Shown here: in pieces, positions 1-64,000 of the stretch | How positions within the stretch are numbered: position 1 is the stretch's first letter | Layout of the letters: each line of letters begins with the position of its first letter | Notes under the pieces: model-generated | What the model was told of the DNA's origin: nothing | The model's input: the letters and a program-made list of their open reading frames with translations, nothing else | Databases searched by the model: none | Source: Rhodocyclales bacterium | GTDB taxonomy: Bacteria; Pseudomonadota; Gammaproteobacteria; Burkholderiales; Rhodocyclaceae | Direction of reading: 5' to 3' | DNA length: 64,000 nucleotides | NCBI GenBank assembly: GCA_016235745.1 | Contig: JACRJA010000062.1 | Span: 62,001 to 126,000 of the forward strand | Position numbers and translations under genes: made by a program

Positions 1-103
1 TCAAACGCACGCCAGACTCCGTCTCTTCCTCGACGAACAAAAAGCGCCCCTCGCGCTCGATCACCGCCGCCACCGTCACGTGCGGCCGCCACACCTCACC
101 CAT
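1..103 (-). CDS. NUDIX hydrolase, NudJ-like (partial, runs off the left edge)
   Basis: Only the first 34 codons are inside the window, so it is absent from the ORF track. Read on the minus strand from the CAT at 101-103 it begins MGEVWRPHVTVAAVIERE and continues to FLFVEEET. That matches the N-terminus of small betaproteobacterial NUDIX hydrolases (phosphatase NudJ type), which usually begin MW(R/K)PHVTVAAV. The family start would correspond to the in-frame GTG at 92-94, so the true start may be three codons inside my call. The NUDIX box lies beyond the edge and cannot be checked. Family proteins cleave nucleoside di- or triphosphates; the substrate is not predictable here. Confidence 0.75.
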   Translation of the reverse strand, partial: MGEVWRPHVTVAAVIEREGRFLFVEEETESGVRL

Positions 104-365
104 CGCACGCCTCTGCCTTTGCCGAAAAAAGCATTATAAGACCGGCGAAGCAGCCTGAGGTTCGCCGCCGCGCGTGCGGCCCTGCGCGCACAAGGGCAAC
201 GAAGGACAGGGCGCCCGCCAGGTCGCGCCCTTCCGTCAGGCGTACGCCCCAGGCCCCGGACGATCGCCTCGATCCACGGCGTCGCGCATCATTCAGGGAT
301 CGCGCGGCGATGGGCGCGCGTGAATTTTCCCTCCCACTGCGCCCCGCCGTAGTATGATTGGCGCC

Positions 366-1277
366 ATGCCCATCCAATGGTTTCCCGGCCACATGCACGC
401 GGCGCGGCGCAAGCTCGAAGAGACGCTTGCCGACGTCGACGTGCTCATCGAAGTGCTCGACGCGCGCATTCCCGCGGCCAGCCGCAATCCCCTGCTCGAG
501 ACGCTGCGCCGCAGCCGGCAGCGCCCCTGCCTGAAGCTGCTCAACAAGGCCGACCTCGCCGACCCAGCCCGCACCGCCGAATGGATCGCTGCCTTCGAGC
601 GCGAAGAGGGCGTGCGCGCGCTCGCCGTCTGCGCCAAGAATCCAGCCGACGTGCGCCGTATCCTGCCCGCCTGCGAGCGGCTCGCGCCGCACCGCAGCGC
701 GCCGACCAAACCGCTGCGGCTGATGATCGCCGGCATCCCCAACGTCGGCAAATCCACGCTCCTCAACGCCCTGGTCGGGCGCAAGGCCGCCAAGGTCGGC
801 GACGAGCCGGCGGTGACCAAGAGCGTGCAGCGCTACGATCTGCCCGGGCTGCGCAGCATCACCGACACCCCCGGCCTGATGTGGCCCAAGATCGAATTCG
901 ACGCCGATGGCTACCTCCTGGCCGCCTGCCACGCCATTGGCCGCAACGCCGTGGCCGAGGAAGAAGTGGCGGCCTTCCTTGCCGAGACCCTGCTCGCCCA
1001 AGGCTACGCCGAACGGCTCATCGCCCGCTACCGCTTCGATCCCACGGGACTGAGCGGCGCAGAGATCGTCGAAGCCATCGGCGAGCGGCGCGGCTGCCGG
1101 CGCAAGGGCGGCGAGCTCGACCGGGAAAAGGCGGCCAACATCCTCCTGCAGGATTTCCGCGAGGGCAAACTCGGCCCCCTCAGCCTCGAGACCCCCGCCT
1201 CGCGCGCCGCCATGATCGCCGCGCACGAGGCGGCACAGCTTGCCGACGACGACGCGCCTCAGCCGACCAGCCGATAA
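366..1277 (+). CDS. rbgA: Ribosome biogenesis GTPase YlqF/RbgA-type (circularly permuted)
   Basis: The 303-residue protein has GTPase motifs in permuted order: the G4 motif NKAD comes first (about residue 58), then the P-loop GIPNVGKST (about 121-129), then the G3 motif DTPGL (about 168). That order and the N-terminus MPIQWFPGHMHAARR define the YlqF/RbgA family, which assists large-subunit (50S) ribosome maturation in the cytoplasm. The ORF track starts at 354, but the internal ATG at 366 matches the family start, so I chose it. Its 3' end overlaps the convergent tonB gene by 19 bp. The 262 bp upstream, shared with the divergent NUDIX gene, show no clear site. Confidence 0.93.
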   Translation: MPIQWFPGHMHAARRKLEETLADVDVLIEVLDARIPAASRNPLLETLRRSRQRPCLKLLNKADLADPARTAEWIAAFEREEGVRALAVCAKNPADVRRILPACERLAPHRSAPTKPLRLMIAGIPNVGKSTLLNALVGRKAAKVGDEPAVTKSVQRYDLPGLRSITDTPGLMWPKIEFDADGYLLAACHAIGRNAVAEEEVAAFLAETLLAQGYAERLIARYRFDPTGLSGAEIVEAIGERRGCRRKGGELDREKAANILLQDFREGKLGPLSLETPASRAAMIAAHEAAQLADDDAPQPTSR

Positions 1278-2140
1278 CCGATCGGCACTGTCAATCCTCC
1301 TTGGGCGCACACGGCCGCGTCCCCCTCGAGCGCCGCGACCCCCTCGCGCACGAGCGCGAGCGCCGCCTCGTCGAGCCAAGGCGCACCGGAGGAACGCTCG
1401 AGCTGCACGAGCGCCTTCCCTTCTACGCAGGCAAGCCGCACCCACGCGGTCCCCTCCACGCCGAGGCGCCGCGCTTTGGACGGATACACCTTGTGCGCCT
1501 CGAGCCAGGCACGCAGCCGCTCGGACCAGGGCGCCCCGCCCCGGGAAGCGGCGCCCACGCCCTCCCCTTCTCCGGCGCTTCCGGCAGACGGCCCGACACC
1601 CCCCTCCCTGCGCCCGTCCACAGCCGCCCCATCGCCCATCGCAACGGCAGGCTCGGCGCCGCGCCCCGCGCCCGCTTCCGGCGAAAACGCCTGCAACGGA
1701 GGATGTTCCTTCTCGCCGACCGGTTCCACCTTGGGCGCGGGCATCGCCTCCGCCGGGGCGACCCGCCTCTCGGGCGAAGACTGGCGCTGCAGCGTCACCG
1801 GCTTGGCTCGCGGCGCAGCCGTCTCCCGGACGGGAGCAGGCGCCGCCGGCCGAGGCGGGGGCAGGTGCGGCAAACCCTCGGCCGGCGGTTCGGAAACGGG
1901 CGCCGCGCGCCTACCCCCCCCTCCTGCCGCCTCGCCCGAATCCGCAGCCTCCTCCAGCGGCCCGATCAAGCTCACGGCAAAAGGCGGCGGCTCACGCGGC
2001 GGCCAGGCGGAAGAGAACCCCGCCGCCAGCAAGCCGAAGGCGAGCGCATGGACCGCGAGCGCCAAGGCCCACGCCGCCAGCGCCGGCCGCCAGCGCCGCT
2101 CTGCGCGACGCACCGCCCCCCCGAACGAATCTTCTTGCAT
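1259..2140 (-). CDS. tonB: TonB-family energy transducer
   Basis: This 293-residue protein has a cytoplasmic N-terminus, a single membrane segment at about residues 22-45, and a long Pro/Ala/Glu-rich periplasmic linker (about 50-200). The C-terminal TonB domain (about 205-293) contains YPSKARRLGVEGTAWVRL and ends GLTVPIGYRLVG. Such proteins transmit proton-motive force from ExbB/ExbD to outer-membrane receptors; a likely client in this window is the copper receptor at 6490-8811. No exbB or exbD gene adjoins it, so its motor partners lie elsewhere. It converges with rbgA (19 bp overlap) and is divergent from the small kinase-like gene, with 119 bp between the starts. Confidence 0.88.
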   Translation of the reverse strand: MQEDSFGGAVRRAERRWRPALAAWALALAVHALAFGLLAAGFSSAWPPREPPPFAVSLIGPLEEAADSGEAAGGGGRRAAPVSEPPAEGLPHLPPPRPAAPAPVRETAAPRAKPVTLQRQSSPERRVAPAEAMPAPKVEPVGEKEHPPLQAFSPEAGAGRGAEPAVAMGDGAAVDGRREGGVGPSAGSAGEGEGVGAASRGGAPWSERLRAWLEAHKVYPSKARRLGVEGTAWVRLACVEGKALVQLERSSGAPWLDEAALALVREGVAALEGDAAVCAQGGLTVPIGYRLVG

Positions 2141-2259
2141 CGACGCGTTTCGATGAAAAGCAAAAGGGGATTATCGCATTCGCACCTCGCCGGGGCACGC
2201 TTTCTTTCGCCGCGCCGGATTTACGCTATCATTGAACATACCCCAGAGGGAGCGAGACC

Positions 2260-2826
2260 ATGAGCGACAAAATCCCCGACCCGGTGCCCCAACACCCGCT
2301 GCTCGAGGGAAAACCCGAGATCGCGCGGGGACGCTACAGCATCGTACTCGACAAGGAAGACGGCGAGCGCGTCTATAAGATCATCACCCACCCGGACGAA
2401 TTCCTGCTCTACGCCGCCGACGACCGCCCCCAGGGGCCGCACTTCCCCACCGTCTACGCCTACCACGGCATCATCGGGCGCGCCAGCAATGGGTTTCCCA
2501 TGCACCTCTTCGAGGTGGAAAAACTCTATCCCATCCCCGAGACGAGCCCGGCGGCCGACGCCGCCCGGCGGCTGATCCACGCCTGGTGGGACCTGTGCCA
2601 GCAGTGGCAGCAGCTCGGCCAGATGATGGGACGCATCGCCCTGCAGCAGCTCACCGAGCTCAAGCCGCCGCCGTTCGACGCCGGCATGAAACAGGCCGTC
2701 GAAGCGCTGGCTCGTTTCGCCGAAACCTACCGCGTGATTCCCGACCTCCTCAGCCGCGACAACCTCATGATGCGCAAGGACGGCACGCTCGTCTTCTCCG
2801 ACCCCATCCGCCCCACCAAGGACTGA
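2260..2826 (+). CDS. Small protein with protein-kinase-like motifs (hypothetical)
   Basis: I do not recognise a named family for this 188-residue soluble protein. Its layout resembles a minimal kinase fold. GRYSIVLDKEDGERVYKII (about 24-42) looks like a glycine-rich loop followed by a strand bearing Lys40. MHLFEVEKLYPI looks like a hinge. Near the C-terminus DLLSRDNLMM followed by LVFSDPI resembles the catalytic loop (Asp...Asn) and metal-binding Asp. The Asp162-Asn168 spacing is one residue longer than in classical kinases and no HRD histidine is present, so activity is doubtful. There is no signal peptide. It starts at ATG 2260 after GAGGGAGCG. The gene converges with rlmJ. Confidence 0.6.
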   Translation: MSDKIPDPVPQHPLLEGKPEIARGRYSIVLDKEDGERVYKIITHPDEFLLYAADDRPQGPHFPTVYAYHGIIGRASNGFPMHLFEVEKLYPIPETSPAADAARRLIHAWWDLCQQWQQLGQMMGRIALQQLTELKPPPFDAGMKQAVEALARFAETYRVIPDLLSRDNLMMRKDGTLVFSDPIRPTKD

Positions 2827-2868
2827 GCGGCGCCGCGTCTCTCTGCACGCACGGGCAGGACGAAGCGC

Positions 2869-3741
2869 TCAGGAAATCTTCGCTTCCAGCACCCATTCCC
2901 CCTGCCCCGGCGCCGCCTCCAGCCGCCCGGCCAGCCACGGCAGCCCCTCTTCCAGGCGTTGCGCCAGGACGTAGGGCGGATGCAGCACCACCAAGCCGCT
3001 CGCCGTCATGCCGCGGCCGCCCGCCGGGGGCGGCGCCACCTGCAGTTCCACCCGCAGATGATCTCCCGGTGCGAGGTTCACCAGACGCCGGCGCAGCGCT
3101 TCCGCCTCCACCCGCCGCAGGCGCGGGTACCACACGAGCACCGTCGCCTGCGGAAACTTTTCCAGCATCGCCCGCACCGCAGGAATGAGCCGCACGTAGT
3201 CGCCCCGCACTTCATAGGGAGGATCGACGAGGATCACGCCGCGACGCGAGGGGGGCGGCAGCACCTGCAGCGCGCCGGAAAAACCGTCGGTCGCCAGGCA
3301 ACGCACCTGCGCATCGCCGGCGAAGAGCCGCTCGAGCGCGGCGAAGTCGCGCGGATGGCGCTCGAAACACACCAGACGGTCACCCCCCCCGCCGTGGGCA
3401 CCACGGCGGGCAAACTGCCGCGCGATCGCCGGCGAACCAGGGTAGAGCTCCAGACGGCCAGCGGGATTGAACGCCGCCACCATCTCCAGATACGCAGCAA
3501 ACACCGCCGGCGCCTCGGCGCGCGCCGCCCACAGGCGAGCGATCCCCTCGCGGAATTCGTGGCTCGCCTGAGCGCCCCCCGCCCCGGCCCCCAGCCGATA
3601 GAGACCGGCGCCGGCATGGGTGTCGACGTAGGTCCAGGGAGCGGGTTTGGCGTTGAAGTACGCCAGCACCTCGGCCAGCACCCAGTGCTTGAGCACGTCG
3701 GCGTGATTGCCGGCGTGAAAACCGTGGCGATAGCTCAGCAA
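2869..3741 (-). CDS. rlmJ: 23S rRNA (adenine2030-N6)-methyltransferase RlmJ
   Basis: The protein (290 residues) begins MLSYRHGFHAGNHADVLKHW, the diagnostic RlmJ/YhiR N-terminus. It has a Rossmann-type SAM fold with VDTHAGAGLY (about 39-48) and the adenine-N6 methyltransferase catalytic motif DPPYE at 173-177. The enzyme methylates A2030 of 23S rRNA, acting on RNA before or during subunit assembly. The length is close to the E. coli enzyme. It lies 19 bp downstream of the cysteine synthase gene on the same strand, so co-transcription is likely. Confidence 0.95.
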   Translation of the reverse strand: MLSYRHGFHAGNHADVLKHWVLAEVLAYFNAKPAPWTYVDTHAGAGLYRLGAGAGGAQASHEFREGIARLWAARAEAPAVFAAYLEMVAAFNPAGRLELYPGSPAIARQFARRGAHGGGGDRLVCFERHPRDFAALERLFAGDAQVRCLATDGFSGALQVLPPPSRRGVILVDPPYEVRGDYVRLIPAVRAMLEKFPQATVLVWYPRLRRVEAEALRRRLVNLAPGDHLRVELQVAPPPAGGRGMTASGLVVLHPPYVLAQRLEEGLPWLAGRLEAAPGQGEWVLEAKIS

Positions 3742-3760
3742 CGCCTGTTCCTTTCGCGCC

Positions 3761-4741
3761 TCATCGAACCGGCAGGCCCGAGGCGTCGAACATTCCGGCG
3801 AAAAGCGCCGAACTCAGATAACGCTCGCCCGAATCCGGCAGCACGACGACGATGGTCTTGCCAGCGTATTCGTCGCGCTTGGCAAGCCGCAGCGCCGCCA
3901 CCACCGCCGCGCCGCTCGAAATCCCGGCCAGGATCCCCTCCTCGCGCGCCAGCCGCCGCGCCGTCTCCATCGCCTCTTCGTCGTCCACGCGCTCGATCAG
4001 ATCGATGAGCGACAGATCGAGCACCTCCGGCACGAAGCCCGCGCCGATGCCCTGGATCTTGTGCGGCCCGGGCTTTACCGGCAACCCTTCGCGCACCTGC
4101 GTGAGCACCGGGCTGCCTGCCGGTTCCACCGCCACCGACACGATGGGTTTGCCGCGGGTTTTCTTGAGGTAGCGGCTCACGCCGGTGATGGTCCCGCCGG
4201 TGCCCACGCCCGCCACGAAGACGTCCACCTGCCCGTCGGTGTCATTCCAGATCTCCGGCCCGGTGGTCTGCTCGTGGATCGCCGGGTTGGCCGGGTTACG
4301 GAACTGCTGCAGCATCACGTAACGCTGCGGGTCGGAGGCGGCCATCGCCTCAGCCTGCTCGATCGCCCCTTTCATCCCCTTGGCCCCTTCGGTGAGCACC
4401 AGCTTCGCCCCGAAGACGGCGAGCAGTTTCCGCCGCTCCAAGCTCATGGTCTCGGGCATGGTGAGGGTCAGAGGAATCCCCTTGGCCGCGGCCACGAACG
4501 CCAGGGCAATGCCCGTGTTGCCGCTCGTGGGCTCGATGAGCTCCTTGCCCGGACCGAGCAGGCCGCGGCGTTCGGCATCGGCCACCATGGCCGCGCCGAT
4601 ACGGCACTTCACGGAAAACGCGGGATTGCGCGCCTCGATCTTGGCGAGTACCGTCGCCTTGGCACCCGCCGTGAGCCGGTTCAAACGTACGAGCGGCGTG
4701 CGCCCGATGGACGCGGGATTGTCGGCAAACCAGTTGGCCAT
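3761..4741 (-). CDS. cysK: Cysteine synthase A (O-acetylserine sulfhydrylase)
   Basis: This 326-residue PLP enzyme makes cysteine from O-acetylserine and sulfide. The PLP-binding lysine is Lys45 in FSVKCRIG. The substrate-binding loop TSGNTG is at about 72-77, and the phosphate-binding glycine loop [10 protein letters not shown] follows near 180. Sequence around the active site and overall length fit CysK better than CysM. The C-terminal stretch [14 protein letters not shown] is also typical. The start is supported by a GAGGAGAGAGACG leader just before the ATG on the minus strand. The gene precedes rlmJ and is divergent from the tRNA-Asn gene. Confidence 0.94.
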
Positions 4742-4859
4742 CGTCTCTCTCCTCGATCAAGCGATTGGGCGCATGATACCCCGCGCGGCCCGCTCGCCCT
4801 ACAACCCGCCGCTCAAAGCTCATGACGATTCAGGCATAAGCCGCCTACGGGCGCTTCTC

Positions 4860-4887
4860 TTGACACGGAGAGAGCGTCCGCTATAAT
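4860..4887 (+). promoter_or_regulatory. Sigma70-type promoter of tRNA-Asn
   Basis: A perfect -35 hexamer TTGACA (4860-4865) and a perfect -10 hexamer TATAAT (4882-4887) are separated by 16 bp. The predicted start of transcription is about 6-8 bp before the mature tRNA 5' end at 4900. It is the best consensus promoter I found in the window, as expected for a stable-RNA gene. Confidence 0.85.
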
Positions 4888-4899
4888 TCGAGCTCTTCT

Positions 4900-4975
4900 T
4901 CCCCGATAGCTCAGTCGGTAGAGCAACGGACTGTTAATCCGTGGGTCGCAGGTTCGAGCCCTGCTCGGGGAGCCA
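4900..4975 (+). tRNA. tRNA-Asn (anticodon GTT)
   Basis: The 76-nt gene folds into a complete cloverleaf. The acceptor stem TCCCCGA pairs with TCGGGGA, the D-arm contains AGCTCAGTCGGTAGAGC, and the anticodon stem ACGGA/TCCGT encloses the loop CTGTTAA with anticodon GTT at 4933-4935. The T-arm is GCAGGTTCGAGCCCTGC. The discriminator base is G and the CCA end (4973-4975) is encoded. It is preceded by a consensus promoter and followed 57 bp later by the endonuclease V-like gene, with no convincing terminator between. Confidence 0.97.
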
Positions 4976-5032
4976 ACACCCACCTCACCCCATTTCTCTC
5001 GCCTGCTCGACGAATCGAGCCAGGGTCTTTCG

Positions 5033-5461
5033 GTGCGCCTCTGGTCACTCCACCCCTCGCTGCTCGATACCAAAGGGCTCGTCGCCCTGTGGCGCGAAGG
5101 ATTGCTCGCCCAAGCAGTGCTCGCCGGATCCACGCGCGGCTACCGCCACCATCCGCAGCTCGTGCGCTTCCGCGCGCATCCGATGCCGCTCACGGCCATC
5201 GCCGCCTACCTGCACGCGGTGGCCGACGAGGCCGAAGCGCGCAGCTATCGCTTCGACCGCGCGAAACTGCCGCCTCGCGAGGACGTCGCGCCCATCGACG
5301 TCAGCGAAGGACAACTCGCCCACGAATTCGCCCACCTATTGCGCAAGCTCGCCCAGCGCGACCCCGTACGCGCAGCGCGGCTCGACGGCACCACGCCGCG
5401 GCCGCATCCACTGATGCGCGTGGTGCCTGGGCCGGTAGCCGAGTGGGAAGTCGTGCGCTGA
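5033..5461 (+). CDS. Pyrimidine dimer DNA glycosylase/endonuclease V-like protein
   Basis: The 142-residue product begins [20 protein letters not shown] and continues with [20 protein letters not shown], the signature of bacterial proteins assigned to the T4 endonuclease V-like (Pyr_excise, PF03013) family. T4 endonuclease V uses the amino group of Thr2 as nucleophile; here residue 2 is Arg, so excision activity cannot be assumed. The start is the GTG at 5033, which gives the family N-terminus. The C-terminus [17 protein letters not shown] is also conserved in the family. It sits downstream of tRNA-Asn and 56 bp before ttcA on the same strand. Confidence 0.7.
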
Positions 5462-5517
5462 AGCACGCGCCGGCTCGTGTTATCCTCGCACGCTCCGTCG
5501 TTTCGTCTTCGTTGCCG

Positions 5518-6483
5518 ATGACCCCCGAACCTTCCGACGCACCTTCGCAAAAACTGCTCAAGCTGGAAAAGCGCCTGCTGCGCCAGGTCGGCCAGGCGAT
5601 CGCCGATTTCGGCCTGATCGAGGAAGGCGACACGGTGCTGGTGTGCGTCTCCGGCGGCAAGGATTCGCTTGGTCTGCTCGCGCTGCTGCAAAAGCTCCAG
5701 GCGCGCGCGCCGGTGCGCTTCCGCCTGATCGCGATGAACCTCGACCAGCGCCAGCCGGGTTTTCCCGAAGACGTGCTGCCGCGCCATTTCGCTCAGGCGG
5801 GGGTGGAATACCGCATCGTGCGCGAGAACACCTACGCCATCGTCAAGGAGAAGATCCCCGAGGGGAAGACCACCTGTTCGCTGTGCTCGCGCCTGCGCCG
5901 CGGCATCATCTACCGCACGGCGCGCGAACTGGGGGCGAACAAAGTGGCGCTGGGGCACCACCGCGACGACATCCTCGAGACCTTTTTCCTCAACCTCTTC
6001 TTCGCCGGTCGGCTGAAGGCGATGCCGCCGAAACTGCGCAACGACGAGGGCGACCTGGTGGTGATCCGGCCGCTCGCCTACTGTGCGGAAGAGGATCTGG
6101 CGCGCTACGCCCGCGGCATGAATTTTCCCATCATCCCCTGCTCGCTGTGCGGCTCGCAGGAAAACGCCCAGCGCCAGCAGGTGAAAGCCATGCTGCGCGC
6201 CTGGGAACGGGAAGATCCGCGCCGCATCGCCTCCATCTTCACCGCGCTCGGCCACGCCGTGCCCTCACACCTGCTCGACCGCGCGCTCTTCGATTTCGCC
6301 TCGCTCGCCGCGCCAGCCGGGGACGCGGAAGCGGCGCTCGACGAGGCCGTCGGCGCCGCGCCCGTGCCCATCCGTTTCTTCGGCGCCGCGAAGAATGGCC
6401 ACGAGTGCTTGACGCACGAGGCGCGCGCCGCGGAGGATACGAGCCCCATTCCCCCGCAACGCTGCGCTCCAAGCGCGCAGTAG
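5518..6483 (+). CDS. ttcA: tRNA 2-thiocytidine biosynthesis protein TtcA
   Basis: The start at ATG 5518 gives a 321-residue protein rather than the 464-residue open frame in the track. It is an ATP-pyrophosphatase of the PP-loop family with SGGKDSL (about 45-51). It has the two CxxC pairs expected of TtcA, CSLCSR (about 120) and CSLCGS (about 210), which hold an iron-sulfur cluster. The enzyme thiolates cytidine 32 of certain tRNAs. The last roughly 25 residues ([20 protein letters not shown]) are an unremarkable extension. The stop is only 6 bp from the end of the convergent copper receptor gene. Confidence 0.93.
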
Positions 6484-6489
6484 GTTCGA

Positions 6490-8811
6490 TCAGAACTTGA
6501 CGTTGATCGCGGCGTAGATCGAGCGCCCCATGCCCGGCACGGCGATGCCCCAGGGTACGGCATTGATGCTCATCGTCGTGCCCTGGCCGACGTAGGCTCC
6601 GCCCGTGGGCAGGTAGTAGAGCTTGTCGAAGAGGTTCTCCACGCCCACGTCCAGCCGCAGGTCTTTCCAATCGCGGCTCGCGCGCAGGTGCACCAGGCCA
6701 TAGCCCGGCGTCTCGATCTCGTTGCGCGCATCCGACACGTCGTCCTTGGGTGAGACGAGTTCCCAGTCGATCGCGTTGCTCCAGCCGGCGAGCTGGTGCG
6801 TGAGGGTGAGCGTGGCGCGCCAGGGGACGATGTTGTAGAGGCCGTCGTCGGTGTCGCGGTTCTCGCCCTTGGTGTAGCTCAACATGCCCTCGAAGCCGAA
6901 GGCGCCCAGGCTGGTGCGCGCGAGCGGCGCCTTGCCCGAGAGGTCGAACCCGTAGAGGCGCGCCGACTGGTTCTCGTAGCGCAAGACGACGAACTGGTTG
7001 CTTTTGAGGGTGGTGGCCGGGGCGTTCTTCGCCGCATCCCACTGCAGGGCGTCGATGTAGTCGTCGACGTAGGTGAGATAGGGCGTGAAGCGCAGGCCCC
7101 ATCGGCGGTCGGCGGCGTGCCAGTCGATCGTGGCCGAAAGGGTATAGGCTTTCTCCGGTTCGAGGTCGGGGTTGCCGATGTAGCCGTTGCCGTCGCCGAC
7201 GAAGTTGTTCATCACTGCCGCCATCGTCCAGGTCGACCACGGATAGCGCTCATAGAGGCTGGGCGAGCGGACTTTGCGCGCAAAACCGAGTTCGAATTCG
7301 CGCATCTCATCGAGCGTGTAGCGCGTAAGCGCGGTGAAATCGAGGTTGTCGTCGGTGCGCTTGCGGTCGCGCGCGTTGAAGGCGGCCGCGTCCCGTTTCT
7401 GATAGTTCATCATCATTCCCATGCCGTTCGTATCGGCATAGCCCTGCACTGGATCGGCGTCAGTGGTGACGTGCTCGTAGCGCACGCCAGCGAGCGCCAT
7501 CCAGCGCTCGTTCAATTTCGTCTCCCACTCGCCGAAGAGCCCGGCGCGGTCGCGCTCGCCGTTCTTGATGTTCCAGAAAGTGCCGGGCCACATGCCGGCG
7601 CCGGAGGGCGGCCACCAGTCGTCCAGCGTGTAGTGCTGGTACTCGCCGCCCAGGCGCAGCACGTCGCGTTCGCTCAAGGCGATGCTGGCAGTGAGTTTCG
7701 CTCCGGTGGTCCTGCTCTCGGTGTTCATCGGCATGCCGGCGGCACAGTTCGATCCAATCGGTGAACAAGGCTTGCCGTTCGGCGCCGTCGGACCGCCGGA
7801 GGCCGTGCCGTACCAGTAGCGCTTGTCTTCGCCGAAGTCCATGAAGTGATCCACGCTCTGGTGATAGGCCCGGGCATCGAGCGAGCCCCAGTCGAACTGG
7901 CCGAGGTAGCGCAGGTTGAAGAGGGTGGAGTCGTTGTCCAGCATGTCCATGCGCTGGTTGGGATAGAGCTGGTCGGCCACGTTCTGCACGGCGACCGAGG
8001 CATCGACGAGGTGCGCGCCGCTCTTGAGCGCCAGGCCGACGAGGTGGTTGCTCAGCTCATAGCTGGTGGAGCCGACTTCGTCGCGATCCAGGGTATGGCC
8101 GGCACGCCCGGTGGCGGTGAACTCCTTGAAGTTTCCGCCTGCGTCGTAGTTGTTTGCCTTGGCATACGCCCCGAGGTAGCGCACGCTCACCTGCTCGCCG
8201 GCGATCGTAGCCGCAGCATGCACGCCGAAGCCGTCGCCGTTGCTGCGGTAATACGTGCCGGCATCGCCGGTAACTAGAGTACCCTGACCGGGCGCAGCGA
8301 AGCGCGGTTTGGGTGTTTCGACCACGATCGCCCCGCCGATCGCGTCGCCCCCCACGCTCACCGGCGTGACGCCGGTCCATACCTGGATGGTTTCGACCTG
8401 GCTCGGATCGAGATAGGACAAGGCCGGGTTCATGTGATTGGGGCAGGCCGAGAGCAGATCCATGCCGTCGACCTGCAGCCGCAGCCGTTCGTCGGCCAGG
8501 CCGTGAATGGCCGGCAGGCTGGAAGCACCGCCCGCGCCGTAGAGCGTCACCCCCGGCACCCTGCGCAGCAGGCTCGCCGTGTCGGCGGTGGCGGCGCGCA
8601 GCGGGGCGAGCTCCTGCGGGCCGAGCGTGGCCGCCGGCGCAGCGGCCTGCTCTTTCGTCTCGGAGACGATCACGGGAGCGAGCACCGTGCCGCCTTGCGG
8701 CAACGCCTCGCTTTGCGCCCAGGCGGCGGGCACAGCGGCAAACGTGAGCGCCAAGGCGAGCGGCAGGGGCCTGCGCCGGGGCAGGAATGAACGCTCAGGA
8801 AATACGGTCAT
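6490..8811 (-). CDS. oprC: TonB-dependent copper receptor (OprC/NosA family)
   Basis: This 773-residue outer-membrane receptor has a signal peptide (about 1-33, ending AWAQ), a plug domain (about 45-170) and a 22-strand barrel ending in aromatic Phe (AINVKF). The OprC copper ligands are visible as CPNHM (Cys123, Met127) in the plug and HFM (His322, Met324) in the barrel, reproducing the CxxxM/HxM arrangement known from Pseudomonas OprC. A Met-rich stretch MGMMMNYQ lies in an extracellular-type loop. The family imports copper across the outer membrane in a TonB-dependent way. It is divergent from the SCO1-PCuAC operon, and an FNR-type box lies upstream. Confidence 0.93.
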   Translation of the reverse strand: MTVFPERSFLPRRRPLPLALALTFAAVPAAWAQSEALPQGGTVLAPVIVSETKEQAAAPAATLGPQELAPLRAATADTASLLRRVPGVTLYGAGGASSLPAIHGLADERLRLQVDGMDLLSACPNHMNPALSYLDPSQVETIQVWTGVTPVSVGGDAIGGAIVVETPKPRFAAPGQGTLVTGDAGTYYRSNGDGFGVHAAATIAGEQVSVRYLGAYAKANNYDAGGNFKEFTATGRAGHTLDRDEVGSTSYELSNHLVGLALKSGAHLVDASVAVQNVADQLYPNQRMDMLDNDSTLFNLRYLGQFDWGSLDARAYHQSVDHFMDFGEDKRYWYGTASGGPTAPNGKPCSPIGSNCAAGMPMNTESRTTGAKLTASIALSERDVLRLGGEYQHYTLDDWWPPSGAGMWPGTFWNIKNGERDRAGLFGEWETKLNERWMALAGVRYEHVTTDADPVQGYADTNGMGMMMNYQKRDAAAFNARDRKRTDDNLDFTALTRYTLDEMREFELGFARKVRSPSLYERYPWSTWTMAAVMNNFVGDGNGYIGNPDLEPEKAYTLSATIDWHAADRRWGLRFTPYLTYVDDYIDALQWDAAKNAPATTLKSNQFVVLRYENQSARLYGFDLSGKAPLARTSLGAFGFEGMLSYTKGENRDTDDGLYNIVPWRATLTLTHQLAGWSNAIDWELVSPKDDVSDARNEIETPGYGLVHLRASRDWKDLRLDVGVENLFDKLYYLPTGGAYVGQGTTMSINAVPWGIAVPGMGRSIYAAINVKF

Positions 8812-8877
8812 GGCATGTGGCTCCTTGCGGGAGAGACGAAAAAGGGGTCGTCGACGCAGGCGGCGACGGGCGGCGCC

Positions 8878-8920
8878 ATCGTAACGTTTCGTTTCCTGGG
8901 GCTCAATTGAGGATTGTCAA
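8878..8920 (-). promoter_or_regulatory. FNR/Anr-type box and -10 element upstream of the copper receptor
   Basis: TTGAGGATTGTCAA at 8907-8920 matches the FNR consensus TTGAT-N4-ATCAA at eight of ten specified bases, with both TTGA and TCAA cores intact. On the minus strand a -10-like TACGAT lies at 8883-8878. This puts the box centre about 42 bp upstream of the expected transcription start, the classic class II activator position. The box overlaps the palindrome CTCAATTGAG (8902-8911). Regulation by a Crp/Fnr protein is inferred; the regulator at 10183 is a candidate. Confidence 0.55.
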
Positions 8921-8969
8921 TTTTTCCGGGGGCGGTTTTGACTTCGCGCAAACTCCCTGCGCGAGCGCA

Positions 8970-8998
8970 TTGTCAACCCGGTTGCGCACGTCTAAGAT
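8970..8998 (+). promoter_or_regulatory. Promoter of the SCO1-PCuAC-regulator operon
   Basis: The -35 element TTGTCA (8970-8975) and -10 element TAAGAT (8993-8998) are separated by 17 bp and lie about 58 bp before the SCO1 start codon. The -35 matches consensus at five of six bases and the -10 at four. The FNR-type box at 8907-8920 is centred about 92 bp upstream of the implied start, which would also fit a class I activator position. The rest of the 244-bp divergent region shows nothing else convincing. Confidence 0.5.
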
Positions 8999-9055
8999 TG
9001 CCTCATCGGCAGCTGTGCTACCTCAAAAGGGCGCCGCGAACGAGGTCGAGACACT

Positions 9056-9679
9056 ATGACAAAATATTATCTGCACCGCCGCTTTGCGCTCGCGCTACTG
9101 CCCCTTGCGCTGCTGCTGTCGGCCTGCGAGAAGGTCTCCCCGCCGGCCGCCTTTCACGCCACCGAGATCCGCGAAGCCTCCTTCGGCCGCGAGCTGCGTC
9201 TGCCCGACACCGAAGGGCGCGTGCGCACGCTCGCCGACTTCCGCGGCGAGGTGGTGGGGGTCTACTTCGGTTTCCTGCAATGCCCCGACGTGTGCCCCAC
9301 GGCGCTATCGCGCGCCGTGGAGGTGAAGCAGCTGCTGGGCGAAGAGGGAAAGCGTTTCCGTATCATCTTCGTCACGGTGGATCCCGAGCGGGATACGCCC
9401 GAGGTGGTACGGGCCTACCTCGACGCCTTCGATCCTTCGTTCGTCGGCCTGGTGGGCACTCCGGAAGAGGTGGCCCGCACGGCCGAGGAATTCCGCGTCT
9501 ATTATCGCAAGGTGCCCACCGGCAGCTCCTACACCATGGACCACACCGCCACCACTTTCGTGTACAATGCCAACGGCAAGCTTCGGCTGGCGGTGCCGCA
9601 TGCGCTGTCGGCCGAAGCATTCGCTGCCGACGTGCGGCGGCTGCTCGCTGAAACGGCGCCCGCTGAGCCAGGACGTTGA
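9056..9679 (+). CDS. senC: SCO1/SenC-family copper chaperone, lipoprotein
   Basis: A 207-residue thioredoxin-fold protein. A lipoprotein signal ends LLLSAC, giving the lipidated Cys24, so it is anchored on the periplasmic face of the inner membrane. The copper ligands of the family are present: CPDVC (Cys76, Cys80) and the distal His163 in MDHTA. SCO proteins deliver copper to the CuA site of cytochrome c oxidase or reduce the site beforehand. The gene is first in an operon with a PCuAC chaperone and a Crp/Fnr regulator, divergent from the copper receptor, so together they form a copper-delivery unit. Confidence 0.92.
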   Translation: MTKYYLHRRFALALLPLALLLSACEKVSPPAAFHATEIREASFGRELRLPDTEGRVRTLADFRGEVVGVYFGFLQCPDVCPTALSRAVEVKQLLGEEGKRFRIIFVTVDPERDTPEVVRAYLDAFDPSFVGLVGTPEEVARTAEEFRVYYRKVPTGSSYTMDHTATTFVYNANGKLRLAVPHALSAEAFAADVRRLLAETAPAEPGR

Positions 9680-9710
9680 TCGCCCGCTTTTCCCACGCAA
9701 GGAGTCGACG

Positions 9711-10193
9711 ATGCTGACCATCCAAACCCGCCGTTGCCTCGGTCTCGCGCTGATGTTCGGTGCCTTCACGCTCCCCGCCTGGGCGCAGACGGTCAAGGTC
9801 GACGGCCCTTGGGTCCAGGCCACAGTGGCCGGACAGAAAGCGACGGCCGCCTTCATGAAGCTCACCGCCGACGCGCCGGTCAGGCTCACCGGCGGCAAGA
9901 CGCCGGTCGCCCCCGTGGTGGAGATCCACGAAATGGTAATGGACGGCGACGTCATGAAGATGCGCGCCATCGAGGGAGGGCTGCCGCTGGAAGCCGGCAA
10001 AACGGTGGAGCTTAAGCCCGGCGGCTACCACGTGATGCTCATCGACCTGCCCAAAGCGGTGGAAGTCGGGCAGAACGTGCCGCTCACCCTCACCTTCACC
10101 GATGCACAGGGCAAGACGTTCGAGGTCGCCGTCGAGGCGCCGGTGCGGCCGCTCAAACGCGGGCACGAGAAGAAATCCGGCCATGGCATGTGA
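9711..10193 (+). CDS. Periplasmic PCuAC copper chaperone
   Basis: The start at ATG 9711, behind an AAGGAG ribosome-binding site, gives a 160-residue exported protein with a signal peptide ending PAWAQ at about residue 26. The copper motif of the family is intact: His73, Met84, His107 and Met109, in a H-x10-M-x22-HxM arrangement. PCuAC proteins hand Cu(I) to SCO proteins or directly to cytochrome oxidase CuA. The tail RGHEKKSGHGM adds His and Met that could bind further copper. It follows senC by 31 bp and overlaps the next gene by 11 bp. Confidence 0.9.
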   Translation: MLTIQTRRCLGLALMFGAFTLPAWAQTVKVDGPWVQATVAGQKATAAFMKLTADAPVRLTGGKTPVAPVVEIHEMVMDGDVMKMRAIEGGLPLEAGKTVELKPGGYHVMLIDLPKAVEVGQNVPLTLTFTDAQGKTFEVAVEAPVRPLKRGHEKKSGHGM

Positions 10194-10686
10194 CACTCCG
10201 CTCACCGAGCGGCGTCTGGGCAAACGCGGCCAGACGCTGATCGCGGCAGGAGAAAGCGGCCCAGCCTGGCGGGTGGTGGAGGGCATCGTGCGGCTCGATC
10301 TGCCAGTGCCCTTTGGCGAGGAGCCCGGCGAGGAGCATTTCGTCGGCATCGCCTGGGGCGGCGACCTGATCGGGGCGGAAGCGCTCATGTTCGGCCGCTA
10401 TGGCTATACCGCCACCGCCGTCACGCCAGTGATACTCGAGGGCTGGAGCAGCGCGGCGGCGAAAGAGCCCGCAGCCCTGCTCTATGCCCGCTTCGAGCAC
10501 CGCATGGGCGAAGTGCTGCGCCTGCGCGCGGGCAAGGCGCCCGAGCGCATCGCCCGCCTCTTCGAGCTCGCCCAATCGGCCGGAGCCGAACCGCTGCGCC
10601 TGCGCCTGCGCGACATCGCCGCCATCACCGGGCTGCGCATCGAGACCGTGTCGCGCACACTCAAGGCGATGGAAGTTGGTGGCTGA
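10183..10686 (+). CDS. Short Crp/Fnr-family transcriptional regulator
   Basis: The start at ATG 10183 overlaps the PCuAC gene by 11 bp. The product is 167 residues, well short of the usual 220-250, because the first part of the cNMP-binding-type domain is missing. What remains is a partial beta-roll (RVVEGIVRLDL, GDLIGAEALMFG), a dimer helix region and a C-terminal winged helix-turn-helix. The recognition helix reads IETVSRTLK. Glu154, Ser157 and Arg158 match the FNR-type ExxSR that reads TTGA half-sites. The N-terminal FNR iron-sulfur cysteines are absent. It could act on the FNR-type box 1.2 kb upstream. The frame appears intact. Confidence 0.82.
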   Translation: MACDTPLTERRLGKRGQTLIAAGESGPAWRVVEGIVRLDLPVPFGEEPGEEHFVGIAWGGDLIGAEALMFGRYGYTATAVTPVILEGWSSAAAKEPAALLYARFEHRMGEVLRLRAGKAPERIARLFELAQSAGAEPLRLRLRDIAAITGLRIETVSRTLKAMEVGG

Positions 10687-10700
10687 GCCGCACGCTCAGC
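10682..10700. terminator. Convergent hairpin carrying both stop codons
   Basis: A perfect 7-bp inverted repeat, GCTGAGC/GCTCAGC with a 5-nt loop, sits exactly where the Crp/Fnr gene and the cfa gene converge. The TGA of the first gene (10684-10686) lies in the left arm and the stop of the second (10698-10696) in the right arm. No T-tract follows on either strand, so a bidirectional terminator role is inferred from position and symmetry only. Confidence 0.45.
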
Positions 10701-11889
10701 TGAGACGCCGGTAGCCTCCGGGCACGCCCTTGGGAGAGAAGACGAACTGCCACAGCTGGTTGGTGCGGGCGCGGAACGTGCCGGCGCAGGCGAGCAGGTA
10801 ATAGCGCCACATGCGGTAGAAACGCTCGCCGTAGCGCTCGCGAAAGCGCGGCCAGGCGGCTTCGAAGCGCTCGTACCAGGCCATCAAGGTTTTGTCGTAG
10901 TCGGCGCCGAAGTTGTGCAGGTCTTCCATCACGAACCAGCTCTCGCTCGCGTCCGCCACCTCGCCGATCGAGGGCAATTCTCCATTGGGGAAGATGTACT
11001 TCTCGATCCAGGGGTCGGTGCCTCCGCCGCGGCGGTTCTTGCCGATGGTGTGCAACAGGAAGAGCCCGTCGTCGCGCAGGCTGCGGCGCGCCATGGAAAA
11101 ATACGCCTTGTAGTTGCGCACCCCCACGTGCTCGAACATCCCCACCGAAGCGATACGGTCGAACCGCTCCTTGCCGTCGACGTTGAAGGTGCGGTAGTCG
11201 GCCAGGATGAAGCGCACCGGCAGCCCCGCGCAGCGCTTCTGCCCCCAGGCGGCCTGGTCCTTGGAGATCGTCAGGCCCACGCACTCGACGCCGTAGTGCT
11301 CGGCGGCATAGCGCATGAGGCTGCCCCAGCCGCAGCCGATGTCGAGCAGCCGCATCCCCGGTTCCAGCCCCAGCTTGCGGCAGATGAGGTCGAGCTTGGC
11401 CACTTGCGCCTCTTCCAGCGTCTTGGCCTGGGCCCAGTAGCCGCAGGAATAGGCCATGTAGGGGTCGAGCATGGCCTCGAAGAAATCGCTGCCCAGGTCG
11501 TAGTGCACCTCGCCCACGTGCCAGGCGCGGCGCACGGACTGCAGATTGATGAGTCGCGCTTTCAACGCGCGCCACACGAGCGAGGGATTCCTCACCCGCT
11601 CGTCGAGCCGCGCGCGCAGCACCCGGGCGAAGAACTCGTCGAGCCGCTCGCACTCCCACCAGCCGTCCATGTAGGCTTCGCCCAGGCCGAGGCTGCCTTC
11701 GGCGAGCACGCGTTCGAGCACCTTGGGGTGTTTGATCTGGAAATCCCACGGCCGGTCGCCGTCGAGTTTCACGTCGGCCTCGTCGAGCCAGGATTGCACC
11801 AAAGACCGCAGCCGGCGGGCATCGCGCGCGGGTTCCTTCGTCGGCGTCGGCCGTTCGTCGACGAAACCTTGCTGTTGTAGTGTCGGCAT
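10696..11889 (-). CDS. cfa: Cyclopropane-fatty-acyl-phospholipid synthase
   Basis: A 397-residue SAM-dependent enzyme of the CFA synthase family. The SAM-binding motif is LLDIGCGWGSLMRYAAEHYG (about 180-200). The family motifs HYDLGSDFFEAMLDPYMAYSC and the conserved GMFEHVG are also present. It adds a methylene bridge to unsaturated acyl chains of membrane phospholipids, usually on entry to stationary phase or acid stress. The N-terminal about 125 residues are the lipid-binding domain typical of the full-length enzyme. It converges with the Crp/Fnr gene with 9 bp between, and lies 54 bp downstream of the catalase gene on the same strand. Confidence 0.94.
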   Translation of the reverse strand: MPTLQQQGFVDERPTPTKEPARDARRLRSLVQSWLDEADVKLDGDRPWDFQIKHPKVLERVLAEGSLGLGEAYMDGWWECERLDEFFARVLRARLDERVRNPSLVWRALKARLINLQSVRRAWHVGEVHYDLGSDFFEAMLDPYMAYSCGYWAQAKTLEEAQVAKLDLICRKLGLEPGMRLLDIGCGWGSLMRYAAEHYGVECVGLTISKDQAAWGQKRCAGLPVRFILADYRTFNVDGKERFDRIASVGMFEHVGVRNYKAYFSMARRSLRDDGLFLLHTIGKNRRGGGTDPWIEKYIFPNGELPSIGEVADASESWFVMEDLHNFGADYDKTLMAWYERFEAAWPRFRERYGERFYRMWRYYLLACAGTFRARTNQLWQFVFSPKGVPGGYRRLS

Positions 11890-11943
11890 ATGCCCCTCCA
11901 GGATGGAACGGAAGGCGGAGCGCTGCGGCCCCGCCTCCCTTCA

Positions 11944-13410
11944 TCATAGACGATCGAGCGCGCGCCGCACGCCTTCGGCGTAGGCCGGGTCGATCCGGGC
12001 GAAGAGCGCGAGCTGGCGCACGACGATGTGCTCCGGCACTCCTCTCATCGAACGGGCGATGTTGCCGTAGAGCCGCTCCTTGTGCGCTTCGTCGAAGAGC
12101 GCCCACAGGGCGCGCGGCTGCGAAAAGTCGTCGTTGCCGTCGCGATGGCTGTAGCGGTCGATCATCCCCTGCACCGCGAGCGGCGGCTCCTTGACTTCGG
12201 GCCGCTCGACCGGGCCGCCGAAAGAGTTGGGCTCGTAGTAGGCGTCCGGGTTTTCGTGGAAGTTGTCGAAGAAGCGCATTGACCCGTCCTTGTGGTAGTG
12301 ATGCACCGGGCAGCGGGGACGATTGACCGGCAGCGCCTCGTAGTGCGTCCCCAGGCGGTAGCGGTGGGCGTCGGCGTAGGAGAAGATGCGCGCCTGCAGC
12401 ATCTTGTCGGGCGAAAACCCGATGCCCGGCACCACGTTGGAGGGCGAAAAGGCGGCCTGTTCGATCTCGGCAAAGTAGTTGTCCGGGTTACGGTTGAGCT
12501 CCATCACCCCCACTTCGATGAGCGGGGCGTCGCGGTGCGGCCAGACCTTGGTGAGGTCGAACGGGTTCCAGCCGGTGCGCTCGCTCCAGGCGTCGGCCTC
12601 TTGTTCGCTCATCACCTGCACGTACATCGTCCAGCGGGGATATTCGCCGCGCTCGATCGCGCCGAAGAGCGCCTCCTGGTAGCTCTCGCGCGTCTTGCCG
12701 ATGATCGCCTCGGCCTCTTCGTCGGTGAGCGTCTCGTGCCCTTGACGGGTCTTGAAATGGAACTTCACCCAGAAGCGCTCGCCGGCCTCGTTCCAGAAGC
12801 TGTAGGTGTGGCTGCCGTAGCCGTTCATGTGCATGGGCGAGCGCGGAATGCCGCGATCGGAGAAGAGGATGGTGAGCTGGTGCAGGCTCTCGGGCGAGAG
12901 CGACCAGAAATCCCACATCGCCGTGGGCGAGCGCAGATTGGTGCGCGGATGGCGCTTCTGCGTATGGATGAAGTCGGGGAACTTGTAGGCGTCACGGATG
13001 AAGAAGACCGGCGTGTTGTTGCCCACCAGATCCCAGTTTCCTTCCTCGGTGTAGAACTTGAGCGCGAAGCCGCGCACGTCGCGCTCGGCATCGGCCGCGC
13101 CCATCTCGCCAGCCACCGTGGAGAAGCGCGCGAGCATGGGAATCTTCGCCCCGATCTGGGAAAATACCTTGGCGCGCGAATACCTGCGGATGTCGCCGGT
13201 GATGGTCAGCGTGCCGAACGCGCCCCAGCCCTTGGCGTGCACCACGCGCTCGGGGATGCGCTCGCGGTTCTGGTGCGCGAGCTTCTCGAGCAGGATGTAG
13301 TCTTGCAGCAACGTGGGGCCGCGCGGCCCGACGGTGAGTGAATTCTGGTTGTCAGGCACCGACGCACCGGCCGTGGTGGTGAGATGATAGGGGCACTTCT
13401 GCTCGCTCAT
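11944..13410 (-). CDS. katA: Monofunctional heme catalase
   Basis: I use the ATG at 13410, behind AAGGAGAACG, instead of the upstream 13470 start in the track. It gives 488 residues beginning [25 protein letters not shown], a normal small-subunit (clade 3) catalase start. The catalytic His58 is in [12 protein letters not shown], the distal-side segment [12 protein letters not shown] holds the conserved NTPVF region, and the heme-ligand Tyr is in [14 protein letters not shown]. It disproportionates hydrogen peroxide in the cytoplasm. An OxyR-like site overlaps the promoter about 110-160 bp upstream, matching one before ahpC. Confidence 0.95.
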
Positions 13411-13515
13411 GGCGCGTTCTCCTTGCAGGGTCGAATGGCCGAACCGCGCGGCCCAGGGCAGGCGCCGCAAGCTGCGGATCCGGTAGTGGCGCGTCCTCGA
13501 TGCGCCGTCGATGCC

Positions 13516-13569
13516 ATCATAGAAAAGAACGGGAGCAAAACCAATCGTTCCAGCCTATCGAGGGAATCG
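13516..13569 (-). promoter_or_regulatory. katA promoter with OxyR-like site
   Basis: On the minus strand, -35 TTGGTT (13544-13539) and -10 TATGAT (13521-13516) are 17 bp apart. Immediately upstream and overlapping the -35 are OxyR-type tetranucleotides at 7-bp spacing: CGAT (13569-13566), ATAG (13558-13555) and CGAT (13547-13544). The OxyR consensus is ATAG-N7-CTAT-N7-ATAG-N7-CTAT; three of the four blocks are recognisable. The junction CGATTGG is identical at ahpC. Confidence 0.6.
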
Positions 13570-13682
13570 AGGAAGCGGCTGCATGCGCGCCGTTTCGTTC
13601 CCAAAACCCCACCGATGACCTAAGATTGGCGAAAATCCATCGGCGCGCCACGGACGGCGCGGCAAAAACTTGAGGAAAAACC

Positions 13683-15572
13683 ATGGAACATCGACCGGCG
13701 AGTGAAGCCCGCGGCAAGGAACTGGCGCTCTTGTGTCTGGGAGCGCTGGGCGTGGTCTACGGCGACATCGGCACGAGCCCGCTGTACGCGATGAAGGAGG
13801 TCTTCGCCGGTAATCACCCCATCGCCCTGGAGCGGGCCAACGTGCTCGGCAGCCTGTCGCTCTTCTTCTGGGCGCTCATCATCATCGTTGCCATCAAATA
13901 CGTCGTTTTCATCATGCGCGCCGACAACCGCGGCGAGGGCGGCATCATCGCGCTCATCGCGCTGGCGCTGCGCGACACGCGCCCTGGCAGCCGCTCGCAG
14001 GCGGTCGTACTCGGCGTCGGCATCCTGGGCGCGGCCATGTTCTACGGCGACGGCATGGTCACGCCGGCCATCTCCGTGCTCTCGGCCGTGGAGGGGCTGC
14101 AGATCGCCGCGCCGGCGCTGCACCACGTGGTGGTGCCGGTGTCGCTGACGGTGCTCTTCATCCTCTTCTACCTGCAGCACCACGGCACGAGGCTCGTCGG
14201 GCACGCTTTCGGACCGGTGATGCTCGTCTGGTTCGTGGTGCTGGCGCTCCTCGGCCTCAACCAGATCCTCGGCGCGCCGGAAGTGCTCGCGGCTCTGAGC
14301 CCGACCTACGCCGTCTCTTTCCTGGTGCATCATCACGCGATGGCCCTGGTGGCGATGGGTAACGTGGTGCTGGCGATCACCGGAGCGGAGGCGCTCTACG
14401 CCGACATGGGGCACTTCGGACGCGAACCCATCCGGCGCAGCTGGTTCCTGCTGGTCCTGCCGGCATTGGTGCTCAACTACTTCGGGCAAGGGGCGCTGCT
14501 GTTGCGCGATCCTTCCGCGATGCAGAACCCCTTCTATTTAATGGCCCCCGAATGGGCGCTCTACCCCATGCTGGGTCTGGCGACGCTGGCCACCGTCATC
14601 GCTTCCCAGGCCGTCATCTCGGGCGCCTTCTCCATCACCCGGCAGGCGATCCAGCTGGGGTTCCTGCCGCGTATGGAAGTGCGCCATACCTCGGAGCGCG
14701 AACAGGGGCAGATCTACGTACCGGTGCTCAACTGGGCCTTGATGGCAGCGGTGATGCTGCTCGTGCTTGGATTTCGCTCCTCGAACAACCTCGCGGCGGC
14801 CTACGGCCTGGCGGTGACCGGCGACATGGTGATCACCTCGCTTTTGGCCACCGTGGTGGCCGCCCGCGTCTGGGGCTGGGGCTGGACCCGCGCCGTGGCG
14901 CTCTTTGCCTGCTTCCTGGCGGTGGAATTGACTTTCCTCGCCGCCAACATCCTGAAGATCCCCGATGGCGGCTGGTTCCCCTTGTGCGTGGGGCTGGTGG
15001 TCTTCGTCGTCATGCTCGCCTGGAAGCAGGGACGGGAACTGCTCGTCGAGCGGCTCGAAGGCGGACGCATGAGACTGGCGGGCTTCATCGAATCGCTGCG
15101 CGGCGGCATGCCGCCGCGCGTGCCGGGCACGGCGGTCTTTCTCAACGCCCACCCCGACCGCGTGCCGCACGCGCTGCTGCACAACCTGATGCACAACAAG
15201 ATCCTGCACGAGCACGTGGTCGTGGTCAGCGTGCGCTTCGAGGACGTTCCCTACGTGCCGCCTACGGAACGGCTGGAAATCCGGGAGCTGCCGGAGAACT
15301 TCTGGCAGGTGATCGTGCGCTATGGCTTCATGGACGAACCCGATCTGCCGGCCGCGCTTGCCGGCGCCGCGCCCATGGGGCTGGAGTGCGCGCCGCTGGC
15401 CACTTCGTGGTTCCTGGGACGCGAAACGGTCATTCCCCGCCCCAGCCCCGAGATGCGGCTGTGGCGCAAACGGGTCTTCGTCGCCCTGCACCGCAATGCC
15501 GGCAGCGTCACCGCCTTCTTCAAGATTCCGCCCAACCGCGTCGTCGAGCTCGGCACCCAGGTGCTGCTGTAG
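13683..15572 (+). CDS. kup: Kup-type low-affinity potassium uptake transporter
   Basis: A 629-residue inner-membrane protein of the KUP/HAK/KT family. The N-terminal LCLGALGVVYGDIGTSPLYAMKEVF is the family signature in the first membrane helix. About twelve hydrophobic segments fill residues 15-430, including YADMGHFGREPIRRSW. A cytoplasmic C-terminal domain (about 450-629) contains GTAVFLNAHPDRVPHALLHNLMHNK. It imports K+ with protons. The ATG follows TTGAGGAAAAACC. It is divergent from katA, with 272 bp between the starts, and its stop lies just before a terminator hairpin serving the opposite strand. Confidence 0.95.
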   Translation: MEHRPASEARGKELALLCLGALGVVYGDIGTSPLYAMKEVFAGNHPIALERANVLGSLSLFFWALIIIVAIKYVVFIMRADNRGEGGIIALIALALRDTRPGSRSQAVVLGVGILGAAMFYGDGMVTPAISVLSAVEGLQIAAPALHHVVVPVSLTVLFILFYLQHHGTRLVGHAFGPVMLVWFVVLALLGLNQILGAPEVLAALSPTYAVSFLVHHHAMALVAMGNVVLAITGAEALYADMGHFGREPIRRSWFLLVLPALVLNYFGQGALLLRDPSAMQNPFYLMAPEWALYPMLGLATLATVIASQAVISGAFSITRQAIQLGFLPRMEVRHTSEREQGQIYVPVLNWALMAAVMLLVLGFRSSNNLAAAYGLAVTGDMVITSLLATVVAARVWGWGWTRAVALFACFLAVELTFLAANILKIPDGGWFPLCVGLVVFVVMLAWKQGRELLVERLEGGRMRLAGFIESLRGGMPPRVPGTAVFLNAHPDRVPHALLHNLMHNKILHEHVVVVSVRFEDVPYVPPTERLEIRELPENFWQVIVRYGFMDEPDLPAALAGAAPMGLECAPLATSWFLGRETVIPRPSPEMRLWRKRVFVALHRNAGSVTAFFKIPPNRVVELGTQVLL

Positions 15573-15574
15573 AC

Positions 15575-15608
15575 GAAAAAAAACCTCCCATCGGCAAGGA
15601 CGGGAGGT
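15575..15608 (-). terminator. Rho-independent terminator downstream of ahpF
   Basis: Read on the minus strand, a 7-bp stem ACCTCCC/GGGAGGT with a 12-nt loop is followed directly by a run of eight T. This is a textbook intrinsic terminator for the ahpF transcript. On the plus strand the same hairpin lies just after the kup stop codon, with the A-rich run before it, so it could help kup only weakly. Confidence 0.85.
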
Positions 15609-15630
15609 ACGCCGCACCGCCGGGGTTGCC

Positions 15631-17217
15631 TTACTGCGCCGGCGCGAGCCGGATGAGGTAGTCGAACGCCGACAGCGCCGCCTTCGCCCCCTCGCCCATG
15701 GCGATGATGATCTGCTTGTAGGGCACGGTGGTGCAGTCGCCCGCGGCGAACACCCCTGGGACTGACGTGCCGCAGCGCGCGTCGATCTCGATCTCGCCGA
15801 AGCGGCTGCGCGCCACCGCCCCTTCGAGCCAGTCGGTGTTGGGCACGAGCCCGATCTGCACGAACACGCCAGCCAGTTCCACCGTCTGCTCCTCGCCGCT
15901 GGCGCGGTCGCGGTAGCGCAGGGCGTTGACCTTCTGTCCGTCGCCGCGGATTTCCAGCGTCTGGGCATTGGTGACGATGGTCACGTTGGGCAGGCTCTTG
16001 AGCTTGCGCTGCAGCACGGCATCGGCGCGCAGGGCCTCGGCGAACTCGATGAGCGTGACATGATCGACGATGCCGGCCAGGTCGATCGCCGCCTCCACCC
16101 CCGAGTTGCCCCCGCCGATCACCGCCACTTTCTTGCCCTTGAAGAGCGGCCCGTCGCAGTGCGGGCAGTAGGCCACGCCCCGGCCGCGGTATTCCTTCTC
16201 GCCGGGAACGCCCAGCTCGCGCCAGCGCGCGCCGGTGGCGAGGATCACCGCCTTGGCGCCGAGCTCGGCGCCGTTGGCGAGCGCCACCTTCGCCGCCTGG
16301 CCCGGCACGGCGGGAACGTCGAGGCGCACCGCGCGCTGATGGTTCATGACGTCTACATCATAGACCTTGACGTGCTCTTCCAGCCCGGCCACGAGCTTGG
16401 GCCCCTCGGTCTCCTTCACCGAGATGAAGTTCTCGATGGCGAGCGTGTCCATCACCTGGCCGCCGAAGCGCTCGGCCACGATGCCGGTGCGCAATCCCTT
16501 GCGCGCGGCATAGATCGCCGCCGCCGCTCCGGCCGGCCCGCCGCCGACGATGAGGATGTCGAATTCGCCCTTTTGCGCGAGCCGCGCCCGTTCGCGCTCC
16601 TCGGCGTGCGTGTCGACCTTGGCGAGGATCTCCGGCAGCTCCATGCGCCCCCGGCCGAACAGCTCGCCGTTGAGATAGACGGTGGGTACGGCCATGATCT
16701 GCTTGGCCTCGACCTCGGCGGGGAAGCTCGCCCCGTCGATCATCACCGCCTGCACCCTGGGGTTCAGGGCGGCCATGGTGTTGACCGACTGCACCACTTC
16801 GGGGCAGTTGTGGCACGACAGCGACACGTACACCGTGAAAGAAAGCGGCGACTCCAGGCTCTTGACCTGTTCGATCACCTCCGGCTCGAGCTTGGGCGGG
16901 TAGCCGCTCACCTGCAGCAGCGCGAGGATGAGCGAGGCGAACTCGTGCCCCAGCGGCAGGCCGGCGAAATGCACCCGCGGAGCTTCCCCTGGGCGGGTCA
17001 CCGCGAACGCCGGGCGCCGCCCGCCGGCGACCTCCTCACTCTGGGCCTCGCGCACCGTCACCTTGCCGCCGCCGGCAGCGACGATTTCCTGCACCAGCTC
17101 GGCCAGCTGGCGGCCGCGCTCGCCCTCGTCGAGCGCCGTGACGAGTTCGATCGGCCCGGCGAGCCGGGTCAAATATTGCGTCAAGGCGTTCTTCGTTTCT
17201 TGATCGAGCAATGCCAT
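15631..17217 (-). CDS. ahpF: Alkyl hydroperoxide reductase subunit F
   Basis: The start at ATG 17217 gives 528 residues beginning [19 protein letters not shown], the normal AhpF N-terminus; the track ORF runs 53 codons further upstream. The N-terminal thioredoxin-like domain carries the CHNC centre (Cys135/Cys138). The flavoprotein part has the FAD motif [21 protein letters not shown] (about 218-238), the redox pair CPHC, the NADH motif [19 protein letters not shown] and a final FAAGDCT. It passes electrons from NADH to AhpC. It is downstream of ahpC, separated by two hairpins that may lower its expression relative to AhpC. Confidence 0.95.
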
Positions 17218-17247
17218 GGTAAACCCCCTTCGTCGAAACTTCGGATG

Positions 17248-17275
17248 AAAAAAGCCCCCCGGCCTCTTTCGGCCG
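17248..17275 (-). terminator. Possible attenuator hairpin before ahpF
   Basis: On the minus strand CGGCC/GGCCG forms a short stem with a 6-nt loop, followed by GGGGGGC and six T. It is 31 bp upstream of the ahpF start codon. Together with the stronger hairpin at 17295-17330 it could cause partial termination between ahpC and ahpF. Confidence 0.4.
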
Positions 17276-17294
17276 ACGTCTCCGTGATACAAGG

Positions 17295-17330
17295 AAAAGG
17301 CGCCGCCGCCTCGTGCGGACGTACGGCGCC
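17295..17330 (-). terminator. Intercistronic terminator-like hairpin between ahpC and ahpF
   Basis: Read on the minus strand, GGCGCCG and CGGCGCC form a perfect 7-bp stem around an 18-nt loop and are followed by TTTTCC. It lies 50 bp downstream of the ahpC stop. This may terminate most ahpC transcripts and let a fraction continue into ahpF, which needs less protein. Confidence 0.5.
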
Positions 17331-17379
17331 CCGCTGGCGAAGGCCGCCGCACGCAGCGGGGCCCCAGCGGTCGCAATGC

Positions 17380-17943
17380 TTAGATCTTGCCGACCAGATC
17401 GAGGGACGGCTTGAGCGTCTCGGCGCCTTCGTTCCACTTGGCCGGGCAGACTTCGCCCGGATGCTCGGCCACGTACTTGGCGGCTTTCACCTTGCGCAGC
17501 AGCTCGGCGGCGTTACGGCCGATGCTGTTGTCGTTGACTTCCACCCCCTTGATGACGCCGTTGGGGTCGATGATGAAGGTGCCGCGCAGGGCTACCCCGT
17601 CTTCCTCGATGAGCACGTCGAAGGCGCGGGAGAGTTTCTGCGCCGGGTCGCCGAGCATGGGATAGCGCACTTTCTTGATGGCCGGCGAGGTTTCGGCCCA
17701 GGCTTTGTGCGTGAAGTGGGTGTCGGTCGACACCGAGTAGATCTCGCAGTTGATCTTCTTGAACTCGTCGTACAGATCGGCCAGATCTTCGAGCTCGGTC
17801 GGGCACACGAAAGTGAAGTCGGCCGGGTAGAACACGAAGACCGACCAGTGACCGCGCAGATCGGCGTCGGTCACTTCGATGAATTTGCCGTTGTGATAGG
17901 CCTGTACTTTGAACGGAACGACTTGGGTGTTGATCAAGCTCAT
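17380..17943 (-). CDS. ahpC: Alkyl hydroperoxide reductase subunit C (peroxiredoxin)
   Basis: The start at ATG 17943, behind AGGAGGAAGCGCT, gives 187 residues beginning [19 protein letters not shown]. It is a typical 2-Cys AhpC-class peroxiredoxin. The peroxidatic Cys47 is in DFTFVCPTE and the resolving cysteine, near residue 166, is in GEVCPAKW. It reduces hydrogen peroxide and organic peroxides in the cytoplasm and is recycled by AhpF. A full-length OxyR-like site overlaps its promoter. Confidence 0.97.
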
Positions 17944-18036
17944 AGCGCTTCCTCCTGTCAGGGTCGAACATCTCACACCGGTCATTCGACCGGCGGCGGT
18001 CCGGCGGCCTTGCTGCTGCCGGTCACCACGCGAACC

Positions 18037-18102
18037 ATTCTAGGTCAGGGTCGGGGCAAAATCCAATCGTTTGCAGCAAACGTCATGATAGAAAAAAGCT
18101 AT
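18037..18102 (-). promoter_or_regulatory. ahpC promoter with OxyR-like site
   Basis: On the minus strand the tetranucleotides ATAG (18102-18099), CTAT (18091-18088), TTTG (18080-18077) and CGAT (18069-18066) occur at exact 7-bp spacings. They span 37 bp, the length and periodicity of an OxyR tetramer site, with the distal pair perfect. The last block overlaps the -35 TTGGAT (18066-18061), and -10 TAGAAT (18042-18037) follows after 18 bp. Activation by OxyR under peroxide stress is inferred. Confidence 0.68.
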
Positions 18103-18210
18103 CAACAAAAGCACAGGTTTTAAGGCGTTCTCAATGACCCACACTCCCGTCGTGGGCGACGCCCCTCGGAACATGCGCTAGAATTGCCTCTCGAACCGTG
18201 CCCGGAGAGG

Positions 18211-21200
18211 ATGATGGACCCGCGTCTGCGCGAAATCCCTTACAACTACACCTCTTTGTCCGACCGCGAGATCGTGATCCGGCTGCTGGGCGAGGAGGCC
18301 TGGACGATCCTGGAGGCCCTGCGCGGCGAGCGCGTCACCGGCCGCTCGGCGCGCATGCTCTTCGAGATCCTCGGCGACATCTGGGTGGTGCGGCGCAACC
18401 CTTTTCTCGAAGACGATCTGCTCGCCAACCGCAAGCGGCGCCAGGCGCTCGTCGAAGCCCTGCGTCACCGGCTCGACGAAGTGGAGAAACGGCGCGTGGC
18501 GAGCGCCGCCGCCGATGCCGAGCGCGCCGCCCGCGTGGCGCGCCTGGTCGAACTCACCGCCGCGGCGATCGATGCCTTCGAGCGCTCATTCGGCGAAACC
18601 GAACGGCTGCGCAAGGACGTGCTGCGCGTGCTGTCGCGCCACACGCGCCGCGACAACATCCGCTTCGACGGGCACGCGCGCGTGTCACACGTCACCGACG
18701 CCACCGACTGGCGCGTGGAGCTGCCCTTCGTCGTGCTCACGCCGGACACCGAAGAGGAGCTCGCCCCCCTCGTGCGCGGCTGCATCGAACTCGGCTTGAC
18801 CATCATCCCGCGCGGCGGCGGCACCGGCTACACCGGCGGCGCCGTGCCGCTCGATGCGCGTTCGGCCATCATCAACACGGAGAAGCTCACCTCGCTCGGC
18901 CCGGTCGAAGAAGTCGAATTGCCCGGGCGCGAAGGGCCGCTGCCGCAGCGCTACCCCACCATCCGCACCGGCGCCGGCGTCGTCACGCAGCGCGTGGCCG
19001 ATGCCGCCGCGGCCGCCGGGCGCGTCTTTGCCGTCGACCCCACGTCGGCCGAAGCGAGCTGCATCGGCGGCAACATCGCCATGAACGCCGGCGGCAAGAA
19101 AGCGGTGCTGTGGGGCACGGCGCTCGACAACCTGCTGTGGTGGAAAATGGTCACGCCCGACGGCAACTGGCTCGAAGTGGAGCGGCTCGAGCACAACCTC
19201 GGCAAGATCCACGAGCAGGAGACGGTCTGGTTCCGCCTGCGCCGCTTCGACGGGCTCACCTACGCGCCGCTGGGCGAGGAGCTCATCAGCGCGCCGGGCG
19301 CGAGCCTGCGCAAACCGGGCCTGGGCAAGGACGTCACCGACAAATACCTGCACGGCATCCCCGGCATCCAGAAGGAAGGCACCGACGGCCTCATCGTGGC
19401 CGCGCGCTGGGTGCTGCACCAGATGCCGCCGGTCACGCGCACCGTCTGCCTCGAATTCTTCGGTCAGGTGCGCGACGCCGTGCCGGCCATCGTCGAGATC
19501 ACCGACTACTTCAAACCCGGCGGCGAAGGGCACGCAGCCGGGGTACAACTGGCGGGGCTCGAGCACCTCGACGAGCGCTACGTCAAGGCCGTGGGCTACA
19601 CCACCAAGGCCAAGCGCCGCGGGCGGCCCAAGATGGTGCTGGTGGGCGACATCGTCGGCCACGACGAAGAGGCGGTGATGCGCGCGGCGTCCGAAGTGGT
19701 GCGGATGTGCAACAAGCGCGACGCCGAAGGCTTCATCGCCGTCACCCCCGAGCAGCGCAAGCGCTTCTGGCTCGAGCGCTCCCGCACCGCGGCCATTTCC
19801 CGGCACACCAACGCCTTCAAGATCAACGAAGACGTCGTCATTCCATTGCCCAAGATGGGTGAATACTGCGACGCCGTCGAGCGCATCAACATCGAGCTGT
19901 CGCTCGACAACAAGCTCGCCCTGTGCGACCGGCTCGAAGCCTTCCTGCGCGAACCGAGGCTGCCGCTCGATCCGGGCGACGCCGACCTGCCGCCGGAGAC
20001 GCTCATCGGTGAGAAGCGCGAACAGGCGCTCGAACTCGTCGACGCGGTGCGCCGCCGCTGGCGCTGGCTGCGCGACCATCTCGACCTGCCGCTGGCCGAG
20101 GCGGAACCGCACTTCGCCGCATACGGCGTCGAGCCGGGCGAGCTCACCAACCGGGCCGAAGCGCTCACCCTCTTCCACCGCCTGCAGGACTATTCCATCC
20201 GCGTCTCCTGGAAGCGTGAGCTGCGCCCGGGGCTCCTGCGCATTTTCGACGGCGACGTCTTCCGTCCCACGCGCGAGCGCATCCTCGAGCTCCACCAGCA
20301 GGTCAAGCGCAGCCGGCTCTTCGTGGCGCTGCACATGCACGCGGGCGACGGCAACGTGCACACCAACATCCCGGTCAATTCCGACGATTACGAGATGCTG
20401 CAGACCGCCAACCGCGTGGTCGACCGCATCATGGCGGTGGCGAAGTCGCTCGGCGGCGTCATCTCCGGCGAGCACGGCATCGGCATCACCAAGATCGATT
20501 ATCTCGACGAGGAGCAGCTGCGCCCCTTCTGGGACTACAAACGGCGCATCGACCCCAAAGGGGCGTTCAACCGCGGCAAGCTCATGCCTGGCGGCAACCT
20601 CTCCCGCGCCTACACGCCGTCCTTCAACCTGCTCGGGCACGAATCGCTCATCATGGAGCAGACCGAGATCGGAGCGATCGCCGACGACATAAAATCCTGC
20701 CTGCGCTGCGGCAAGTGCAAGCCCGTGTGTTCCACGCACGTGCCGCGCGCCAATCTCCTCTACAGCCCGCGCGACAAGATCCTCTCTACCTCGCAGCTCA
20801 TCGAGGCGCTGCTCTACGAAGAGCAGACACGCCGCGGCGTCTCTCTGGCGCACTGGGCCGAGTTCGAGGACATCGGCGATCACTGCACCGTCTGCCACAA
20901 GTGCGAGAAACCCTGCCCGGTCGACATCGACTTCGGCGACGTCTCGATCAAGATGAGGAACCTGCTGCGCAAGCAGGGGAAGCGCTCCTTCAACCCGGGC
21001 ACCAAAGCAGCGATGCTGCTGCTCACGATCAAGGACCCGACCACGGTCAAGCTCGTGCGCAAGACCATGGTCGAGTGGGGCTACAAGGCGCAGCGCCTGG
21101 CACACCGCTGGGCCAAGCAGCTCGGCTTGATCCAGGAGCAGACGCGCCGCCCGCCGCTCACCGTGGGCAAGCCGCCCATCCGCGAGCAGGTGATCCACTT

Positions 21201-22110
21201 CGTGAACAAGCCCATGCCGGGCAATCTGCCCAAGCGCACGGCGCGGCAGCTCCTCGACATCGAGGATCACACGGTGATCCCCGTGATCCGCAATCCCCAG
21301 GTGCCGGCGGGCGAGTCGGAAGCCGTGTTCTACTTCCCCGGCTGCGGCTCCGAGCGCCTCTTCAGCCAGGTGGGGCTGGCCACCCAGGCCATGCTCTACC
21401 ACGTGGGCGCCACCACCGTGCTGCCGCCGGGCTACCTCTGCTGCGGCTATCCGCAAACGGCCGCCGGCAACGACGACAAGGGGCAGCGCATCACCACCGA
21501 GAACCGCGTGCTCTTCCACCGCGTCGCCAACACGCTCAACTACCTCGACATCAAGACCGTGGTCGTCTCCTGCGGCACCTGTATGGACCAGCTGCTCGAC
21601 TATCACTTCGAGCAGATCTTCCCCGGCTGCCGCCTGCTCGACATCCACGAATACCTGATGGAGAAAGGCATCGCGCTCGACGGCATCCCCGGCGTGCGCT
21701 ATATGTATCACGAGCCATGCCACACGCCGATGAAGCAGTACACCGGCATCGACGTGACGCGCAAACTGCTGGGTAGCGAAGTCGCGCTCAACGACCGCTG
21801 CTGCGGCGAATCGGGAACCCTCGCCGTCACGCGACCGGACGTCTCGACCCAGGTGCGTTTCCGCAAGCAGGAAGAACTGGAGAAGGATGCCGCGCGGCTG
21901 CGCGCCGACGCCGCGCCGGGCACCCCGGTGAAGGTGCTCACCTCCTGCCCCAGCTGCCTGCAGGGGCTGAGCCGCTTCGAGCACGACGCGGGGGGGCTGG
22001 AGGCCGACTACGTGGTGGTGGAACTGGCGAAGCACCTGCTCGGCGCCGATTGGCTCGAGCGCTACGTCGAGGCCGCCAACCGCGGCGGGATCGAGCGCGT
22101 GCTGCTGTAA
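18211..22110 (+). CDS. Large FAD-linked oxidoreductase with Fe-S and CCG domains (DUF3683 family)
   Basis: A 1,299-residue fusion that reads as a GlcD-like flavoprotein joined to a GlcF-like iron-sulfur subunit. An N-terminal DUF3683-type region (about 1-150) is followed by a PCMH-type FAD domain with [12 protein letters not shown] (about 200). The FAD-oxidase C-terminal part has [13 protein letters not shown] and GEHGIGITK (about 705-765). Two [4Fe-4S] motifs are [11 protein letters not shown] (about 830) and [12 protein letters not shown] (about 891). Two cysteine-rich CCG domains (about 1040-1110 and 1165-1250) follow. It probably oxidises a 2-hydroxy acid and passes electrons to quinone; the substrate is unknown. 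The start is ATG 18211 or 18214 behind GGAGAGG. Confidence 0.85.
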
Positions 22111-22148
22111 GCGCCCGTGCCGCCATCGCCGCAGGCGGCCTTCATGGC

Positions 22149-22179
22149 GCAGGCGGGGCCTCCGGTCCGCCCCGCCTGC
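22149..22179. terminator. Bidirectional hairpin, 11-bp perfect arms
   Basis: GCAGGCGGGGC and GCCCCGCCTGC form a perfect 11-bp stem around a 9-nt loop, located between the convergent ends of the large oxidoreductase gene and the small exported-protein gene. No T-tract follows on either strand, but the stem is strong and the position fits a shared transcription end. Confidence 0.6.
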
Positions 22180-22180
22180 C

Positions 22181-22732
22181 TCACTCCCCTTGCTGGCCCG
22201 CCCGCAAGGCTTCTTCGAGCTCGCGGCGCTCGGCAGCGAGGCGCTGCGCCGCCGCGCGCCGCTCGTCCAAGAGGCGCTGCAAGGTCGGCGCGAGCGCATC
22301 CGAGTCCCCTCCCTCGGCAATCAGGGCGCGGATCTGGGCGATCTGCCGGTCGTAGTCGGCCAGATGCGCGTCGCGCCAGGCATCGAACGCCTGCAACGTC
22401 GGGAAAGCCTGCCGCAGACGCTCCTGCTGGCGGCGCAGGCTCTGTTCCTGTGGCGAGAGCGCCCCAGCCTCGTTGGCCTCCTGACGCTGCGCCCGCGCGG
22501 CCGCCGGATCGACCACCTTGCGGATCATGCCGCTGTCGTCGACCAGCCAGTACTTGCGGCCATAGCATTCGGACGGCAAGGGGTTGCCGCACACGCGCTG
22601 GCCCTTGGCATCGTCGCAGCACGCTACCCCTGCCGGAGCACCCGCCATGGCCGTGGTCGACGCCATGACCGTCGCCAGCGCCCCCATCAAGGCCACACCC
22701 CAGATCCGCCAACCCATCGCCCCAGCCCTCAT
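22181..22732 (-). CDS. Exported DUF4124-like protein with C-terminal coiled coil
   Basis: The product is about 183 residues from ATG 22732; ATG 22717 is an alternative. A signal peptide ends near STTAMA. A short cysteine-containing module follows (CCDDAKGQRVCGNPLPSECYG), which resembles DUF4124-type periplasmic proteins. The second half (about 85-183) is rich in Glu, Arg, Gln and Leu with heptad-like spacing and probably forms a coiled coil. It is predicted to be periplasmic. No function can be assigned. It is downstream of pyrE on the minus strand's left side and converges with the large oxidoreductase gene. Confidence 0.7.
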   Translation of the reverse strand: MRAGAMGWRIWGVALMGALATVMASTTAMAGAPAGVACCDDAKGQRVCGNPLPSECYGRKYWLVDDSGMIRKVVDPAAARAQRQEANEAGALSPQEQSLRRQQERLRQAFPTLQAFDAWRDAHLADYDRQIAQIRALIAEGGDSDALAPTLQRLLDERRAAAQRLAAERRELEEALRAGQQGE

Positions 22733-22810
22733 GGCTTGATCTGCATATGATATGCGATAAGGCCGATCGATGCCACCTCTGCTCTGCATGGGAGCGCCGG
22801 CGGGTTTTTC

Positions 22811-23470
22811 TCAGGCGCGGCGCGCCCCCTCGCTCTTCACGCCATAGCGCTCGCGATACGCTCGCACCGCCGGCAGGTGCTCGCGCAGGCGCGGATCGTC
22901 GGCGAGCAGCGCGAGCAAGTCCTCGAGCGTGGCCACGGCGATCACGGGGATGCCGAAGCGCCGGCACACTTCCTGGGCGGCGGACTCCTCGCCCTCGCCG
23001 CGCTCCATACGATCGAGCGCGATCACGACGCCTGCCGGCTCCGCCCCGTGGGCGCGGATGAGCTCGATCGAGGCCCGCACCGAAGTGCCCGCCGAGATCA
23101 CGTCATCGACGATGAGGATGCGCCCGCGCAGCGGCGCGCCGATGAGCCGCCCCCCTTCGCCGTGGTCCTTGGCTTCCTTGCGATCGAACGAAAAAGGCTT
23201 GTCGAGACCGCGCTCGGCCAGACGAATCGCCACCCCCGTCACCAAGGGAATACCCTTGTACGCCGGCCCGAAGAGTCCGTCGAAGGCGATACCGCTTGCG
23301 CGGATCGCCTCGACGTAGAAGCCGCACAGGGCGCGAAACGAGGCGCCGTCGTCGAAGAGCCCCGAATTGAAGAAATACGGCGAGCGCCGCCCGGCCTTGG
23401 TGACGAACTCGCCGAAGCGCAGCACCCCCTTCTCGCAGGCCAGGCGCAGGAATTCCCGGCTAAAATCCAT
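22811..23470 (-). CDS. pyrE: Orotate phosphoribosyltransferase
   Basis: This 219-residue type I phosphoribosyltransferase converts orotate and PRPP to orotidine 5'-monophosphate in pyrimidine synthesis. The PRPP-binding motif [13 protein letters not shown] is at about 119-131. The active-site segment [15 protein letters not shown] is typical of OPRTase, as is the N-terminal [13 protein letters not shown]. The length agrees with the family. It is divergent from the exonuclease III gene with 82 bp between starts, a pairing common in proteobacteria. Confidence 0.95.
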
Positions 23471-23552
23471 GAACTTCCCCTTTTTTCATGCACGCAACGG
23501 GCGGCAATGGTACGCGCCGGCCCGCCGCGCCGCAAGCCGCCCTGGAGACGAC

Positions 23553-24353
23553 ATGGCCCTGCGCATCCTCACGCTGAACCTCAACGGCATCCGCTCTGCC
23601 GCCGACAAAGGCTTCTTCCGCTGGCTGCCCACGCAAGACGCCGACCTCGTTGCCGTGCAGGAGCTCAAGGCGCAGGAAAAGGACCTCGCCGCAGCCATGC
23701 GCCACCCCGACGGCTACAGCGGGCACTTTCATTTTGCCGAGAAAAAGGGCTACTCTGGCGTCGGCCTCTACCTGCGCACGCCCCCGCTCGAGCTCGTCCG
23801 CGGCATCGGCGAGCCCGAGTTCGACGCCGAAGGGCGCTACCTCGAGGCGATCTACCCCGGTCTCTCGGTGGTCTCGCTCTATCTTCCTTCCGGTTCGGCC
23901 GGCCCAGAGCGGCAGGCATCCAAGTTCCGCTTCATGGAGGCGTTCTTTCCCAAGCTACGCGAACTGCGCCACTGCGGCCGCGAGGTGGTGATCTGCGGCG
24001 ACTGGAACATCGCCCACACCGAGAAAGATCTCAAGAACTGGCGCAGCAACCAGAAGCACTCCGGCTTTCTGCCCGAAGAGCGCGCCTGGCTCACCCGCGT
24101 GTTCGACGAACTGGGCTGGGTCGACGTCTATCGTCGCCTTTACCCCGAAGCCACGGAAGAAGGCTACACCTGGTGGTCTAACCGCGGCCGCGCCTGGGAA
24201 AAGAACGTCGGCTGGCGCATCGACTACCAGATCGCCACCCCCGGCATCGCCGCCACCGCCCGCGCCGCCCGGGTCTACAAGGACGAGCGATTCTCCGATC
24301 ACGCCCCGCTCATCGTCGATTACGCCTTCGCCCTGGCGCAAAATCCGCGATAA
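23553..24353 (+). CDS. xth: Exodeoxyribonuclease III (AP endonuclease)
   Basis: The start at ATG 23553 gives 266 residues; the longer track ORF runs into the divergent promoter region. It is a member of the exonuclease III/APE1 endonuclease-exonuclease-phosphatase fold. Metal and catalytic residues are in LTLNLNGIRS (Asn11), VQELKAQ (Glu37), CGDWNIAH and the final SDHAPL. It nicks DNA at abasic sites and removes 3' blocking groups in base-excision repair. The substrate-binding tryptophan segment TWWSNRGRAWEKNVGWRIDY is present. The purine phosphoribosyltransferase gene follows 29 bp later. Confidence 0.94.
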   Translation: MALRILTLNLNGIRSAADKGFFRWLPTQDADLVAVQELKAQEKDLAAAMRHPDGYSGHFHFAEKKGYSGVGLYLRTPPLELVRGIGEPEFDAEGRYLEAIYPGLSVVSLYLPSGSAGPERQASKFRFMEAFFPKLRELRHCGREVVICGDWNIAHTEKDLKNWRSNQKHSGFLPEERAWLTRVFDELGWVDVYRRLYPEATEEGYTWWSNRGRAWEKNVGWRIDYQIATPGIAATARAARVYKDERFSDHAPLIVDYAFALAQNPR

Positions 24354-24382
24354 TTTCACCTTTTCGTCACGAGAGCGCCACG

Positions 24383-24940
24383 ATGAACCCCAAAGTCGAA
24401 GCCATGCGCCGCGTGCTCGCCCAGGCCGAATGCATCGCCGATTCCACCGAGGTGCAGCGCGCCATCGACCGCATCGCCGCCGAGATCACGGAAGTGCTCG
24501 CCGAACGCGACCCGCTCGTGTATGTGGTCATGAAAGGCGCCGTCGTCTTCGCCGGCCAGATCCTGCCGCGGCTGCGCTTTCCGCTGGAAGTCGCCTACCT
24601 GCACGCCACGCGCTACCATGACACCACCGCCGGCAGCCGGCTGGAGTGGCGCGTCGAGCCCACCGCGCCCATCGAAGGGCGACCCGTGCTCGTGCTCGAC
24701 GACATCCTCGACGAAGGCTATACGCTCGCCGCGGTGATGCAGCGCCTGCGCGACGAAGGCGCCGAAGACGTCTATCTCGCGGTGCTGTGCCACAAGCGGC
24801 ACGAACGCAAGGCCTATCCCGGCATGCGGGCGCACTTCACCGGCCTGGAGATCCCCGACCGCTACGTCTTCGGCTACGGCATGGACTATAAAGGGTACTG
24901 GCGCAACGCCGACGGCATCTACGCCGTACGGGAACCCTGA
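24383..24940 (+). CDS. hpt: Hypoxanthine-guanine phosphoribosyltransferase
   Basis: A 185-residue type I phosphoribosyltransferase. It has the PRPP motif VLVLDDILDEGYTL (about 108-121) and the flexible-loop segment YLHATRYHDTTAGS. FGYGMDYKGYWRNADGIYAV near the C-terminus is typical of Hpt-type enzymes. It salvages hypoxanthine and guanine to IMP and GMP. The call between purine phosphoribosyltransferase subtypes rests on these motifs alone. It follows the exonuclease gene by 29 bp and precedes a repeat-containing gap. Confidence 0.88.
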   Translation: MNPKVEAMRRVLAQAECIADSTEVQRAIDRIAAEITEVLAERDPLVYVVMKGAVVFAGQILPRLRFPLEVAYLHATRYHDTTAGSRLEWRVEPTAPIEGRPVLVLDDILDEGYTLAAVMQRLRDEGAEDVYLAVLCHKRHERKAYPGMRAHFTGLEIPDRYVFGYGMDYKGYWRNADGIYAVREP

Positions 24941-24994
24941 TGGCACCGCGAACGACCGTCGCGAGCGGCTGCAGGGCAAGGCGCCCGGAGCGCA

Positions 24995-25030
24995 GCAGGC
25001 GAGACATATCATGTAGATAGGCGAGCCTGC
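24995..25030. repeat. Inverted repeat inside the hpt-DUF1840 gap
   Basis: The arms GCAGGC (24995-25000) and GCCTGC (25025-25030) flank a second small hairpin, ACAT/ATGT (25004-25014). This lies in the 159-bp gap between hpt and the DUF1840 gene, just upstream of one copy of the 30-bp dispersed repeat. The layout resembles extragenic palindromic elements of Proteobacteria; that assignment is inference. Confidence 0.5.
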
Positions 25031-25041
25031 GAGCACCGCGC

Positions 25042-25071
25042 AACGCCGCCATGCGGCCGCGCAGTAGGTTG
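25042..25071 (+). repeat. 30-bp dispersed repeat, copy 1
   Basis: This copy begins AACGCCGCCATGCGGCC and ends GCAGTAGGTTG. It matches the sequence at 50462-50491 at 28 of 30 positions. It lies 28 bp upstream of the DUF1840 start codon. A shorter match, GCGCAGTAGGTT, spans the ttcA stop codon near 6475-6486. The function is unknown. Confidence 0.6.
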
Positions 25072-25099
25072 TTCGAGGTGCCACTGAGGAGGATGCAGT

Positions 25100-25420
25100 A
25101 TGCTCGTCACCTTCAAGTCGGATGCCGACGCCGACATCTTCATGTACCGCAAGCACGCCGAGCCCATCGTGCAGCTGCTCGGCAAGGACGTCGAGCGCGG
25201 CATCCTCACGCTCGAAGAACTGCCGCAGGCCATCGCCAAGCTCGAAGCCGCGATCGAGGCCGACCGCCGGGCCCACCCCGGCATGGACGAGGCCGAAGAA
25301 GAAAAGGCGAAGGAAGAAGGCAAGGACGTACCGGTGGAATTCCACCGCCGGGCCTGGCCGCTGCTGCAGATGATGAAGCGATCGCTCGCCGAGAAGAAAC
25401 CCGTCGTCTGGGGCGTGTGA
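25100..25420 (+). CDS. DUF1840 domain-containing protein
   Basis: A 106-residue cytoplasmic protein beginning MLVTFKSDADADIFMYRKHAEPIVQLLGK, which matches the small DUF1840 family common in Betaproteobacteria. The middle is highly charged (EEEKAKEEGK), and the C-terminal WPLLQMMKRSLAEKKPVVWGV is conserved in the family. There is no signal peptide and no catalytic motif. The start is ATG 25100 behind GGAGGATGCAGT. The function of the family is unknown. It stands alone between a repeat-bearing gap and the convergent murB gene, 24 bp away. Confidence 0.85.
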   Translation: MLVTFKSDADADIFMYRKHAEPIVQLLGKDVERGILTLEELPQAIAKLEAAIEADRRAHPGMDEAEEEKAKEEGKDVPVEFHRRAWPLLQMMKRSLAEKKPVVWGV

Positions 25421-25444
25421 GCAAGCCGGCGCAGGGCGGCTACC

Positions 25445-26488
25445 TCACAGCTGCAGCACCACCCCTTCGCGGCCCACCAGCACCGGCTCCACTTCCAGCC
25501 AAAGGCCAAAACGCTCGGCCACCGTCTCGCGGACGCGACGCGCGAGCGCGAGGAAATCCGCTCCCCTCGCCCCCCCGGCGTTGCACAGCACCAGCGCCTG
25601 GCGCTCGTGCACCCTCGCCCCGCCTTCGCGCGCTCCCTTGAGGCCGCAGCGCTCGATCATCCAGCCCGCGGCGAGCTTGACGCGCCCATCCGGCTGAGGG
25701 TGGCGCGGCAAGTCGGGATGGAGCGCCGCCAGGCGTTCGGCCACTTCGGGCGACACCAGCGGGTTCTTGAAGAAACTGCCGACGTTGCCCTGCACCCGGG
25801 GGTCGGGGAGCTTGCGCGCCCGGATCTCGGCCACCGCCGCATACACTTCGGCGGGAGAGACGTCTTCCCCCAGGCCAGCGAAGCGGCGCTGCAAATCGGG
25901 ATAGTCGAGCCGCAGCGACGCCTGCCGCGGCAGGCGGAAGGTGACAGCCGTGATCACCAGGGAAGCAGACTCCGGCGCCTTGAAGCGGCTGGTACGGTAG
26001 CCGAAACCGCACTCGGCGGCCGAAAGCTTCCACGCTTGCCCCGTGTCGCGGTCCACCCCCTCGACCCAGGCGATGCGCTCGCCCACCTCCAGCCCATAGG
26101 CGCCGACGTTTTGCACCGGCACTGCCCCCACGCAGCCGGGAATGGCGGCGAGGTTCTCCAGCCCGCCCCAGCCGTGCGCCAGGCACCAGCGCACGAACCC
26201 GTCCCACGGCTCCCCGGCGGCGGCGCGCACGAGCCGCGCTCCGTCCTCTTCACCCAAGAGTTCGCGTCCGCGCGTGGCCAGGCGCACCACCCGGCCAGCG
26301 AACTCCTCCAGAAAAACGACGTTACTGCCCCCGCCCAGCACCAGCTCCGGCAGCGGCGCGGCTTGGCGCCGTTCGAGCCAGCAGGCGAGATCCGCATCGT
26401 CCTCCAGCACGAGCACTTCCTGCGCCCGGGCGGGCACCCCCAGGGTCGTCCAGGCCGACAAGTCGACGTCCGTAAACTGCTGCATCAT
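25445..26488 (-). CDS. murB: UDP-N-acetylenolpyruvoylglucosamine reductase
   Basis: The start at ATG 26488 gives 347 residues. FAD-binding motifs are LVLGGGSNVVF (about 47-57) and GLENLAAIPGCVGAVPVQNVGAYG (about 110-133), with CGFGYRTSRFK and the catalytic region GNVGSFFKNP further on. C-terminal GWMIERCGLKG is typical of E. coli-type (type I) MurB. It reduces the enolpyruvyl group to form UDP-N-acetylmuramate in peptidoglycan synthesis. Its ATG overlaps the stop of the upstream PACE-type gene by 4 bp, suggesting translational coupling between unrelated functions. Confidence 0.94.
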   Translation of the reverse strand: MMQQFTDVDLSAWTTLGVPARAQEVLVLEDDADLACWLERRQAAPLPELVLGGGSNVVFLEEFAGRVVRLATRGRELLGEEDGARLVRAAAGEPWDGFVRWCLAHGWGGLENLAAIPGCVGAVPVQNVGAYGLEVGERIAWVEGVDRDTGQAWKLSAAECGFGYRTSRFKAPESASLVITAVTFRLPRQASLRLDYPDLQRRFAGLGEDVSPAEVYAAVAEIRARKLPDPRVQGNVGSFFKNPLVSPEVAERLAALHPDLPRHPQPDGRVKLAAGWMIERCGLKGAREGGARVHERQALVLCNAGGARGADFLALARRVRETVAERFGLWLEVEPVLVGREGVVLQL

Positions 26489-26964
26489 TCCCCTTGCTCC
26501 GGCCCGATGGGAAAGAGCCGGTCGTAGCCCCAGTTGAAGACATAAGCATAGACGGTGTAGGCGAGCGCCAGGCCCAGGTCGGCCACGAGCGCCTCGAGCC
26601 ATCCCATGCCGGTCCAGGCGACGATCACCGGCAAGGTGAGAAACAGCAGCCCGCCCTCGAATCCGAGCGCATGGGCGACGCGCCACAGAGGCGGGCGCAG
26701 GTCGGCGCGGCGGCGCAGGAAGTGCGCCTCCAGCCGGTCGAAGACGGTGTTGTAGCAGGCGTTCCACAGCGCGGCGATGAGCGCAAGCAGCGCCAGCAAG
26801 CCCAGCGAATCGAGCACCGGCGCGCCGCTGGCCCAGGAAAAAGGCGGCGTGATGAGCAGCAGGCCGCCGGCTTCGAACGCCAGCACCTGACGCGCTCGAT
26901 CGCGCCAGTTGCGCAGGGCCACGCCATCATGCTTCGTCTCTCGCGCCCGGTTTCGCTCTTCCAT
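26485..26964 (-). CDS. PACE-family (AceI-like) membrane efflux protein
   Basis: This 159-residue protein has four hydrophobic helices in two repeats. Each repeat opens with an arginine-rich stretch and FE-G-G-L: FEAGGLLLITPPF (about 30-42) and FEGGLLFLTLPVI (about 100-112). Each ends with a W/Y-N-x-x-Y-D-type helix (LWNACYNTVFDR and YVFNWGYDRLF). That duplicated BTP-domain pattern defines the PACE family; the conserved Glu of the first helix is present. Characterised members export chlorhexidine or other cationic biocides, perhaps short diamines naturally. It overlaps murB by 4 bp and is divergent from the liv operon. Confidence 0.85.
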   Translation of the reverse strand: MEERNRARETKHDGVALRNWRDRARQVLAFEAGGLLLITPPFSWASGAPVLDSLGLLALLALIAALWNACYNTVFDRLEAHFLRRRADLRPPLWRVAHALGFEGGLLFLTLPVIVAWTGMGWLEALVADLGLALAYTVYAYVFNWGYDRLFPIGPEQGE

Positions 26965-27066
26965 CGGCGGCGATTGTACCGCTCCCCCCAGGTAAACCCT
27001 AGTTCCCAGCCGGATGCTTTTCCGCTATCCTGCCCCGCCAAGATCGGGATCCTGGGAGGGACGAGG

Positions 27067-27846
27067 GTGGCGATGCTCGAACTGGAAGGCATCGTGATGG
27101 CCTTTGGCGGCTTTCGCGCCGTCGACGGCGTCACGCTCGCCGTCGAGGAAGGCCAGGTGCTCGGGCTCATCGGCCCCAATGGTGCGGGCAAGACGACGCT
27201 CTTCAACGTGATTGCCGGAGCCTACCGCCCAACCGCCGGCACCCTTCGTTTCCTGGGCGAGGACATCACCCGGCTGCGCACCGACGAGCGCTTCCACAAG
27301 GGGCTGGTGCGCACCTTCCAGATTCCGCACGAATTCCACCGCCTGAGCGTGCTGGAAAACCTCATGGTGGTGCCGCCGCGCCAACCCGGCGAGAACCTCT
27401 TCGCCAACTGGTTCGACTGGGGTCGGGTGCACCACGTCGAAGAGCACGTGCGGCAGAAGGCGATCGAGGTGCTCGCCTTTCTCGAACTCACCCACGTGGC
27501 CAACGAACGCGCCGGACATCTCTCCGGGGGGCAAAAGAAACTGCTGGAGCTCGGCCGCACCATGATGACCGACGCGAAACTCGTGCTCCTCGACGAACCC
27601 GCCGCCGGAGTGAACCGCACCCTGCTGCGCAAGCTCGAGGAGAAGATCCAGATCCTCAACCGGGAATGGGGCTACACCTTCATCCTCATCGAACACGACA
27701 TGGAGATGATCGCCAAGCTCTGCCACCCCGTCGTCTGCATGGCCGAGGGCAAGGTGCTCACGCAGGGGGAATTCCTCGACGTGCGCAACGACCCTCGCGT
27801 GCTCGAAGCCTATCTGGGCGAGACCGTGACGGAGGGGCGCGCATGA
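27067..27846 (+). CDS. livG: Branched-chain amino acid ABC transporter, ATPase LivG
   Basis: About 259 residues from GTG 27067, which has the better spacing from GGGAGGG; ATG 27073 is two codons inside. It has Walker A GPNGAGKTT, the LivG-type segment GLVRTFQIPHEF, the ABC signature LSGGQKK, Walker B LVLLDEPAAGVN and the switch LIEHDMEMI. With LivF it powers import through the LivH-LivM channel. It overlaps livF by 4 bp (ATGA). The order here is livG-F-H-M-K, with the binding protein last. Confidence 0.93.
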   Translation: MAMLELEGIVMAFGGFRAVDGVTLAVEEGQVLGLIGPNGAGKTTLFNVIAGAYRPTAGTLRFLGEDITRLRTDERFHKGLVRTFQIPHEFHRLSVLENLMVVPPRQPGENLFANWFDWGRVHHVEEHVRQKAIEVLAFLELTHVANERAGHLSGGQKKLLELGRTMMTDAKLVLLDEPAAGVNRTLLRKLEEKIQILNREWGYTFILIEHDMEMIAKLCHPVVCMAEGKVLTQGEFLDVRNDPRVLEAYLGETVTEGRA

Positions 27847-28577
27847 GTGCGACCGCGGCCCGCGATCGACCCCAGCCCATCCTCATCATGCACCAGGTGC
27901 GCGGCGGCTATGGCGACGCCGACATCCTGCAGGGCGTCTCGCTCACGGTGATGCCGCAAGAGATCGTGGTCATCGTCGGCCCCAACGGCGCGGGCAAGTC
28001 GACGGCGATGAAGGCGGTGTTCGGGCTGGTGCGCATCCGCAGCGGCGCCATCGTCTTCGACGGCGAAGACATCACCGGCTGGAGCCCGGATCGCATCGTG
28101 CGCCGCGGTATCTCCTACGTGCCGCAGGTCGACAACGTCTTTCGCGAGATGACGGTGCATGAGAACCTGGAGATGGGCGCCTTCCTCGCCAAGGGCGATC
28201 TGAGCGCAGCCTTCGATCGCATCTACGCCCTCTTCCCCGACTTGAAGGCCAAACGCCACGCCCTCGCCGGCGACCTCTCCGGCGGGCAGCGCCAGATGGT
28301 GGCGATCGGCCGGGCGCTCATGCTCGAACCCCAGCTTTTGCTGCTCGACGAGCCCACCGCCGGGCTCTCCCCCAAGTACATGCAGCAGATTTTCCAGATC
28401 TGCCGCGACGTGCGCGACTCGGGCGTATCGATCCTGCTCGTGGAGCAGCACGCCAAACAGGCGCTCGCCTTCTGCGACCGCGGCTACGTGCTCGCCACCG
28501 GCGCCAACCGGCACGAAGGCAGCGGCCGCGAGCTCCTCGAAAATCCCGAGATCGCCCAGATGTTCCTCGGCGGATGA
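27843..28577 (+). CDS. livF: Branched-chain amino acid ABC transporter, ATPase LivF
   Basis: Starting at ATG 27843, inside the livG stop, it encodes 244 residues. Walker A is GPNGAGKST, the family segment ISYVPQVDNVFREMTVHENLEMG is typical of LivF, the signature is LSGGQRQMVA, and Walker B is LLLLDEPTAGLSP. It is the second cytoplasmic ATPase of the importer. The gene is followed 13 bp later by livH. Confidence 0.92.
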   Translation: MSATAARDRPQPILIMHQVRGGYGDADILQGVSLTVMPQEIVVIVGPNGAGKSTAMKAVFGLVRIRSGAIVFDGEDITGWSPDRIVRRGISYVPQVDNVFREMTVHENLEMGAFLAKGDLSAAFDRIYALFPDLKAKRHALAGDLSGGQRQMVAIGRALMLEPQLLLLDEPTAGLSPKYMQQIFQICRDVRDSGVSILLVEQHAKQALAFCDRGYVLATGANRHEGSGRELLENPEIAQMFLGG

Positions 28578-28590
28578 AGGGCCGGCCACC

Positions 28591-29457
28591 ATGATGGAAT
28601 TCCTCAATTTCTACGTCGTTCCCGGCATCGTCACCGGCTCGATCTATGCGCTCGGAGCGATCGGCATCACGCTCATCTTCGGCATCCTGCGCTTCGGCCA
28701 TTTCGCCCACGGAGATCTCGCCACCAGCGGCGCCTACCTCGCCCTGGGAGCGACGGCGCTGCTCGGACTCACGCCCTGGGCGGCGCTGCCGGTGGCCATG
28801 CTCCTCACGGCGCTGCTCGCCTACGGCATCCATCGCCTCTTCTACCGCCACCTCGAATCCCGGCCCAAGATTCTCACCGTGATCGCCTCGCTGGGCATCG
28901 GCATGATGCTGCGCTCGGTGGTACAGGTCGTCTGGGGCGTGGATCCTCTCGCCTACGGCAGCGGCATCGCGCGGGCCCAAGCCTTCGGCCCCCTGATGCT
29001 GCGTCCGCGCGAAATCGCCACCCTGGCGCTCACGCTTGCCCTAGTGGCGACGCTCCTGGCCTTCCTGCGCTACAGCAAATGGGGCAAGGCGATGCGAGCG
29101 ATGTCCGACAACCCCGATCTCGCCCGCCTGTGCGGCGTCGACAACGACGGGGTCACGCGGCTGACCTGGTTCATCGTCGGGGCGCTCGCGGCCGCCTCGG
29201 GCTTTTGCCTGGGCATCAACACCGAGCTCACCACCATGATGGGCTGGTCGGCGATGCTGTCGATGTTCGCCGCGGCGGTGCTGGGAGGGGTCGGGCGCGT
29301 GGAAGGGGCGGTGGTCGGCGGCCTGGTGATCGGGCTGGCCGAGGAGCTGTCGGTACTCGTCGTGCCCAGCCCCTACAAGTCGGCCACCGCCTTCGTCATC
29401 CTGCTCGCCATCCTGCTGCTGCGGCCGCAGGGCATCTTCAAGGGCAAAGTGCTGTAA
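28591..29457 (+). CDS. livH: Branched-chain amino acid ABC transporter permease LivH
   Basis: A 288-residue inner-membrane protein with about eight hydrophobic segments. LRFGHFAHGDLATSGAYLAL (about 31-50) and VLGGVGRVEGAVVGGLVIGLAEE near the C-terminus are LivH hallmarks. The EAA-like coupling segment is KWGKAMRAMSDNPDLARLCGVD. It pairs with LivM to form the membrane channel. ATG 28591 or 28594 could be used. It lies 13 bp after livF and 11 bp before livM. Confidence 0.92.
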   Translation: MMEFLNFYVVPGIVTGSIYALGAIGITLIFGILRFGHFAHGDLATSGAYLALGATALLGLTPWAALPVAMLLTALLAYGIHRLFYRHLESRPKILTVIASLGIGMMLRSVVQVVWGVDPLAYGSGIARAQAFGPLMLRPREIATLALTLALVATLLAFLRYSKWGKAMRAMSDNPDLARLCGVDNDGVTRLTWFIVGALAAASGFCLGINTELTTMMGWSAMLSMFAAAVLGGVGRVEGAVVGGLVIGLAEELSVLVVPSPYKSATAFVILLAILLLRPQGIFKGKVL

Positions 29458-29468
29458 GGAGCAACGCC

Positions 29469-30428
29469 ATGGCCTCGATCGGCCTCATCAACTACGCCAC
29501 CTTCATGGGCACCATGATCGGCATCTATGGCGTGCTCGCCTTGGGCCTGAACATCCAATGGGGCGTCACGGGGCTCTTCAACGCCGGCATTGCCGGGTTC
29601 TTCGCCGTGGGGGCCTATCTCTCGGCGCTCATCACCGCCTCGCCCTCGCCCGAGCGCATCATGGGCTGGGAGCTGCCGGTGGCCGTGGGCTGGCTCGGGG
29701 CCATGGCTGGTGCCGCGCTCATCGCCTGGCCCATTGGGCGCATCTGCCTGCGTTTCCGCTCCGATTACCTGGCCATTGCCACCATCGGCGTGGCCGAGGT
29801 GATCCGGCTCGTGCTGCGCACCGAGGAAGGGCTCTCCGGCGGGGCGCGCGGCATCACCGGGGTGCCCCGCCCCTTCGGCGGCCTCGAATACTCGCTGTCG
29901 CAGTTCGCCTACTTCGCTCTGGTGATCGCCGTGCTGCTCGTGGTCTACTGGGCGCTCGAGCGCCAGCTCGCCGCCCCCTGGGGGCGGATGATGAAGGCGA
30001 TCCGCGACAACGAGCAGGCCGCCGCGGCCATGGGCAAGAACGTCGAGAAGCGGCGCCTCGAAGCCTTCGTGCTGGGCGCAGCGGTGATGGGTCTGGCCGG
30101 AGCGCTCTACGTGCACTTCATGCGCGCAATCACGCCCGAGGCCATCGACCCGATGATCGCCACCTTCCTCGTGTGGATCATGCTCATCCTGGGCGGCTCG
30201 GGCAACAACCGCGGCGCCATTCTGGGAGCGATCATCGTCTGGATCATCTGGTCGATGTCGGAATTCATCACCGACCAGCTCCCGGCCGAGATCGCCACCC
30301 AGGCCAAGTACATCCGCGTCTTCCTCATCGGCCTCATGCTGCAGCTCATCCTGCGCTTCCGCCCCGAAGGATTGTTGCCGGAAGAAAGCGGGCAGCGCAC
30401 CTCACCCCACCTCCCTCCCTCGCGGTAA
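29469..30428 (+). CDS. livM: Branched-chain amino acid ABC transporter permease LivM
   Basis: The start at ATG 29469, behind AAGGAGCAACGCC, gives 319 residues; the track ORF begins far upstream in livH. It has about nine membrane segments, with NIQWGVTGLFNAGIAGFFAVGAY (about 27-49) and the cytoplasmic coupling loop GRMMKAIRDNEQAAAAMGKN (about 177-196) typical of LivM. ILGGSGNNRGAILGAIIVW is also family-like. It forms the channel with LivH. livK follows after 40 bp. Confidence 0.92.
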   Translation: MASIGLINYATFMGTMIGIYGVLALGLNIQWGVTGLFNAGIAGFFAVGAYLSALITASPSPERIMGWELPVAVGWLGAMAGAALIAWPIGRICLRFRSDYLAIATIGVAEVIRLVLRTEEGLSGGARGITGVPRPFGGLEYSLSQFAYFALVIAVLLVVYWALERQLAAPWGRMMKAIRDNEQAAAAMGKNVEKRRLEAFVLGAAVMGLAGALYVHFMRAITPEAIDPMIATFLVWIMLILGGSGNNRGAILGAIIVWIIWSMSEFITDQLPAEIATQAKYIRVFLIGLMLQLILRFRPEGLLPEESGQRTSPHLPPSR

Positions 30429-30468
30429 ACTACTCCGCTCTACCGATACCCTCCCAAGGAGACCGACC

Positions 30469-31674
30469 ATGAAGAAGAAAATCCTCGCTTCGCTCAGCGC
30501 CCTCGCCCTCGGCGGGGCGATCGCAAGCGCCCCGGCCATGGCGCAGAACGTCAAGGTGGCCTATCTCGTGGCCATCACCGGGCCGATCGCCGGCATGGCG
30601 CCGATGATGGTGCAGTCGATGAAGTTCGCCGCCGAGCAGGTCAACGCCCAAGGAGGAATCGGCAACGGCGGCAAGCTCGACCCGCAGGTATACGATTCCG
30701 GCTGTAACCCGCAGCTGGCCACCGACGCCGCCACCAAAGCGGTGAACGTCAACGGCGTGATCGGCATCGTCGGCCCCTCCTGCTCCGGGCCGGTGATCGC
30801 GGTGGCCAACTCCGTGAGCGTGCCAGCCGGCGTGCTCCTCGTCACCTCTTCGGGCACTTCGCCCAAGATCAGCACGCTCGACGACAAGGATCTCGTGTTC
30901 CGCACCGTGCCGTCCGACGACTACCAAGGCCGGGCGCTGGCGCGCGCGCTCAAGGCCCGCGGCATCGACAAGGTGGCCGTCACCTATCTCAACAACGACT
31001 ACGGCCTGGGGCTAGCCGAAGCCTTCGCCGACGAATTCCAGAAACAGGGCGGCACCATCACCGCCAGTCGGGCGCACGAAGACAAGAAAGCCTCGTACCG
31101 CTCCGACCTGGCCGAACTGGCCAAGGGCGGAGCCGACACGCTGGTGGTCTTCGCCTACGGCAATTCCTCCGGGCTCACCATCCTGCGTCAGGCGATCGAG
31201 AACGGTTTCTTCAAGAATTTTGTCGGCGCCGACGGCATGCGCGACGAGGGCATGGTCAAGACCCTGGGCCCGGACAATCTCAAGCCCCTCCTCGTCTCGG
31301 CCCCGGCCGGTGCCACGGGCGCCGGGTTCGAGAAATTCGGCAAGGACTTCAAGGCCACCGGCGGCGACCCCAACGGGACGTTTGCCGCCACGAGCTACGA
31401 CGCCGCCTTCCTCATGGCGCTGGCGATCGAAAAAGCGGGCGGGGACAAGGCGAAACTGCCCCAGGCGCTGCGCGAAGTCGCCACCGCCCCCGGCGAACCC
31501 ATCCTGCCGGGTGAGTGGGCCAAGGCCAAGAAACTGATCGCCGAAGGCAAGGACATCGACTACAAAGGCGCCGCCGGCGATCATGAATTCGACGCGCACG
31601 GCGACGTGCCCGGCAGCTACATCCTCTACAAGGTGAGCAGCAGCGGCTTTGCCGAAGTCGAACGCATGAAGTGA
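30469..31674 (+). CDS. livK: Branched-chain amino acid ABC transporter substrate-binding protein
   Basis: This 401-residue periplasmic binding protein has a signal peptide ending ASAPAMA (about 1-24). It is a type I periplasmic-binding fold (Peripla_BP_6) with VKVAYLVAITGPIAGMAPMMV at the start of the mature protein, IGIVGPSCSGPVIAVANSVS in the first lobe, and VAVTYLNNDYGLGLAEAFADEF in the second. It captures ligand for LivHMGF; the exact amino acid or amide cannot be told from sequence. It has its own AAGGAG ribosome-binding site and ends at a bidirectional hairpin. Confidence 0.9.
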   Translation: MKKKILASLSALALGGAIASAPAMAQNVKVAYLVAITGPIAGMAPMMVQSMKFAAEQVNAQGGIGNGGKLDPQVYDSGCNPQLATDAATKAVNVNGVIGIVGPSCSGPVIAVANSVSVPAGVLLVTSSGTSPKISTLDDKDLVFRTVPSDDYQGRALARALKARGIDKVAVTYLNNDYGLGLAEAFADEFQKQGGTITASRAHEDKKASYRSDLAELAKGGADTLVVFAYGNSSGLTILRQAIENGFFKNFVGADGMRDEGMVKTLGPDNLKPLLVSAPAGATGAGFEKFGKDFKATGGDPNGTFAATSYDAAFLMALAIEKAGGDKAKLPQALREVATAPGEPILPGEWAKAKKLIAEGKDIDYKGAAGDHEFDAHGDVPGSYILYKVSSSGFAEVERMK

Positions 31675-31679
31675 TCTTC

Positions 31680-31700
31680 AGCGCCGCGCGCAGCGGCGCT
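31680..31700. terminator. Bidirectional hairpin between livK and prfC
   Basis: AGCGCCGC and GCGGCGCT form a perfect 8-bp stem with a 5-nt loop in the 26-bp gap between the convergent livK and prfC genes. No clear T-tract follows on either side. The position and GC-rich stem suggest a shared transcription end. Confidence 0.55.
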
Positions 31701-33305
<1,605 letters not shown>

Positions 33306-33355
33306 GTTGCTCTTTTCTGGGAAAATCGCTTATTTTAGCAGCAGGCACGCCCATC

Positions 33356-34561
33356 ATGATCCGTTTCGGCCTCGACCGCCTTCTTGCAGAACCCGAACTG
33401 CGCCGCCCCCTCGCCGGTCGGCGCGTGGCGCTGCTGGCGCACCCGGCTTCCGTCACGCGCGACCTGGTGCACGCCGCCGACGCCCTCGCGGCCCTGCCAG
33501 AGGTGCGGCTCACCGCGCTTTTCGGCCCGCAGCACGGCGCGCGCGGCGACAAGCAGGACAACATGGTCGAGTCGCCCGACGAATTCGACGCCCGCCTGGG
33601 CATTCCCGTCTTCAGCCTCTACGGCGCGGTGCGCCGCCCCACCCCGGCGATGATGGACCCCTTCGACGTGCTGCTGGTCGACCTGCAGGATCTCGGCTGC
33701 CGCGTCTACACCTACCTCACCACCCTGCGCTACGTACTGGAAGCGGCTGCCGCGCACGGCAAGAGCGTGTGGGTGCTCGAGCGGCCCAATCCGCTCGGGC
33801 GCGGCATCGAGGGAGGGCTGCTGCAGCCGGGCTGGGAGAGCTTCGTCGGCGCCGGGAGCCTTCCCATGCGCCACGGCCTGACCCTGGGCGAAGCCGGGCG
33901 CTGGTTCATCGCCACCCTGGGGCTCGACGTGGACTATCAGGTGGTATCGCTCGAAGGCTGGGACCCGGAGGCCGCCCCCGGTTACGGCTGGCCGCTGGGC
34001 AAGCGCACCTGGATCAACCCCAGCCCCAATGCCCCCACCCCGTGGATGGCGCGCTGCTATCCCGGTACCGTGCTCGTCGAAGGCACCACCCTCTCCGAGG
34101 GGCGCGGCACCACCCGGCCCTTGGAAGGCTTCGGCGCCCCGGACCTCGACCCCTGGCGGCTGCTCGCCGAAATGGAGATGCTCGCCCCGCACTGGCTGAA
34201 GGGCTGCCGCCTGCGCCCCTGGTTCTTCGAGCCGACATTTCACAAGCATGCGGGCAAGCGCTGCGGCGGGCTCATGATCCACGTAGAAGACCCGGCGCAC
34301 TACGACCCCCGGCGCTTTCGCCCCTGGCGCCTGGTGGCGCTGGCGCTCAAGGCGCTGCACCGGCTCGACCCCGAGCGGCCGCTGTGGCACACCAACCCCT
34401 ACGAGTACGAATACGATCGCCTGGCGATCGATCTCATCGACGGCGGCCCGCGCCTGCGGCAGTGGGTCGAGGACGAGGCGGCCGCGCCGGCCGATCTCGA
34501 CGCGATGATCGAGCCGGAAGAGCGCGCCTGGGCCGAGATCCGCGCCCCCTTCCTCCGCTGA
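33356..34561 (+). CDS. DUF1343/NamZ-type exo-beta-N-acetylmuramidase
   Basis: The 401-residue protein belongs to the DUF1343 (YbbC/NamZ) family, characterised in other bacteria as exo-acting N-acetylmuramidases of peptidoglycan recycling. Family motifs visible are FGPQHGARGDKQDNM (about 61-75), VLLVDLQDLGCRVYTYLTTL (about 105-124), VLERPNPLG and EGTTLSEGRGTTRPLEGFGAP (about 242-262). No N-terminal signal peptide is apparent, so as written it would be cytoplasmic, unlike secreted homologues. It stands upstream of the c-di-GMP signalling genes on the same strand, separated by 73 bp with a -10-like site. Confidence 0.85.
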   Translation: MIRFGLDRLLAEPELRRPLAGRRVALLAHPASVTRDLVHAADALAALPEVRLTALFGPQHGARGDKQDNMVESPDEFDARLGIPVFSLYGAVRRPTPAMMDPFDVLLVDLQDLGCRVYTYLTTLRYVLEAAAAHGKSVWVLERPNPLGRGIEGGLLQPGWESFVGAGSLPMRHGLTLGEAGRWFIATLGLDVDYQVVSLEGWDPEAAPGYGWPLGKRTWINPSPNAPTPWMARCYPGTVLVEGTTLSEGRGTTRPLEGFGAPDLDPWRLLAEMEMLAPHWLKGCRLRPWFFEPTFHKHAGKRCGGLMIHVEDPAHYDPRRFRPWRLVALALKALHRLDPERPLWHTNPYEYEYDRLAIDLIDGGPRLRQWVEDEAAAPADLDAMIEPEERAWAEIRAPFLR

Positions 34562-34584
34562 CGCCATCCACCCTATGCTTCCCC

Positions 34585-34590
34585 TATAAT
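34585..34590 (+). promoter_or_regulatory. TATAAT -10 element before the PhnD-PAS-GGDEF gene
   Basis: A perfect TATAAT occurs 45 bp upstream of the start codon at 34635, in the gap after the NamZ-type gene. No good -35 hexamer is present at 16-18 bp spacing, so an activator or an alternative factor may be needed. It suggests the signalling genes are transcribed separately from the upstream gene. Confidence 0.35.
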
Positions 34591-34634
34591 GAGGGTAACG
34601 GTGCATTCCGCGCCCAGGCGAGCGGCTCATTCGC

Positions 34635-36695
34635 ATGTACTTTCTTCTCCCGATCCTTCGCCGTGCCGCCCGTACCGCGCCGCGGTATGGCCGCCCCCAA
34701 GGGAGCGCGAACGCCGCGCCTCCAACCGCGCGACGCCTGCTCGCCTTTCTCGCGCTCTTGCTTGCCGTCGTCGCTTCGGCGCGCGCGGAGTATCACTTGG
34801 GGGTCTTTTCCCACCGCCCCGGCGAGATCCTCCAGCGTCAATGGCAGCCGCTCGCCGATGAGCTCTCGCAGGCGCTCGCCGAACCCGTCATTCTCGAAGT
34901 CCTCACGCCCGAGGCGCTCGATCGCGAGATCGCCGCCCGCCGCATCGACTTCCTCTTCACCAATCCCGTTCACTACATCCAGGAAAAACACCGCCACGCC
35001 TTCTCCGGCCCCATCGCCACGCTCATCACGCTCGAGCACGGCGTCAAAACCTCGGCCATGGGCGGAGTGATCCTGGTGCGCCGCGACGGTCCCGTCCAGC
35101 GCCCGGAAGATCTCAAAGGCAAACGCGTCCTGATTGCTGGAGGCAAAGGGCTTGGAGGCTATCTCGCCCAGGCCGCCTGGCTGCTCGAGCGCGGAGTGCG
35201 CGTGCCCGAAGACGTCACCCTCCTTCCCCAAGGCAATCACGACGCCGTGGTCCAGGCCCTGCTCGAAGGCAAGGGCGAGGCCGGGTTCGTGCGCACGGGG
35301 CTGCTCGAAGCGCTCGCGCGCGAGGGGCGGCTCACGCCGGCAGACGAAGCGCGCCTCCTGGTGCTCGGCCAATGGCACCCTCCCGGTTTTCCGTACAAGG
35401 TCACCACCACTCTCTACCCCGAATGGGCCTTCGTCGCCCTGCCCCATGTCTCGCCCGAGACCACCCGCAAGGTTGCGCTCGCCCTCTACTACCTCACCGA
35501 CCGTCTCGAAGCCATACCCGACCCCCGGTTCACTGCCGCAGGCATCGGCGGCTTCACCGTACCGGCCGACTACTCCGGCGTGGAGCGCCTCGCCCAGCGG
35601 CTACGCGTGCCGCCGTTCGAGCACGTGGAAGTGCAGTTGCGCGACGTGCTGCACCAGTACGCCCTGCCCTTGCTGCTGCTCGCCTTCGCGGGCGTTCTGC
35701 TCGCCCTACTCACGCTGCGCCTGTGGCACACCCGGCGCCAGCTCGAGCACCAGCGCGCCCGCCTCGCCTCGGCGCTTGCCCAGACCCAGACCATCCTCGA
35801 GACCGTGGACGAAGCCATCTACGGCACCGACGCGCAGGGCCGCTGCATCTTCTTCAACCGCGCCGCCTCCGAGCTCCTTGGCTTTTCCCCCGAGGAGGTG
35901 CTCGGTAAAGATCCGCACGAACTCTTCCACGCGCGGCGACCGGACGGGCAGCCCTATCCGCCTGAGCACTGCCCCTTGCACCGCGCGCTCGAAGCCGGGC
36001 AAAAGGTGAGCCAGGACGACGTCTTCTGGCGGCGCGACGCTCTGCCGGTACCGGTGCACGTCTCCGCCAGCCCCCGCCTCGAGAACGGGCGCGTGATGGG
36101 CGCCGTCGTCGCCTTCCACGACATCACCGAGGAAGTGCGCCTGCTCGAAGAACTGCGCCGGCTCGCGGCCTACGATCCGCTCACGGGCCTGGCCAACCGC
36201 GGCCACCTCGAGCAGCGCCTGCAAGAAGCCCAATCGGCAGTGCAGCGCAGCAAACGGCCGGCGGCGCTTCTCATGTTCGATCTGGACTACTTCAAGAAAG
36301 TCAACGACACCTACGGGCACGCCGTGGGCGATCGCATGCTGCAGGCCTTCGCCCGCGTGCTGCGCCACAACCTGCGCCCCACCGACTTCATCGCCCGCTA
36401 TGGCGGCGAAGAATTCATCGCCATCCTGCCGGATACCTCCCTCGACACGGCGGTCAAGGTGGCCGAACGGGTGCGGCAGTCCTGGGCCCACACCCAGCTG
36501 TCGCTCGACGATCCAGGAAAGGTCCTCAGCGGCACGGTGTCGATCGGCGTCGCCCCCCTCGACCCCGACGCTCCCCTGGACGAGAGCCTGGCGCGGGTCG
36601 ACGAGGCTATGTACCGCGCCAAGCGCGAAGGCAGAAACCAAGTTGCCCTGCCGCCGGCGGGAAGCAAACGGCTCGAAGACGGAGCCTGCTCATGA
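34635..36695 (+). CDS. Diguanylate cyclase with periplasmic PhnD-like sensor and PAS domain
   Basis: This 686-residue membrane protein is predicted to make c-di-GMP in response to a periplasmic signal. A hydrophobic signal segment (about 35-50) precedes a PhnD-like substrate-binding domain (about 52-305), with LGVFSHRPGEILQRQWQPLADELS and FLFTNPVHYIQEK. A membrane helix (about 341-360) leads to a PAS domain (about 380-500) and a GGDEF domain (about 515-675). The catalytic motif is GGEEF (about 589) with metal-binding FDLDYFKKVND. RPTD, five residues before GGEEF, is an RxxD inhibitory site. It overlaps the next gene by 4 bp. The start is poorly supported by a ribosome-binding site. Confidence 0.87.
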   Translation: MYFLLPILRRAARTAPRYGRPQGSANAAPPTARRLLAFLALLLAVVASARAEYHLGVFSHRPGEILQRQWQPLADELSQALAEPVILEVLTPEALDREIAARRIDFLFTNPVHYIQEKHRHAFSGPIATLITLEHGVKTSAMGGVILVRRDGPVQRPEDLKGKRVLIAGGKGLGGYLAQAAWLLERGVRVPEDVTLLPQGNHDAVVQALLEGKGEAGFVRTGLLEALAREGRLTPADEARLLVLGQWHPPGFPYKVTTTLYPEWAFVALPHVSPETTRKVALALYYLTDRLEAIPDPRFTAAGIGGFTVPADYSGVERLAQRLRVPPFEHVEVQLRDVLHQYALPLLLLAFAGVLLALLTLRLWHTRRQLEHQRARLASALAQTQTILETVDEAIYGTDAQGRCIFFNRAASELLGFSPEEVLGKDPHELFHARRPDGQPYPPEHCPLHRALEAGQKVSQDDVFWRRDALPVPVHVSASPRLENGRVMGAVVAFHDITEEVRLLEELRRLAAYDPLTGLANRGHLEQRLQEAQSAVQRSKRPAALLMFDLDYFKKVNDTYGHAVGDRMLQAFARVLRHNLRPTDFIARYGGEEFIAILPDTSLDTAVKVAERVRQSWAHTQLSLDDPGKVLSGTVSIGVAPLDPDAPLDESLARVDEAMYRAKREGRNQVALPPAGSKRLEDGACS

Positions 36696-37663
36696 GCCCA
36701 GCCTGCGACCTCGCCCGGCGCCGCTGGCTCGCCGCCCTCGCTCTGGGGGCGCTCGCGGCCAGCAGTGTCGCCGGCTGCACCCCCGAACCGCCCTTGCGCC
36801 TTTCCTACCATCTCTGGTCGGGCTATGAGCCGCTGCGCCTCTATGTCGACGCTGCTCCCAACGCAACGGCCGGCCTGCAGCTCGTTGAAGTCGCGGACGC
36901 CGAAGCGCAGCTGCAGCTCTTGCGCCTGCGGCAAGTGGAAGCGGCCCTGATCACGCTCGACGAGGTCCTCCTCGGCCGGGCGCAGGGCCTGGATCTGACG
37001 GTGGTGGGCATCATCGACGTCTCGGCCGGTGCCGACCACGTCATGGCGCGCGACCGCTGCCGCGATGCCGCCGGCTGGCGTGGCGCCCGCGTCGCCGTCG
37101 AGCGCCGCGGCCCCGGCCGGCTCCTGCTGCAAGCCTGGTGCGAACACCTGGGGCTCGATCCCCAGCAGCTGAAGCTCATCCCCTATTCGCCGCCGCGCCA
37201 GCTCGACACCTGGCTGCAGCGCGAATTCGACCTGGCCGTGACCTACCAACCCTACGTCGAACGCCTGCGCCGCCTGGGAGCCGTCTCCTGCTTCGATTCT
37301 GCCGTGCCGCCACCGATCGTGCTCGACGTCCTGGTCGTGCGCAGCGCCATCCTCGGCACCCACGGGAAGGCGATTGAACGCCTCATGCGCACTCACTTCC
37401 GCGGCCTCGAGTGGATGCACGACTACGCGATCGACGCCCGCTACCGCATTGCCCGCCGCTTCGGCCTGCCGCTCGAAGACGCTTTCACCCCCTTCATCGG
37501 CCTCATCTTCCCCTCGCTCGAAGAGCAAAAAGACTGGCTCGAACGCAAGCTCCCCGAGGTCCTCACCACCCTTTCCGGACTGCTGCAGCGCGCCGGCCTG
37601 CTTCCTGAGGCGGCAGCCCCTTGGGTCCCCGCCTCGACCCGCTTCCTTCCCCCCTCGCCGTGA
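36692..37663 (+). CDS. NMT1/THI5-like solute-binding lipoprotein
   Basis: The 323-residue protein has an RRRW-containing signal and a lipobox (SVAGC, Cys at about 28), so it should be lipid-anchored in the periplasm. The mature part resembles NMT1/TauA-type binding proteins: LRLSYHLWSGYEPLRLYVD, a segment counting LRQVEAALITLDEVLLG, and WRGARVAVERRGPGRLLLQAW. No ABC permease or ATPase is adjacent. Its gene overlaps the cyclase gene by 4 bp and precedes the phosphodiesterase gene by 15 bp. I infer it acts as a ligand-sensing partner of these signalling proteins rather than as a transporter component. The ligand is unknown. Confidence 0.8.
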   Translation: MSPACDLARRRWLAALALGALAASSVAGCTPEPPLRLSYHLWSGYEPLRLYVDAAPNATAGLQLVEVADAEAQLQLLRLRQVEAALITLDEVLLGRAQGLDLTVVGIIDVSAGADHVMARDRCRDAAGWRGARVAVERRGPGRLLLQAWCEHLGLDPQQLKLIPYSPPRQLDTWLQREFDLAVTYQPYVERLRRLGAVSCFDSAVPPPIVLDVLVVRSAILGTHGKAIERLMRTHFRGLEWMHDYAIDARYRIARRFGLPLEDAFTPFIGLIFPSLEEQKDWLERKLPEVLTTLSGLLQRAGLLPEAAAPWVPASTRFLPPSP

Positions 37664-37678
37664 CGTAGGAATCCTGCG

Positions 37679-40141
37679 ATGCCCCCTCCGTTTCGCCCCT
37701 CACTCGCCCTGCGCCTGGCCTTGCTGTTCCTCGTCGTGATCCTCGCCTTGCTGGGTGCCGAAGGCTGGCTCGCCTGGCGCGACGCCCGCGAACGCACGCT
37801 GGCCGCTGCGCAAGAGCACCTGCTGGGGCTCGCCGCCGCCCTCGTGCGCGCCGCCGAGCACCGCTGGGCCGACCGCCCCGACGAAGTGCGCGCCGACATC
37901 GACTTCCAGGCAGCTTCCCCGGGGCATCACGCCACCCTGCTCACCGATGGGCAAGGCCGCATCCTCGCCGCCCACCGGCAGGACTGGGAGGGGCTGAACC
38001 TGCCGGACGTCCTGCCCGATCTCGCATTGCCGCTTCCCCCTCCCCGCCTCGACACCCTGCGCTGGCAGATCCAGGGCGATGCGGTGCGCCTGGCGATTCC
38101 CTGGTCGCCTCCGGAGGACCTGGGCACGGCGCCGGGAGCCAGCCCCGGCTGGTTGATCCTCTCTTACGATTTTCACTCCCTCCTGGCCCAGCGCCTGGCC
38201 GAGCACTACCGTGCCTTCGCCTGGCAGGCCGCCTTGCCGGTGGGGATGATCCTGTTGCTCGGGCTCTACATCCACTATCGCGGCGCCCGCCCGCTCGAAA
38301 CCCTCACCCGCGCCCTGCGAGCGGCTGCCTCACCGGGGGGGTACCGCCCGCCCGAGCTCGGCGGCGCCATCCCCGAAGTTCGCGCCCTGGGCGAAGCGAT
38401 CGCGCAGGCCATGGCCGCACTGGCGCACCAGCAGGAACGCCTGCGCCAGCTCGACGTCGCCATCGACGCCAGTCCGGCCCAGTTCGTCATCACCGACACC
38501 CAGCCCAGCATCCTCTACGTCAATCGCGCCTTCACCGAAGTCACCGGCTACCCCCCCGGCGAAGTGCTGGGCAAGAACCCGCGCATCCTCCAATCCGGCA
38601 AGACCCCGCGCGAGACCTACCTCGACCTGTGGACGCATCTGACCGCCGGCCGGCGCTGGAGCGGCGAATTCATCAACCGGCGCAAGGACGGCAGCGAATA
38701 CGCCGAATTCGCCACCATCGCCCCGGTCTTCGACGAAGCGGGGCAGATCACCCACTACATCGCCATCAAGTTCGACCTCAGCGAACAGCGCCGCATCACC
38801 GAACGCCTCTCGCACCTGCTCACCCACGACCCCCTCACAGGCCTGGCCAATCGCCCCCTGCTGCTCGAGCGCATCGACCTACGGCTCGCGCAAGGCAAGA
38901 GCGCCGGACAAAACTTCGCTCTCGTTCTGTTCGACCTCGACGGTTTCAGTGACATCAACCAACGCTACGGCACCCGCGCCGGCGACGAGCTCATCAAGGA
39001 GATCGGCCGCGCACTGGAGCACACGCTCACCGCCAGCGACACGATCGCCCGGATCGAAGCCGACGAATTCGCCGTACTCACCGACGCTCAACCCAGCGCG
39101 GCCGAAGCCGGAAACTTCGGCTGGAAGCTCGCCCGCACTATTTCCCATCTCATCGAACAGGAAGTCCGGGCGCGTTTTGCCGAGGGTCACCCCATAGAAC
39201 GGCTCAGCGTGGCTGCCGGCATCGTCGCTTTCCCCGACGATTTCGCGGACGCCGAGGAAATTCTCGCCGCGGCGGCCCTGGCCTTGCAGCAGGCCCGCAT
39301 CAGCCGCCAGCCCGGAGCCGTGCGCGTCTACGAGAGCCTCAGCGCCGATCTGCTGGCGCGGCGCAGCGCCATCGAAGAGGGGCTACGCGAAGCGCTCGCC
39401 GGCCAAGGCAGACATGTCTTGGAACTGCATTACCAGGGACAGTTCGATCGGCAGCATCGCCTGCGCGGGGCCGAGGCGCTGCTGCGCTTCACCCACGCCA
39501 CGCTGGGCCGCATCTCCCCACTGGAATGCATTGCCGTGGCCGAACGCAGCGAGCTCATCTTTCTGCTCGGCTCGTGGATCCTGGGCACGGCGCTCACCGA
39601 CGCCATGGCTTGGCGGCGCGCCAGCGGCTGGGACGGAACGCTGTCGGTCAACATCTCCCCCTTTGGCCTACGCGACCCCCATTTCGCCGAACGCGTGCTC
39701 GAACTCCTGCAGGCAAGCGGTCATCCGGCCGAGCGCCTCCTGTTCGAAGTCACCGAAAGCAGCATGTTCGAGCACCTGGAAGAGACCAAGCGCATCATGC
39801 GCCGCCTCGCCGTCGCCGGCATCCGCTGGTCGCTCGACGACTTCGGCACGAGCTTCTGCGGCCTGCACTATCTCGACCATCTGCCCGTGGCCGAGATCAA
39901 GATCGACCCCTCGTTCGTGCAGCGCGCCCCGAGCGAAGCCCGCGCGCGGCATCTCATCAATGCCATGGTCGAGGCTGCCACCGCCTTTTCCTGCCGCGTG
40001 GTCGCCGAAGGCGTGGAAAACGAAGCCCAGGAGCGGACGCTCGCCGCCTGGCCCGAGCTCCTGCTGCAGGGCTGGCATCTGGCCCGCCCCGAGCCGGCCG
40101 GAGCCTTTGCCCTGCGCCTAGGCGCCAGGACTCAGGGATAG
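37679..40141 (+). CDS. PAS/degenerate GGDEF/EAL c-di-GMP phosphodiesterase
   Basis: An 820-residue inner-membrane protein. A periplasmic sensor region (about 35-180) lies between helices at about 10-32 and 183-200, followed by a PAS domain (about 257-370), GGDEF (about 378-535) and EAL (about 570-810). In the GGDEF domain the signature is IEADEF and the inhibitory-site Arg is absent, so cyclase activity is not expected. In the EAL domain the key residues are present: EALLRF, LSVNISP, FEVTES, LDDFGTSF, AEIKID, VAEGVE and LLQGW. It should hydrolyse c-di-GMP. Its 3' end overlaps the convergent cysteine-rich gene by 10 bp. Confidence 0.88.
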   Translation: MPPPFRPSLALRLALLFLVVILALLGAEGWLAWRDARERTLAAAQEHLLGLAAALVRAAEHRWADRPDEVRADIDFQAASPGHHATLLTDGQGRILAAHRQDWEGLNLPDVLPDLALPLPPPRLDTLRWQIQGDAVRLAIPWSPPEDLGTAPGASPGWLILSYDFHSLLAQRLAEHYRAFAWQAALPVGMILLLGLYIHYRGARPLETLTRALRAAASPGGYRPPELGGAIPEVRALGEAIAQAMAALAHQQERLRQLDVAIDASPAQFVITDTQPSILYVNRAFTEVTGYPPGEVLGKNPRILQSGKTPRETYLDLWTHLTAGRRWSGEFINRRKDGSEYAEFATIAPVFDEAGQITHYIAIKFDLSEQRRITERLSHLLTHDPLTGLANRPLLLERIDLRLAQGKSAGQNFALVLFDLDGFSDINQRYGTRAGDELIKEIGRALEHTLTASDTIARIEADEFAVLTDAQPSAAEAGNFGWKLARTISHLIEQEVRARFAEGHPIERLSVAAGIVAFPDDFADAEEILAAAALALQQARISRQPGAVRVYESLSADLLARRSAIEEGLREALAGQGRHVLELHYQGQFDRQHRLRGAEALLRFTHATLGRISPLECIAVAERSELIFLLGSWILGTALTDAMAWRRASGWDGTLSVNISPFGLRDPHFAERVLELLQASGHPAERLLFEVTESSMFEHLEETKRIMRRLAVAGIRWSLDDFGTSFCGLHYLDHLPVAEIKIDPSFVQRAPSEARARHLINAMVEAATAFSCRVVAEGVENEAQERTLAAWPELLLQGWHLARPEPAGAFALRLGARTQG

Positions 40142-40797
40142 CGTCGGTTGCAGATATCGATACAGATGAGATAAACCTGCATGCAGTCCACCGTGGTCTC
40201 GCCCACCCGGCCGCCGGTGGCGCGGCAATCGACCATCTGCTCGCCGCACACTTCCACGCAGCGGCTCCAGTCGCGCTTCGTCCCTTCCGCGTTCCTGGCG
40301 AGCGACTCCACGATGCGCTGATAGCAGGCCGCCACCTCCACCCGGCGCGGCCCCTCGGCCACGTAGCGCCAGTCGCGGCGGCGCAGGCCGTTGAGCGCCG
40401 TCTCGATGAGGCCGATGTCGTCGGCCCGCACCCGGCCGTTGCGCACCAGCCATTCCACCGCCTGGCAATCGAGCGAACGATCCTGCGCCACCGTCTGCGG
40501 CGCCGGCGGCAGGTAGCCCGCCTGGATGCGGACGCATGCGTGGGCGAAGAGAAAGCGCCGGGCGACCGGCCACAGATCGGGCAGCAGCGTGGGATTGTGC
40601 ACGATCACCGGCACCCCCTCGACGAGGCGCACCTCGAAAACCCGCCGGGCCTTGGGATCTTCGCGTACCGCCACGGCCTGCCCCTTGGCATCGGTGCACC
40701 CCGTATATTCCGGTGATTCCTGTGCCTTGGCCCCCTGCCCCGCCAGCGCCACCCACAGGAACACCGCTGCCACCGCCCCGCGCCACGTCACTCGCAT
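40132..40797 (-). CDS. Exported cysteine-rich protein of unknown function
   Basis: I do not recognise this 221-residue protein. A signal peptide ends GAKAQ at about residue 26. The mature part has about eleven cysteines, clustered at the C-terminus as CVEVCGEQMVDC and DCMQVYLICIDICNRRYP, which suggests several disulfides or metal binding. An early GCTDAKGQAVAV resembles the start of the DUF4124-like protein at 22181-22732. It is predicted periplasmic. The gene converges with the phosphodiesterase gene (10 bp overlap) and is divergent from tetR with 111 bp between starts. Confidence 0.68.
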   Translation of the reverse strand: MRVTWRGAVAAVFLWVALAGQGAKAQESPEYTGCTDAKGQAVAVREDPKARRVFEVRLVEGVPVIVHNPTLLPDLWPVARRFLFAHACVRIQAGYLPPAPQTVAQDRSLDCQAVEWLVRNGRVRADDIGLIETALNGLRRRDWRYVAEGPRRVEVAACYQRIVESLARNAEGTKRDWSRCVEVCGEQMVDCRATGGRVGETTVDCMQVYLICIDICNRRYP

Positions 40798-40848
40798 CGT
40801 TTTCCCCTATCGTTTTGTTTCACTATAGCCATCAAGCGTCCGCCTCGC

Positions 40849-40893
40849 TTGCCCAAGGCGTCGAATCGGATTAGACTAGACGGCCTAGTCTAA
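40849..40893 (+). promoter_or_regulatory. Promoter and palindromic operator of the TetR-RND operon
   Basis: A perfect inverted repeat with 9-bp arms, TTAGACTAG and CTAGTCTAA, separated by 5 bp, occupies 40871-40893, only 15 bp before the tetR start. It overlaps a -10-like TAGACT (40872-40877) that lies 17 bp downstream of -35 TTGCCC (40849-40854). Binding of the TetR dimer here would block its own operon. The site assignment is inferred from symmetry and position. Confidence 0.75.
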
Positions 40894-40908
40894 CCCAAAC
40901 CCGAGCAC

Positions 40909-41541
40909 GTGAGCGACGACACCCGACGAAAAATCCTCGACGCGGCCAATGCCGTTTTCGCCGAGCGCGGCTACCGAGCCTCGCTCGACGAGATCGCACG
41001 GCGCGCCGGCGTGGCCAAGCAAACCGTCTACCATTACTTCCCGAGCAAGGACGAGCTCTTCGCCCGCGCCGTCGAGACGATGGGCGAGGGGATTTTGGTC
41101 GCGCTCTCCCCGCTCGAAGGCGAGGCGCTGGCCGATACCCTCACCCGCTTCGCCCGCACTTTCCGTGAGCGGGTGCTCGCCGAACCCTGCATCGCCCTGC
41201 ACCGGCTACTGGTGGCCGAAGCGCCCCGCTTTCCCGAGCTCGCCCGCACGGTCTATGAGGCCGGCGTCGGCGAAACCGTGCGCCACCTCGCCGCGCTGCT
41301 CGCGCGCGCCATGGACGAAGGGCAGCTGCGGCGCGACGATCCTCACTTCGCCGCCGAGCTGCTGCTCGGCATGCTCACCAGCGCCGAGCGCAACCGGCGG
41401 CTCTATGAAGCCCATCCCCCAAACGGTGCCCCGGCCGAGATCGCCGCGCACATCGTCTCGCTCTTTCTGCGCGCCTACCACCCCGAAGAACCGATACAAT
41501 CGACGGCTTCACCGTCGCCCCCCAGGAGCACGACCCCATGA
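40909..41541 (+). CDS. TetR-family repressor of the RND efflux operon
   Basis: The 210-residue product starts at GTG 40909. The N-terminal helix-turn-helix (about 24-50) reads SLDEIARRAGVAKQTVYHYFPSKDELF, a standard TetR DNA-binding domain. The rest is the helical ligand and dimer domain, which resembles AcrR/AefR-type regulators of efflux pumps. It probably represses the operon and releases on binding a toxic ligand. Unusually for this arrangement it is the first gene of the operon it controls rather than divergent, and it overlaps the adaptor gene by 4 bp. Confidence 0.88.
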   Translation: MSDDTRRKILDAANAVFAERGYRASLDEIARRAGVAKQTVYHYFPSKDELFARAVETMGEGILVALSPLEGEALADTLTRFARTFRERVLAEPCIALHRLLVAEAPRFPELARTVYEAGVGETVRHLAALLARAMDEGQLRRDDPHFAAELLLGMLTSAERNRRLYEAHPPNGAPAEIAAHIVSLFLRAYHPEEPIQSTASPSPPRSTTP

Positions 41542-42677
41542 AGATCCCCAAGCTCTTCCCGCCGGCGATCCTCGCCGTCCTCGTCATCGCATCCGCCGCC
41601 TGCAGCCGCGACGGTGCCGACGCCGCCAAAAATCAGGCCGCTCCCCCTCCGCCCGAAGTCGCAGTGATCGAAGCGCGCTATGGCAGCGCCGTGCTGCGCC
41701 GCGAGCTCCCCGGGCGGCTGGAAGCCTACCGCACGGCCCAGGTGCGCGCCCGCGTCGAAGGCATCCTGGAAAAGCGGTTTTTCGAAGAAGGCAGTGAAGT
41801 AAAAGAGGGACAACTCCTCTATCGCATCGATCCACGCACCTACCAGCGCGCCTTTGAAGCCGCCAAGGCCGACGTCGCCGCCACGAAACTGCTCGTCGAG
41901 CGTTATCGTCCGCTGGTGAAGATCAACGCCATCAGCCGCCAGGAATACGACTCGGCCGAGGCCGCCTGGAAACAGGCCGAGGCGCGGCTCGCGCAAGCCG
42001 CGCTCGATCTGGAAAACACCCGCGTGCCCGCGTCTATCTCCGGGCGCATCGGCCGCTCGCTCGTCACCGAGGGCGCGCTGGTGGGCAAAGGCGAACCGAC
42101 GCACCTGGCCACCATCGAGCAGATCGACCCGATCTACGTCAATTTCACCCAGCCGAGCACCGAGCTGCTCGCCCTGCGCGAGGCGCTGCGCTCCGGCCAG
42201 TGGAAAGAAGCCGACCGCAGCACCGTCGAGATCGTGCTCGACAACGGCAAGACCTATCCTCTCCCCGCCAAGCTCCTCTTCGAGGACGTCTCGGTCGACC
42301 CCGCGACCGGTGCCGTGCTCATGCGCGCCCTGGCGAAGAACCCCGAGCACGTGCTGCTGCCCGGCATGTTCGTGCGCGTGCGCCTGCCGCAGATGCAGAT
42401 GGACAAGGTCATCACCGTGCCGCAGCGCGCGGTGCAGATCAACCCTCAAGGGCACTTCGTCATGGTGGTCGACGCCAACAATACGGTCGCGCCCCGCGCG
42501 ATCAAGGTGGGCGGCATGAGCGGCACCGACTGGGTGGTGCTCGAAGGGCTGCAGGAAGGCGAGAAGGTGGTCGTCGAGGGGCTGCTCAAGGTCCGCGCCG
42601 GCGCGCCGGTCAAACCCCTGCCCTGGCAACCCAAGAACACGCCCGCTGCAGCGGCTCCATCGACTGCCGCGAAGTGA
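41538..42677 (+). CDS. RND efflux periplasmic adaptor (AcrA/MexA type)
   Basis: A 379-residue lipoprotein with lipobox ASAAC (Cys at about 22). The membrane-fusion protein layout is complete: a barrel-sandwich half beginning GRLEAYRTAQVRARVEGIL, a helical hairpin (about 100-165), then beta-barrel and membrane-proximal domains. It bridges the inner-membrane pump and the outer-membrane channel. The gene overlaps tetR by 4 bp and is 11 bp before the pump gene. Confidence 0.92.
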   Translation: MKIPKLFPPAILAVLVIASAACSRDGADAAKNQAAPPPPEVAVIEARYGSAVLRRELPGRLEAYRTAQVRARVEGILEKRFFEEGSEVKEGQLLYRIDPRTYQRAFEAAKADVAATKLLVERYRPLVKINAISRQEYDSAEAAWKQAEARLAQAALDLENTRVPASISGRIGRSLVTEGALVGKGEPTHLATIEQIDPIYVNFTQPSTELLALREALRSGQWKEADRSTVEIVLDNGKTYPLPAKLLFEDVSVDPATGAVLMRALAKNPEHVLLPGMFVRVRLPQMQMDKVITVPQRAVQINPQGHFVMVVDANNTVAPRAIKVGGMSGTDWVVLEGLQEGEKVVVEGLLKVRAGAPVKPLPWQPKNTPAAAAPSTAAK

Positions 42678-42688
42678 GGGCCTGAGCC

Positions 42689-45600
42689 ATGTCCGTCAAT
42701 TTCTTCATCGACCGGCCGGTCTTCTCCTGGGTCATCGCCCTGGTCATCCTGCTCGCCGGCAGCCTTGCGGTGCGTTCCCTGCCGATCGCGCAGTATCCCG
42801 AAGTCGCCGCGCCGGCGCTGGCCATCTCCGCCAACTATCCTGGCGCTTCGGCCGAGGTGATGGAACAGACCGTGGTCGCGCTCATCGAGCAGGAGCTCAA
42901 CGGCATCGAAAACCTCATCTACATGGACTCGCAGTCCGAACTGGGGCGCGCGACCATCAACCTCACCTTCTGGCCCGGCACCAACCTCGACATCTCTTCG
43001 GTGGAAGCGCAGAACCGCATCAAGCGGGTGGAGGCGCGGCTTCCCGACGACGTGCGCCGCCTGGGCGTGACCGTCAAAAAAATGCGCCGTAACTACCTGA
43101 TGTTCGTCTCGCTCTTCTCGCCGGACAATTCGCTCAACAACGTCGACCTCGCCAGTTTCGCCTCCACCACCATCCTGGATCCGCTGCGGCGCGTGCCCGG
43201 AGTGGGCGATGCCGAACTCTTCGGCGCAGAATATTCGATGCGGATCTGGGTCTCGCCCGACAAACTCGACAGCTTCCAAGTCACGCCGGGCGACGTCATC
43301 AATGCGGTGGCCGCGCAGAACGTGCTGCTCGCGGTGGGCGAGGTCAATGCGCCGCCGTCGGTGCCCGGCATGGAATACGCCGCCACGGTGGTGACGCGCG
43401 GGCGACTGAAAACGCCCCAAGAATTCGGTGAGGTCATCGTGCGGGCGAAACCCGACGGCTCGATCGTGCGGGTGAAGGACGTCGCCCGGGTCGAGCTCGG
43501 CGCCCAGGATTACAACGTTTTTGCCCGGCTCAACGGACAGGCCAACGCCGCCATCGGCATCAAGCTCGCGCCGGGCTACAACGCCCTGGAAACAGCGCAG
43601 CGCGTACGCGCGCAGGTGGAAGAGCTTGCCAAATACTTCCCGCCGGGCATCGACTGGATCGTCCCCTACGACACCACCCCCTTCATCGAGATCTCCATCC
43701 AGGAAGTCATCAAGACGCTGTTCGAGGCGGTGGCGCTCGTCTTCATCGTGATGTACCTTTTCCTCGGCAACCTACGCGCCACCATCATCCCGACCATCGT
43801 CGTGCCGGTGTCGTTGGTGGGGGCGGCCGTGGGGCTGTGGATGCTGGGGTATTCCATCAACGTGCTCACGCTCTTTGCCATGGTGCTCGCCATCGGCATC
43901 GTGGTCGACGACGCCATCGTGGTGGTGGAAAACGTCGAGCGCGTGATGGCCGAGGATAAACTCCCGCCGCGCGAGGCAGCGCACAAGGCCATGTCGCAGA
44001 TTGTGGGCGCGATCATCGGCATCACCCTGGTGCTCACCTCCGTCTTCATCCCCATGGCCTTCTTCCCCGGTTCGGTGGGCGTGATCTACCGTCAGTTCTC
44101 GATCACGCTGGTGCTCTCCATGCTCTTCTCCGCCTTGATGGCGCTCACCCTCACCCCGGCGCTGTGCGCCACCCTGCTCAAGCCGCACAAGCACGGTCAC
44201 GGCGAGAAAGGCTTTTTCGGCTGGTTCAACCGCGGATTCCAAGCCACGACACGGGGCTACGTCTCCGGAGTGCGCCACGCCATCACCCGCCCCTGGCGGC
44301 TGATGATCATCTATGCAATCATTCTCGCCTGCACCGGCTGGCTATTCACCCGGTTACCGAGCAGCTTCCTGCCGGAAGAGGACCAGGGCTATTTCATCAC
44401 CATGGTGCAGTTGCCTTCCGGCGCCACGCAACAGCGCACCCAGGAAATCGTGGCGCTGGCCGAGCAGTACTTCCTCTCTCAGCCGGAGGTGCAGAACACG
44501 ATCGGCATCGTCGGTTTTTCCTTCCTCGGCCGCGGCCAGCACTCGGGGCTCCTCTTCGTGCGCCTCAAAGACTGGAGCGAACGCACGGCGCCAGAATCCT
44601 CGGCGCAGGCGCTCATCCAGAAAGCCAACCGGCATTTCGCCCCGCTCAAGGAAGCGATCATCTTCGCCATCAACCCGCCGGCCATCCCCGAGATGGCGGC
44701 CATCGGCGGATTCGACTTCCGGCTGCAGGATCGCGCCGGGCTCGGACGCGAGGCGCTCAACGCCGCCAAGGATCAGGCGTTACAGCTCGCGGCACAGGAA
44801 CCACGCCTGAGCAACGTGCGCCTGGAAGGGATGCCCCCGGGGCCGCAGCTGATGCTCGACATCGACCGCGACAAGGCCGAGACGCTGGGCGTATCCTCCG
44901 CCGTGCTCAACCAGACGCTGCAGGCGATGTTCGGCGTGGCCTACATCAACGACTTCGAGCGCCAGGGCCGCATCCTGCGCGTGCAGCTGCAGGCCGACGC
45001 TCCGGTGCGCATGAACCCCGAGGAGATGCTGCAGGTGTCGGTGCGCAACAAGGACAGCAAGATGGTCAAGCTCTCCGAGATCGTCAAGACGCGCTGGACG
45101 ATCGGTCCGCCGCGGCTCGACCGCTACAACGGCGTGCCTTCGCTCAAACTCACCGGCTCGCCCGCTGCGGGCATATCGAGCGGCGAGGCGATGCAGGTCA
45201 TGGCGCAGATCGCCGCCCAGCTGCCCACCGGCATCGGCTACGAGTGGTCCGGCACCTCCTTCGAGGAAAATCTCTCCGGCGCGCAGGCGCCAATGCTCTT
45301 CGCCATCTCGCTCATCGTCGTCTTCCTGTGTCTGGCGGCGCTCTACGAGAGCTGGTCGATTCCGTTCTCGGTGATGCTGGTGGTGCCGCTGGGGGTGTTC
45401 GGTGCGCTGCTGGCGGTCACCTGGCGCGGGCTGCCCAACGACGTGTACTTCAAAGTTGGCCTAGTGGCCATCATCGGGCTCTCGGCGAAGAACGCCATCC
45501 TCATCATCGAGTTCGCCCGCGAACTGCACGACAGCGGCAAGAACCTGATGGAGGCCACGCTGGAGGCGGCCCGCATGCGCTTCCGCCCCATCCTCATGAC

Positions 45601-45811
45601 CTCGATCGCGTTCATCGTCGGCGTGCTGCCGCTGGCCATCTCCACCGGTGCCGGCGCCCAGAGCCGGCACGCGATCGGCACCGGCGTGATCGGCGGCATG
45701 CTCGCCGCCACCGTGCTCGCCGTGTTCCTCGTCCCCGTCTTTTTCGTGGTGGTCCGCCGTTTCTTCCCGCCCAAGGGCGAGACCACCGCCCAGGAGCCTC
45801 ACCATGCCTGA
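42689..45811 (+). CDS. RND multidrug efflux transporter (AcrB/MexB type)
   Basis: A 1,040-residue inner-membrane pump beginning MSVNFFIDRPVFSWVIALVI, the HAE1-family start. Twelve membrane helices and two large periplasmic loops fit the family length. The proton-relay residues are present: the Asp pair in GIVVDDAIVVVENVER and the Lys in GLSAKNAILIIEF. It exports hydrophobic compounds in exchange for protons. The substrate range cannot be predicted. It overlaps the outer-membrane channel gene by 8 bp. Confidence 0.95.
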   Translation: MSVNFFIDRPVFSWVIALVILLAGSLAVRSLPIAQYPEVAAPALAISANYPGASAEVMEQTVVALIEQELNGIENLIYMDSQSELGRATINLTFWPGTNLDISSVEAQNRIKRVEARLPDDVRRLGVTVKKMRRNYLMFVSLFSPDNSLNNVDLASFASTTILDPLRRVPGVGDAELFGAEYSMRIWVSPDKLDSFQVTPGDVINAVAAQNVLLAVGEVNAPPSVPGMEYAATVVTRGRLKTPQEFGEVIVRAKPDGSIVRVKDVARVELGAQDYNVFARLNGQANAAIGIKLAPGYNALETAQRVRAQVEELAKYFPPGIDWIVPYDTTPFIEISIQEVIKTLFEAVALVFIVMYLFLGNLRATIIPTIVVPVSLVGAAVGLWMLGYSINVLTLFAMVLAIGIVVDDAIVVVENVERVMAEDKLPPREAAHKAMSQIVGAIIGITLVLTSVFIPMAFFPGSVGVIYRQFSITLVLSMLFSALMALTLTPALCATLLKPHKHGHGEKGFFGWFNRGFQATTRGYVSGVRHAITRPWRLMIIYAIILACTGWLFTRLPSSFLPEEDQGYFITMVQLPSGATQQRTQEIVALAEQYFLSQPEVQNTIGIVGFSFLGRGQHSGLLFVRLKDWSERTAPESSAQALIQKANRHFAPLKEAIIFAINPPAIPEMAAIGGFDFRLQDRAGLGREALNAAKDQALQLAAQEPRLSNVRLEGMPPGPQLMLDIDRDKAETLGVSSAVLNQTLQAMFGVAYINDFERQGRILRVQLQADAPVRMNPEEMLQVSVRNKDSKMVKLSEIVKTRWTIGPPRLDRYNGVPSLKLTGSPAAGISSGEAMQVMAQIAAQLPTGIGYEWSGTSFEENLSGAQAPMLFAISLIVVFLCLAALYESWSIPFSVMLVVPLGVFGALLAVTWRGLPNDVYFKVGLVAIIGLSAKNAILIIEFARELHDSGKNLMEATLEAARMRFRPILMTSIAFIVGVLPLAISTGAGAQSRHAIGTGVIGGMLAATVLAVFLVPVFFVVVRRFFPPKGETTAQEPHHA

Positions 45812-47276
45812 TCTGCGCCGTACTCCCCTGGCGCTGGCGCTGCTGCTGGCCAGCGCCGGCTGTTCGATGATGCCGGACTACTTCCGGCCCGAGCCGCCAG
45901 TGGCTGAGCAGTGGCCCGCTTCCGTCGACCCGCGCGGCGAGCGCGACATTGCCGACATGCCCTGGCAGGAATACTTCCCCGACCCGCGCATGCAGGCGCT
46001 CATCGCCGCCGCGCTCGAGAACAACCGCGACCTGCGCGTGGCCGTGGCCCGGGTCGAGGAAGCGCGCGCGATGTACCGCATCCAGCGCGCGGACCGTTTC
46101 CCCAATGTCTCGCTCGACGCCTCCGAGCAGGCCGCGCGCATGCCGGGCGATCTCTCCCCCAGCGGCCGATCCTCCACCGATCAACGCTACGACGTCGGCC
46201 TGGGCCTGCTCTCCTTCGAGCTCGACTTCTGGGGCCGCGTCGCTAGCCTCACCGAAGCCGCCCGCCAGCAATACCTCGCCACCGAGGAAGCCCAACGCGC
46301 CTTCCGCCTCTCGCTCATCTCGGACGTGGCCAACGCCTACCTCTCGCTCAAGGAAGCCGAAGAGAGCCTGCTGCTCGCCAAAGAAACCTTGCGCACCCGC
46401 GCCGAGATGCTGACCCTGGTCGAGGCGCGGCGCAACCTCGGCGTCGCCTCCGAGCTCGACTACCTGCAGGCCCGTGGCTCCTACGAGACCGCGCGCGTGG
46501 CGGTGGAGCAGCTCGACCAGCAGCGCGTGGCCGCCGAAAACTACCTGCGCCTGGTGGTCGGTATCGACCGTTCCGACTGGCCCGAAGGCCGCAGCCTGCG
46601 CGATCAGGATCTCATCGGCAACTTCGCCGTCAATGTCCCCTCGGAAGTGCTGCTGCGCCGCCCGGACGTGCGCGCGGCCGAACGCCAGCTCATCGCTGCC
46701 AACGCCAACATCGGCGCGGCGCGGGCCGCCTTCTTCCCCCGCATCACGCTCACCGGCATGCTCGGCACCGCCAGCGCCGCCTTCAGCGGCCTCTTCGACG
46801 CCGGCAGCGCCGCCTGGACTTTCCAGCCCATGCTCACCCAGCCCATCTTCGACGCCGGCCGCACGCAGGCGAACCTGGATCTCGCCGTGGTGCGCAAGAA
46901 CATCGCCGTGGCGCAGTACGAGAGCATCATCCAGCAGGCGTTCCGCGAGGTGGCCGATCTACTGTCGGCGCGCGAGCGCATCGCCCGTCAGCTCGAGGCG
47001 CAGATGATGCTCGAGCGCACCCAGCAGCAGCGGCTCGCGCTCACCGAGGCGCGCTACCGCGAAGGCATCACCAGCTTTCTCGAAGTGCTCGATGCGCAGC
47101 GCGATGCCTTCGCCGCCTCGCAAGCGGTGATCTCCACCCGCCGGCAGCTGCTCTCGGCCGCAGCCCAGCTCTACAAGGCGCTCGGCGGCAGTCGCGAATT
47201 CGAGGGCGAGCCGATCGTGGCCAGCGCGAACGCCCCGGATTCCACGGCGGCGAAGCAGACCGCAGGCAGCGAGTAA
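45804..47276 (+). CDS. RND outer-membrane efflux channel (OprM/NodT type)
   Basis: This 490-residue lipoprotein has lipobox ASAGC (Cys at about 19). Two outer-membrane-efflux repeats form the TolC-like barrel and tunnel; LRRPDVRAAERQLIAANANIGAARAAFFPRITL is a hallmark of OprM/NodT proteins. It completes the tripartite pump with the two upstream genes. The start lies within the pump gene (8 bp overlap). An 8-bp-stem hairpin follows the stop. Confidence 0.93.
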   Translation: MPDLRRTPLALALLLASAGCSMMPDYFRPEPPVAEQWPASVDPRGERDIADMPWQEYFPDPRMQALIAAALENNRDLRVAVARVEEARAMYRIQRADRFPNVSLDASEQAARMPGDLSPSGRSSTDQRYDVGLGLLSFELDFWGRVASLTEAARQQYLATEEAQRAFRLSLISDVANAYLSLKEAEESLLLAKETLRTRAEMLTLVEARRNLGVASELDYLQARGSYETARVAVEQLDQQRVAAENYLRLVVGIDRSDWPEGRSLRDQDLIGNFAVNVPSEVLLRRPDVRAAERQLIAANANIGAARAAFFPRITLTGMLGTASAAFSGLFDAGSAAWTFQPMLTQPIFDAGRTQANLDLAVVRKNIAVAQYESIIQQAFREVADLLSARERIARQLEAQMMLERTQQQRLALTEARYREGITSFLEVLDAQRDAFAASQAVISTRRQLLSAAAQLYKALGGSREFEGEPIVASANAPDSTAAKQTAGSE

Positions 47277-47292
47277 CCCCTCCCTCCGCGTC

Positions 47293-47312
47293 CTGAGCGC
47301 AAGGGCGCTCGG
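47293..47312 (+). terminator. Possible end of the RND operon
   Basis: GAGCGC and GCGCTC form a perfect 6-bp stem (8 bp with a C-G and a U-G pair) around the tetraloop AAGG, 17 bp after the channel gene stop. No T-tract follows, so termination would be weak or factor-assisted. Confidence 0.35.
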
Positions 47313-47339
47313 GCACGCCGCCCCCGGCTTTCCCTCGCT

Positions 47340-47345
47340 TATAAT
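47340..47345 (+). promoter_or_regulatory. TATAAT -10 element before the PAS-GGDEF-EAL-CZB gene
   Basis: A perfect TATAAT lies 27 bp before the start codon at 47373. The region at the normal -35 position is GC-rich and does not match TTGACA. It still suggests separate transcription from the RND operon. Confidence 0.35.
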
Positions 47346-47372
47346 GGGGAACAGCATGGGGAAGGGGGGACG

Positions 47373-50300
47373 ATGACCAACCGCCGCCTGAAAGTATTCC
47401 TGTACGCGCTTTGTTCGCGGCTGCGCTGCTGCATCGTCCCATTCTTGATGCTGCCGGCACTGTTCGTCCCGCTATACCCGGTATGGGCCCAGCAACTTCC
47501 CGAAGCGCTACGGCAGCATTCCTTGCCAGCGCTGCTCGTCGCGCCCGACGGCGGGCGCATCGTCGATGCCAACGAGGCGGCGATCGCCTTCTACGGCTAT
47601 CCTCCCGAGCGGTTGCGCGGCGGCATGACCATCGTCGAGATCAACCAACTCACGGCCGACGAAGTGCAGCGCGAGATGGACGAAGCGCGCCGTCAGCGGC
47701 GCAATTTCTTCGTCTTCCCCCATCGCCTCGCCTCCGGCGAGATCGTCGCCACCGAGGTCTATTCGAGCCCGGTACGGATCGACGGGCGCACCTACCTGCT
47801 CTCGCTCGTGCTGCCTGAAACCCGCGCCACCCTGTTGCAGACCGAACTGCAACGCTACCAGAACCGGCTGGAGGAACTCGTCGCCGTGCGCACCGAGGCG
47901 CTGCAGCGCACCGAGGCGGCGCGCCGCGAGCTGCTCGGTTGGGCCGTGATCGGCCTGGGGCTGCTGCTCGCGCTGCTCGCCGCGGCCTATCTGCGGCTGC
48001 GGCGCGCCCAGCATCAGACACGTCATCTGGCCGAGGAGCTCGAACTCACCCTCGAAGGAGCGGGGCTCGGCCGCATCCTGTGGGACGTCGAACGGCGCGT
48101 CGCCACCTTCTGCCCCCGGATCCAGCGCATTCTCGGGCTACCCGGAGAGCGTCCGATCGACGTGCCGCTCGAGCAGTGGGTGGCGATGATCCACCCCGAG
48201 GAGCGGGAACGGGTGCATCAGGTGGTCGTCGAACACCTCAACCACACGCGCCCCAACGTCGACCTGCGCTACCGCATCCGCCACGCCGACGGCAGCTGGC
48301 GCTGGCTCGAGACCTGGGCTCGCGCCGTCGACCGCGAAGGCGGCCGCGTGCGCCGTATCGCCGGACTCGCCCGCGACGTCACCGCAGCCGTGCAGCTGGA
48401 GGAATCTCAGCGCATCGCCGCCAGCGTATTCCACGCGCTGGCCGAGGGTGTGGTGGTCACCGATACCGATCTCGTGATCCTCGAGGTCAACGACGCGCTG
48501 CTGCGCATGACGGGCTTTTCGCGCGAGGAGGTGATCGGAGCGCGCATCGCGCCGTGGCGTTCGCACCGTCACGACCGGTCTTTCTACGAGGCGATGTGGG
48601 AAACCCTGCGCGCCAGGGGCAGCTGGCACGGCGAAGTGTGGAACCAGACCAAGGCGGGGCAGCCGCTGCCGACGCTGCTCACCATCTCGGTGGTCTACGA
48701 CGAACAGCGCCGACCGACCCGCTACGTCGCGGCGATGCAGGACATCACCACGCTCAAGGCGCAGCAGCAGATGCTCGAGCGCCTGGCCTACCACGACGAA
48801 CTCACGGGTCTGCCCAACCGGGTGCTGCTCAACGACCGCTTGGCGCAAGCGCTCGCCGCCGCCCGGCGCCACGGCACCGCGGTAGCGATCGCCTATCTCG
48901 ATCTCGACGGCTTCAAGCCGATCAACGACCGCTGCGGCCATGAGGCCGGCGACGACGTGCTGCGCCTCACCGCCCGGCGCCTGCAAGGGACGCTGCGCGA
49001 GACCGACACGCTTGCGCGCATCGGCGGCGACGAGTTCGTTGCCGTGATCACCGACCTCGCCTCGCCCGAGGACTGGCAAGCGATCGTGGAGCGCATGCTC
49101 TCCGTCACCCGCACGCCGATCAAGTACGGCGACGAGCTGCTGCAGCTCACCACCAGCATCGGCGTCACCGTCTACCCCGAGGACGACGCCGACCCCGAGG
49201 TGCTGCTGCGCCACGCCGATCTCGCCCTCTATCAGGCGAAGCAGGCGGGCAAGAACCGCTATTGCCGCTTCGACGCCAGGCTCGACCGCGAGCAGCAGGC
49301 GCGCCGCTCCCTGAGCCAGGCGGTGATCGAAGGCATCGAACGGGAAGAACTGCGGCTCTACCTGCAGCCGCGCGTGGAACTGGCAAGCGGACGCATCGAA
49401 GGCGCGGAAGCCCTGGTGCGCTGGCGGCACCCCACGCGAGGGCTGCTCGCCCCCGGCGCCTTCATCCCGGCGATCGAAAACGACGAAGCGATCGTGCGGC
49501 TCGGCAACTGGGTGTTCGAACGGGCGCTGGCCCAGCTCACCGACTGGACGCGCCAGGGGCGCGACTGGCTCGTCTCGGTCAACGTCGCGCCGCGCCAGCT
49601 GCTCGACCCCACCTTTCCCCGTCAGCTCGAAGAGCGGCTCAAGCGCTACCCCGACGCCCCACCGCAACGGCTGGAGTTGGAGATCGTCGAATCGAGCGCG
49701 CTCGATGCCGGCATCGGTCTCGAACAGCTGATGATGCAGTGCCGCACGCTGGGCGTGCGTATGTCGATCGACGATTTCGGCAGCGGCTACTCGTCGCTCG
49801 CCTACCTCAAGCGCGTACCGGCGCACGCGATCAAGATCGACCAGGCCTTCGTCATCCACCTGCTCGACGAGACCGACGACTACCGCATCGTCGAGGCCGT
49901 GCTCGAACTCGCCCGCACCTTCGACCTGCACTGCGTCGCCGAAGGGGTGGAGACGGTGGAACACGGCGAATACCTGCTGCGGCTGGGCGCCGACGTCGCC
50001 CAAGGCTATGGCATCGCACACCCCATGCCGCAGGCCGACTTCACCAACTGGGCGCTGCGCTGGCAGCAACCGCCGCAGTGGGGGCGCTGGCGCGATACCC
50101 TGGCCAACCCCCTGTGCCGGCAGATGGCGCGCTTCGAGCTCACCCACCGCCACTGGTTCGCCCGGCTCGAATACCACCTGCGCGACCCGGCCGCCACCCC
50201 GCCGCCCGAGCTCGATCCGCACCGCTGCGACTTCGGCCGCTGGCTCGACAAAGAAGGGCGCGAATTCCTGGCCCGCCGACCCGGATTCGCCGAGATCGAG

Positions 50301-50462
50301 CGCACGCATGAGGCGATGCACCACGCCGCCCGGCACCTGCTCGCCGCGAACGAGGCCGGCGCTCCGCCAAACCCGGCCCTCCACCAAGAGGTGCTGTCCC
50401 GGCATCGCGCGCTCGTCGGGCAGCTGCAGGCGCTCGCGCTCGCCATCGCCCTGGGCGGCTGA
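47373..50462 (+). CDS. Multi-PAS GGDEF-EAL protein with C-terminal CZB zinc-sensor domain
   Basis: A 1,029-residue membrane protein. A hydrophobic N-terminus (about 15-38) precedes a periplasmic PAS-like domain (about 45-145), a membrane helix (about 188-207), two further PAS domains (about 215-340 and 345-465), GGDEF (about 470-635), EAL (about 645-895) and a CZB-like domain (about 905-1029). GGDEF is intact (IGGDEF, with RETD as inhibitory site), and the EAL key residues are intact (EALVRW, SIDDFGSGYSSL, QGYG). The CZB part has a His in RHWFARLEYH, CDFGRWL and THEAMHHAARH, the His/Cys zinc pattern of chemoreceptors and cyclases. Zinc may tune its c-di-GMP output. Confidence 0.87.
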   Translation: MTNRRLKVFLYALCSRLRCCIVPFLMLPALFVPLYPVWAQQLPEALRQHSLPALLVAPDGGRIVDANEAAIAFYGYPPERLRGGMTIVEINQLTADEVQREMDEARRQRRNFFVFPHRLASGEIVATEVYSSPVRIDGRTYLLSLVLPETRATLLQTELQRYQNRLEELVAVRTEALQRTEAARRELLGWAVIGLGLLLALLAAAYLRLRRAQHQTRHLAEELELTLEGAGLGRILWDVERRVATFCPRIQRILGLPGERPIDVPLEQWVAMIHPEERERVHQVVVEHLNHTRPNVDLRYRIRHADGSWRWLETWARAVDREGGRVRRIAGLARDVTAAVQLEESQRIAASVFHALAEGVVVTDTDLVILEVNDALLRMTGFSREEVIGARIAPWRSHRHDRSFYEAMWETLRARGSWHGEVWNQTKAGQPLPTLLTISVVYDEQRRPTRYVAAMQDITTLKAQQQMLERLAYHDELTGLPNRVLLNDRLAQALAAARRHGTAVAIAYLDLDGFKPINDRCGHEAGDDVLRLTARRLQGTLRETDTLARIGGDEFVAVITDLASPEDWQAIVERMLSVTRTPIKYGDELLQLTTSIGVTVYPEDDADPEVLLRHADLALYQAKQAGKNRYCRFDARLDREQQARRSLSQAVIEGIEREELRLYLQPRVELASGRIEGAEALVRWRHPTRGLLAPGAFIPAIENDEAIVRLGNWVFERALAQLTDWTRQGRDWLVSVNVAPRQLLDPTFPRQLEERLKRYPDAPPQRLELEIVESSALDAGIGLEQLMMQCRTLGVRMSIDDFGSGYSSLAYLKRVPAHAIKIDQAFVIHLLDETDDYRIVEAVLELARTFDLHCVAEGVETVEHGEYLLRLGADVAQGYGIAHPMPQADFTNWALRWQQPPQWGRWRDTLANPLCRQMARFELTHRHWFARLEYHLRDPAATPPPELDPHRCDFGRWLDKEGREFLARRPGFAEIERTHEAMHHAARHLLAANEAGAPPNPALHQEVLSRHRALVGQLQALALAIALGG

Positions 50463-50491
50463 ACGCCGCCATGCAGCCGCGCAGCAGGTTG
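50462..50491 (+). repeat. 30-bp dispersed repeat, copy 2
   Basis: This copy (28 of 30 identical to 25042-25071) fills nearly all of the 35-bp gap between the GGDEF-EAL-CZB gene and the convergent metH gene. It starts at the final A of the stop codon. The conservation in otherwise unrelated flanks is the reason for calling it a repeat. Confidence 0.6.
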
Positions 50492-50497
50492 GGCGCC

Positions 50498-54175
<3,678 letters not shown>

Positions 54176-54287
54176 GCCTCTTCCTCCAAAAAAGCGAAAC
54201 GCCCGTGAAGCCTGCCGGCGGCAGAGCCTCACGAGCGTCGTTGTTCTCTCCGAGCCTGGCGGCGGGCGCCGCTGCAACGCTCCTCGG
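54176..54287 (-). promoter_or_regulatory. S-adenosylhomocysteine (SAH) riboswitch in the metH leader
   Basis: Read on the minus strand the aptamer (54287-54231) contains CCGAGGAGCGTTGCAGC, then GCCAGGCTCGG, then AACGACGCTCG, matching the SAH-riboswitch core. Stem P1 is CCGAG/CTCGG, the P4 pseudoknot-forming stem is GAGCGT/ACGCTC, and a small hairpin GCGGC/GCCGC sits between. Downstream, a GTGAGGC.../...GCTTCAC hairpin and GCGTTTCGC followed by six T could form the expression platform before the metH ribosome-binding site. High SAH should turn metH on. The aptamer starts 13 bp after the hemW stop. Confidence 0.88.
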
Positions 54288-54300
54288 AAAGCCCCGTATT

Positions 54301-55446
54301 TTACGGCAAGAACGCTTCCAGCACCGCGTTGAGCAGGCGCCAGCCGCGCTCGGTGGCGGCGATGCGCCAGGCAAGCGGCTCCACCAACCCCTGCGCTTCG
54401 AGCCGCCTCCAGCGCGGCGCGAGCGTCTCCAGGGGAAGGCCCGTGCGCGCCGCGAACCATTCCCGCGGCACCCCCGCGCGCAGCCGCAACGCGTTCATGA
54501 GAAACTCGAAGGGAAGCGCCTCGGACGCCACCCTCGCCTCTTCCTGCACGAAAGGAGCGGCGGCCGCCAGATAGCGGCGCGGATGCTTGTGCTTCATGCG
54601 CCGCACGATGCCTGCGGGCGTGCTCAGCTTGCCGTGCGCGCCCGGCCCTACGCCGAGGTAGTCGCCGAACCCCCAGTAATTCAGGTTATGCCGGCAAGCT
54701 TCCCCCGGCAGCGCCCAGGCCGAGACCTCGTAGTGGACGAAGCCCGCACGCGCGAGCCGCGCTTCCACCGCCGCCTCGATTGCCGCCATTTCCTCATCCG
54801 GGGGAAGCGCCGGCGGCGAAGCGGCAAAAGGCGTGTTCGGCTCGATCGTGAGCTGATAACAGGAGAGATGCGTCGCCCCGCCGTCGAGCGTCGCCGCCAC
54901 GTCGGCGAGCGCCGCCGCCGGGCTCTGGCCGGGCAGACCGATCATCAGATCGACGTTGACGCGAGGAAACACAGCCACCGCCGCGGCGAGCGCCGCCCGC
55001 GCCTGGGCGCCGTCGTGGATGCGCCCCAGGCGCTGCAAGGCCGCCTCGTCGAAGCTCTGCACCCCCAGCGAAAGCCGATTCACCCCGGCCTGGGCGTAAG
55101 CGGCGAAGCGCGCCGCCTCGAACGTGCCGGGGTTCGCCTCCAGCGTGATCTCGGCGTTGGGCGCAAGCGGCAAGTGCCGTCGAATCGCCGCGATGAGCCG
55201 CGCGAGCGCCTCGCCCGAGAGCAGGCTCGGCGTGCCGCCGCCAAAGAAGACCGTGTCGACCGGCCGTGCGCCCGCACGCCCGGCTTCGGCCTCGAGGTCG
55301 GCTTCCAGCGCCGCGAGGAATTCCGCCTCCGGCACCTCACCGGCGAGCGGATGGGAATTGAAGTCGCAGTACGGGCACTTCCTCACGCACCACGGCACGT
55401 GCACGTAGAGCGACAGCGGCAGCTGCGCCGGATCCGGTACGCTCAA
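54301..55446 (-). CDS. hemW: HemW-type radical SAM heme chaperone
   Basis: I start it at the TTG at 55446, whose last bases overlap the rdgB stop (TTGA), giving 381 residues, the usual HemW length. The radical SAM cluster motif is [16 protein letters not shown], with the four cysteines of HemW-type CxxxCxxCxC. [27 protein letters not shown] and [19 protein letters not shown] are typical. Proteins of this family were long annotated as coproporphyrinogen III oxidase, but lack that activity and are thought to insert heme into respiratory enzymes. It is the last gene of the rph-rdgB-hemW run. Confidence 0.92.
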
Positions 55447-56054
55447 GCCCCCTCCCGCGCAAGCCGCGCCCGCAGGCGGCGCAAGGCCCGGCCGCGGTGG
55501 CTCAGGCGGTTCTTCTCTTGCGGCGAGAGCTCGGCCGCGGTCTTGCCCAGCGGCGGAAGGTAGAAGAGCGGATCGTAACCGAAGCCGCCCGCGCCGCGCG
55601 GCGCCGTGAGGATTTCCCCCCACCATCGCCCCTCGGCCACGAGCGGCAGAGGGTCGTCGGCCGCGCGCAAAAAGACCACGCAGCTATAGAAAAACGCCCG
55701 CCGCGCCGCGCCTTCGAGCCCCTGCATCGCCGCGAGCAAGGCCGCGTTGTTGCGCGCATCCGAGCGGGGTTCGCCTGCGAAGCGCGCCGAGCGCACGCCG
55801 GGCGCGCCGCCCAGCGCCGGCACCGCCAGGCCCGAGTCGTCGGCGATCGCCGGCAGGCCGGAGGCCGTCGCCGCGTGCCGCGCCTTGGCCAGGGCATTTT
55901 CCAAGAACGTAGGGTGCGGCTCTTCGGCCTCGGCAATGCCCAGCGCCCCTTGCGCCAGCACCTCCCAACCGAGCGGCGCGAGCAGCGCCTGGAGCTCGGC
56001 CGCCTTCTTGACGTTGGCGCTCGCCAGCACCACCCGGCGCTGCGCCCCGCTCAT
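55443..56054 (-). CDS. rdgB: dITP/XTP pyrophosphatase (RdgB/HAM1)
   Basis: The start at ATG 56054 overlaps the rph stop by 4 bp and gives 203 residues. It has the HAM1 nucleotide motif [14 protein letters not shown] at the N-terminus, [15 protein letters not shown] with the catalytic Asp pair, [10 protein letters not shown], and [11 protein letters not shown] followed by SHRGRAL. It hydrolyses non-canonical purine triphosphates (dITP, XTP) and so keeps them out of DNA and RNA. Coupling to rph and hemW by overlaps suggests one transcript. Confidence 0.94.
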
Positions 56055-56764
56055 GCGCGGCTGCTCCGCTGCGCTTCGAGCAGCGCCCCGATCCCGCGCT
56101 CGGCGAGCGCGAGCAGGGCCTCGAGCGCGCTCCGGTCGAACGCCCCGCGCTCGGCCGTGCCCTGCAGCTCGACGAAACCGCCCGCGCCGGTCATCACCAC
56201 GTTCATGTCGGTGTCGCAGGTGGAATCCTCGGCATAGTCGAGATCGAGCAGCGCCTCCCCGCCCACGAGCCCCACCGACACCGCCGCCACCTGGTCGCGC
56301 ACGGGCGAGGCCGCCAGCACCCCGCGCGCCACCAGCGCCTCGCAGGCATCGGCCAGGGCCACCCAGGCGCCGGTGATCGCCGCCGTGCGCGTGCCGCCGT
56401 CGGCCTGCAGCACGTCGCAGTCGAGCACGATCTGCCGCTCCCCCAGCGCAGCCAGATCCACCACCGCGCGCAGCGAACGCCCGATCAGGCGCTGGATCTC
56501 CAGCGTGCGCCCGCCCTGCTTGCCCCTGGCCGCCTCGCGCGGCGTGCGCGTGTGCGTCGCGCGCGGCAGCATGCCGTATTCGGCCGTCACCCAGCCCTGC
56601 CCCGTCCCTTTGAGGAAAGGGGGCACGGATTCTTCGACGCTGGCGGTACACAACACCCGCGTACGCCCAAAGGCGATCAGCACCGAGCCCTCGGCGTATT
56701 CGGTAAAACCCCGTTCGATGCGCACCGGGCGCAGCTCGTCGGCGCGCCTGCCATCATGACGCAT
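56051..56764 (-). CDS. rph: Ribonuclease PH
   Basis: This 237-residue phosphorolytic exoribonuclease trims tRNA 3' ends. It begins [20 protein letters not shown], the canonical start, and contains [59 protein letters not shown] (phosphate-binding Arg region), and [20 protein letters not shown]. Length and motifs are full, so it should be active, unlike the frameshifted E. coli K-12 allele. It lies 3 bp after the PP2C gene and overlaps rdgB. Confidence 0.96.
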
Positions 56765-56767
56765 GAT

Positions 56768-57685
56768 TCATCCCTTGAATTTCTGGATCGTCTCGTTGAT
56801 CTCGCGGATCGCCCGTTCGATCTCCTCGTTGTCCATCGGCTCGGCCGGAAAACCCGACGGCTGGTGCGGCAGGGAGAAGGCCGTCGTCACCTGGTCGAGC
56901 GCCATGGTCTCGGTGGAGACCGTATCCGGCGCCAAGGAAGGCTCCCCTTCCTCCCAGCGCATGGCGATGAGCGAGACGTTGTCCGAATTGGGCCCCGCCT
57001 CCATCTCCGCCTGCTCCGCCAGCTCGGGCACCACCCTCATGAGCGGCCCGCGCGCCAGACGCTCGGCGATCTCCTCGTCGTCGAGCACCCCCCACAACCC
57101 GTCGGAACACAGGGCGATCACGTCGCCGGGCTGCAAAACCGCCCGGCGGCTGAAGTCGATGTGCGGCAAGGTCTCCCCGCCGAGCGAACAATAGAGACGG
57201 TTGCGGCTCTCGTGCGTGCGCAGCTGCGCCTCGCTGAGCACCCCTTGTTCGATCAAGAGCTGCGCATGCGAATGGTCGACGGTGCGCGTGAGCACCTTGC
57301 CATTGCGAATGTGATAGAGGCGCGAATCGCCCACGTGCGCCCACCAGGCGCATCCCCCTTCCTGCACCAGGCAGGTGACGACCGTCGCACGCGGGTTTCC
57401 CTCGATGCGATTCACGCGGGCATATTCCAGGATCGCGTAGTGCGCATTGATGATCGCCTGCGACAGAAAACTCAAGGGATCCTCGACCCGCGGCTTGGCC
57501 GATAGGCGAAACGCCTGGATGAGGCTCTGCAGCGTGATCTGCGCCGCCACTTCCCCGGCCGCATGCCCCCCCATGCCGTCGGAGAGCACCATGAGCAGCG
57601 CCTCGCGCGAATAGGCGTAGCCCACCCGGTCCTCGTTCACCGGCCGTCCGCCCACGCTCGTGGCCTGATGGATGGAGAATTTCAT
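56768..57685 (-). CDS. PP2C-family protein phosphatase
   Basis: The start at ATG 57685 overlaps the kinase stop by 4 bp and gives 305 residues. Metal-binding and catalytic PP2C motifs are present in order: RPVNEDRVGYA, LSDGMGGHAAGE, AHVGDSRLYHIRNGK, DHSHAQLL, ALCSDGLWGVLDDEE and GPNSDNVSLIAM. It is soluble and removes phosphate from Ser/Thr, most likely reversing the neighbouring kinase. The last 60 residues are an acidic, low-complexity extension ending EIERAIREINETIQKF. Confidence 0.93.
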   Translation of the reverse strand: MKFSIHQATSVGGRPVNEDRVGYAYSREALLMVLSDGMGGHAAGEVAAQITLQSLIQAFRLSAKPRVEDPLSFLSQAIINAHYAILEYARVNRIEGNPRATVVTCLVQEGGCAWWAHVGDSRLYHIRNGKVLTRTVDHSHAQLLIEQGVLSEAQLRTHESRNRLYCSLGGETLPHIDFSRRAVLQPGDVIALCSDGLWGVLDDEEIAERLARGPLMRVVPELAEQAEMEAGPNSDNVSLIAMRWEEGEPSLAPDTVSTETMALDQVTTAFSLPHQPSGFPAEPMDNEEIERAIREINETIQKFKG

Positions 57686-58626
57686 CGCGCAGCTCCTTCC
57701 GGTACAGAAGGCATCATCGAACGGTATTCGGTGGCGGCCACCAGGAACGGCACGTAGGCCGACAGTACCTTCTGCACCGCATAAGCGCTCTGCGGCCGTT
57801 TCTCGGGATCGAGCTGCATCAGATCGACGATGAGATCGATCAACTCCGGCGTATAGTGTTCCCGATAGGGCGCGAGGCGCGGCGTCAGATCGTCTTTCTC
57901 CTGCCGCGCCTCGGCCCGCGGCGGCGCCTGCCCGGTGACGCAGGTATAGAGCGTGGCGCCGAAGCTGTAGAGATCGGTCCACGGCCCGATGTCCTCCCGC
58001 TTGCTGCTGAGCTGCTCCGGCGGGGCGTAGCCGGGCGTAAACATCGTGCGCACCCACTCCTGGTCGGAAGACAGGCTCTGGCGCGCCGAACCGAAGTCGA
58101 TGAGCACCGGGTCGCCGTTGCGGCGCAGGTAGATGTTGGCCGGCTTGAGATCCAGGTGCAGCAGCTTGTGCGTATGCACCTCGCGCAGTCCCGAGAGCAC
58201 CCGCAGCCCCATCGCCCGGATGAAGCTCTCGCGCAACCCCCCGTGCTTCTGCCGGACGTACTGCAGCAGGGTGCGCCCTTCTTCATACTGCATCACCATG
58301 TAGACGGTCTGGTTCGCCCGGAAGAAGTTGAGCACCCGGATCACGTTGGGGTGGTTGATGCGCGCGAGCGAGCGCCCCTCTTCGAAGAAGCACTTCAGCC
58401 CGAAGAGAAATGAGCGCTCACAATCGGGCAGGATCTCCGGTTCGATCTCCCCCTCATCCCGTCGCGCCATGGTATGCGGCAGATACTCCTTGATCGCCAC
58501 CGTTTTCCCGTCGCGATCGTGGGCGCGATAGACGAAAGAAAACCCCCCCTTGGCGAGCAGGTCGAGAATGCGGTAGCCCTCCACGAGCCACCCCTCGGGC
58601 AACGGAGCGTTTTGTTGTGTCGACAT
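57682..58626 (-). CDS. Hanks-type Ser/Thr protein kinase
   Basis: The start at ATG 58626 gives 314 residues. The kinase domain covers about 18-280. It has a glycine loop LAKGGFSFVYRA, the ATP-binding Lys46 in VAIKEY, the catalytic loop HLDLKPANIYL (Asp159), DFG at 177-179 and the activation-segment end TPGYAPPEQL. It is predicted to be active. There is no membrane helix or PASTA domain, so it is a cytoplasmic kinase. It heads a minus-strand run with PP2C, rph, rdgB and hemW and is divergent from yicC with 50 bp between starts. Confidence 0.94.
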   Translation of the reverse strand: MSTQQNAPLPEGWLVEGYRILDLLAKGGFSFVYRAHDRDGKTVAIKEYLPHTMARRDEGEIEPEILPDCERSFLFGLKCFFEEGRSLARINHPNVIRVLNFFRANQTVYMVMQYEEGRTLLQYVRQKHGGLRESFIRAMGLRVLSGLREVHTHKLLHLDLKPANIYLRRNGDPVLIDFGSARQSLSSDQEWVRTMFTPGYAPPEQLSSKREDIGPWTDLYSFGATLYTCVTGQAPPRAEARQEKDDLTPRLAPYREHYTPELIDLIVDLMQLDPEKRPQSAYAVQKVLSAYVPFLVAATEYRSMMPSVPEGAAR

Positions 58627-58676
58627 GGCCGGACCGGGTATGATAAACCGCCTCGGACGAAGCGTGGAATCACTCA

Positions 58677-59540
58677 ATGATACACAGTATGACAGGGTTT
58701 GCCAGCGCCCAGACCCAAATCGGCGGGCGCCTGCTGCGCCTCGAACTGCGCAGCGTCAACGGCCGCTTCCTCGACCTCTATTTCCGCCTGCCCGAGGACT
58801 GGCGCTCCTTCGAACCGCTGCTGCGCGAGCGCCTGCAAAAGGCGCTCACCCGCGGCAAGATCGAATGCCGGCTCGAGGTGCAAAATGCCCCCGTGCAAGC
58901 CGCGCTCACGCTCGATGCCCTCGCCCTGCAGGCGCTCGCCCTCACCCAGGCCGAGATCCACCGCCACCTGCCCGAAGCGGCCTCCCTCACGGCGGGCGAA
59001 ATCCTGCGCTGGCCCGGCGTAGTGCGCGAACCCGAGCTCGATCCCGAGGAAACGCAGCGGCGCCTGCTCGAACTCCTCGAAACGGCGCTCGCCGAACTGC
59101 TCGCGCACCGCGCCCGCGAAGGGGAAGCGCTCGCCGCCGCCATCGGCGAACGGGCCAAGGCCATCGCCCAACTCGTCGAACGCGCCCGCGCCCTCGCGCC
59201 CGAAGCCGTCGAAGCCCAGCGCCGCAAGCTCCTCGAAGCGCTCCAGGCGCTCGGCCAGACGCCCGAGCCGCAGCGCGTGGAACAGGAAGTCGCCCTCGTC
59301 GCCCAGCGCCTGGACGTGATGGAAGAACTCGACCGCCTCTCCTCCCACCTCCAGGAACTCGAACGCACGCTCACGCGCGGCGGAGCCAGCGGCAAGCGGC
59401 TCGACTTCCTGCTGCAGGAATTCAACCGCGAAGCCAACACCCTCGCCTCCAAAGCCGGCAGCCTGGCGCTGTCGCGCCTCGCGCTCGAGATGAAAGTGCT
59501 CATCGAACAGATCCGCGAACAGGTGCAGAACATAGAATGA
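58677..59540 (+). CDS. yicC: YicC-family endoribonuclease
   Basis: The 287-residue product begins MIHSMTGFASAQ and has RLELRSVNGRFLDLYFRLP (about 23-41). It ends with FLLQEFNREANTLASKAGSL and [17 protein letters not shown], the two conserved ends of YicC. Family members are metal-dependent endoribonucleases; E. coli YicC affects decay of a small RNA. The central 90-200 residues are strongly helical. It overlaps gmk by 4 bp, a gene order conserved in many proteobacteria. Confidence 0.92.
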   Translation: MIHSMTGFASAQTQIGGRLLRLELRSVNGRFLDLYFRLPEDWRSFEPLLRERLQKALTRGKIECRLEVQNAPVQAALTLDALALQALALTQAEIHRHLPEAASLTAGEILRWPGVVREPELDPEETQRRLLELLETALAELLAHRAREGEALAAAIGERAKAIAQLVERARALAPEAVEAQRRKLLEALQALGQTPEPQRVEQEVALVAQRLDVMEELDRLSSHLQELERTLTRGGASGKRLDFLLQEFNREANTLASKAGSLALSRLALEMKVLIEQIREQVQNIE

Positions 59541-60169
59541 ACGACTACGCCACCCCCCTTGGCACCCTCTACATCGTCACCGCCCCCTCCGGCGCAGGCA
59601 AGACCACCCTCGTGCGCGCCGTGCTCGAGCGCGAGCCGGGGCTGGCGCTGTCCGTCTCCTATACCACCCGCCCGCCCCGCCCGGGCGAAATCGACGGGCG
59701 CGACTACCGTTTCGTCAGCAAAGAAGCCTTCCTGCGCCTGCGCGACGGCGGCGAACTTCTCGAATGGGCCGAAGTCCACGGGAACTACTATGGCACTTCC
59801 CGCACCTGGATCGAAGCCCAATTGCAGCAAGACCGCGACGTGCTCCTCGAAATCGACTGGCAGGGCGCGCGCCAAGTGCGCCAGCTCTTTGGGCAGGCCG
59901 TGGGCGTGTTCATCCTGCCGCCCTCGCTCGAAGCGCTCGAAGAGCGCCTGCGCCGCCGCGGCACCGACAGCGAAGCCACCATCGCCCGGCGCCTGGCCGC
60001 CGCCCGCGAAGAGATGCGCCACGTCGAAGAATTCGATTACGCTATAATCAACGATCGGCTCGAACGCGCCATCGACGAACTCACCGCCGTCGTGCGCGCC
60101 GCGCGCCTGCGGCTTGCGGTGCAAAAGCGCCGCCACGCCGCCTACTTCGCCCAACTCCTACAGGAATGA
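59537..60169 (+). CDS. gmk: Guanylate kinase
   Basis: The start at ATG 59537 within the yicC stop gives 210 residues. The P-loop is [11 protein letters not shown] (about 15-25). GMP-binding motifs include [23 protein letters not shown] (about 40-62) and [13 protein letters not shown], and the lid contains [17 protein letters not shown]. It phosphorylates GMP to GDP. In several bacteria the enzyme is inhibited by (p)ppGpp, which fits its place next to rpoZ and spoT. Confidence 0.96.
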
Positions 60170-60173
60170 CCCC

Positions 60174-60392
60174 ATGGCCCGCATCACCGTCGAAGACTGC
60201 CTCGCGCACATCCCCAACCGCTTCGAGATGACGCTCGTCGCCTCCGCCCGCGCGCGCCAGCTCTCCATCGGCGCCGAACCGCTCGTCCCGCTCGATCGCG
60301 GGCGCGAACGCGACAAACCCACCGTCATTGCGCTGCGCGAGATCGCCGCCAGCAAGATCGGCCGCGACATCCTCGACCGCGCCCAGAGCTGA
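60174..60392 (+). CDS. rpoZ: RNA polymerase omega subunit
   Basis: The start at ATG 60174 gives 72 residues beginning [30 protein letters not shown], the standard omega N-terminus. [15 protein letters not shown] is the conserved second helix. Omega helps assemble RNA polymerase by binding beta-prime and forms part of the first ppGpp-binding site. It is 4 bp after gmk and 10 bp before spoT. Confidence 0.95.
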
Positions 60393-60402
60393 GACCTGCG
60401 CC

Positions 60403-62637
60403 ATGCCCGCCGCCGAGATCCTCCTCCCCCCTGACGAGCTCTCCGCGGCGAGCGAACCTTTTATCCGCCTCGAGCTGCCGCCCTCCTACGACGCCCTGCG
60501 CGAAAAGCTCCTCGGCTACCTCCCCCCCGCCGAAGTCGAACGCATCGACGCCGCCGCCCGCTTCGCCGCCTGGTCGCACCAAGGCCAGAAGCGCGCCAGC
60601 GGCGAGCCCTACGTCACGCACCCCATCGCCGTCGCCTCGCTGGTGGCCGACTGGAAGCTCGATGCTTCCGCCATCGCCGCCGCGCTCTTGCACGACGTGA
60701 TGGAAGACGCGCACATCCGCAAGAGCGAGCTCGCGCACCACTTCGGCCCGGTCACCGCCGAGCTCGTCGACGGCCTCACCAAGATCGAACGGCTCGAAAG
60801 CCAGAGCCTGGAAGACAACCAGGCGGAAAACTTCCGCAAGATGCTGCTCGCCATGGCGCGCGACCTGCGCGTCATCCTCATCAAGCTCGCCGACCGCACG
60901 CACAACATGCGCACGCTCGGCGCCGTCGCCCCGGCCAAGCGCCGCCGCATCGCCCAGGAAACGCTCGAGATCTACGCCCCCATCGCCAACCGGCTCGGGC
61001 TCAACACCCTCTATCGCGAACTGCAAGACCTCGCTTTCCAGCACCGCCATCCCTGGCGCCACGCCGTGCTCGCCCACGCCGTCGAAGCCGCACTCGGAGC
61101 GCGCGACGAACTGCTCGACAAGATCCGCACGCTCATCGAACGCCAGCTCGTCGTCTGGGGAGTAGACGCCCAGATCAGCAGCCGGCGCAAGCACCTCTAC
61201 TCCATCTACCAGAAGATGCGCAGCAAGCACCTGCGCTTCGAGCAGATCCTCGACCTCTTCGGCTTTCGCATCGTCGTGCCCGACGAAAAGAGCTGCTACC
61301 TCGCCATCGGCGCGCTGCACGCCGCCTTCAAGCCGGTGCCCGGCAAGTTCAAGGACTACCTCGCGCTGCCCAAGCCCAACGGCTACCAGTCGCTCCACAC
61401 CACCGTCATCGGCCCCCAAGGCATTCCCGTCGAAGTCCAGGTGCGCACCCAAACCCAGCACCGGCTCGCCGAAGACGGCGTGGCCGCCCACTGGATCTAC
61501 AAAGATGCCGGCGAGCGCGTCGACGCCTTCGAGCGCCAGACCCACGCCTGGCTGCAATCGCTGGTGCAGCTGCAATCGAACGACCCCGAAGCGCGCGACT
61601 TCCTAGAAAGCTTCAAGATCGACCTCTACCCCGACGAAGTCTTCGTCTTCTCCCCGCGCGGCGAGATCTTCGCCCTGCCGCGCGGCGCCACCCCCGTCGA
61701 CTTCGCCTACGCCATCCACACCGACGTCGGCCACCGCTGCATCGCCTGCCGCATCAACGGCGAACTCATGCCGCTGCGCACCGAGCTCGCCAACGGCGAC
61801 CGCGTCGAGATCATCACCTCCTCCTACCCCAGCCCCAACCCCGCCTGGCTCAACTACGTGCGCACCGCCAAGGCCCGCGCCGAGATCCGCCACTTCCTGC
61901 GCCACCAGAAAAACGAACAAGCCGTCTCGCTCGGCGAGCGCCTGCTCGACCAAGCCCTGCGCCCGCGCGGCCTCACGCTGGGACAGATCAGCGTCTTCGC
62001 CTGGGACCGCCTCCTGCGCCAGCACACCGGCCGCAGCAAGAAGCAACTCCTCGAAGATCTCGGCCTCGGGCACCTCAACCCGGCGCAGATCGCCGAAGAA
62101 CTCACCCACGCCCAAGACCTCGAATCCGGCCGCCCCGGCGTGCTCAAGCCGCGCGCCGCCGGTCCCGTACTCATCCGCGGCGACGAAGGGCAGGCCATCG
62201 CCTTCGGCCGCTGCTGCCACCCCCTGCCCGGCGACCCCATCGTCGGGCTGCTCGGCAAAGGCCACGGCCTGGAAATCCACCGCCACGACTGCCCCCGCCT
62301 GCGCCGCCAGGGCGGCGAGCGGCGCTGGATCGACGTCGACTGGGACCCGAACCGGCCCGACACCACCCGCTTCGAAGTCGGCCTCAAGGTGCTCGCCCGC
62401 GACGCCGTCGGCATGCTCGCGCGCATCACCGCCGCCATCGCCGCCGAACACGGGCACATCCTCGCCGTGCAGATGGAAGCCCACCAAGGGCTCTATCTGG
62501 CCATCTCCTTCACCCTGCAAGTGGTCGACCGCATCCACCTCGCCCGCATCATGCGGGCGATCCGCCGCGTACCCGAAGTCGTGCGCCTGCAACGCGGCTT
62601 CGACGCCCAAGGCAGCATCCCCCGCACCGAGCCCTGA
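60403..62637 (+). CDS. spoT: Bifunctional (p)ppGpp synthetase/hydrolase (RelA/SpoT)
   Basis: The start at ATG 60403 gives 744 residues with the full long-RSH layout. The HD hydrolase domain (about 40-195) has THPIAVASLVADWKLDASAIAAALLHDVMED, including the His97-Asp98 pair. The synthetase domain (about 240-365) has LFGFRIVV and KDYLALPKPNGYQSLHTTVIG with VEVQVRTQ. A TGS domain (about 405-465), a zinc-finger-like region with RCCHPLPGD, and an ACT domain (about 665-735) follow. Both catalytic centres look intact, so I call it bifunctional. Confidence 0.95.
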   Translation: MPAAEILLPPDELSAASEPFIRLELPPSYDALREKLLGYLPPAEVERIDAAARFAAWSHQGQKRASGEPYVTHPIAVASLVADWKLDASAIAAALLHDVMEDAHIRKSELAHHFGPVTAELVDGLTKIERLESQSLEDNQAENFRKMLLAMARDLRVILIKLADRTHNMRTLGAVAPAKRRRIAQETLEIYAPIANRLGLNTLYRELQDLAFQHRHPWRHAVLAHAVEAALGARDELLDKIRTLIERQLVVWGVDAQISSRRKHLYSIYQKMRSKHLRFEQILDLFGFRIVVPDEKSCYLAIGALHAAFKPVPGKFKDYLALPKPNGYQSLHTTVIGPQGIPVEVQVRTQTQHRLAEDGVAAHWIYKDAGERVDAFERQTHAWLQSLVQLQSNDPEARDFLESFKIDLYPDEVFVFSPRGEIFALPRGATPVDFAYAIHTDVGHRCIACRINGELMPLRTELANGDRVEIITSSYPSPNPAWLNYVRTAKARAEIRHFLRHQKNEQAVSLGERLLDQALRPRGLTLGQISVFAWDRLLRQHTGRSKKQLLEDLGLGHLNPAQIAEELTHAQDLESGRPGVLKPRAAGPVLIRGDEGQAIAFGRCCHPLPGDPIVGLLGKGHGLEIHRHDCPRLRRQGGERRWIDVDWDPNRPDTTRFEVGLKVLARDAVGMLARITAAIAAEHGHILAVQMEAHQGLYLAISFTLQVVDRIHLARIMRAIRRVPEVVRLQRGFDAQGSIPRTEP

Positions 62638-62718
62638 GCAGACACCCTTCCCAAGCCGCCCCAAGCCCATTACAATCGCGCACGCCCGACTCGACCCGAG
62701 GCACACCGGAGAGGAACG

Positions 62719-63171
62719 ATGAACACCACCAACATGACGCAAGAAACCCTCGAAGACGGCGACATCCCCACGGTGGAGGCGCTGCTGGCCATGCCCGAAG
62801 AGGAATACATGTCGCCGCGCCAGCTCAAGTTCTTCAAGAAACTCCTGCTCGAAGAAAAGCGCAAGCTGCTGGAAAAAGCCGCCGAGACCACGCAATACCT
62901 GCAGCAGGAAAACGAAGTCACCCCCGACTGGACCGATCGCGCCACCATCGAGGAAGAACAAGCGCTCGAACTGCGCGTGCGCGACCGCGAACGCAAACTC
63001 ATGAAGAAGATCGACGAAGCGCTCGAACGCATCGAGAAAGGCACCTACGGCTGGTGCGAAGAAACCGGCGAACCGATCGGCCTGAGGCGCCTGCTCGCCC
63101 GCCCCACCGCCACCCTCTGCCTCGAAGCGCAAGAGCGGCACGAACGCCTGGAAAAGCTGCAAGGCGGCTGA
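62719..63171 (+). CDS. dksA: RNA polymerase-binding transcription factor DksA (two-cysteine variant)
   Basis: A 150-residue DksA with an N-terminal helical part, a coiled coil (about 33-108) and a C-terminal zinc-finger fold. The coiled-coil tip keeps the functional acidic motif, DWTDRAT (Asp70, Asp73, Ala75). In the zinc region only Cys113 and Cys134 remain; the partners are Thr116 (CEET) and Ala137 (CLEA). It is therefore of the zinc-poor type, like Pseudomonas DksA2. It acts with ppGpp on RNA polymerase. It lies 81 bp after spoT with its own GGAGAGG site. Confidence 0.94.
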
Positions 63172-63214
63172 TCCTGCTTCCCCTTCCGTTCCCCGACCAC
63201 CGCCGGAGAGACCG

Positions 63215-64000
63215 TTGGCGCTATTCCTGCACGACACGCTCACGCAAGACAAACGCCGCTTCGCGCCGCTCGACCCCGCCCGGGTGACGATGTACGTCTG
63301 CGGCCCCACGGTCTACAACTACATCCACATCGGCAACGCCCGGCCGGTGGTCGTCTTCGACACCCTCTTCCGCCTGCTGCGGCTCTTCTACCCCAACGTC
63401 GTCTACGCCCGCAACATCACCGACATCGACGACAAGATCAACGCCGCGGCCCAGGCCGAGGGCGTCCCCATCCGCGAGCTCGCCGAACGCTACGCCCGCG
63501 CCTTCCACGAAGACATCGCCCAGCTCAACGCCCTCCCGCCCACGGTCGAGCCCTACGCCACCGACCACATCCCCCAGATCATCGCCCTCATCGAGCGGCT
63601 CATCGCGCAGGACCACGCCTACGTTGCCGCCGGGCACGTGCTCTTCCACGTCCCCTCCGACCCCCACTACGGCATCCTCTCCAAGCGCAAGCGCGAAGAG
63701 CTCATCGCCGGCGCCCGCGTCGAACCCGCCCCCTACAAGCGCGACCCGGCCGACTTCGTGCTATGGAAACCCTCCCCGCCCGAACTCCCCGGCTGGGACA
63801 GCCCCTGGGGCCGTGGCCGCCCCGGCTGGCACATCGAATGCACCGCCATGATCGAGACCCACCTGGGCCAGAGCATCGACATCCACGGCGGCGGGCAAGA
63901 CCTCATCTTTCCCCATCACGAAAACGAAATCGCCCAAGGCACCTGCGCCCACGGCGGGCTCACCTACGCCCGCTACTGGGTACACAACGGCTACCTCACG
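63215..64000 (+). CDS. cysS: Cysteinyl-tRNA synthetase (partial, runs off the right edge)
   Basis: The first 262 codons are in the window; the frame is open to the end, so it is missing from the ORF track. It starts at the TTG at 63215, behind GGAGAG, giving [19 protein letters not shown]. The class I region [26 protein letters not shown] contains the zinc-ligand Cys and the HIGN form of the HIGH motif. [22 protein letters not shown] and [18 protein letters not shown] are further CysRS hallmarks, including zinc ligands. The KMSKS motif and anticodon domain lie beyond the edge. It follows dksA by 43 bp. Confidence 0.95.

Follow-up and report, generated by a model that had tools for sequence, protein, structure and literature searches.

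A transporter-type binding lipoprotein as a possible shared ligand subunit of a diguanylate cyclase and a c-di-GMP phosphodiesterase in a Rhodocyclales bacterium

Why should a gene for a transporter-type solute-binding lipoprotein lie between the genes of two membrane receptors predicted to make and to break c-di-GMP? In the window (the whole 64-kb stretch of DNA analyzed here), three forward-strand open reading frames at 34635-36695, 36692-37663 and 37679-40141 code for proteins of 686, 323 and 820 aa; the first two genes overlap by 4 bp and the last two are 15 bp apart, such that the open reading frames and Pfam matches bear out the trio as the first-pass annotation had drawn it. That annotation had also regarded the lipoprotein as devoid of an ABC partner, and no ABC permease or ATPase gene adjoins the trio in this window. 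Thus, the locus lacks the permease and ATPase genes that stand beside the binding protein in the SsuA/TauA ABC importers, and has a binding-protein gene directly beside those of GGDEF/EAL membrane receptors. The nearest ABC genes, at about 27.7-31.7 kb, are by sequence of the branched-chain amino-acid type and include a binding protein of their own. The 2.16 Mb host genome encodes seven GGDEF domains, five EAL domains and two clear PhnD domains, the second of which adjoins an ABC ATPase-like frame; another GGDEF-EAL gene lies within the window at 48786-50024 (+).

Based on Pfam matches and motifs, the first gene specifies a PhnD-PAS-GGDEF diguanylate cyclase. Its periplasmic sensor is a PhnD-type (type II binding protein) domain (residues 56-288; 34800-35498; PF12974 Phosphonate-bd, E 5.8e-37), followed by a transmembrane helix (residues 343-361; 35661-35717; hydropathy 2.61), a PAS domain (35784-36140; PF00989, E 1.5e-17) and a GGDEF catalytic domain (36165-36641; E 3.8e-48). 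The latter displays a GGEEF signature (residues 590-594), which conforms to the GG(D/E)EF pattern of predicted active cyclases, and an inhibitory RxxD I-site (residues 581-584). The sensor part, and only this part, matches the TtrS model (E 3.9e-33); its 114.8 bits fall short of the at least 750 bits that define this full-length equivalog. The start codon is uncertain, as relatives from the genus may begin about 30 codons further in.

The middle gene codes for a TauA/SsuA (NMT1)-like solute-binding lipoprotein (NMT1, E 1.2e-7), and its fold model (pLDDT 94) has TauA and SsuA as the best matches. An arginine-rich signal peptide (RRR...SVAG; 36692-36775) with the lipobox VAGC at its end precedes the lipid-bearing Cys29 (36776-36778), and this cysteine is shared by the full alignment of 32 relatives, which had been picked by visual inspection of their N-termini. 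In E. coli, the residue after the lipid-bearing cysteine decides the membrane to which a lipoprotein is sorted; as this residue is Thr and not Asp, the lipoprotein might by that rule reside in the outer membrane, away from the inner-membrane receptors. NspS, a polyamine-binding protein, belongs to the PotD-like family, from which this NMT1/SsuA/TauA family member is distinct.

The third gene codes for a phosphodiesterase with a Cache-HAMP-like-PAS-GGDEF(degenerate)-EAL architecture by Pfam and motifs; the first-pass annotation had correctly recognized the PAS and EAL domains and overlooked the degenerate GGDEF domain (38822-39298; E 1e-27), which carries EADEF at 39056-39070. The EAL domain (39383-40090; PF00563, E 7.4e-59) retains the EAL, NIS, EVTES, DDFG, KID and AEGVE motifs, and with them the EAL, N, E, DD, K and E residues of a predicted active phosphodiesterase. 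The region between the transmembrane helices at residues 9-27 and 180-198 (residues ~28-178; 37760-38212) yielded no Pfam match; Foldseek searches with its AlphaFold model (pLDDT 78) recovered WalK, DctB and CitA, and it is predicted to adopt a single-Cache (PDC-like) fold in the periplasm. On the opposite strand (40132-40797), a gene that shares the last 10 bp of the phosphodiesterase gene codes for a 221-aa cysteine-containing, apparently exported protein with no Pfam or NCBIfam match.

We propose that the middle gene provides a ligand-binding lipoprotein that has moved from transport into signalling. Loaded with its ligand (or empty), it would dock in the periplasm on two sensor domains, the PhnD-type one in the cyclase and the single-Cache one in the phosphodiesterase. 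This would alter the receptor dimer, and the signal would run along the transmembrane helix and through the PAS domains to reach the c-di-GMP-making GGDEF domain and the c-di-GMP-breaking EAL domain, so that one external solute would drive two opposed enzymes in opposite directions. On balance, such docking of a shared lipoprotein on both receptors, with opposed control of c-di-GMP, is probably the best explanation of the locus. It builds on the gene identities, the active-site motifs, the lipoprotein signature and the widespread transporter-free linkage of the lipoprotein to both receptor types; from these we infer the physical contact, the ligand, the signs of the responses and the use of one lipoprotein by both receptors, along with the presumed ligand binding and push-pull control.

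A scan of named genomes with the lipoprotein sequence alone (10 lipoproteins, a subset of the 32-row alignment) produced 80 loci out of at least 368 relatives, mostly proteobacterial, from Dechloromonas, Thauera, Aromatoleum, Halomonas, Marinobacter, Oceanimonas and methanotrophs, as well as from metagenome-assembled genomes (MAGs) labelled Geobacteraceae and Desulfobulbaceae. Among the matches listed, a PhnD-domain transmembrane receptor adjoins the lipoprotein in 74 of the 80 loci, and the two genes are separated by no more than 46 bp in all 73 measurable pairs, a 4-bp overlap (ATGA-type) being the commonest spacing. Judged by the domains beside the lipoprotein, the outputs at the PhnD loci listed comprise 24 of the kinase type, 19 GGDEF and 22 GGDEF-EAL, the remaining loci being mixed or unassigned; Pfam searches of selected receptors confirmed both kinases and hybrid kinases. 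These outputs change many times across the lipoprotein tree, in which the PhnD- and Cache-linked proteins form one group (98% SH-aLRT; 90 rows). By these neighbour counts, the co-occurrence of the lipoprotein with receptors exceeds chance. Thus, the earlier suggestion that solute-binding proteins were recruited as sensors holds for the linkage to signalling and probably does not hold for two separate inputs: because the commonest partner of the lipoprotein is a PhnD-domain receptor, the type to which the cyclase belongs, both binding proteins probably contribute to a single sensor. Likewise, c-di-GMP enzymes as outputs fit the domains of the trio, whereas many receptors of the family are histidine kinases instead.

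The wider family shows further arrangements. An alphaproteobacterial plasmid carries a lipoprotein relative followed by an EAL gene, and eight more distant relatives (L064, L066, L067, L068, L070, L076, L079 and L080) lie beside histidine kinases in which no PhnD domain was detected; these kinases are a further receptor type for the family. Three methylotroph relatives (L117, L133 and L151) have no receptor beside them; at L133 the same-strand upstream gene codes for a TOBE-domain ABC ATPase, and no TauC-type permease was detected nearby.

Within the genus, all four species whose contigs reach far enough (G000, G039, G096 and G101) have the trio intact; in a fifth (G102) the contig stops inside the phosphodiesterase gene. 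At two distant loci, in Ferriphaselus (L123) and a gammaproteobacterial MAG (L158), the order is lipoprotein, phosphodiesterase, cyclase, with the PhnD receptor one gene away from the lipoprotein behind a GGDEF-EAL gene; among the matches listed, the cyclase of L158 is the closest outside the genus (42%). Confinement to one strain would have told against the original reading, and the trio is not so confined. The three-gene co-occurrence that the first-pass annotation asked to be sought does extend beyond the strain, but it is uncommon, and the conserved units are the pairs, namely lipoprotein with PhnD receptor and lipoprotein with Cache receptor.

In the sister genus (L061 and L062), a NamZ-lipoprotein-phosphodiesterase array, with no cyclase gene between its first two members, is syntenic with positions 33356-40141 of the window. 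The cyclase is therefore separable: it was acquired or deleted whole, next to the lipoprotein-phosphodiesterase pair. We also considered a ligand released by cell-wall turnover through the upstream muramidase NamZ, and set this idea aside: among the loci examined NamZ is conserved only in the genus and its sister genus, so that the link is probably local synteny. Across loci, recurrent non-signalling neighbours amounted only to local synteny and apparent antisense-frame artefacts.

The sister-genus locus, with lipoprotein and phosphodiesterase only, would also suit an arrangement in which the lipoprotein is the partner of the Cache-phosphodiesterase alone, the two forming an ancestral pair, and in which the PhnD-cyclase directly detects a ligand of its own in the manner of TtrS. 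Most of the loci L188-L208 have PhnD receptors without the lipoprotein, and such receptors are many, indicating that the PhnD domain can act alone; moreover, for TtrS a PhnD-like domain is regarded as the sensor and no binding protein is described (PMC5408782). We nevertheless regard this alternative as unlikely, given that a PhnD receptor is by far the commonest neighbour of the lipoprotein in the 74 loci counted above and that the lipoprotein mostly adjoins the closest PhnD relatives of the cyclase.

Might the lipoprotein, conversely, serve the PhnD-cyclase only, with the phosphodiesterase as a co-transcribed counter-enzyme responding to a Cache ligand of its own? The strength of the lipoprotein-PhnD pair is compatible with this, as is the frequency with which Cache domains bind ligands directly. 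However, a search of 399 genomes of the host's order for the Cache domain of the phosphodiesterase, excluding the window from the count, yielded 19 loci with near-complete matches (L211-L229), and in 15 of these 19 a lipoprotein gene lies immediately upstream, against none of eight weak partial matches (L230 and L233-L239). This disparity marks the Cache subfamily as a second type of lipoprotein partner, linked to it even where no PhnD receptor is seen alongside (L211-L229; L060-L062), and makes a role confined to the cyclase quite improbable. It also lends independent support to the initial, cautiously worded idea that the lipoprotein presents ligand to the periplasmic domain of the phosphodiesterase.

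Regular placement of its homologues next to ABC permease and ATPase genes would have spoken against a signalling role, and none of the 80 loci among the matches listed has an adjacent permease. In 101 genomes of the host's bacterial family, relatives scoring at least about 64 bits are nearly always beside a histidine kinase or GGDEF/EAL receptor, and directly adjacent ABC permeases accompany only the most distant matches (<50 bits); the lipobox cysteine is present in the signalling-linked relatives and mostly missing from the transporter-linked ones, which score lowest. It is thus highly improbable that an ordinary importer component using ABC parts encoded elsewhere has come to lie here by accident: the modelled TauA/SsuA fold of the lipoprotein and the fact that binding-protein genes can be unlinked from their permease would permit this, but nearly all the relatives adjoin receptors and the lipobox distinguishes them from most transporter-linked ones. 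As receptors and not ABC permeases adjoin the family, and the Cache domain is tied to it as well, the lipoprotein very probably acts as a subunit in signalling.

Sequence comparisons offered further clues to docking and ligand. Pairwise distances of the lipoprotein and the PhnD domain correlate (r about 0.60-0.62, with the kinship of species ignored) at least as well as those of the PhnD and GGDEF domains within the same protein (r 0.46-0.50, likewise ignoring kinship); nearest-neighbour concordance is not higher for the lipoprotein-PhnD pair than for other domain pairs. Since species phylogeny is still in these data, the correlation is only suggestive of coevolution. Where transporter PhnD proteins have an STSG oxyanion loop, the receptor PhnD domains have xLGG, whether paired with a lipoprotein or not, which renders phosphonate or phosphite unlikely as the ligand; a simple phosphonate is probably not the signal, and the replacement gives no clue to one particular compound. 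At column 202 of the PhnD precursor, the lipoprotein-paired domains have Gly, and the unpaired ones often Cys or Asp.

Returning to docking of one lipoprotein on both receptors, the locus places the lipoprotein between its two usual receptor kinds, whose enzymatic activities are predicted to be opposite. We suggest tentatively, and with somewhat less than even confidence, that this lipoprotein is a ligand subunit common to PhnD and Cache receptors in a push-pull arrangement, and that it exemplifies a large proteobacterial family of free binding proteins that dock on receptors with binding domains of their own, the outputs being interchangeably kinase, cyclase or phosphodiesterase. To our knowledge, the input is known for only a minority of c-di-GMP receptors. 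With at least 368 relatives, hundreds of cyclases, phosphodiesterases and kinases would be tied to one family of ligand-binding subunits, such that a single ligand, once found, could help explain many receptors. If our proposal is true, the trio would offer a compact case from nature in which one signal drives c-di-GMP synthesis and breakdown oppositely, and it looks like a little-described means by which bacteria translate an external chemical into a choice of lifestyle. A literature search for PhnD or NMT1 with GGDEF, with most subscription journals outside its reach, found no description of the arrangement, in agreement with the first-pass annotation, to which no described system with this exact trio was known. 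Within that reach, three features appear to be undescribed: the signalling role of this lipoprotein family, its pairing with a binding-domain receptor and its place between opposed enzymes.

Receptor activation by binding proteins is itself recognized as widespread (PMC9602780). The lipoprotein shares its predicted fold with TauA and SsuA, from which it differs in its low identity (~17%), its lipoprotein anchor and its want of an ABC partner. In AioX-AioS and ArrX-ArrS, a transport-type binding protein has similarly been recruited as the first component of kinase signalling (PMC5908839); those systems keep their PhnD-like protein free in the periplasm and signal through a histidine kinase, whereas the trio has its PhnD-like domain built into the receptor and an SsuA/TauA-type protein as its free subunit. 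Like the cyclase, TtrS and ThsS have a PhnD-like domain fused to a membrane receptor; their output is a kinase and no partner lipoprotein is described there (PMC5408782), in contrast to the cyclase and lipoprotein of the trio. In the NspS-MbaA system of Vibrio cholerae, a solute-binding protein docks in a ligand-dependent manner on a GGDEF-EAL receptor and sets c-di-GMP (PMC8967002). The trio resembles it in coupling a solute-binding protein to c-di-GMP receptors, with docking proposed. However, whereas NspS-MbaA combines a member of the polyamine-binding family with one bifunctional receptor, the trio combines a TauA/SsuA-like lipoprotein with two receptors of opposite predicted activities, one of which carries a binding-protein domain of its own.
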